A DNA stretch of 32,242 nt. Origin: Halobacteriovoraceae bacterium (GTDB lineage Bacteria > Bdellovibrionota > Bacteriovoracia > Bacteriovoracales > Bacteriovoracaceae). This document shows positions 1 to 32,242 of the stretch, one piece after another. The notes below the pieces were generated by a model. That model did not search any database. It was not told where the DNA came from and saw only the letters and a list, made by a program, of their open reading frames with translations. The number at the start of each line of letters is the position of its first letter. Within the stretch, counting starts at the first letter, position 1. The position numbers and the translations under genes are program-made. The DNA lies in contig PAKC01000082.1 in NCBI GenBank assembly GCA_002706205.1, forward strand, positions 1-32,242. The letters run 5' to 3'.

Positions 1-39
1 TATCTATAAAAGGCAGTAAATTTAACTTTGGAGAGAGTA

Positions 40-885
40 ATGAAAAAATTAAATCAAATTTTTATACTGGGCTTAGTGATTATGAGTTTAGTATCATGTG
101 GGAAGGATAACCAATCAGGTGGTTCATCTTCTTCATCTTCTTCATCTTCTGTATCATCTTCTGCTGGTGTGAATGTTCAAGACTATGATGAGTTAAAAGA
201 AAGATATACGAAGAAGAGTTTAGAACATGGAACAAGTGATGGAATGGTTGTTTATCATATCGGTCCTTATTTTGGAGGATCAGATTTTTATACACCAGTA
301 AATGACATTGATTTTAGCGATTTTTTTAATTTCGGCTATTGTATTAATATCGGTGGAGAGTTAAAGGGAGACTGTCCGGATAATCCAAGTTATACCAATG
401 GTGGCCAATTGCAAGATATTGTCCAAAAAGGAGAGTATAAAGTTATTCGTACGGGATCTGCTGACCGTTTGGCCATTGATTTTGCTACCGGTGTTTATGG
501 GAATGGTTTTGAATTCGAAAGAGTCGAATACGATAGAGATGATAAGATTTATCGTGAAATGCTAAACTTAGATAATAAGTCAACTTATATGGTTGTGATT
601 TCTGAAGCTCAAGTTCAGTTAACAAATGGTGAAAAAGTTGTGGCAGATTATGTTGAGTATTTTTATAGAGATGGAAGTTTAAAGGGGTTTGTTTTAAGTA
701 ATCAATTACCTTTAATTGCCAATCCAATTGCGGCAACTAATCAACATGACTTAGTTGGTATCTTAAGTGTAACGGGTGACGACGCCATTGCTTCTGTGCA
801 AGTTAATATTCATGATATACAGTTTAATGCCTATAAAAATGAATACACTGCAGTAACAATTGGGACCAGATCCATAAGATTATAA
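40..885 (+). CDS. Lipoprotein with poly-serine linker, unknown function
   Basis: Predicted outer-surface or periplasmic lipoprotein of 281 residues. The ATG at 40 is preferred over a TTG at 28, because a GGAGAG ribosome binding site lies at 30-35 and the signal peptide then begins MKKLNQ. The hydrophobic segment ends in a lipobox LVSC with the lipidated Cys at residue 20. A Gly/Ser-only linker follows at about residues 26-44, encoded by a 9-bp tandem DNA repeat, and then a roughly 230-residue soluble domain rich in Asp, Tyr and Gly. I do not recognise the domain family. The serine linker probably spaces the domain away from the membrane. The gene stands alone, with a strong terminator immediately downstream. 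Confidence 0.75.
   Translation: MKKLNQIFILGLVIMSLVSCGKDNQSGGSSSSSSSSSVSSSAGVNVQDYDELKERYTKKSLEHGTSDGMVVYHIGPYFGGSDFYTPVNDIDFSDFFNFGYCINIGGELKGDCPDNPSYTNGGQLQDIVQKGEYKVIRTGSADRLAIDFATGVYGNGFEFERVEYDRDDKIYREMLNLDNKSTYMVVISEAQVQLTNGEKVVADYVEYFYRDGSLKGFVLSNQLPLIANPIAATNQHDLVGILSVTGDDAIASVQVNIHDIQFNAYKNEYTAVTIGTRSIRL
124..162 (+). repeat. 9-bp tandem repeat in the serine linker
   Basis: The unit TCATCTTCT occurs three times in perfect tandem (124-150) and a fourth time after a 3-bp GTA interruption (154-162). Each unit encodes Ser-Ser-Ser, so gain or loss of units keeps the reading frame and only changes linker length. Confidence 0.85.
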
Positions 886-912
886 AATTAAAAAAAATAA
901 TAAGTATTCTCT

Positions 913-941
913 GGCCGGACTTTTAAGTCTGGCCTTTTTTT
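913..941 (+). terminator. Rho-independent terminator of the first lipoprotein gene
   Basis: An 8-bp stem, GGCCGGAC paired with GTCTGGCC (one G-U pair), closes a 6-nt loop TTTTAA and is followed by seven T residues. It lies 28 bp after the stop codon. Confidence 0.9.
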
Positions 942-1000
942 ATTTTAAAATTATTTGTAATTAGGCTATGCTATTAAAAAAAATCTATTGGAGGGAAGGT

Positions 1001-2731
1001 ATGGCCAATTATAAATCTGATCAAGAAGATATTCTATTTAATCTCAATGATGTTCTCAATATCAAGCAGTATGAAAGTTATGGTCTCGATGAGTCATCGA
1101 TTAAAGAAATTTTAATTGAGTATGATAAATTTGTTGAAAACGAAATTTATCCTACAAGACAGGAATCTGATGAAGTTGGAGTCAAAATGACGGACGATGG
1201 AGTAAAGGTTCCAGAATGTTTAAAAAAAGTTAATCAAGCTTTTTATGATATGGGATGGTATGCCTTAGGAGTGGCCGAAGATATCGAAGGAACTCCTGTT
1301 CCTGAGGCTTTATCTGCCGCATGTCGTTCGCTTTCGATGGGGGCGAATACTGCATGGTCTATGTACCCTGGACTTACTAAAGGTGCTATGAATGTTATGC
1401 ATAAAGTAGGTGATGATTTTATTAAAAAAACATTTATTCCGAAAATTATGTCTGGCCAATGGGGCGGAACAATGTGCTTAACTGAAGCCGGTGCAGGAAG
1501 TGATGTTGGAAATTTAAAAACAACGGCAAAGCCTATTGAAGGAAAAGAGGGCTGGTATAAAATTCAAGGAACCAAGATTTTTATATCTTCTGGTGAAAGT
1601 GACCTTTATGAAAATAATATTCACTTAGTTTTGGCCAGAACTCCAGACGGTGTTGCTGGAACAAAAGGGATTTCACTCTTTGTTGTTCCAAGATTTAAAA
1701 TAAATGAGGATGGATCTTGTGGAGAGTCTAATGACGTAAGCTGTCCTAGCTTTGAGCATAAAATGGGAATTCACGCTTCAGCTACTTGTGTTTTAAACTT
1801 TGGAGATAATAATAACTGTGAGGGTTATTTGATTGGTAAAGAGTTTGAAGGTATGCAAAACATGTTTATTATGATGAATGAAGCTAGACTTGATTGTGGA
1901 ATTCAGGGTGAGTCTCAAGGAAATCTTGCTTATGAGTTAACTAAACAATATGTAAAAGAGCGAGTACAGTTTGGGACAGAAATTGTTAATCATGCGGATA
2001 TAAAAAAATCTTTACTTAAAATGCGAGCGATGTCACGAGGATTGAGGTCATTAATTCTCTATACTGCGAATCTTTTTGATAGGGCCAAAGAAGATGAAAA
2101 ATATGAAGACTATATTGGTTTATTAACGCCGATTTGTAAGTCTTTCTGTTCTGAGCAAGGCTTTGAAATTGCGGTTGAGGCAGTGCAAGCACATGGTGGA
2201 TATGGTTATTGCTCTGAGTATGGAGTTGAACAATTTGTTCGAGATACTAAGATTGCCACTATTTATGAAGGAACCAACGGTATTCAGGCTATTGATTTTG
2301 TTTTACGTAAGATTTTAAAAGACCAAGGTAAGGCCTTAAAGTCTTTATCCGAAGAAATTTTTAAATCATCTAATAATTTAGGTGATGAGTTTACATTTGA
2401 ACGAGGGATTTTTTCTAAAGCTTTTGCCGCATCACAAGATGCAATGGGCTATATTGGTAAACATGCTAAGGATAAGAGAATGTCATATGTTTTACAAAGT
2501 ACGAAAGACTTTTTAGACCTTTCGGCCCATATTGTTGTGGCTTGGCGATTAATGGAGTCTGCAATTGTTGCGAATAAAGAGCTTGAAAGTGCAAGTGGTG
2601 ATAGGAAAGAATTCTTAGAAACTAAAATAGTCGACTTTAAGATTTATTGTTCTCAATATCTAGTGAAGTCAATTGGTCTGGCAAAATCAATTGTAAGTGT
2701 TGATAACGATCTTGCAGAATACTCTATATAA
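1001..2731 (+). CDS. Acyl-CoA dehydrogenase (long FadE/DmdC-type)
   Basis: FAD-dependent acyl-CoA dehydrogenase that introduces the alpha-beta double bond into an acyl-CoA, as in beta-oxidation. At 576 residues it belongs to the long subgroup with extra N- and C-terminal domains, which includes proteins annotated as 3-methylmercaptopropionyl-CoA dehydrogenase (DmdC); substrate cannot be read from sequence. The N-terminus has the subgroup's LFNLNDVL segment. The FAD/substrate motif LTEAGAGSD starts near residue 160, and the probable catalytic base is Glu423 in IYEGTNGIQ. The ATG at 1001 is chosen because GGAGGG sits 5 bp upstream; an in-frame ATG at 968 has no such site and would add 11 residues absent from the family's usual start. 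It is followed by a hairpin and appears monocistronic. No beta-oxidation partner genes are adjacent. Confidence 0.9.
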   Translation: MANYKSDQEDILFNLNDVLNIKQYESYGLDESSIKEILIEYDKFVENEIYPTRQESDEVGVKMTDDGVKVPECLKKVNQAFYDMGWYALGVAEDIEGTPVPEALSAACRSLSMGANTAWSMYPGLTKGAMNVMHKVGDDFIKKTFIPKIMSGQWGGTMCLTEAGAGSDVGNLKTTAKPIEGKEGWYKIQGTKIFISSGESDLYENNIHLVLARTPDGVAGTKGISLFVVPRFKINEDGSCGESNDVSCPSFEHKMGIHASATCVLNFGDNNNCEGYLIGKEFEGMQNMFIMMNEARLDCGIQGESQGNLAYELTKQYVKERVQFGTEIVNHADIKKSLLKMRAMSRGLRSLILYTANLFDRAKEDEKYEDYIGLLTPICKSFCSEQGFEIAVEAVQAHGGYGYCSEYGVEQFVRDTKIATIYEGTNGIQAIDFVLRKILKDQGKALKSLSEEIFKSSNNLGDEFTFERGIFSKAFAASQDAMGYIGKHAKDKRMSYVLQSTKDFLDLSAHIVVAWRLMESAIVANKELESASGDRKEFLETKIVDFKIYCSQYLVKSIGLAKSIVSVDNDLAEYSI

Positions 2732-2734
2732 AAC

Positions 2735-2767
2735 TTAGTGACTCACTCGGGTAAAGTGGGTCACTAA
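2735..2767 (+). terminator. Probable terminator after the acyl-CoA dehydrogenase
   Basis: A 13-bp stem (TTAGTGACTCACT with AGTGGGTCACTAA, one G-U pair) surrounds a 7-nt loop. The following sequence TTGTTAGATTT is only moderately T-rich, so termination may be incomplete. Confidence 0.65.
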
Positions 2768-2853
2768 TTGTTAGATTTAAGATATATCACTTAATTAAAA
2801 GTTAAATTTCTGTTAAACTGAAAAAGTATTTATTTTAAACTTAAAGGTTAACA

Positions 2854-3684
2854 GTGAAAAATTTTATTAGTGAACTTGCAGATGAATTCTCATCTCAAAC
2901 TCATGGTAGTAGTGATTTTTGGAAAGATCATTATTTTATTCGTGGGGAAAAAGATGATGTTTTTCTTCCTCTGAGTTTTTTGCAAAAAAAAGACCCTAAG
3001 ATTAAAGACACCGCTTATTTACAAGCTAATGGTTATGTTATCAGTTCCTTAACCTACTTGGATTTACGTAGTTTTGATAAGTGGTATAAGAAAATGTTCA
3101 ATCGTAAGCTTACCTTAAAAGAAAAAAAAGCTATCGATATTATTCACTTTCCCGATTCTAAGAAAATTTTTGAAGCAGTAGAGATTGTTGATCAAGTCTA
3201 TCAAATACTTAAGGATCATAAGGTTCTCGTTAATGGAAAAAACCTTCCGGTCCAGTTGGGGGAGTGGTATGCCAAGCTGATTTTAGGGTTACATCAAAAA
3301 AAGTCATCCTCACAAAGAGGCTTTGACTTTTATACTCATGATAATAAAAAAGTTGAAGTTAAAATTCACTGGCAAGATACAACTAGCCCCAAAGGGGTGA
3401 AACTTAAAAAGTCTTTAGTTGAAATGAGTGATTATACGGTTGTTATGTATGTCGCTAAAAACTTTATGTTAAGAGATATCCTACTTTTAGATAGTGATTT
3501 TGTTATTAGAAAATTTGCTGGAAAAGGTCATACAATCTTTTTGAAAGACTCAGATATTCATACATATTTTTTTAGTAAATCAAATAAGCACTATGATAAA
3601 ATTGTGAACAAAACAGCATTGATGCAATTTTCTTCACCAAGTTTAGCTTTAAAAATTGATGAAAAAATTAACACTAACGGCTAA
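2854..3684 (+). CDS. Unknown protein with a possible PD-(D/E)XK nuclease-like core
   Basis: A 276-residue cytoplasmic protein with no signal peptide or membrane segment. It starts at GTG with AAGG 6 bp upstream. The central stretch shows the pattern of a restriction-endonuclease-like fold: a helix with Gly-Glu (Glu137), then Gly-Phe-Asp (Asp158) in a strand, then Val-Glu-Val-Lys (Glu168, Lys170) in the next strand. This spacing resembles small domains of the VSR/DUF6998 kind, where Glu, Asp and E-x-K form the metal site. The N-terminal 120 residues are unfamiliar. No methyltransferase, helicase or toxin-antitoxin partner is adjacent, so it could instead be a repair or non-catalytic protein. 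Its last 11 bp overlap the end of the convergent gene on the other strand. Nuclease fold is inference; activity is unknown. Confidence 0.6.
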   Translation: MKNFISELADEFSSQTHGSSDFWKDHYFIRGEKDDVFLPLSFLQKKDPKIKDTAYLQANGYVISSLTYLDLRSFDKWYKKMFNRKLTLKEKKAIDIIHFPDSKKIFEAVEIVDQVYQILKDHKVLVNGKNLPVQLGEWYAKLILGLHQKKSSSQRGFDFYTHDNKKVEVKIHWQDTTSPKGVKLKKSLVEMSDYTVVMYVAKNFMLRDILLLDSDFVIRKFAGKGHTIFLKDSDIHTYFFSKSNKHYDKIVNKTALMQFSSPSLALKIDEKINTNG

Positions 3685-4567
3685 CGGCTCCTGACCTTGA
3701 TTGAGAGTTCTTTGCTGGACTTGGATGAGGCATTCCTTCTTTGCTATGAGTTGTTTCATTGACCTCAGGATAAAACATAGCAAGCTTGTAATGGTCACAT
3801 TTATTTTTGTGCTCAATTGCCAAGTTGACCATGTCGACTTTAGCACCATTAGACATTTCTTGATAGCGTGAAAGTGGAATCCTCTCAATCTGTGGCGTTA
3901 TTGAAGCTGTGAATTTTGTGATGAGATTTATCTCACGAAAAAAGCTTGGTGAGAGCTTGTTGATAACATCTTTTTGTGAAGGAAGTATCGTTTGTTTGAG
4001 AGATTCTTTTTCAAGTGTACTTGTTAATTTTTTACATTCTAAAGTCTGTATTTTGGTTTTCTTTTCGGTTGGGAGTTGATCAATTTGTGTGACCTCTTTA
4101 ATGACACATTTTTTTTGATCGTTTAGCTCCATTTTTATATCATACGAACTTCTTTGGTTAAGTTCGTGCTTTGGATCGAGTTGAATAAGTGTGTTTTTAC
4201 TTGCAGAAGGATGAAGAACGAGGGTGCGATGGATATTAATACTTCCATCAGTTTTATTTTGATCAAGAATAATTCTTCTACTATAAGCAAAACTTTGGCC
4301 GCCAGTAGTGCTATCCTGTACAACAACCTCATTTTTAGAAGCTGTAATCGTTGTCGTATTATTTTGAGTCTTTTTTGAAAAACTTTGAGCTTGAGGTGCT
4401 CCCGAAATATAACCTTCTTGCGAAATACTAACCATTTGGTCTGTTCGAAAGAAACTCTGTAGCCAGTTGTTGCATTGAGAATAGTCAACTTGCTCATTTG
4501 AAAAGGCAGATGTTGAAGTTAAATTTATTAAGCAACCACCTAAAACTATTAATTTAAATTTATTCAT
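3674..4567 (-). CDS. Exported protein of unknown function
   Basis: A 297-residue protein with an N-terminal signal peptide (MNKFKLIVLGGCLINL, then a cleavage-like SAFS-NEQ near residue 24). The mature part is rich in Ser, Thr, Lys and Gln, has few Cys and ends in a disordered Pro/Ser-rich tail. I recognise no domain. The start is supported by an AGAGGGA ribosome binding site upstream on the minus strand. It lies 56 bp downstream of the methyltransferase gene on the same strand and could be cotranscribed with it. It is convergent with, and overlaps by 11 bp, the gene ending at 3684. Confidence 0.65.
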   Translation of the reverse strand: MNKFKLIVLGGCLINLTSTSAFSNEQVDYSQCNNWLQSFFRTDQMVSISQEGYISGAPQAQSFSKKTQNNTTTITASKNEVVVQDSTTGGQSFAYSRRIILDQNKTDGSINIHRTLVLHPSASKNTLIQLDPKHELNQRSSYDIKMELNDQKKCVIKEVTQIDQLPTEKKTKIQTLECKKLTSTLEKESLKQTILPSQKDVINKLSPSFFREINLITKFTASITPQIERIPLSRYQEMSNGAKVDMVNLAIEHKNKCDHYKLAMFYPEVNETTHSKEGMPHPSPAKNSQSRSGAVSR

Positions 4568-4623
4568 AATAGAACTCCCTCTTAAGTAACTTATCGGCGA
4601 TTCAAGAGAGAAGCTTAAGAGAC

Positions 4624-5883
4624 TTAGAAAAGCTTATACTCAACTAAGCGAGATTCAATATTTCCATTATATAAAATGATTTTTTTAGATGTTCTTAAGG
4701 AAATCTTTTTAATAAGCGGAAGGTTTCCAGTGAAGATATAGGCATAGAAACCTTTGAAGTTTTTCTTAAGATTTTCTCCAAAGTCATGATAAAGCTCTGG
4801 TAATTTTTCTTCTTCGCCTATTCTTTCTCCATAGGGAGGATTGGTAATAACAATCCCAGTATCACTGGCCGGAATAAGATTTGTTGCATCTTTTTGCTCA
4901 ATTTTAACAAATTCGATAAGGTCTGCAGCTTTAAGGTTAAACTTTGAAGCATTGATGGCGTACTTTTCACTATCACTGGCGAAGGTCATGATTGGGTTGT
5001 TTTCCAGAAACTTAAAACCATCTTGAGCCTTTTTTAAATAAAGCTTTTTTAATTTCTCCCAAGATTCTGTAAGATATTTGTCTTTAATAAACCAATTATG
5101 TTGCATAAAGTCCCAATAGCTTGTTTCATTGTGCTCAATAATAGCATCAAGTGCCAAGTAACTAGGTGGGATATCTGCCTTGATTAAAAGAGACTCAATA
5201 ATGATAGTTGCTGAACCACACATGGGATCGACTAAAGTCTCTTTTCCAGTATAACCACTTAACAAAACTAATCCTGCTGCGAGATTTTCTTTAAGTGGAG
5301 CGGAAAAATTGGTATCTCGATAACCTCTTTGTGAAAGAGGGGCTCCAGTCATATCAATTAAGATTGTAACTGTCTCCTTTACCGAGTGAGGATTTATATT
5401 TGGTTCTATATGTAAGAGAAGACTCATATCAGCTTGCTCTTTATCTACTGAAGGCCTTTCTCCTTTGGTATCAAAGCGAAAACGATCAACAATACCATCT
5501 TTTAAGTTTTGAGCGAGAAACATAGTGCTTTTAAATTTAGATCTTTTTTTGCCATCCTTTGATTTACTTTGGACAACAGAAATTTTAAAAGTTTGGCTGA
5601 GGTTAAATAAAGCTTTCCATTTGATCTCTTTGGCAAAAAAGTAGAGATCTTTTTCAATTTTAATTTCAAATTGATAGGCTTTTTTATAAATACGTGAGGC
5701 AATTCTGGAAGAAAGCACTAGTTCTAAAGCACTTTGGGCCGGTGATTCGAAGTGAACTCCTCCCTTAGTGATTTCAATTTTTTGGTATTGAAGTTGCTTT
5801 ATTTCAGCTGCTAGGAGTTCTTCTAGTCCAGTAGGACATGATGCAAAGAACATATCTTTGAGTTTATCAATTTTTTTTGCCAT
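4624..5883 (-). CDS. rlmL: THUMP-domain 23S rRNA guanine-N2 methyltransferase, RlmL-like
   Basis: SAM-dependent RNA methyltransferase of 419 residues. An N-terminal THUMP-type RNA-binding region (about residues 1-150) is followed by a Rossmann methyltransferase domain with the SAM motif DPMCGS (219-224) and the catalytic NPPYGER motif starting near residue 348. This matches the N-terminal half of E. coli RlmKL, which makes m2G2445 in 23S rRNA; the C-terminal RlmK half is absent, as in many bacteria. A related guanine site cannot be excluded. The ATG at 5883 is preferred, because GGAG lies about 9 bp upstream and the protein then begins MAKKIDKLKD. An in-frame ATG at 5925 would place 10 codons in one arm of a perfect hairpin. 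The leader carries that hairpin. Confidence 0.8.
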   Translation of the reverse strand: MAKKIDKLKDMFFASCPTGLEELLAAEIKQLQYQKIEITKGGVHFESPAQSALELVLSSRIASRIYKKAYQFEIKIEKDLYFFAKEIKWKALFNLSQTFKISVVQSKSKDGKKRSKFKSTMFLAQNLKDGIVDRFRFDTKGERPSVDKEQADMSLLLHIEPNINPHSVKETVTILIDMTGAPLSQRGYRDTNFSAPLKENLAAGLVLLSGYTGKETLVDPMCGSATIIIESLLIKADIPPSYLALDAIIEHNETSYWDFMQHNWFIKDKYLTESWEKLKKLYLKKAQDGFKFLENNPIMTFASDSEKYAINASKFNLKAADLIEFVKIEQKDATNLIPASDTGIVITNPPYGERIGEEEKLPELYHDFGENLKKNFKGFYAYIFTGNLPLIKKISLRTSKKIILYNGNIESRLVEYKLF

Positions 5884-5893
5884 ATTTTGGTGC

Positions 5894-5968
5894 TCCAGCA
5901 GACTTTTGGTAGAGGTTTGCGTCAATTAATTTTTCTTTGACGCAAACCTCTACCAAAAGTCTGCTGGA
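5894..5968. repeat. Perfect 32-bp inverted repeat (75-bp hairpin)
   Basis: The left arm at 5894-5925 and the right arm at 5937-5968 are exact reverse complements over 32 bp, separated by 11 nt (TTAATTTTTCT). The hairpin sits between the divergent rlmL-like gene and ahcY, upstream of the likely ahcY promoter and inside the probable leader of the methyltransferase gene. It is too long and too perfect for a normal intrinsic terminator, and neither arm is followed by a T-run. Confidence 0.95.
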
Positions 5969-5989
5969 ACCGTCAAGGGAACCGTCAAG
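5966..5989 (+). repeat. 12-bp perfect tandem duplication
   Basis: The unit GGAACCGTCAAG occurs twice back to back (5966-5977 and 5978-5989), partly overlapping the right arm of the hairpin. Each unit contains TTGACG on the minus strand; the same hexamer also ends both hairpin arms. Confidence 0.95.
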
Positions 5990-5993
5990 AAAC

Positions 5994-6022
5994 TTTACGA
6001 AGAAGGTCTGGGTAGGTATTAT
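5994..6022 (+). promoter_or_regulatory. Candidate sigma-70 promoter of ahcY
   Basis: A -35-like TTTACG (5994-5999) is separated by 17 bp from a -10-like TATTAT (6017-6022). This would start transcription about 30 bp before the ahcY ATG and leave the hairpin outside the mRNA. Assigned by eye. Confidence 0.5.
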
Positions 6023-6060
6023 CTTTGAGTTTCAATTAATAAGGTAAAAGAGAGGAAATT

Positions 6061-7362
6061 ATGGCCGAAAATTACAAGGTTAAAGATATCAGCTTAGCTG
6101 ATTGGGGAAGAAAAGAGATTAGATTAGCTGAAGCTGAAATGCCAGGTTTAATGGCAATCAGAAAAGAATATGGAGCAAGTAAGCCTCTTGCTGGTGCAAG
6201 AATTGCGGGCTGTTTACATATGACTATTCAAACAGCAGTTCTTATTGAGACATTAGTGGAACTTGGTGCAGATGTGACTTGGTCATCATGTAATATTTTC
6301 TCTACTCAAGATCATGCTGCAGCTGCAATTGCAGCGGCGGGGGTTCCTGTTTTTGCTTGGAAGGGAATGACTGAGGAAGAATTTGATTGGTGTATTGAAC
6401 AAACTTTAACAACTTTTAAAGATGGAAAACCTTTAAATATGATTTTAGATGATGGTGGAGACCTTACGAATATGGTTTTGGATCGTTTTCCAGAATATGT
6501 AAAAGATATTAAAGGTTTATCAGAAGAAACAACTACAGGTGTTCATAGACTTTATGAAAGAGTCAAAGCGGGAACTCTTCCTGTCCCAGCGATCAATGTG
6601 AATGACTCTGTTACAAAGTCTAAGTTTGATAATAAATATGGATGTCGTGAGTCGTTAGTTGATGGTATCAGAAGAGCTACAGATGTCATGCTTGCTGGAA
6701 AAGTTGCTGTCGTTTGTGGTTATGGTGATGTTGGAAAAGGTTCAGCAGAGTCTTTAAGAGGTGCGGGTTCAAGAGTTATTGTTACTGAGATTGATCCGAT
6801 ATGTGCTCTTCAAGCTGCAATGGATGGGTTTGAAGTTAAAAAGCTTGATACAGTTGTGTCAGAAGCAGATCTTTTTGTGACCACAACGGGAAATAAAGAT
6901 ATTATTGTTGGGCGCCATTTTGAAAACATGAAAGATAAAGCTATTGTTTGCAATATTGGCCACTTTGATAATGAAATTGATATGGGCTGGATGAATAATA
7001 ATCATGGTGATACAAAAGTAGAAATTAAGCCACAAGTTGATATGTATAATGTTAATGGGAAAGATGTGATTATCTTGGCTGAGGGAAGATTGGTAAACCT
7101 TGGTTGTGCTACTGGACATCCTTCATTTGTTATGAGTAATTCTTTTTGTAACCAAACTTTAGCTCAGATTGAGCTATGGCAAAATACAGATCAGTATGAA
7201 GCTCAAAAAGTTTATATGCTTCCTAAGCACTTAGACGAAAAAGTTGCAAGATTTCATTTAGAAAAAATTGGTGTTGAGTTAGAGGAGTTATCTGAGGATC
7301 AAGCGAATTATATTGGCGTTCATGTTGAGGGGCCGTATAAGCCTGAACATTATCGCTACTAA
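6061..7362 (+). CDS. ahcY: Adenosylhomocysteinase (S-adenosylhomocysteine hydrolase)
   Basis: NAD-dependent enzyme that splits S-adenosylhomocysteine to adenosine and homocysteine, removing the inhibitory by-product of SAM-dependent methylation. The full 433-residue length matches the bacterial family. Recognisable residues include the CLHMT motif (His53), Asp130/Asp131, Glu156, the Lys186/Asp190 pair, the NAD loop GYGDVGKG at 220-227 and the conserved C-terminus KPEHYRY. Start ATG has AGAGG 5 bp upstream. The gene is monocistronic and closed by a strong terminator. The divergent neighbour is a SAM-dependent methyltransferase; a functional link is possible but not shown. No SAH riboswitch is evident in the leader. 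Confidence 0.97.
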
Positions 7363-7390
7363 GACTTTCTAAATTCATAGAGTTATAAGC

Positions 7391-7419
7391 AGACCCAACA
7401 ATATTTGTTGGGTCTTTTT
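7391..7419 (+). terminator. Rho-independent terminator of ahcY
   Basis: A perfect 10-bp stem, AGACCCAACA with TGTTGGGTCT, closes a 5-nt loop and runs into a short T-run. Confidence 0.92.
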
Positions 7420-7455
7420 ATTTAAGCTTGTTGCTCAATTACCGATAAGTTAAGT

Positions 7456-7857
7456 ATGAAATATTTTTTGTTAATGGTTATATTTTTAGAAAGTTCACTT
7501 GTACTAGCAAAAGATTGCCCAGAGTCATTAAAACTCTATGGCGAAGCTTCGAGTTATGAAAAAATTGAAGGAAAAGTCGTCAAGCAAGTTGCAGCTTACA
7601 AAATACCAAAAACTTTTTCTGATCATATTGGGTATTATGATGAGCTTCTTGTTTATGCTAAAAACCATATAACTCAGCTAGAGATTTTGGGTAAAAAAAT
7701 TCCTTTAAAAAAACAAGAAGATTATTATCGAAGTGTCGGGTTTGGTTTAAGTGACTTCCTAGCAAAAAAGAACTTTCAAGGAAAGTTTACTATAACGTTT
7801 TTAAGCCTTAACGGTGAGAGCTGTACTCGTGAGTATGAGGTCGTCCATGGTGAGTAA
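7456..7857 (+). CDS. Small exported protein, unknown function
   Basis: A 133-residue protein with a signal peptide (MKYFLLMVIFLESSLVLA-KD). The mature part of about 115 residues holds two Cys residues (CPESL near its start, ESCTRE near its end), which could form a disulfide. I recognise no domain. Its final 11 bp overlap the start of the peptidase gene downstream, so the two are likely translationally coupled and may act together in the periplasm. Confidence 0.7.
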   Translation: MKYFLLMVIFLESSLVLAKDCPESLKLYGEASSYEKIEGKVVKQVAAYKIPKTFSDHIGYYDELLVYAKNHITQLEILGKKIPLKKQEDYYRSVGFGLSDFLAKKNFQGKFTITFLSLNGESCTREYEVVHGE

Positions 7858-9301
7858 AATTTTATTTACTGCTGTTATTTACTTATTCTCTTTTTCCGCC
7901 TTAGCTGTTTGTAAAAGTTCTGGTGCTTATACTTGTTGTTTGGCAACTTCAGACGAATCACCATTTTTTATCTCAGATGAATATTTACAAGGAAAAAAAC
8001 AATACGAGAATTTTAGAGAGTTAGAGGATGACTCTATCTCTAATAAATATATTCCTCGAGGAACTATTGTTTATATACCGCAAGCTTTACTCGATGTTGA
8101 GTCATCAAAGGATTATCGACTTCCTTTTAAAGTTCTTTCTGTACCTAATGCTAAGTTAGAGGAAACCTCTCAAAAAACATCTCGAAGAATGTTTAAGGAA
8201 ATGTTTTGGGGGAAAAAGGGTAGAGAGAGAGTTGAAAGAGGAGACCAAGGCTTTTTGGATAAAAGAAGTGTGAGGCGAGTTGATGAGTTTAGTTTTATTG
8301 TGCGTGAAGATGCTAGGACCTTTTTGTCACCCAAAGGTCATCTGCTTAATGGAATGACAATTTCCCCTATTATGGTTAACGGTGAATTTAGGGTATCAAG
8401 GTGTTGTACCGAGCGAGAGGATATAAGTGGAGAGGGAGAGATGTATTGTCAGAATAATCATCTTTTTGCTTTAAAGGACAAAGAAGGGAATCTTTTGGAA
8501 AATTTAACTCTGGAGTTTTTAGCTTGTTCTAGAACTCTAGAAAATATAAGGCCGATACCACAAGATGACTTAAGTCCTATACGCAGTGTTGTTAACTTAT
8601 TATCAGAATCTCTTGAGACCTCTGAGACGTATGAAGAGGCAGGTGTTGAGTCTTTGGAGATTATTTTAGAAAATAATAATTGGAGTGGTTCTCGACGTCT
8701 ATCAAAAGCTAAAATTAATTTGGTAAAATTTCCTCTAGATGATCAAACTTTACATGGGCCTTTTAATACACGACATTATACGCCTGATGATCCTGGAGAT
8801 ACTGATGCATATGTAAAACCCTATGCAGGTTGTGCTTTATTACGGGTTGCTGAAAAATTTCAAAATTTGTGTCAGGGAAGTGGATGTGAGGTTCAGTTTG
8901 GTAATCTCTTTCATAGTCCCGATTGGAATATTCACAAATCACACGGCAGTGGTGAATGTGTTGATATAAGACCTTTTCGAAAAAATACAGATGATATAAG
9001 ACAAGGGCTTACCTATAACTCATCTCATTATGATTATGAAAAAACAAAAACCTTTATGGAATTGGCCATAAAAGCTGGTGCAACCAATATGATCTTTAAT
9101 GACCCAAAAACACAAGAGCACTTTTCAAATCCAGAGCTTAGAGAAAGTCTTATTCCAAATTCTAAAACCGGAATGGGTTGGAATGGGTGGTGGGAAATTG
9201 GAGGCAGGAATTATGCTGGACACAATGATCACCTTCACTTTTGTTTTAAAGAAGAAAATCCTCGAGTGCGAAGAACCTGTCGTGAAGGCTTATCAGAATA
9301 A
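7847..9301 (+). CDS. Exported zinc peptidase-like protein (LAS/M15-M74 fold)
   Basis: A 484-residue exported protein. The ATG at 7847 gives a clean signal peptide (MVSKILFTAVIYLFSFSALA) and has GAGG 6 bp upstream; a GTG at 7814 would add 11 residues before the signal peptide. The C-terminal third has the zinc-site pattern of LAS peptidases such as MepA and D-Ala-D-Ala carboxypeptidases: HKSHGSGECVD (His363/His366 and Asp373) and GHNDHLH (His459, His462, His464). These enzymes cut peptidoglycan peptide bridges. The first 330 residues are unfamiliar and Cys-rich and may form a targeting domain. The gene overlaps the small exported gene upstream by 11 bp. Peptidoglycan cleavage is inferred from family. 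Confidence 0.65.
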   Translation: MVSKILFTAVIYLFSFSALAVCKSSGAYTCCLATSDESPFFISDEYLQGKKQYENFRELEDDSISNKYIPRGTIVYIPQALLDVESSKDYRLPFKVLSVPNAKLEETSQKTSRRMFKEMFWGKKGRERVERGDQGFLDKRSVRRVDEFSFIVREDARTFLSPKGHLLNGMTISPIMVNGEFRVSRCCTEREDISGEGEMYCQNNHLFALKDKEGNLLENLTLEFLACSRTLENIRPIPQDDLSPIRSVVNLLSESLETSETYEEAGVESLEIILENNNWSGSRRLSKAKINLVKFPLDDQTLHGPFNTRHYTPDDPGDTDAYVKPYAGCALLRVAEKFQNLCQGSGCEVQFGNLFHSPDWNIHKSHGSGECVDIRPFRKNTDDIRQGLTYNSSHYDYEKTKTFMELAIKAGATNMIFNDPKTQEHFSNPELRESLIPNSKTGMGWNGWWEIGGRNYAGHNDHLHFCFKEENPRVRRTCREGLSE

Positions 9302-9361
9302 CTCGAATTAGAATTTAAATTATATAAAAAATAGTGTACTCTTCCTTTGAGGAGCACAACT

Positions 9362-9787
9362 ATGCAAAAAATATATCTAGCATCTGATCATGCAGCATTT
9401 AAACAAAAAGAAATGGTTAAGAATTATCTTCATACCCGATTTGAAGTTAAAGATCTTGGAACTTACTCTGAAGAAAGCGTTCATTACCCTGAGTTTGGTA
9501 AAAAAATCGCTAAAGCTGTTTTAAAGGATGATTGTTTGGGAATTGCTATGTGTGGTTCAGGAATAGGTATTTGCATTCAAGTGAATCGTTTCAAAGGAAT
9601 TAGAGGTGGTCTTTGTAATGATGAAGAAGATGCTAGAATGACTAAAAAGCATAATAAGGCCAATATTCTTTGTTTGGCAGGACGTAAACACTCTGATGAA
9701 AAAATAAAAAAAATGATCGATGTTTGGTTGGAAACAGAGTTTGAAGGTGGAAGACATCAAACAAGAATTGACATGTTAGATGAATGA
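9362..9787 (+). CDS. rpiB: Ribose-5-phosphate isomerase B
   Basis: Interconverts ribose 5-phosphate and ribulose 5-phosphate in the pentose phosphate pathway. The 141-residue length fits RpiB. Family motifs are SDHAAF near residue 8, the catalytic-Cys loop MCGSGIG (Cys64), NRFKGIRGGLC and the KKHNKANILCLAGR stretch. The ATG at 9362 is preferred over an in-frame TTG at 9347, since a GAGGAG site lies 7 bp upstream of it. The aldo-keto reductase gene begins 9 bp after the stop, so the two probably form an operon. Confidence 0.95.
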   Translation: MQKIYLASDHAAFKQKEMVKNYLHTRFEVKDLGTYSEESVHYPEFGKKIAKAVLKDDCLGIAMCGSGIGICIQVNRFKGIRGGLCNDEEDARMTKKHNKANILCLAGRKHSDEKIKKMIDVWLETEFEGGRHQTRIDMLDE

Positions 9788-9796
9788 GGTTTTTAA

Positions 9797-11047
9797 GTGA
9801 GTAAAGTAGGTTTTGGTGCGTATAGAGTAAGCAACCAATCTAAGGAACATAAAGAAGCTTTGAACTACGCTTTAGAAGAAGGAGTGACTTTGATTGACAC
9901 TTCTTCCAATTATACCGATGGAGAGTCAGAGAAGTTAATTGGTGAAGTACTGGCCGATAAAGAAACAAAGCCTTTCTTAGTTTCAAAGGTAGGTTATATT
10001 CAAGGGAGAAATCTCGAAGTCTTAAAAGAGTTAAATCAGCAAGGTAAGGCGGTAGATGAGCTTGTTATCATTAACGAAGGGCTTAAGCATTCTATCCACC
10101 CTGACTTTATTGAAGACCAGATAAAACGCACATTAAAAAGATTAGGTGTTGAGGCAATTGACGCTTATTTATTGCATAATCCAGAATATTATTTGAAGAC
10201 TGAAGACAGCTCTAAGGAAGAGTATTATTCACGTATTAAAAAAGCATTTGAAAAAATGGAGGATTTGGTTGAAAGAGGTCTTATCTTCTCTTATGGAGTA
10301 AGTTCTAATACTTTTGTTGATCCAAAAGAAGAACATACGTCTACTGACTTAGATGTTTTAGTCGGTGCTGCTAGAAGTATTAAAAAAAATCATCATTTTC
10401 GTTATATTCAATTCCCAATGAATATTTTAGAGATGGGAGCTTTAGAACGTCAGTACGAGGGTGAACATCTCATTGAGCGTGCTCAAACCTTTGGCTTAAA
10501 AACAATTATTAATAGACCATTGAATTGTTTTACAGAACAAGGGCTGCTGAGATTGGAAACGTATACTGTTGATTCACTTTACAATGACCCAACATTTGCA
10601 GATAAACTTTTTAATGAATTGATTGAGCCTTTAGTGATTAAGTGGTTGGAGGTGAGAGAGGATGAACAAGATAAATTATTTGATATCCCGCTTATGCGAC
10701 AGGTAAGCCAAGTGTGGTCTAAACAAAATTCTAAAGATGCCGTCGATCAAGTTTTTTTTGGACATTTTTTTCCATTAGTCGCTAGTATTTGGGGCCGAAG
10801 TTTGACACCAGAAGAGTCCCAGAAATTCTATGAGTTATATGAACATGCTCTTGAGTTTTCTAAAGTTAATATGAATAAAAGAGCACTTCAATTTGAAAAA
10901 CAAGCTATTGATAAAGGTTTACTTTTAGAAAGTGAAAAAACTTTGAGCCAAAAAGTTATTGAGAAGTATGCAAGTTTTGGTGTGGATTATATTTTAGTTG
11001 GAATGAGAAAAAAAGATTATGTTAAGGATCTAAAAGATTATTTTTGA
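9797..11047 (+). CDS. Aldo/keto reductase with long C-terminal extension
   Basis: NAD(P)H-dependent aldehyde/ketone reductase-like TIM barrel of 416 residues, starting at GTG 9 bp after rpiB. The catalytic tetrad can be read: Asp34 (DTSSNY), Tyr39, Lys64 (SKVG) and His127 (LLHNP). Typical family members have about 320 residues; the extra length is mainly between residues 240 and 370 (acidic and aromatic-rich). The very C-terminus SFGVDYILVGMRK matches the family's cofactor-binding end. Substrate is unknown; pairing with rpiB hints at sugar metabolism. The last 10 bp overlap the convergent gene. Confidence 0.85.
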   Translation: MSKVGFGAYRVSNQSKEHKEALNYALEEGVTLIDTSSNYTDGESEKLIGEVLADKETKPFLVSKVGYIQGRNLEVLKELNQQGKAVDELVIINEGLKHSIHPDFIEDQIKRTLKRLGVEAIDAYLLHNPEYYLKTEDSSKEEYYSRIKKAFEKMEDLVERGLIFSYGVSSNTFVDPKEEHTSTDLDVLVGAARSIKKNHHFRYIQFPMNILEMGALERQYEGEHLIERAQTFGLKTIINRPLNCFTEQGLLRLETYTVDSLYNDPTFADKLFNELIEPLVIKWLEVREDEQDKLFDIPLMRQVSQVWSKQNSKDAVDQVFFGHFFPLVASIWGRSLTPEESQKFYELYEHALEFSKVNMNKRALQFEKQAIDKGLLLESEKTLSQKVIEKYASFGVDYILVGMRKKDYVKDLKDYF

Positions 11048-12672
11048 TCTTTATCAGGCCCTGAAAATACGGGCTTGAACTCTCTCCATGCACTCATTTG
11101 GTAACGATAAGAAATAATTTCAAAGATTCCCTTTGAAGGATCATTAACGATTTCAGCTTCTCTTTCAGCTTTTTTTGCATACTCTTCAATCATAATAGAA
11201 TCTTTTTTAGCCGTTTTCTTTTTTCTAAATCGATTCATAAAGTTTGAACTACTTTTATTTTTTTTGTAAGCAGTATTTCCTCTTTTGAGTTTTGAGTCAT
11301 GAGGACGTATTGTATTTTTGTGACTATGTGAGTATTTAGGTTTGTAAGAAGAGTTTAGTCCAGCAAGGGCACTTGTGGGAAGAGCTGTTTTATTACCCTT
11401 TTTCTGTCCTGCTAAAATAGCTGAAGCCAATTTGGGAATTCCGTTTTCATTATAAATTTTGGCAAGTTTTTTATCATTATTATTTAATTTGGGGAGAGAT
11501 TTTGTTTTTAGCTTTTTTAAAGTCTTATTGGCCAAGGCAAAGTTTTTATTTGCAGCCGAGTCTAAGCTTGCTGTTCCTAATCCTTTTGAAAGTGGTTTCA
11601 TTGTAGCTAATGGATCCTTTAAAACAGTGGGACTAAGCCCAAGACGAGCCCCTGCAACTTTAAGCCGTTGGTCAGCACATGTGTTCGTTTTGATACAGTC
11701 GCATTCAATATCAGCTTTTCCATTTTGATCGGCACAGACATAAGCATCATTATCAGCGTCATTTCTTTGGGCCAATTCTTTAGGGACACATACTGCTTGA
11801 TAATTTCCTGGGTCATAAGTAGGGGACGTTTCTTCAGCACAAAAACAAGACTTATTTGTAAAAGGATTACAATCACCTGCTTGAGGCAATTCTTTTGCCA
11901 TTTTTTTGAGAAGTTTTTCGCGCTCTTTATGAGCATCGGCTTTCTTTTTATAATAGTAGCCAATGAAGCCTGCGGCTGCCATCTTGGCATAAACTTTCCA
12001 ATCACCTCTAAATTGAGCTTGTGCTGCATAGGCTACATAGCATGCGGCAGAAGCAGACCAAACACCCATTTGAACTTTCGCTGCTTTTGCCATAGTTTTG
12101 TGACTATCTGCCAGAGCGTAAAAAGATGCTGCTTGTTTAGCCTCTGGTTTAGAGCTGGTATAGTTTTTTTCTGTTTGATCATTTTGCAGGGCCGTATAAG
12201 CAGTGCTTGCGGCTTCACCAATCATTCCAATATAGCCACAATAATCTTTTTTCGTTTCAGTTTTAGGTTTGGCCCCTTCAACATCAGCACTGACTTGTTG
12301 TCCATTTTTAGTATAAATTTGATTACCTTGATCATCTAATGATTGAGCAGTAAAACCAGAAAGATCACCTCCAACAGAGTTAAACATTGAATAGGCTTTA
12401 GTAAGGGCAGGAAGAAAACTTTCAAGTTTGCGAAGATTGTCACCTTCTTTGAAAGCATATTTATCTTCTTCACAAATATCTTTATAGCCATTCTTACCTT
12501 GCTCGCACATCTCTTGAACTTTTTTGTCTGCTAGCCCTTGGTGAATATAGGTGTTACTTTGATGAACTTGTTGATCCGTTAGCGGCTCAGAATCAATACT
12601 TTCAAAGGCACTTTCTTGGGCAAAAGTCATATTGAAAGCAAAGAATAAATTTATTGATAAAAATAATTTCAT
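11038..12672 (-). CDS. Large exported Cys-containing protein, unknown function
   Basis: A 544-residue protein with a signal peptide (cut near FAQ-ES, residue 19). It has twelve Cys residues at 56, 67, 145, 211, 268, 276, 278, 295, 313, 324, 326 and 332; an even number in an exported protein suggests disulfides. A hydrophobic Ala-rich patch at about 200-240 is followed by a Lys/Glu-rich helix. The segment near 303-320 (Asp-Ala-Asp-Asn-Asp, then Asp-Gln-Asn-Gly) looks like a calcium-binding loop. The C-terminal third is Lys-rich and probably disordered, ending in a short ordered motif EIISYRYQMSAWREFKP. No known family recognised. Overlaps the convergent reductase gene by 10 bp. Confidence 0.7.
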   Translation of the reverse strand: MKLFLSINLFFAFNMTFAQESAFESIDSEPLTDQQVHQSNTYIHQGLADKKVQEMCEQGKNGYKDICEEDKYAFKEGDNLRKLESFLPALTKAYSMFNSVGGDLSGFTAQSLDDQGNQIYTKNGQQVSADVEGAKPKTETKKDYCGYIGMIGEAASTAYTALQNDQTEKNYTSSKPEAKQAASFYALADSHKTMAKAAKVQMGVWSASAACYVAYAAQAQFRGDWKVYAKMAAAGFIGYYYKKKADAHKEREKLLKKMAKELPQAGDCNPFTNKSCFCAEETSPTYDPGNYQAVCVPKELAQRNDADNDAYVCADQNGKADIECDCIKTNTCADQRLKVAGARLGLSPTVLKDPLATMKPLSKGLGTASLDSAANKNFALANKTLKKLKTKSLPKLNNNDKKLAKIYNENGIPKLASAILAGQKKGNKTALPTSALAGLNSSYKPKYSHSHKNTIRPHDSKLKRGNTAYKKNKSSSNFMNRFRKKKTAKKDSIMIEEYAKKAEREAEIVNDPSKGIFEIISYRYQMSAWREFKPVFSGPDKDQK

Positions 12673-12752
12673 AATGTCTCTAAATGTTTATTAATTCATT
12701 GTATCACGCAACTTATTATTAACTTACTAGGCAAAGTATCCATTTATACATA

Positions 12753-12774
12753 CTGAGTAATTTCAGTTACTTAG
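12753..12774. promoter_or_regulatory. Inverted repeat, candidate operator of the DtxR-type regulator
   Basis: CTGAGTAA and TTACTTAG form an 8-bp dyad with one mismatch around a 6-bp centre. It lies about 90 bp before the regulator's ATG, in the region shared by two divergent genes. It could be an autoregulatory site, but it does not match a classic DtxR box. Confidence 0.35.
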
Positions 12775-12863
12775 GTCTTTCTTGTGTTGTTTATTAATTT
12801 TTCAGTCTGCAAATAATAGTGCACATATGGCCATACTCTGAATATTTAGCTAATTTATGATGT

Positions 12864-13370
12864 ATGTCAGACAAAAAAGTAATAACTCATACATCCGATA
12901 ATGAACTCACCCATTCTATGGCGCATTATCTGCTTACAATCCATAAATTAAAAGAAGAGAAAGGCTATGCTCGAGTTACTGATATTGCCAAAGAGCTTGG
13001 TTTAACTAAAGGCAGTGTTTCGACAGCTTTAAATAATCTTAAAAAACGTGAATTAGTGCTAGAAGATGAAAGTAAGTTTTTATCTTTATCAGAATTAGGT
13101 CATGAAGAAGTCCATCGTATACTTTCGGTAAGAACTCTTATGTATTATTTTATGAAAGATATTTTAGGTGTGGAAGATGGTGTGGCCCATAAAGACTCAT
13201 GTTTAGTTGAGCACTTGTTAAGTGATGAGACGAGAAAAGGGTTGTTTAAGTTCATGCAAAATGTAGCTAAAGATCCTAAAAAGATAAAATTAAAGACCGA
13301 GTTACAAGCTGATAGCTTTAAGAATCACGAAGAGTTTTTAGAAGCTCAAAAAGGTGATAAATACCTTTAA
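12864..13370 (+). CDS. DtxR/MntR-family metal-dependent repressor
   Basis: Winged-helix regulator of 168 residues. The N-terminal domain (YLLTIHKLKEEKGYARVTDIAKEL) closely resembles MntR/DtxR, followed by the dimerisation helix with DSCLVEHLLS. By alignment the metal ligands would be His21 (Met10 in DtxR, Asp8 in MntR), Cys113, Glu116 and His117 (DtxR-like Cys102, Glu105, His106); His109 matches DtxR His98. The DtxR SH3-like third domain is absent, but about 35 extra residues follow the dimer domain. Metal specificity (Fe, Mn or Zn) cannot be called. The stop codon directly abuts the next ATG (TAAATG), so it is coupled to the carrier gene, which may be its target. No clear ribosome binding site precedes the start. 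Confidence 0.85.
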   Translation: MSDKKVITHTSDNELTHSMAHYLLTIHKLKEEKGYARVTDIAKELGLTKGSVSTALNNLKKRELVLEDESKFLSLSELGHEEVHRILSVRTLMYYFMKDILGVEDGVAHKDSCLVEHLLSDETRKGLFKFMQNVAKDPKKIKLKTELQADSFKNHEEFLEAQKGDKYL

Positions 13371-14600
13371 ATGAAAAATTTTTTAGAATTCTACAACGGC
13401 CAAAGCCCCCATACAAAAAAAATTAGTTTATACATTTTTTTAACCTATTTTTTTGTTTTATTTAGTTACCCTCTTGTGCGCTCAGCTACTGGTGCAATTT
13501 TTTACGATGTGTATTCATCGGCTCAATATTCTTTAGCCACTTTTATTGGAGTTATTGCTTTGATGGTGGTGATAGCAGTTAATAATTTTCTTCAGAGTAA
13601 AATTAGTGTTCATAAAATTTATCTTATAACCGGAGTTTTGAGTATATTAGTTTTACTAGGGGCCTTTATCGGCTATAAGTTCCACATTAAGCAAATGGCT
13701 TTTGTTTTGTTTGCGACTAAAGAAGCTTATATTGTTTTACTCGTTCATACATGTTTAGCCTTCGCCAATGCTTTTTATAATATTGATCAGTTTAAAAGGC
13801 TAATCGGACCCTTGGGAGCCTCTGGGAGCTTAGGTGGAATGATTGGTGGTCAGCTTACTTCGTATATTGCTGAAAGCTATAATACAGATGTTGTTTTTGT
13901 TTTCTCCTTAGTTATTATTTTAATTACTTGTTTAGTTTTTTATCTAACTCATAACGCTAAGATAAAGGGGATGGAGGAAGAAAATAGATCTATTACTCCT
14001 ATCAGGGCCGTAAGAGGGGTTAAGAAATATGTTCTGTTGATTGGCTTAGTTGTCGCTTTATCGCAATTTGTGATTTTTATTGCCGATCTTCAATTTAACA
14101 TTATCTTTGAAAAGGTTGTAACAACTAAAACTGCCAGAACGGCCTACCTTGGAAAGTTTTATTCTTATATTAATATGGTTTCGATTTTCTTACAGTTTGT
14201 TATTCTTCCTTATTTAATGCTAAGAGTTAAGAATAAACATATCTTTTTATTTGTTCCCATTTTGTACCTAGGTTTGATTCTTGGTGGCTTAAGCTTAGGA
14301 GCAGGGTCATTATTTGTTATTGGCTCAGTTTTTGTGATGATGAAAGGAACAGATTACTCACTTTTTGCAGCAGCTAAAGATGTGATGTATCATCCTCTTT
14401 TAAGTTTACAAAAATTTGGAGCAAAATATATTACTGATATGTTTGTCTATCGTTCTTCTAAAGCTTTAATCGCTTTTGTTATGGCGCAATTTATTGTATA
14501 CGAATTAGAAGTCTTATCCATATTACAGTTTATCTTTTTAAGTTTATGGATAGCTGCAATTGCTCTACTTTTTAGAGAACAACAAAAATTAAATCATTAA
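13371..14600 (+). CDS. MFS-type carrier, ATP/ADP-translocase-like
   Basis: A 409-residue inner-membrane protein with about 11-12 hydrophobic segments. The first segments (LYIFLTYFFVLFSYPLVRSATGAIF, and the following loop with NNFLQSKISVHKIY) resemble the N-terminal half of the NTT nucleotide-transporter branch of the MFS superfamily, and GPLGASGSLGG resembles its Gly-rich loop. Substrate is unknown; nucleotide or metal-complex transport are both possible. It starts at the base after the regulator's stop codon, so expression is probably coupled to the metal-sensing repressor. The peptidase gene follows after 12 bp. Confidence 0.7.
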   Translation: MKNFLEFYNGQSPHTKKISLYIFLTYFFVLFSYPLVRSATGAIFYDVYSSAQYSLATFIGVIALMVVIAVNNFLQSKISVHKIYLITGVLSILVLLGAFIGYKFHIKQMAFVLFATKEAYIVLLVHTCLAFANAFYNIDQFKRLIGPLGASGSLGGMIGGQLTSYIAESYNTDVVFVFSLVIILITCLVFYLTHNAKIKGMEEENRSITPIRAVRGVKKYVLLIGLVVALSQFVIFIADLQFNIIFEKVVTTKTARTAYLGKFYSYINMVSIFLQFVILPYLMLRVKNKHIFLFVPILYLGLILGGLSLGAGSLFVIGSVFVMMKGTDYSLFAAAKDVMYHPLLSLQKFGAKYITDMFVYRSSKALIAFVMAQFIVYELEVLSILQFIFLSLWIAAIALLFREQQKLNH

Positions 14601-14612
14601 AAAGGAGATATA

Positions 14613-16643
14613 ATGAACCCTTTATTAGAAGTTTCAGATAAGCCTTTTGAGGCCATAGACTTTGATCGTTTAAAAGCACAAGACTTTTTACCTGCATTAG
14701 AGTTTGCTATCGCTGAAGCTAAAGAACGATTAGAAGCACTAAAAAAGCAACAGAATGATGATTTAGACTTTGATAAAGTTATTTTAAAGCAAGAATCCGC
14801 AACAGATAAGTTAGATCAAGTGGTTGAAGTTTTCTATGCGCTTTACAGTGCTCATTGTACCGAAGAGATTTCATCTATTGCTGAAGAGTTTAATCAAAAA
14901 CTGACTCAATTTTCAAGTGATGTGAGTCTTGATGCTGAACTTTTTGAAAAGATAAAATACCTTTATGAAAATCAAAGCAAGTTTCAACTGGATCAAGAGC
15001 AAAAAACAGTGTTGGAGAAAAGTTATAAAGATTTTGTACGAAACGGGGCTTTGTTAAATGAGAAAGACCAAAATACATTAAGAGAAATAGATCAAAACTT
15101 GTCTCAACTTAATTTGAAGTTTTCAGAGAATGTTCGCAAGGCAACAAATTCTTATGTGATGTTTGTTGAAAATGAGCAAGACTTGAGTGGACTCCCTGAT
15201 GGGGTAAAGCAAGCAGCTAAGGAAAAAGCTAAAGAGAAAGATGAACCTAATAAGTGGGCCTTTACTTTAGACTTTCCAAGTTATTATCCGTTCTTACAGT
15301 ATGCAGATAATAGAGAGCTGAGAAAGAAAATATGGATGGCAGCCTCTACTCGCGCTACATCAGGAGAATTTGATAATCGAGATGTTATTTTACAAACATT
15401 AAAATTAAGACAAAAAAGAGCAGAACTTTTAGGGTATAAAGATCATCCGAGTTTTATTTTGGAAAATAGAATGGCCAAGAGTTCTGATAAAGTTTTAAGT
15501 TTTATTGATAATATTGTTGAAAAGGCACTTCCTAAAGCTAAAGCCGATATGGCAAGCCTAAAAGAATTTAAAAAAGAGCTTAGTGGAGATGATGATCTTA
15601 GAAAATATGATCAAGCTTATTATACGGAAAAACTTAAGAAAAAAGTATTAGACTTTGATGATGAAGAATTAAGACCATATTTTAAACTTGAAAATGTTTT
15701 AGATGGGATTTTTAAAGTTGCAAATAAACTTTATGGGCTAAATTTTAAAGAAAGAAAGGATATTCCTAAATATCACCAAGATGTTGTTACATACGAAGTT
15801 ACTGAAGCTGATGGAAATTATCTGGGACTTTTTTATGGTGATTATTTTCCACGTGCTGAAAAAAGACCAGGTGCTTGGATGACAACTTTACGCGTTGGTG
15901 GCTTTCAGTTTGGGGAAATAAAAAGACCTTTTGTTTGTAATGTGTGTAATTTTACTAAGCCTAGTGGCGAAAAACCTTCTTTGTTGTCCCTTAATGAGGT
16001 TCTTACTTTATTTCATGAATTTGGGCATGGTCTGCATGGTCTTATGACCAAGGCAAAATATAGAAGTGTTGCAGGCGCAAATGTTTTTTGGGACTTTGTA
16101 GAATTGCCATCACAAATTATGGAGAATTGGGTTTTAGAAAAAGAATGCTTGGACCTCTTTGCAAAACATTATGAGACAAAAGAAAAAATGCCTCAAGAAC
16201 TTATTCAAAAAGTAAAAAAAGCACAGCAGTTTATGCAAGGTGTAGCGACTATAAGACAGATGAGTTTTGCTAAATTAGATATGGATTGGCACCTGGCTCA
16301 GGCCGAAGATATTGCTGATGTTATGAGTTTTGAAGAAAAATCAATGCAAAAATTTGAACTTCTTCCACGTGAAGATGGACAAAATATGTCTTGTTCCTTT
16401 GGGCATATCTTTGCGGGAGGATACTCTTCAGGATATTACAGTTATAAATGGGCGGAAGTCTTAGATGCAGATGCTTTTGCTTTTTTTAAAGAAAAAGGCA
16501 TCTTTGATTCTGATATTGCAGCTAGCTTTAAAGAAAATATTCTCGAAAAAGGAGGCTCAGAAGATCCAATGGAACTCTATAAAAGATTTAGAGGTCAAGG
16601 GCCAGATGAAGAAGCTCTATTAAGAAGGGGTGGGTTGCTTTAA
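14613..16643 (+). CDS. M3-family oligopeptidase (PrlC/Dcp type)
   Basis: Cytoplasmic zinc metallopeptidase of 676 residues, the usual size for oligopeptidase A and peptidyl-dipeptidase Dcp. No signal peptide is present. The catalytic HEFGH motif is at 468-472, with the third ligand Glu497 (WDFVELPSQIMENW) 29 residues after the first His, as in thimet oligopeptidase. The C-terminal GGSEDPMELYKRFRG is typical of the family. It degrades short peptides, such as signal-peptide fragments or imported peptides. The start has AAGGAG 6 bp upstream. Probably the last gene of the regulator-carrier-peptidase operon. PrlC versus Dcp cannot be settled by eye. Confidence 0.93.
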   Translation: MNPLLEVSDKPFEAIDFDRLKAQDFLPALEFAIAEAKERLEALKKQQNDDLDFDKVILKQESATDKLDQVVEVFYALYSAHCTEEISSIAEEFNQKLTQFSSDVSLDAELFEKIKYLYENQSKFQLDQEQKTVLEKSYKDFVRNGALLNEKDQNTLREIDQNLSQLNLKFSENVRKATNSYVMFVENEQDLSGLPDGVKQAAKEKAKEKDEPNKWAFTLDFPSYYPFLQYADNRELRKKIWMAASTRATSGEFDNRDVILQTLKLRQKRAELLGYKDHPSFILENRMAKSSDKVLSFIDNIVEKALPKAKADMASLKEFKKELSGDDDLRKYDQAYYTEKLKKKVLDFDDEELRPYFKLENVLDGIFKVANKLYGLNFKERKDIPKYHQDVVTYEVTEADGNYLGLFYGDYFPRAEKRPGAWMTTLRVGGFQFGEIKRPFVCNVCNFTKPSGEKPSLLSLNEVLTLFHEFGHGLHGLMTKAKYRSVAGANVFWDFVELPSQIMENWVLEKECLDLFAKHYETKEKMPQELIQKVKKAQQFMQGVATIRQMSFAKLDMDWHLAQAEDIADVMSFEEKSMQKFELLPREDGQNMSCSFGHIFAGGYSSGYYSYKWAEVLDADAFAFFKEKGIFDSDIAASFKENILEKGGSEDPMELYKRFRGQGPDEEALLRRGGLL

Positions 16644-16664
16644 ATATAGCTAACATCTTGATGA

Positions 16665-16911
16665 TTATTAACTGCCCTACTACGGTGCGGATAGAAGAGA
16701 AAACTCAAACTCACAGACAGAAGCTGTTATGATGTAACTATTCTAAATTTCTAGATGTCTGAACAGAAAAGCTTATTTCAAACTTGAAATTATTTACTTC
16801 TAAAATAACTGCAGGCAAGCGCCTCAAGGAAATCCCCCTTTAAAAGCACTCCAGAGGTTCGTTACTAAGTTTGAGTTTTCTCTATCATCAATTTAGTCGG
16901 GCGGTTAATAA
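16665..16911 (+). mobile_element. MITE-like element, copy 1 (non-coding)
   Basis: The core at 16699-16880 is bounded by GAAAACTCAAACT and its reverse complement; the perfect inverted repeat is 16 bp (AGAGAAAACTCAAACT, 16696-16711, with 16868-16883). The arms continue imperfectly outwards to TTATTAACTGCCC (16665-16677) and GGGCGGTTAATAA (16899-16911), giving roughly 45-nt terminal repeats. The core matches copy 2 at 24054-24237 in inverted orientation, including 31 identical bases at one end. It contains no open reading frame of note. It fills the intergenic space between the convergent M3 peptidase and peroxiredoxin genes. A structured RNA rather than a mobile element remains possible. Confidence 0.7.
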
Positions 16912-16912
16912 A

Positions 16913-16943
16913 ATAAAAAAAGGCCCTTAAATTTTAAGGGCCC
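16913..16943 (-). terminator. Rho-independent terminator of the peroxiredoxin gene
   Basis: On the minus strand a near-perfect palindrome, GGCCCTTAAAATTTAAGGGCC, is followed by a T-run of seven, about 27 bp after the peroxiredoxin stop codon. Confidence 0.9.
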
Positions 16944-16969
16944 TTGTTATCCTTATAAAAAAGATAAAA

Positions 16970-17560
16970 TTATTTAGCGTGCTTAGCTAGGTAAGAAGCA
17001 ACACCTTCAGCCGTTGGCTTCATGGCCTCTTCACCTTTTTTCCAGTTTGCTGGACAAACTTCACCGTGCTCTTGGTGAAATTGAAGAGCATCAACAACTC
17101 TTAGAGCTTCTTCAACATTTCTTCCAAGTGGAAGATCATTAATTGTTGAGTGTCTAATTGTTCCTTCTTCATCAATTAAGAAAAGACCTCTTAGAGCAAC
17201 TGACTCATCAAAAAGAACTCCATAATCTCTTGCAATATTTTTTGTTACATCAGCGATTAGAGGATAATCGATTTCACCAATACCACCTTTTTCAACTGGA
17301 GTGTTTCTCCAAGCAAAGTGAGAAAAGTGTGAATCAATTGAACATCCAAGTAATTGAACACCTCTTTCTTTAAATTCACCTACTTTTTTATTAAAAGCTA
17401 AAATTTCTGAAGGACAAACAAAAGTAAAGTCGAGTGGATAAAAGTATAAAAGAACTTGTTTCCCTTTATAGTCAGCAAGAGAAATATCCTTAAAAGAACC
17501 ATCTTCCATTACTGCTGTTGCCTTAAAATCAGGGGCTTTTTTTGTAACTAATGAACTCAT
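16970..17560 (-). CDS. Typical 2-Cys peroxiredoxin (AhpC/Prx1 type)
   Basis: Thiol peroxidase of 196 residues that reduces hydrogen peroxide and organic peroxides. The peroxidatic Cys49 is in DFTFVCPSE and the resolving Cys169 in HGEVCPANW. A GGIG stretch replaces the GGLG of over-oxidation-sensitive enzymes, but the C-terminal YF motif is not present. Two in-frame ATGs exist; the second, at 17560, is chosen because AAGGAG touches the first with no spacing but sits 6 bp before the second. It lies 106 bp downstream of oxyR on the same strand and has its own OxyR operator and promoter, so it is a likely member of the OxyR regulon. A strong terminator follows. Confidence 0.96.
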   Translation of the reverse strand: MSSLVTKKAPDFKATAVMEDGSFKDISLADYKGKQVLLYFYPLDFTFVCPSEILAFNKKVGEFKERGVQLLGCSIDSHFSHFAWRNTPVEKGGIGEIDYPLIADVTKNIARDYGVLFDESVALRGLFLIDEEGTIRHSTINDLPLGRNVEEALRVVDALQFHQEHGEVCPANWKKGEEAMKPTAEGVASYLAKHAK

Positions 17561-17601
17561 AATCATCTCCTTATCATGATGTGAATATCAAAAACTTATC
17601 T

Positions 17602-17631
17602 ATTATGTTCGATTTTATATCACAAAAACAA
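17602..17631 (-). promoter_or_regulatory. Candidate promoter of the peroxiredoxin gene
   Basis: Reading the minus strand, TTGTTT (17631-17626) and CATAAT (17607-17602) are 18 bp apart. The -35 element abuts the OxyR operator, the usual arrangement for OxyR activation. Confidence 0.55.
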
Positions 17632-17667
17632 TTGATAATCTCTATTTATGTCATAGATTTTTTCTAT
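17631..17667 (-). promoter_or_regulatory. OxyR operator
   Basis: On the minus strand the sequence reads ATAG-N7-CTAT-N7-ATAG-N7-CAAT. This matches the OxyR consensus ATAG-N7-CTAT-N7-ATAG-N7-CTAT at 15 of 16 positions, with all spacers exactly 7 bp. It begins at the last base of the oxyR stop codon and ends at the peroxiredoxin -35 region. Confidence 0.88.
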
Positions 17668-18620
17668 TAAACATCTATAGAAAACTCAATGATTTGCAAG
17701 TCTGACTTTTTAATTTTTCTTAAGTCTTCAGGAAGTGAGCCTAAAATTTCTTCCTCTAAAGCGTCGATAACCTTGTGCTTTAAACAGTCTTTTTTCGTTA
17801 CGATAGAGACTTCTCTGGTGGGGACAGGAGATTTGAAAGGCCTAAGCATTTTTTTGTGGTGCGATGAAAGTTGTTTTGCTGCCATGTGTGGAAGAATGGT
17901 GTAGCCAAAACCTTTCAAGACCATATTTTTGAGTGTTTCAAAGTTTCCGCTTTCAAAATTAATAGGGCCACTAAATTCGGCCTTGCGTGTTTGAGAACAG
18001 ATGTTGAGAACTTGGTCTCTAAAACAATTTCCTTTATTAAGTAACCAGATATCATTGATATCGAGCTCTTCTTCTTTGATTTTATTTTTCTTAGAAAAAG
18101 GGTGCTTTGACGAGACAAACAGATAAAAAGGCTCATAATAAAGAATTCTTTCTTCAAAAGATTTTTCATGCAGAGGTGTCGCTAGTAAACCAGCATCGAT
18201 TTCATCATTTTTAATCATCTGAATAATGTCTTCAGTTTTTGCTTCTTCAATTTGCAGGTTTACTTTAGGGTATTGTTTGACAAAGTTTTGGATAAATAAA
18301 GGAATAAGATAAGGAGAGAGAGTTGGAATGATCGCTAACCTCAATTCTCCTGCTATTTCATCTTTATTCTCATCAATGAGTGAGAATAGTTTTTTTTGTT
18401 CATAAATAATTTTTTCTGCTTGTTTAATAACAACTAGGCCCTCATTTGTCGGTTTAATGGGGCTTTTTGAGCGATCAAAGATAATGACTTGAAGTTCATC
18501 TTCAAGTTTTTGAACTTGCATACTTAAGGTTGGCTGAGTGACAAAGCAAGACTCGGCAGCTTTGCCAAAATGTTTATACTTATAAACTGCCAGAACATAT
18601 TCGAGTTGAGTAATAGTCAT
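17667..18620 (-). CDS. oxyR: OxyR, hydrogen-peroxide-sensing LysR regulator
   Basis: A 317-residue LysR-type regulator with an N-terminal winged helix (residues 1-60; FGKAAESCFVTQPTLSMQVQKLE) and a periplasmic-binding-protein-like sensor domain. The redox pair is present in GNCFRDQVLNIC, at Cys199 and Cys208, the same residue numbers as E. coli OxyR, where they form the activating disulfide. The peroxiredoxin gene follows on the same strand with a near-consensus OxyR operator before it. The ATG at 18620 has no strong ribosome binding site. I see no full OxyR site upstream of oxyR itself. Confidence 0.96.
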   Translation of the reverse strand: MTITQLEYVLAVYKYKHFGKAAESCFVTQPTLSMQVQKLEDELQVIIFDRSKSPIKPTNEGLVVIKQAEKIIYEQKKLFSLIDENKDEIAGELRLAIIPTLSPYLIPLFIQNFVKQYPKVNLQIEEAKTEDIIQMIKNDEIDAGLLATPLHEKSFEERILYYEPFYLFVSSKHPFSKKNKIKEEELDINDIWLLNKGNCFRDQVLNICSQTRKAEFSGPINFESGNFETLKNMVLKGFGYTILPHMAAKQLSSHHKKMLRPFKSPVPTREVSIVTKKDCLKHKVIDALEEEILGSLPEDLRKIKKSDLQIIEFSIDV

Positions 18621-18660
18621 GTACAGATTTTAGTGATGAAAAAGCGAAAGTACAATAGAT

Positions 18661-18687
18661 TTGGGCCTTATTGCTGCTAAGGCCCAA
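18661..18687 (-). terminator. Hairpin after the M1-like peptidase gene
   Basis: A perfect 10-bp stem, TTGGGCCTTA with TAAGGCCCAA, encloses a 7-nt loop. On the minus strand the T-run precedes the stem, and only ATCTATTGT follows, so it may terminate weakly or stabilise the mRNA 3' end. On the plus strand no gene reads into it. Confidence 0.55.
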
Positions 18688-18696
18688 AAAATAAGC

Positions 18697-20076
18697 TTAA
18701 ATAAGTGATTCAAACTCCTCATCAGTTAATTGAGGATGATGAGGATTTTCAAAACTTTTTTGATGGTTGTGTTTTAGGTGTGAGTTTTCTTCTTTTCCAC
18801 CATAGATATATTGATGAAAATCTTCACCAAAACTCATATTGGCATAATCTTCGAGATCAGATTTAAAGTCTTCAGTGGTCACCCCAGTTCTTTGTCTTTT
18901 TTGGAAGTAATGCCTTAAAAAGTCTTTAAGTCCCGGTTTTCCACTTTCTTTGAGAAGATGATCTAAGTAGGCCATAAAAGATCTTCCATATTCGTAGGAC
19001 CTTTTATCCGTTTTACGGGTGTAAGCTCCATGATTGGCCAAATTCACTGATTCATAAAAAGGCTTTTGATATGTCTGGTGGCCTTTATCACGCCAACTTG
19101 CAATGGCTTCGTCTAGCCAGCCAGAGTTTCCATTAACGGGATGGATATTTTTGGCAAAATACATGTGTTGTAATTCGTGTCCAAGTGAAATGATTGAAGT
19201 TTCTGTTGCTCCAGCATGCTCCATTCCTCCACGCAATCCCGTACCATAAATAATCAATTGATCGTGAGGGTAAGGGCCATAATCAGCTTCTAATTCTTTA
19301 AGAGTGGCCCAAGCCTTAGTTTTAACGTACCTATTATAAAAGTTGTAATTCGAGTAAATTGTTACAGGAATTTTTCTTCCATCGATTGATGGGTAATCTA
19401 AATACCATCGAACAAAGCGATTGATAGGGACAAGGTGTAAATATACAGATGATGAGCGATACCATTGAGGCATTGTTACTCGATAATGATTTTCATTAAT
19501 TTTTGTAATTTCACCGTTTGCAAAAAAACTATGCCAACGTTTAGTTCCAATAACTTTCACGTCAAATTCCATTTGATAAGTATCGTACTCATAATTACTA
19601 GGTACGTATTGTTCTAGAAATTTTCTATCAGTGAGATCGCGTATAAAAAATCCTGAGGAGACATGACCCCATTTTTTACGTCTTAAATTAAAGCGAGTTC
19701 CATTTTCTAAAGGTGTCCAAATCATCATTGTATGTAAACCTCTTTCTAGTGGGGTTTCAATCCTTCGAACAACACTTGCTTTGTCCGGAGTAGAAATAAG
19801 CTTTTCGCTAGTTAACTTTTTATTAAGAGTTATTTGGGTCGGTTTAGTGACTGAGTCAAAAATGGGATACCCAGCTTCTGGCATGTAAAACTCGATCGTG
19901 GAGACTGATTTGGCATATCCATTTTCAGCGTCGTAAGTGATTTTGTATTCAGCTCTTTTAAAGTCTACAAAAACAGCTTTTTTCCCATCAGCGCTAAAGC
20001 TGGGGGGAGCATGTGTTAAATCTGTATCAGCAAATACTGATAATGAAGTACAGATAAGAAAAAATAAGAGTTTCAT
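18697..20076 (-). CDS. Exported M1-type (gluzincin) metallopeptidase
   Basis: A 459-residue protein with a signal peptide (cut near VFA-DT, residue 16). The zinc site is HELQH (300-304), with the third ligand Glu323 in WLDEA, the HExxH-x18-E spacing of M1 aminopeptidases. GGMEHAG at 283-289 corresponds to the GAMEN exopeptidase motif with His in place of Asn. The N-terminal 220 residues resemble the beta-rich saddle domain. The protein is shorter than classic M1 enzymes and lacks the large C-terminal helical domain. Its ATG overlaps the stop of the upstream amidotransferase gene (TAATG), with AAGGAG inside that gene, so the two are translationally coupled. It probably trims peptides in the periplasm or outside the cell. 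Confidence 0.82.
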   Translation of the reverse strand: MKLLFFLICTSLSVFADTDLTHAPPSFSADGKKAVFVDFKRAEYKITYDAENGYAKSVSTIEFYMPEAGYPIFDSVTKPTQITLNKKLTSEKLISTPDKASVVRRIETPLERGLHTMMIWTPLENGTRFNLRRKKWGHVSSGFFIRDLTDRKFLEQYVPSNYEYDTYQMEFDVKVIGTKRWHSFFANGEITKINENHYRVTMPQWYRSSSVYLHLVPINRFVRWYLDYPSIDGRKIPVTIYSNYNFYNRYVKTKAWATLKELEADYGPYPHDQLIIYGTGLRGGMEHAGATETSIISLGHELQHMYFAKNIHPVNGNSGWLDEAIASWRDKGHQTYQKPFYESVNLANHGAYTRKTDKRSYEYGRSFMAYLDHLLKESGKPGLKDFLRHYFQKRQRTGVTTEDFKSDLEDYANMSFGEDFHQYIYGGKEENSHLKHNHQKSFENPHHPQLTDEEFESLI

Positions 20077-20954
20077 TATTGATCTCCTTTACTTAAGAGG
20101 ATGGTTTTTTGTTTTTGATTTTTATGTTCGCAAGCTTTTGTAAGTAGCCATGAAAATGTTTGAGTGCGAGTGTGACCAAAAGTATATTCAGGATGAAATT
20201 GAACTCCGAGAATGGGTCTATTTTTAAACTCAAGCGCTTCCACAATTTTATGATCATTGGAAAAAGCACTGAGTTTAAGATGAGGCCATCTGTTTTTATA
20301 CTGATTAAAATAATCGAGGTTTAAAGCTTGATGATGCAATTCAACCGCCCAGAATTTTTCTTGTGAAAAAAGTTGTTTTATTAAAGAGGAATCGTCAGTA
20401 ATGCTCACTTTATCTAGAGTGTACATTCTATTTGGGATTCCTAATTGTTTTTTTATATCAATATATAAAGGTATTCCTTGAGATACAGTTAAGGCTTGCA
20501 TCCCTCGGCATATGCCCAAAAGGGGAAGGGTTGTACTTTGGGGATGCTGAAAATATTGTTTTAAAAAATCAAATTCAAATTGATCTCTCCTGGGTCCTTC
20601 GGGAGTTTTTTTATAAAAGGAAGCTAAGTTTTTTAATTGAGACCTATAAGGGTCTTCTAAATGAGTGTTATACCAATTGGGGTGGATATCCGCTCCTCCT
20701 GGGATAATAACTCCATCAAGTTGAGTTAGTAGAGTTTTATTTTGAGTTAAGTCAATTGTTTTGACTTTGTAATTAAGCTCTTTTGCTTGGGAACTTATGG
20801 CCCACTCGTTAAAAAAACCACATTCATAAGTACACCCAATAGTAAGAGTCTCTTGTGGTTTAAGTGTGCAAGTTGAGTCAGTATCAGCAATGACCGATAC
20901 ACTATAGACACAGAAGAAAAGACCAAAGGCTAAAAAGAGCTGCAAAAGTTTCAT
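20076..20954 (-). CDS. Exported class I amidotransferase-like gamma-glutamyl hydrolase (peptidase C26)
   Basis: A 292-residue protein with a signal peptide and a glutamine-amidotransferase fold. The nucleophile elbow GICRGMQAL holds Cys149, and the catalytic pair His254/Glu256 is in VQFHPEY. IIPGGADIHP matches the oxyanion-strand region of PuuD-type gamma-glutamyl hydrolases, which cut gamma-glutamyl amide bonds in the cytoplasm. An exported form is less common and might attack gamma-linked peptides, including the gamma-D-Glu bond of peptidoglycan, folyl-polyglutamate or glutathione; this is inference. It is coupled by a TAATG overlap to the exported peptidase gene downstream. Confidence 0.8.
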   Translation of the reverse strand: MKLLQLFLAFGLFFCVYSVSVIADTDSTCTLKPQETLTIGCTYECGFFNEWAISSQAKELNYKVKTIDLTQNKTLLTQLDGVIIPGGADIHPNWYNTHLEDPYRSQLKNLASFYKKTPEGPRRDQFEFDFLKQYFQHPQSTTLPLLGICRGMQALTVSQGIPLYIDIKKQLGIPNRMYTLDKVSITDDSSLIKQLFSQEKFWAVELHHQALNLDYFNQYKNRWPHLKLSAFSNDHKIVEALEFKNRPILGVQFHPEYTFGHTRTQTFSWLLTKACEHKNQKQKTILLSKGDQ

Positions 20955-21060
20955 GTTTTCATCCTTAACAAAGAGAACACTTCTATTTTAAGGCCATAGG
21001 GCATTTGCAGCAAAATGAACAAAGAAAAGGAAAAAATGGTCTAAGTTGACGTCTTTAAGA

Positions 21061-21636
21061 TTAATGCCATTGGATATCAATACTGGAGAAAATTGATACA
21101 GGATCTTTAGATTTTGAAAAAGAGCTTTTAAACAAGATAAAGCGGCCAGAATTAAGGGCGACTTCTTGTCCTGGGATATAATTAACTTCTTCCTCATTTC
21201 CATAAACATTGGAAAAGCAACCTTTAAAATAGTGGCGATAACTCATTTTATTATCTTCTAAATTTGTGGCCAATTCTTTTATAGATAAATAATCACAACG
21301 AATACTTTCTATATCAGTGCTTAACTTTTCCTCATTGGAGTTAAATAAAATCGAGGTTTTAACTGTGGAAGAATTTCCTTCGATAATTATGGGGTGAGCT
21401 TGAATGGTCGCCCATCCTGAATAGTTCAGTTGATAGAGTTGCCCATATTCTTTTTTATCCGAGTTCATTTTGTCTAATTTGAGAGTGACAGTTGAGTCAC
21501 TTAAAGGTGGCCGTACAACAACTTCATCTTCGGTTTTTTGAGAAGATTTAATTTCCTTGCCACACCCAACTATAAATAAGCACGCCATTGACATTAAAAT
21601 TGATGCTGAGCTTTGTTTTAGCTTATTCTTTTTCAT
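21061..21636 (-). CDS. Lipoprotein, unknown function
   Basis: A 191-residue predicted lipoprotein with a Lys-rich N-terminus, hydrophobic segment and lipobox FIVGC (Cys25). A short charged linker leads to a domain of about 140 residues with alternating hydrophobic strands, suggesting a beta-sandwich. No family recognised. It lies 106 bp upstream of the amidotransferase gene on the same strand and may be cotranscribed with it. Confidence 0.7.
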   Translation of the reverse strand: MKKNKLKQSSASILMSMACLFIVGCGKEIKSSQKTEDEVVVRPPLSDSTVTLKLDKMNSDKKEYGQLYQLNYSGWATIQAHPIIIEGNSSTVKTSILFNSNEEKLSTDIESIRCDYLSIKELATNLEDNKMSYRHYFKGCFSNVYGNEEEVNYIPGQEVALNSGRFILFKSSFSKSKDPVSIFSSIDIQWH

Positions 21637-21773
21637 AAAAATCTATTCGGTCTGGGCAAATAAAATTTTAGATAAAACTGCAAAGCGTTACGGTTTTAGT
21701 GTGTTATTTAAGTCGATGCTCTGTGTGTCATAGGCTTTTTGTCAGTTTTTTATTTTTTTTTGAGTGGCAGATG

Positions 21774-21801
21774 TTGACATTGATCCAATTGATATTAGAT
21801 T
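21774..21801 (+). promoter_or_regulatory. Candidate sigma-70 promoter of groESL
   Basis: A consensus TTGACA (21774-21779) is 16 bp from TAGATT (21796-21801), about 40 bp before the groES start. No CIRCE inverted repeat and no clear sigma-32 element was found in the 200-bp leader, so heat control, if present, uses something else. Confidence 0.6.
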
Positions 21802-21840
21802 GTTTCAGACAAGATTTTTACATTTAATCAGGAGATGAAA

Positions 21841-22125
21841 ATGACTGTGAAACCATTACATGACAGAGTTTTAATTAAAGTCGTTGAAGAAACTAAAACA
21901 GCTAGTGGAATTATTATTCCAGACGGAGCTAAAGATAAGCCAACTGAAGGTGAAATTGTGGCCGTCGGATCTGGGTATAGACTACCAGATGGAAGTGTGA
22001 GAGCACTAGAAGTTAAGGCGGGAGACAAAGTTCTTTTTGATAAATGGGGAGGCTCTGAAGTCAAAGTTGATGGAAATGAGTACCTTGTTATGAAAGAAGA
22101 AAAAATTATTGGAATTTTACAATAA
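21841..22125 (+). CDS. groES: GroES co-chaperonin
   Basis: Lid of the GroEL folding chamber; forms a heptameric ring. The 94-residue protein has the N-terminal [10 protein letters not shown], a mobile loop around residues 17-32 ([19 protein letters not shown]) and the ending [18 protein letters not shown]. The ATG at 21841 is chosen over one at 21835, because AGGAG directly abuts the first and is 6 bp from the second. First gene of the groESL operon, 34 bp before groEL. Confidence 0.97.
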
Positions 22126-22135
22126 GTTTGTTTAG

Positions 22136-23815
<1,680 letters not shown>

Positions 23816-23852
23816 TAAGATAATAAATAATATTCATTCAATTTATGCAAAG

Positions 23853-23879
23853 AAGGGAGACAAAAAGTCTCCCTTTTTT
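23853..23879 (+). terminator. Rho-independent terminator of groESL
   Basis: A 9-bp stem, AAGGGAGAC with GTCTCCCTT, closes a 5-nt A loop and ends in a run of six T. Confidence 0.93.
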
Positions 23880-23957
23880 AGTGACAAAATGCTCCGAAAA
23901 TTTGGAACTAGTATCACTTTAGTTTGTCTTAAGTACGTTATTTCATGCAATTAGCTT

Positions 23958-23973
23958 TGGCACGGTGCTTGCT
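23958..23973 (+). promoter_or_regulatory. Sigma-54 promoter (-24/-12) for a non-coding RNA
   Basis: TGGCACG-N4-TTGCT (23958-23973) matches the sigma-54 core consensus at every defined position, with GG and GC at the required 10-bp spacing. Transcription should begin about 23984. The next open reading frame starts 410 bp further on, so the first product is an RNA. No activator (enhancer) site was identified. Confidence 0.82.
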
Positions 23974-23983
23974 TAAATAGAAG

Positions 23984-24243
23984 GTGCCTAAGGAAGGGCA
24001 TCTTGTCCACGGAGGGACACTTAATTGGAAAAAAGTAAGATTGAGGGGAGAAAGAAAACTCAAACTAAGCAACGAGCCGCTATCATGTTTATTAAAAGCG
24101 ATTTTATCGAGGCGCTAGTGGTCGGTTATTTTAAAAGTTAAATGATTTCAAACTTTTAAATTAATTTTACTATTCAGACATCTAGAAGTTTTGAATGGTG
24201 ACAAAGTAACAGCTTCTGTCTGTGAGTTTGAGTTTTCTTTTTT
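23984..24243 (+). ncRNA. Candidate sigma-54-driven small RNA with GGA-loop hairpins (CsrA-sponge-like)
   Basis: Hairpin 1 pairs AGGTGCCT (23982-23989) with GGGCATCT (23996-24003) around the loop AAGGAA. Hairpin 2 pairs TGTCC (24004-24008) with GGACA (24015-24019) around ACGGAG. A weaker hairpin 3 places TTGGA in its loop, and GGGGA follows at 24045-24049. GGA in a hairpin loop is the recognition signal of CsrA/RsmA, and CsrB/RsmZ-type RNAs carry several. The 3' end is uncertain; the T-rich stretch after the inverted repeat of the embedded element (24233-24243) could end it. No coding sequence of credible quality lies here. Confidence 0.5.
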
Positions 24244-24294
24244 GGCGCCACGGAGGGACACTTAATTGGAAAAAAGTAAGATTGAGGGGAGAAA
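24007..24294 (+). repeat. Perfect 47-bp direct repeat flanking the embedded element
   Basis: Positions 24007-24053 and 24248-24294 are identical over 47 bp and begin CCACGGAGGGACAC. They bracket 194 bp that contain copy 2 of the inverted-repeat element. The repeat carries three GGA motifs (ACGGA, TTGGA, GGGGA). The right-hand copy lacks the 5' stem arm that pairs with its GGGAC, so only the left copy can form hairpin 2. Confidence 0.95.
24054..24237 (-). mobile_element. MITE-like element, copy 2 (non-coding)
   Basis: The element is bounded by GAAAACTCAAACT (24054-24066) and its reverse complement (24225-24237). Read on the minus strand it aligns along its length with copy 1 (core 16699-16880): 31 identical bases at the start (24237-24207), a shared TCTAGATGTCTGAA block, a shared AGCGCCTC and the shared end TTAGTTTGAGTTTTC, with more divergence between. 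Copy sizes are 184 and 182 bp. There is no transposase, so any movement would need one elsewhere. Confidence 0.72.
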
Positions 24295-24394
24295 AACTAT
24301 CGCTTAGGATGAGCTTTGGTAATTTTTTCCTGAATTTCTTTATTTCAAGGGCTTCTCTTATCCAATTTTCATAAAAAGCCGAAAAGCTTTATGT
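24295..24394 (+). other. Remainder of the groEL-downstream intergenic region
   Basis: After the second 47-bp repeat I see only AT-rich sequence and a small hairpin (AAAGC with GCTTT around CGAAAA, just before the next start codon). No terminator, tRNA or ribosome binding site is evident. The hairpin immediately upstream of the ATG might limit translation. Confidence 0.4.
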
Positions 24395-24844
24395 ATGGAA
24401 ACAAATGATAATTGGATATTCTATTTGCGACTTAAAAAAAATCTTCCCGAAGATTATTTAAGTATGGATCAGCATTTTAAAACATATGGAAGAAGCCTTA
24501 TTCCTATTGGGCTTAAGGCCTTACTTGAGGCCACCAAGAACAAGCGCACTATTCATTTATTGGTCATTATTAAATCTTATCAGGATTATCGTTATTATGT
24601 GCGACGAGTGAGAAAAATAATGAAGTACCTTATGCGAACCCAAAGGGTTCATCTTTATGTGGCTTCTAGCTTTTCATTGGCCAATGATCCTTTAGTTATT
24701 AAGAAAAATTATTATAGTTTTGTAAAACTCCCAGTGAGAATGGATCGGTTTTGTGAGTTTGTATCGACTTCTATTGAAGTGCGAGAATCGAATCTCCTCC
24801 ACTGGCCGGGTGGAGTAAGACCAAGGCTTTCATTGGTAGGGTAA
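24395..24844 (+). CDS. Conserved-looking cytoplasmic protein, unknown
   Basis: A 149-residue basic protein without signal peptide or membrane segment. The pattern HLLVIIKS (strand), a basic helix around residues 62-80, VHLYVASS (strand), YSFVKLPV (strand) and a final helix RMDRFCEFVSTSI loosely resembles the second half of a response-regulator receiver domain, with LP where receivers have Lys-Pro. The phosphorylatable Asp is not evident, so at best it is a degenerate receiver; this is speculative. No ribosome binding site is seen. The next gene begins 3 bp after its stop, so the two are likely an operon. A shorter start at an internal Met cannot be excluded. Confidence 0.6.
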   Translation: METNDNWIFYLRLKKNLPEDYLSMDQHFKTYGRSLIPIGLKALLEATKNKRTIHLLVIIKSYQDYRYYVRRVRKIMKYLMRTQRVHLYVASSFSLANDPLVIKKNYYSFVKLPVRMDRFCEFVSTSIEVRESNLLHWPGGVRPRLSLVG

Positions 24845-24847
24845 ATA

Positions 24848-25330
24848 ATGAAGACAACAAGTGATGAATTATCCCAACGCTATATGGTTTTAATAAAAAT
24901 AGATGCGACCAATCTTTTTGAGCGCATTAGTTCTCGTAAAAAAGATTATATGGAAACATTTTCTTTAAAAAGAGATAGGGATGTTTTTAAAGAGATTTTT
25001 AAATGTCGTTATACCAGATCAACTTTTTTTGATTTATCTCATTTACCAACTGAAATAATAGAGGTGGCCAACGACTTTTATGATCAAGTAGATAAATTGT
25101 ATTGGTATCTCATGCATACTCAAGATATGCCCAATACCATTGAAGATGAAATTATGCGTTATCTTCATTTCATCGAAAGAAAATTTGAGGCCTTACTTTT
25201 ATATGTGGATGCGGAGCTAAGTGGAACTAATCTAGAAGATTCCTCTGATTTTGAAGATGTCCCGGCCCAAAACCCTGAGGAGGAGTACTTTCATTTTACA
25301 GGGGAAACTGAAAATGATTCTGAATCCTAA
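24848..25330 (+). CDS. Unknown cytoplasmic protein with acidic tail
   Basis: A 160-residue protein, predicted mostly helical in residues 1-125, with an aromatic-rich stretch (VDKLYWYLMHTQDM) and a final 35 residues dominated by Asp, Glu and Ser. I recognise no family. Begins 3 bp after the preceding gene and is probably cotranscribed with it. Confidence 0.65.
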   Translation: MKTTSDELSQRYMVLIKIDATNLFERISSRKKDYMETFSLKRDRDVFKEIFKCRYTRSTFFDLSHLPTEIIEVANDFYDQVDKLYWYLMHTQDMPNTIEDEIMRYLHFIERKFEALLLYVDAELSGTNLEDSSDFEDVPAQNPEEEYFHFTGETENDSES

Positions 25331-25403
25331 TAAAAGTCTAGCACTGGCCCTGTAAAATCTCTTTCTTTTCCATTAAGATATTTAAAAAATCAAAGGAAAT
25401 AAC

Positions 25404-25856
25404 GTGGGAATTTATACATCAACAAAAAGATTTTCAGGGTATCCCTGCACGCATCGCCAATGGAAAGCTGACTCTCATTGCCGTTTTGTTCATGGCTATA
25501 GCCGAGAGTTTTATTTTGAGTTTGCCTGCAAAAAAATGTCTGATGAGTTTTGGGTGATGGACTTTGGAGATCTTAAAGATGTTAAAGAATGGTTAGCCGA
25601 GATGTTTGACCATACATTTTTAATTGCAGCAGATGATCCTTATCTAGAAACATTTAAAAAGATGGATAGTGATGGAGTGATTCAGCTTAGAGTTTTACCT
25701 AATCCAGGAATGGAAGGAAGTGCGAAATTTGTCTATGATCACGTAAGTAAAATGATTTCTGAAAAAACTCAGGGACGCGTTTGGATAACTAAGGTTGAAG
25801 TTAGAGAAAATGAAAAAAACTCTGCCTTTTACCAACCAGAATTGTCAGATAAGTAA
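25404..25856 (+). CDS. 6-pyruvoyltetrahydropterin synthase/QueD-family protein with altered zinc site
   Basis: A 150-residue T-fold protein starting at GTG, with AAAGGA upstream. The family converts dihydroneopterin triphosphate to 6-carboxytetrahydropterin (queuosine pathway) or 6-pyruvoyltetrahydropterin. Visible residues are His17 (THRQW), Cys26 and His30 (HCRFVHGY), the Asp69-His70 pair (FDHTFLIA) and Glu132/Glu135 (VEVREN). The usual HGH motif is HGY here, so the third zinc ligand would be Tyr32. MDFGDLK at 52-58 is the conserved family segment. No other queuosine gene is in the window. Family membership is secure; catalytic function is less so. Confidence 0.8.
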   Translation: MGIYTSTKRFSGYPCTHRQWKADSHCRFVHGYSREFYFEFACKKMSDEFWVMDFGDLKDVKEWLAEMFDHTFLIAADDPYLETFKKMDSDGVIQLRVLPNPGMEGSAKFVYDHVSKMISEKTQGRVWITKVEVRENEKNSAFYQPELSDK

Positions 25857-25903
25857 AGATAGTTTCAGCTTTAATTTCTTTAATTGCATGGCATAATAGA
25901 AGT

Positions 25904-26596
25904 ATGCGTGTATTAGTATCTCTTAGCATTTTATTTTTGATGGGCCAAAGTGCGATGGCCGAAGTGAAAAAATTAGCAAGTGAAACATCAGTTTTTTCAG
26001 GACGCGTATCCAAGCTTAATAGAGTGGCCAGACTTGCTCGGATGAAAATTGACTTTGATAATGTAAAGTTTTTAAACAAAACTGATCGAGTAGAGATTTG
26101 GAATCCTTCATCCCCTGAGCGAAAATGTTTAAGTTATGTTGAAGGGGTGGCCAATGATTATCTTCTTTTGCGTATTCCGAAATATGAAAAATGTGTTACG
26201 TCAGTTCATTTTACGACGGGCTCGTATTTACATATGTATTCTCCAAATTTAGAAAAAAATATCGGTATTGCTCAGGATTTAATTCAAATTTTACATCGCA
26301 AACGGACGGCCCTTAAGGCCCGTCTGAGCCGCCATCAAAAATCAGTCGATAGTTATATTGAAAAAGTCGATGTGGTCAATAAACGTTATAAGCTCCTTAA
26401 AGAGAAATTAGAATTAGAATGGCAAAAAGAGCTTTCGGCCCTAGAGGAAGATAAAACCCAAAGTTATCTAGACTATAAAAAAACTCAAGCACGTCTGCAT
26501 GAACTTAATTATAAACTTGAGCAATACCGTGTTCACGATCAAAATATGAAAGAAGATCGATGGTCCTTAGATCCAGAGCTTTATTATAAAAAATAG
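25904..26596 (+). CDS. Exported coiled-coil protein, unknown
   Basis: A 230-residue protein with a signal peptide (MRVLVSLSILFLMGQSAMA). Residues 30-110 look beta-rich with two Cys (residues 77 and 98), and about 120-215 form a long charged helix with heptad-like spacing, a probable coiled coil. It precedes the peptide-transporter genes by 7 bp, and its stop codon overlaps the next gene's AGGA site, so it is the first gene of that operon. It might help present substrate to the transporter or bridge the envelope; no function can be assigned. Confidence 0.7.
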   Translation: MRVLVSLSILFLMGQSAMAEVKKLASETSVFSGRVSKLNRVARLARMKIDFDNVKFLNKTDRVEIWNPSSPERKCLSYVEGVANDYLLLRIPKYEKCVTSVHFTTGSYLHMYSPNLEKNIGIAQDLIQILHRKRTALKARLSRHQKSVDSYIEKVDVVNKRYKLLKEKLELEWQKELSALEEDKTQSYLDYKKTQARLHELNYKLEQYRVHDQNMKEDRWSLDPELYYKK

Positions 26597-26603
26597 GAAT
26601 ATT

Positions 26604-28214
26604 ATGATGAAATTACTACCGATAGTTTTAATCTGTCTTACAATAATTGCGTGTAATAAAAGACCTAAAATGAATAGTGCTTTTTATACCAATATTGGAA
26701 ATGAGCCTTCAAAACTCAGCCCTATTGGAAATACTGATGGAGCGGCCAGTGATGTTTATGGTTATCTTTTTGAAGGGCTTTTGACTAAGGATGTTCATGA
26801 TTATAGTTGGAAGCCAGCTCTGGCCACAAAATGGGAAGTCTCAAAAGATAAAAAAAGTTTTAAGTTTAAATTACGTGAAGGAGTCAAGTGGCACGATGGA
26901 AAAGAGTTTACGGCCGAAGATGTGAAATTTTCTTTTGATATCCTTTTTAAAGATAAATTTAACACGATTGCAATTAGGTCTTATTATGAAGGATTAAAAG
27001 AAGTCAAAATTATAAATAAATACGAAGTTGAATTTATTGCAAAAGATGAGTTTTGGCAAAATTTTGATCGGGCAGCAGGGCTTACAATTTATCCGAAACA
27101 TTTTTACGAACAAGATAAGAAAAAAAGTTATTTTAATAAAAACTTATTGGGTTCAGGGCCTTATAAAATGGCCCTTTATTCGCGGGGTAATCGTATCGTT
27201 TTAGAAAGAAATGAAGACTGGTGGGGTTTTAAAGATCCTAAGCAAAAAGAGTGGAATTTTCCTAAAATTGTTTTACGTTTTGTTTCAGATAAAACAGTTG
27301 CTTTGGAAATGCTTAAAAAGGGGGCACTTGATTTTTTGGGCCTAGCACCAGAAGATTATGTAAAAAAAGCGGTCGGGCCAGGCTGGGGAAAAAAATATCA
27401 TAAAGTTTTAACTCAAAATAAAACAGCTAAGGGATATAATTTTATTGGCTGGAATATGAAACATCCTATCTTAAAAGATAAGAAAGTCAGAAAGGCGCTT
27501 TATCATTTAGTCAATAGAAAGCTTATGATCGAAAAATTCGAGTATGGTTATTCCGTTCCCGCAAAAGGGCCTGTTTATCCCAGCTCTCCTTATGCTAACC
27601 GAGAGCTTGATGTTATTAAGTTTAATCCCAAGTTGGCCTTAAATCTTTTAAGAAAAGCTGGTTGGGAAGATACTGATGGAGATAATATCTTAGATAAGAT
27701 TATTGATGGCAAAAAAAAGAAGCTTTCCATCACTATTTTAGAACCTTATGAAGGATTCATGAAATACCTCACTATTTTTAAAGAAGATGCAAAAAAAGCG
27801 GGAGTAGAGATTAATATTAAATTGATTGAGTGGAACTCTTTTATAAAACTGTTAGAAGAAAGAAAGTTTGATGCTTGTAGGCTTGCTTGGTCTGTTCCTT
27901 TGGATTGGAATCCCATTCAAATTTGGCATACTGACTCTTATAAGGGAGGTTCTAATTTTGTTGGTTTTTCTAATAAAGAAGCTGATAAACTTATGATAAA
28001 GGCAAAGTATATTCATGATAGAAGCGAAAGAATTAAGGTTTTAAATAAAGTGCAAAAATTGATTGTAGAAGAATACCCGTATGTATGGTTTACTTATAAA
28101 GCTTCAACTATGTATGCCCATACAAATCGAATCAAAAAAGAAGTAGAGACTTATAATTATTCAATAGGAACTTCATTTTGGGATTTTAAATCTAAAATGA
28201 GAAAGGATATCTAA
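26604..28214 (+). CDS. Peptide ABC transporter substrate-binding lipoprotein (SBP family 5)
   Basis: A 536-residue lipoprotein with lipobox TIIAC near residue 17. The family-5 signature is present: VYGYLFEGLLTKD, then KFKLREGVKWHDGKEFTAEDVKFSFDIL. These proteins bind oligopeptides in the periplasm and deliver them to a two-permease importer. Two adjacent ATGs (26604, 26607) are equally possible starts. The permease genes follow 1 bp later and are of the YejB/YejE type, so this protein takes the position of YejA, which is also a family-5 binding protein. Confidence 0.93.
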   Translation: MMKLLPIVLICLTIIACNKRPKMNSAFYTNIGNEPSKLSPIGNTDGAASDVYGYLFEGLLTKDVHDYSWKPALATKWEVSKDKKSFKFKLREGVKWHDGKEFTAEDVKFSFDILFKDKFNTIAIRSYYEGLKEVKIINKYEVEFIAKDEFWQNFDRAAGLTIYPKHFYEQDKKKSYFNKNLLGSGPYKMALYSRGNRIVLERNEDWWGFKDPKQKEWNFPKIVLRFVSDKTVALEMLKKGALDFLGLAPEDYVKKAVGPGWGKKYHKVLTQNKTAKGYNFIGWNMKHPILKDKKVRKALYHLVNRKLMIEKFEYGYSVPAKGPVYPSSPYANRELDVIKFNPKLALNLLRKAGWEDTDGDNILDKIIDGKKKKLSITILEPYEGFMKYLTIFKEDAKKAGVEINIKLIEWNSFIKLLEERKFDACRLAWSVPLDWNPIQIWHTDSYKGGSNFVGFSNKEADKLMIKAKYIHDRSERIKVLNKVQKLIVEEYPYVWFTYKASTMYAHTNRIKKEVETYNYSIGTSFWDFKSKMRKDI

Positions 28215-28215
28215 G

Positions 28216-29238
28216 GTGTTTGAATATTTAATGCGAAGATTGATACTAATGATACCAACACTTTTTGGTATTACATTAGTAGTATTTTTTATTATAAATC
28301 TGGCCCCTGGCTCACCTATTGAACAGCAAATTCAGGCCTTGAAGTTTTCTGGCTCGGCTGACCAAGCACAAAGCTCTCAAAGTGGAGCGACGGTTTCTAA
28401 AGAAATCTTAGATGCTCTTAATAAGCAATATGGTTTTGATAAGCCAGTGTATGAAAGATACTGGATCTGGTTAAAAAACTTGGCCACTCTAGATTTTGGA
28501 GAGTCCTTTACTTATGAGGAAGAAGTGACCGAGGTTATCATTTCTAAATTTCCTGTTTCTTTGCAGTTTGGGATTGTTTCTCTGATTTTAAGTTACTTAA
28601 TTTCGATTCCCCTAGGTGTTTATAAAGCTGTACGAAGTGGTTCTAAGTTAGATTATGCAACTAGTTTTTTACTTTTTATTGCTTACGCTATTCCTGGTTT
28701 TATGTTGGGGATTCTTCTCATTGTTTTTTTAGCAGGTGGAAGCTTTTTGGATATTTTTCCTATTGGGGGGCTTTATTCTGATTTTTATGATGAGATGAAT
28801 ACATGGGAGAGAATTGTCGATCGAATCTATCATTTTATTCTTCCGACAATTTGTTACACGATTGGCTCTTATACTACACTGACTTTTTTGATGAAAAATT
28901 CACTTATGGAAGAAATAAAAAAAGATTATGTGAGAACGGCCAGAGCAAAAGGTCTTTCAGAAAAAGTTGTTTATTTAAAGCATGCCTTACGTAATGCTTT
29001 AATACCTATCGTGACAGGTATTGGGGGATTCTTAGGGATTTTCTTTGCAGGGTCCTTACTAATCGAAAAGGTGTTCCAGTTAGATGGTATCGGCTTATTA
29101 GGTTTTAATTCAATTTTATCGCGAGATTATAACGTGATTATGGGGCTGGTTTTTATTCAGGCCTTATTAATGTTAATAGGAAATATTATTTCAGATATAG
29201 CATATGTTTTAGTAGATCCAAGGATTGATTTCAAATGA
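28216..29238 (+). CDS. yejB: YejB-type peptide ABC transporter permease
   Basis: Inner-membrane permease of 340 residues starting at GTG, 1 bp after the binding-protein gene. About six transmembrane segments are visible. Conserved features are the N-terminal RRLILMIPTLFGI, LAPGSPIEQ, the cytoplasmic EAA-type loop VRTARAKGLSEKVVYLKH, which docks the ATPase, and the C-terminus VDPRIDF, which is characteristic of E. coli YejB. YejABEF imports peptides such as microcin C and, in some bacteria, cell-wall peptides. Overlaps yejE by 4 bp. Confidence 0.9.
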   Translation: MFEYLMRRLILMIPTLFGITLVVFFIINLAPGSPIEQQIQALKFSGSADQAQSSQSGATVSKEILDALNKQYGFDKPVYERYWIWLKNLATLDFGESFTYEEEVTEVIISKFPVSLQFGIVSLILSYLISIPLGVYKAVRSGSKLDYATSFLLFIAYAIPGFMLGILLIVFLAGGSFLDIFPIGGLYSDFYDEMNTWERIVDRIYHFILPTICYTIGSYTTLTFLMKNSLMEEIKKDYVRTARAKGLSEKVVYLKHALRNALIPIVTGIGGFLGIFFAGSLLIEKVFQLDGIGLLGFNSILSRDYNVIMGLVFIQALLMLIGNIISDIAYVLVDPRIDFK

Positions 29239-30257
29239 TTGAGCAAAGAATTAAAAATGAGCAAACGCTTAAAAACTGGCGTGCTTTTAAATCCCATAAG
29301 ACAGGTTATTTTTCCATTTGGATTATTGTCATCTCTTGTCTTTTTAGTTTTACAGCTGAATTTTGGGCCAACTCCAAACCTTTGTATTTAAATTATCAAG
29401 GAACGACTTATTTTCCAGTCTTTAAAGACTATAGTGTTAAAGACTTTGGCATCACTGATAGTATGCAAATTGATTATCGTAACTTAAAACTTGGTGAGAA
29501 TGATTCAATCATCTGGCCATTAATTCAGTGGGATCCCTATGAATCTAATAAAAAAGTAGATGAGTATCCGGCCCCTCCTTCGTCTCAAAATCTTATGGGG
29601 ACTGATGATAGGGGAAGAGATGTGCTAACGAGACTTCTTTATGGACTTCGCTACTCCATAGGCTATTCTATCGGTGTTTGGGTGGTCACTTTTATTATTG
29701 GAACCATCTTAGGTAGTCTTCAAGGATTTTATGGAGGATGGATTGATTTATTAGGACAAAGAGTTACGGAGATTTTAAGTACAGTCCCCGTTTTGTTCTT
29801 ACTCATTATTCTCATTTCCATTTTTGAACCCTCACTTTCCTTGCTCATCATTATCACGAGTATCTTTGGCTGGATTAGTATCAGTATTTATATGCGGGCA
29901 GAATTTCTTAAAAATAGAAAACGTGAATATGTCGAAGCAGCTCGCGCACTAGGGCAGAGTCATTTTAAAATCATCGTAAGACATATTCTTCCCAATTCTC
30001 TAGGACCCATCATAACTTTTTCTCCTTTTGTTATCGCGGGAGGAATTTCTGGTTTGGCCGCTTTGGATTATTTAGGTTTTGGTCTGGCACCTCCTACACC
30101 AAGTTGGGGAGAACTTTTGGCCCAGGCCCAAAAAAACTTTACCACGGGCTGGTGGCTTGTCCTTTATCCCTTTTTATCTTTGTTTACTATTCTCGTTGCA
30201 TTTAACTTTATCGGTGAAGCCATTCGAGATGCACTTGATCCGCATAAGCAAAAATAA
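29235..30257 (+). CDS. yejE: YejE-type peptide ABC transporter permease
   Basis: Partner permease of 340 residues, overlapping yejB by the ATGA tetranucleotide. After the first transmembrane helix it has the long periplasmic insert characteristic of YejE (NSKPLYLNYQGTTYFPVFKDY, ending SSQNLMGTDDRGRDVLTR). The ATPase-docking loop is YVEAARALGQSHFKIIVRH and the end is GEAIRDALDPHK. In E. coli the ATPase gene yejF follows; here none does, so the ATPase must be encoded elsewhere or be shared. No terminator is visible after the stop. Confidence 0.9.
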   Translation: MIEQRIKNEQTLKNWRAFKSHKTGYFSIWIIVISCLFSFTAEFWANSKPLYLNYQGTTYFPVFKDYSVKDFGITDSMQIDYRNLKLGENDSIIWPLIQWDPYESNKKVDEYPAPPSSQNLMGTDDRGRDVLTRLLYGLRYSIGYSIGVWVVTFIIGTILGSLQGFYGGWIDLLGQRVTEILSTVPVLFLLIILISIFEPSLSLLIIITSIFGWISISIYMRAEFLKNRKREYVEAARALGQSHFKIIVRHILPNSLGPIITFSPFVIAGGISGLAALDYLGFGLAPPTPSWGELLAQAQKNFTTGWWLVLYPFLSLFTILVAFNFIGEAIRDALDPHKQK

Positions 30258-30369
30258 AAAACTCAAATTTTTGGCAAAATGGGTTGTTTTCTATAAGTTT
30301 TATTGTCTTTCCTTAGTTTATACTTTTCTTAAACCAGACTTAAGATTTGCTAAATTTTATCCTCACTAA

Positions 30370-31095
30370 AAATTCTTAAATATTATTAAAGACTCTAATG
30401 TTTACAATTCAGATATTTCAGCAGTGAATTTTCAAGCTTCAAATGCCTTTGTCGGGGATGTAAATGGAAGTGAGAGAAATACCATCATTCAGGGAGGGAA
30501 AGGAGCAATTTATAATTCTTTAATTGCAAGGTCATTATGGATTATGCCCTATTATACGTGGCACTTTGATGGAAATTATTATGGAACATATGCTCAGAGT
30601 ACAATCGATGATAATACAGTTGTATTAGATTCTTATCTAGAGCATTATTTTTATATTGGCGAAGATGTTGGATCTGGAGGACCACAAATAAAAAATAGTG
30701 AAATTAGAGGTAATAAGTTTTATTATAACAATATAACAAAGGACTTTTATATAATGTCAATTCATAGACAATCAAAAATTAATGATTCTTTTGTTAAGGG
30801 AAATCTTCAAATATACAACTCAAATATTATAAATGCTTATATTAACTCTCTAAGTAATAAATTTAGAAGTCATATTACTCATACGAGCTTTATGGGAGCT
30901 ATCGGAGCAGAGAATAATGCTTGCTTTGCAGAGGTGAGATATCCATTCTCGGGTGGTATGTGTAATCAGCAGTATATTAGAAATGAAGAAGGAGATATTG
31001 CATTAATGTCAATCGAGTATGATGAATACTCATCTGAGCCGGGAGATGGGCATTATGCAGATGGTGATATACCACAAGGCGGTCAATTACCTTAA
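30370..31095 (+). pseudogene. 5'-truncated beta-helix surface-protein remnant
   Basis: The open frame runs from just after the stop at 30367-30369. The protein-like pattern (KDSNVYNSDI, then AVNFQASNAF) already forms beta-helix rungs upstream of the first possible start, a GTG at 30424, which has no ribosome binding site. From 30424 it encodes 223 residues rich in Asn, Ser, Tyr and Ile with repeated IxNSxI-type rungs, as in right-handed parallel beta-helix proteins. There is no signal peptide, though the type is normally exported. This reads as a gene that has lost its 5' end rather than a complete gene. The possibility of a real internal start at GTG remains. Confidence 0.6.
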
Positions 31096-31111
31096 AAAGG
31101 AAGGTTGTGTT

Positions 31112-31306
31112 ATGTTTAAAGTAATAAAGATTATAATATTAAGCTTTTTTAATTTAAGTTTGTCTTTACATGCTCAAAGTGAGTTGGAAAAGGGTATGAA
31201 AAACTCTGAGAAAAAGAAAAGAATTATACTTAAGGAAGTAGAAAAAACAAAAGCAAAACAAGCAAGAAAAAGATATTTGGAGAAGAAACGTGAAGAAAAA
31301 AAATAA
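31112..31306 (+). CDS. Small exported Lys-rich protein
   Basis: A 64-residue protein with a signal peptide (MFKVIKIIILSFFNLSLSLHAQ) and a mature part of about 42 residues, nearly all charged (Lys, Glu, Arg), probably one long helix. The ATG at 31112 is chosen because AAAAAGGAAGG lies just upstream; longer in-frame starts inside the preceding frame have none. Its last 17 bp overlap the start of the next exported protein. Confidence 0.6.
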   Translation: MFKVIKIIILSFFNLSLSLHAQSELEKGMKNSEKKKRIILKEVEKTKAKQARKRYLEKKREEKK

Positions 31307-32171
31307 GTTATTTTTAATTGCATTATTTTTCTTACCTTTTAGCAGCTTTGCTAAAGATAAGATATGCCATCTTGGAGACAAAAAAATTGATGGGGTACCT
31401 GCGTGCGGTGTGAAGGTTGCGTTTTTTGGCCCCGTGAGTAGGAGAAACTTTGATTTTAATCTTAAAACGTATCCAATCTGCGAAAGATTTGGAAAGAAAA
31501 ATATTTTTGAAAAATACACATTTATCTCAACTCAAGGAGAGAAAGTTGGAGAGCGCTTAATACCAGAAGGAAAGCTTGGAAAATATGAGAAGTGTAGAGA
31601 TCAGGCCGGAGATTTTTATAAAAAAAGATTTTATATGGTTGGGTTTAAAGAGAAGGTTATAGGAACAACGTTGGTGTTTTCAGAAAAGGTTGAGGTTGAA
31701 GACTTTAAGTCTTATTATAAAGATTTTGATTTTAAGAAGGTTGAGGGAAGTGAGTTAGAGAAACTTAAAGAAAGACTTGAGAGTTTAATAGAAACACTTG
31801 GTTGGAAATATAAAAAAAGAAATATTCTGAGTCATTTGATAACTCAAAATAATCAAAAGAAAGTATCTTTTTTGACAGCAGAGAGTTCTTTAATGAAGGG
31901 TTTGAGCTTTGTTGAAGGCTCCCCAACGAAAATAAACAAAACAGTTTTTTGTAGTGCTTATCTTTTTGTTATGAATGAGTCTAAGCTTGATTATTTTGGA
32001 GGAGAAACAGACTGTGAGGCTTACTTATTAGGAGAGTTTAGATATAAGGGAATTAGATATCTTGCTTATGGAGGTTATCGAAGTGGTTTTAAGCTTAAAC
32101 TTTTTTATAAGATAAATAACAAGATTTATGTAAAAACAGTTCACGATATTAACGACCACCTTACTTTTTAA
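31290..32171 (+). CDS. Exported protein of unknown function, tandem paralogue A
   Basis: A 293-residue protein starting at GTG, with GGAG 7 bp upstream. The signal peptide ends LFFLPFSSFA-KDK. The mature part is strongly basic and aromatic and has six Cys residues (early C-HLG, PACG, PICERF and KCRDQ, late FCSAY and DCEAY), which could pair in the periplasm. No family recognised. It overlaps the small Lys-rich gene upstream by 17 bp. The next gene, cut by the window end, starts with the same signal-peptide core, so the two are likely recent duplicates or a small family. Confidence 0.7.
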   Translation: MKKKNKLFLIALFFLPFSSFAKDKICHLGDKKIDGVPACGVKVAFFGPVSRRNFDFNLKTYPICERFGKKNIFEKYTFISTQGEKVGERLIPEGKLGKYEKCRDQAGDFYKKRFYMVGFKEKVIGTTLVFSEKVEVEDFKSYYKDFDFKKVEGSELEKLKERLESLIETLGWKYKKRNILSHLITQNNQKKVSFLTAESSLMKGLSFVEGSPTKINKTVFCSAYLFVMNESKLDYFGGETDCEAYLLGEFRYKGIRYLAYGGYRSGFKLKLFYKINNKIYVKTVHDINDHLTF

Positions 32172-32186
32172 ACCTAGAGATTAATA

Positions 32187-32242
32187 ATGAACAAACGTAT
32201 TTTGAGCTTATTTATTTTTTTCTTACCTTTTAGCAGCTTTGC
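32187..32242 (+). CDS. Exported protein, tandem paralogue B (partial, runs off the window)
   Basis: The ATG at 32187 opens a signal peptide, MNKRILSLFIFFLPFSSFA, whose last nine residues (FFLPFSSFA) equal those of the preceding protein. The DNA is identical over at least 21 bases there. The rest of the gene lies beyond the window. Confidence 0.7.
   Translation, partial: MNKRILSLFIFFLPFSSF

Follow-up and report, generated by a model that had tools for sequence, protein, structure and literature searches.

The DNA downstream of groEL in a 32,242-nucleotide window (the whole stretch that was analysed) from a Halobacteriovoraceae bacterium harbors a sigma-54 promoter that is followed by two tandem hairpins with GGA-containing loops. 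This arrangement is conserved, with covariation in the stems, among relatives of several genera, and the genome encodes RpoN, CsrA and FliW. We consider it about an even call that the element specifies a short, sigma-54-dependent RNA that titrates CsrA, a reading that predicts a transcript with a free 3' end to which CsrA would bind and by which it would be titrated. In the proposed mechanism, an enhancer-binding protein would activate the sigma-54 polymerase, leading to synthesis of the short RNA, the first ~40 nt of which would form two adjoining ANGGAN hexaloop hairpins with their GGAs 19-21 nt apart. One CsrA dimer could clamp both hairpins, and the RNA would titrate CsrA and release its mRNA targets, with flagellar mRNAs expected first among them because csrA is found in a flgKL-csrA-fliW operon. 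A transcriptionally controlled RNA input would in this way be added to a FliW-type CsrA circuit. We propose somewhat more tentatively that Halobacteriovoraceae contain a family of sigma-54-controlled CsrA-sponge RNAs, short or of CsrB length depending on the genus, that operate alongside FliW.

The promoter is a -24/-12 element, TGGCACG-GTGC-TTGCT, with zero mismatches to the consensus, as the original prediction had stated, and transcription is predicted to start at about 23984 (Table 1). It is one of seven perfect TGGCAC-N5-TTGC sites in this rpoN-bearing genome; with one mismatch allowed there are 92 sites, compared with 20 for a reversed control pattern. The next open reading frame starts 411 nt beyond the predicted transcription start, in line with the distance of ~410 bp first given. 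Since groEL has its own hairpin and T-run, the sigma-54 promoter probably opens a new transcription unit.

Table 1. Features of the groEL-downstream region, in window coordinates
Feature	Position	Strand	Basis or remark
groES	21835-22125		ahead of groEL
groEL	22160-23815	+	own hairpin and T-run at 23849-23879
Sigma-54 -24/-12 promoter, TGGCACGGTGCTTGCT	23958-23973	+	perfect consensus; same place in relatives
Hairpin 1, loop AAGGAA	23982-24003	+	fold; covariation in relatives
Hairpin 2, loop ACGGAG	24004-24019	+	fold; 94-96% of cells paired across relatives, two-sided changes
47-nt direct repeat, copy 1	24007-24053	+	completes hairpin 2; alignment with relatives
Dispersed structured repeat core, ~189 bp, 16-nt terminal stem AAAGAAAACTCAAACT/AGTTTGAGTTTTCTTT	24053-24241	+	inserted in tract
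47-nt direct repeat, copy 2	24248-24294	+	repeats ACGGA, not full hairpin 2
Weak hairpin, TAGGATG loop, then T6	24296-24328	+	fold; absent from stricter terminator scan
Sigma-28-type promoter, TTAT then CCGAAAAG	24358-24386	+	column counts, 31 homologues
149-aa protein, conserved WPGG C-terminus	24395-24844	+	ORF; homologue search
160-aa protein, probably same operon as 149-aa gene	24848-25330	+	ORF

The two hairpins are predicted to fold as GGTGCCT-AAGGAA-GGGCATC followed by TGTCC-ACGGAG-GGACA, with the loop GGAs at 23992 (AAGGA) and 24011 (ACGGA). The fold of 81 nt has a minimum free energy of -21.7 kcal/mol (z -3.8), and none of 200 shuffled sequences was equally stable. Both strands of the 32-kb window together contain three A.GGA. 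hexaloop hairpins with at least four pairs, two of which make up this element, the sole tandem pair; 100 Markov-1 control sequences averaged 0.84 such single hairpins per strand and never contained a tandem pair. The ANGGAN hexaloop, which both loops fit, is a published CsrA site from SELEX (PMC7652899), and with regard to two-site binding a spacing of 21 nt is found in the flaA leader, the stated optimum being 18 nt (PMC4894983). A GGA spacing of 19-21 nt fits the placing of one CsrA dimer on both hairpins, so far as can be judged from sequence. The case for reading the AAGGA and ACGGA loops as CsrA sites is strong because they match both the published hexaloop and the two-site geometry. The original prediction had added TTGGA and GGGGA further along the transcript; these motifs do exist, at 24027 and 24047, but they are found outside stable hexaloops and are not conserved, and they were rejected as extra binding sites.

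A direct DNA search of 98 relatives with positions 23900-24053 gave only short matches (E 0.005 or worse) and revealed no nucleotide similarity of the tract to same-genus genomes. By itself this result would suggest a lack of conservation, but an anchored comparison showed otherwise: the downstream 149-aa gene was searched for in the 98 genomes and its upstream sequence inspected. In G001, G002, G003, G012, G018 and G039, a sigma-54-like element is followed, after ~11 nt, by two hairpins, the loops of which include ACGGAT, AAGGAA and AAGGAT. The named relatives are mostly Halobacteriovoraceae metagenome-assembled genomes. The GGA of loop 2 is invariant, ANGGAN hexaloops are found in both hairpins of most copies, and the GGAs are 19 nt apart in the window, 19-21 nt in most relatives and 23-24 nt in two. 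In an alignment of seven genomes, the loop GGAs are invariant, 91% of cells are paired and 5 of the 10 pairs display two-sided change; the covariation score is 0.452, whereas shuffles score 0.267 and slid versions 0.05-0.22. Addition of three genomes, in which the alignment of hairpin 1 is imperfect, brings the paired cells to 83%, with 96% for hairpin 2 alone. A covariance model built from seven sequences, including the window copy, matched G165, G111 and G044 (E 8.6e-11 to 5.7e-8), none of which was in the training set; where matches are weak (E above 1e-4), it is mostly the promoter that accounts for them. The search of related genomes thus yielded further copies, and retention of the promoter and its GGA loops is borne out by syntenic layout, compensatory stem changes and intact loops. 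The placing of the element beside groESL proved to be common but not general: in 8 of 10 copies groEL is found within 1 kb upstream, whereas G002 lacks it at that place and the search in G111 did not find it.

CsrA is a global post-transcriptional switch and, outside the gammaproteobacteria, is thought to be antagonised by FliW. The genome contains one rpoN and one csrA (G000:C24:103529), both of which had been put forward as checks, with csrA located in the operon flgK-flgL-csrA-fliW. The CsrA protein has 76 aa and retains R44 and N55, and across the class 119 of 129 genomes encode FliW. The adjacency of csrA and fliW, the C-terminal extension and N55, which is used as a criterion for FliW-type CsrA (PMC13407953), place the system among the FliW-type CsrA circuits. 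Species with FliW are not known to use CsrA-sponge RNAs, and BarA-UvrY and FliW are reported to be strongly anti-correlated, with no verdict given on whether inhibitory RNAs might also act where FliW is present (PMC4682653); in FliW-bearing Geobacter, no CsrB-type RNA has been characterised (PMC13407953). A literature search, which covered subscription journals in part, turned up no publication that describes RNAs binding CsrA in Bdellovibrio-like bacteria. If true, the proposal of a sponge-RNA family alongside FliW would break the reported split between RNA control and FliW control of CsrA, and would tie CsrA activity to the signal of an enhancer-binding protein. The element provides a 65-nt test object for inhibitory RNAs in FliW-bearing species from a predatory lineage, the lifestyle of the source organism being presumed from its family, and may connect motility and life-cycle switching to an external signal.

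Several known systems resemble the element in part, and no relevant Rfam family, CsrB/Rsm families included, gave a match. With CsrB/CsrC and RsmX/Y/Z, the predicted RNA shares ANGGA motifs in hairpin loops, two of them hexaloops, and the absence of an open reading frame; the long forms in G015 and G059 likewise have several hairpins and a terminator. Those RNAs are controlled by the response regulators UvrY/GacA rather than by a sigma-54 promoter, and they are gammaproteobacterial, whereas here the host bears FliW and the short form has two strong sites. The Campylobacter jejuni flaA and Bacillus subtilis hag leaders have in common with the element a FliW-type CsrA and a geometry of neighbouring GGA hexaloops (19 nt apart here, about 18-21 nt being expected of such leaders). 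They are located on flagellin ribosome-binding sites, whereas the two hairpins here lie at neither a flagellin gene nor a ribosome-binding site, and they differ further in the sigma-54 promoter of the element and in the separate promoter of the gene that follows it. In Pseudomonas and Azotobacter, CrcZ/CrcY provide a precedent as RpoN-dependent RNAs that sequester a translational regulator (PMC6292655, PMC4063720), and share with the proposed RNA both sigma-54 control and the sponge principle; CrcZ sequesters Hfq, whereas the candidate target here is CsrA, via the GGA loops.

The strongest alternative, which we regard as a real contender though the less probable, is that the hairpins form the 5' leader of a sigma-54 mRNA that carries the 149-aa gene together with its neighbour. 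When bound to this leader, CsrA would control the mRNA, or the leader would titrate CsrA in cis and in trans, much as in Campylobacter flaA; CsrA binding would be part of either reading. Element and gene share a strand, the element being upstream at a distance of 104-190 nt in the closest relatives, and the two remain together in G002 although groEL is missing upstream there. The start codon in G001 comes 35 nt past hairpin 2 with no terminator between them, and other sigma-54 transcripts of the class carry GGA hairpins in clear leaders. Against a leader role, the 149-aa gene has a sigma-28-type promoter of its own, which is kept even where the sigma-54/hairpin element is absent. A CCGA(T/A)A box is found directly before the gene start in nearly all homologues, and among 31 homologues a T at -21 is present in 22 and an A at -18 in 21 (single-column p about 8e-5 and 3e-5, respectively, before correction for about 28 columns). 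The class consensus is T(T/C)AA, 21 nt, CCGATAA, and the box resembles both a sigma-28 promoter and the CGATA boxes that precede the flagellin genes. Moreover, the two hairpins do not overlap the ribosome-binding site, which is a long way downstream of them; the start itself reads ATGGA in several homologues. An insertion in the window leaves 411 nt between the element and the gene. Finally, in two species of one genus, G059 and G015, a sigma-54 promoter at the same position precedes predicted long RNAs of ~440 and ~360 nt, respectively, with no open reading frame of at least 70 aa. Each of these has four GGA-loop hairpins (0 of 200 shuffles), a stable fold (z -4.4 for G059 and -6.6 for G015) and a strong terminator ahead of the gene.

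The sigma-28-type promoter of the next gene and these terminated, multi-GGA RNAs make a CsrA-titrating RNA the most likely reading, and the distance of the hairpins from the ribosome-binding site also favors it. It is held at even strength, and the leader at a lower but considerable one, since the G001 layout and the lack of a window terminator weigh on the other side. The short form has only two strong sites, which are few for a sponge, and the insertion splits the tract, which is free of open reading frames and for which the terminator scan lists no convincing terminator. The original idea of a sigma-54-controlled CsrA sponge therefore stands as regards promoter, loops, conservation, csrA and rpoN, but is left wanting a convincing terminator and faces an element in G001 that runs into the gene. 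It had noted neither the repeat inserted in the tract nor the flagellar, FliW-partnered type of CsrA.

The 149-aa protein has no Pfam match. Its family of ~149-aa proteins, which end in WPGGxRxKL, is found class-wide behind the sigma-28-type promoter (homologues L051-L080), and this promoter suggests that the family is probably linked to the flagellum or to motility.

The insertion is a dispersed repeat flanked by a perfect 47-nt direct repeat with zero mismatches, whereas the tract in aligned relatives is without it. Copy 1 of the direct repeat is judged to be the native one because it completes hairpin 2. A genome-wide search gave 41 matches to the dispersed repeat, full or partial, and near-full copies number about 25. 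Other copies examined are mostly ~240 bp, end in inverted repeats of the TTAACCGCC...GGCGGTTAA type and often have 10-16-bp target duplications, whereas the window copy is without the usual inverted ends and has the 47-nt duplication in their stead. IS1634-type elements generate long target-site duplications; this origin of the 47-nt repeat is not supported in view of the 10-16-bp duplications and terminal repeats of the other copies, the latter being missing from the window copy. The genomes are draft assemblies, and the shape of the insertion could in principle reflect an assembly error, although other sites in the genome give good support for the repeat core. The weak hairpin beyond copy 2 is a possible original 3' end, though unconvincing as a terminator in the predicted fold. 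A second copy of the ~240-bp element is found in the window at 16695-16881 on the minus strand. The core of this miniature element is highly structured and conserved, with motifs such as CAGACATCTAGAA and GAGGCGCTAG kept, and may be an RNA.

It is improbable that the hairpins bind something other than CsrA or only stabilise the 5' end of a sigma-54 transcript. Some other constraint could preserve GGA-rich loops, and the stems reach 9 pairs, which exceeds the length in most SELEX hairpins (PMC7652899); yet loop 2 has an invariant GGA, most copies have ANGGAN hexaloops in both hairpins, the spacing suits a CsrA dimer (PMC4894983) and csrA is present, all of which argues for CsrA. A chance promoter match with chance hairpins, to which the missing similarity in same-genus genomes and the class-wide count of 19 matches to sigma-54 plus CANGGAWG versus 11 for a permuted motif might point, is very unlikely given covariation at a syntenic place in about nine genomes, model matches in independent genomes and the absence of tandem pairs from 100 Markov sequences.

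No sigma-54 and CsrA regulon is claimed, since that class-wide count, the only unbiased test, is weak and its permuted motif resembles a Shine-Dalgarno sequence. GGA-loop terminators were considered as a general device and set aside: they account for 3 of 58 GGCC-N6-GGCC-TTTT sites, and one syntenic gene supplies two of the three. Flagellin leaders, taken as a positive control, contain GGAs without clear tandem hexaloops. A second predicted sigma-54 transcript, of ~105 nt, free of open reading frames and with a strong terminator, is found at G000:C48:8600-8715 on the minus strand (L117) and in G021 (L161) and G001 (L172). It has 26 nt identical in the three genomes around a TTTTTTATAACTTCTCCTTATGTCTCTC core, and looks like a base-pairing small RNA in that its CU-rich stretch resembles an anti-Shine-Dalgarno seed. 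Twin AAGGA-loop hairpins, the second followed by a T-run, are found in the 3' UTR that follows a gene for a lipoprotein-like product of ~111 aa (G000:C38:13996-14058, minus strand) at the same syntenic place in four genomes (L111, L113, L114 and L115), and represent a possible 3'-UTR CsrA site. At L096, L112, L120 and L174, in four genomes, a sigma-54 promoter and several GGA hairpins precede a ~45-aa membrane protein of the GSSLIHYSAYAK type. Lastly, at L182 (G124) and L183 (G125), a sigma-54 promoter and GGA motifs, some of them in hairpins, are found in the leader of a DksA/TraR-like zinc-finger gene.
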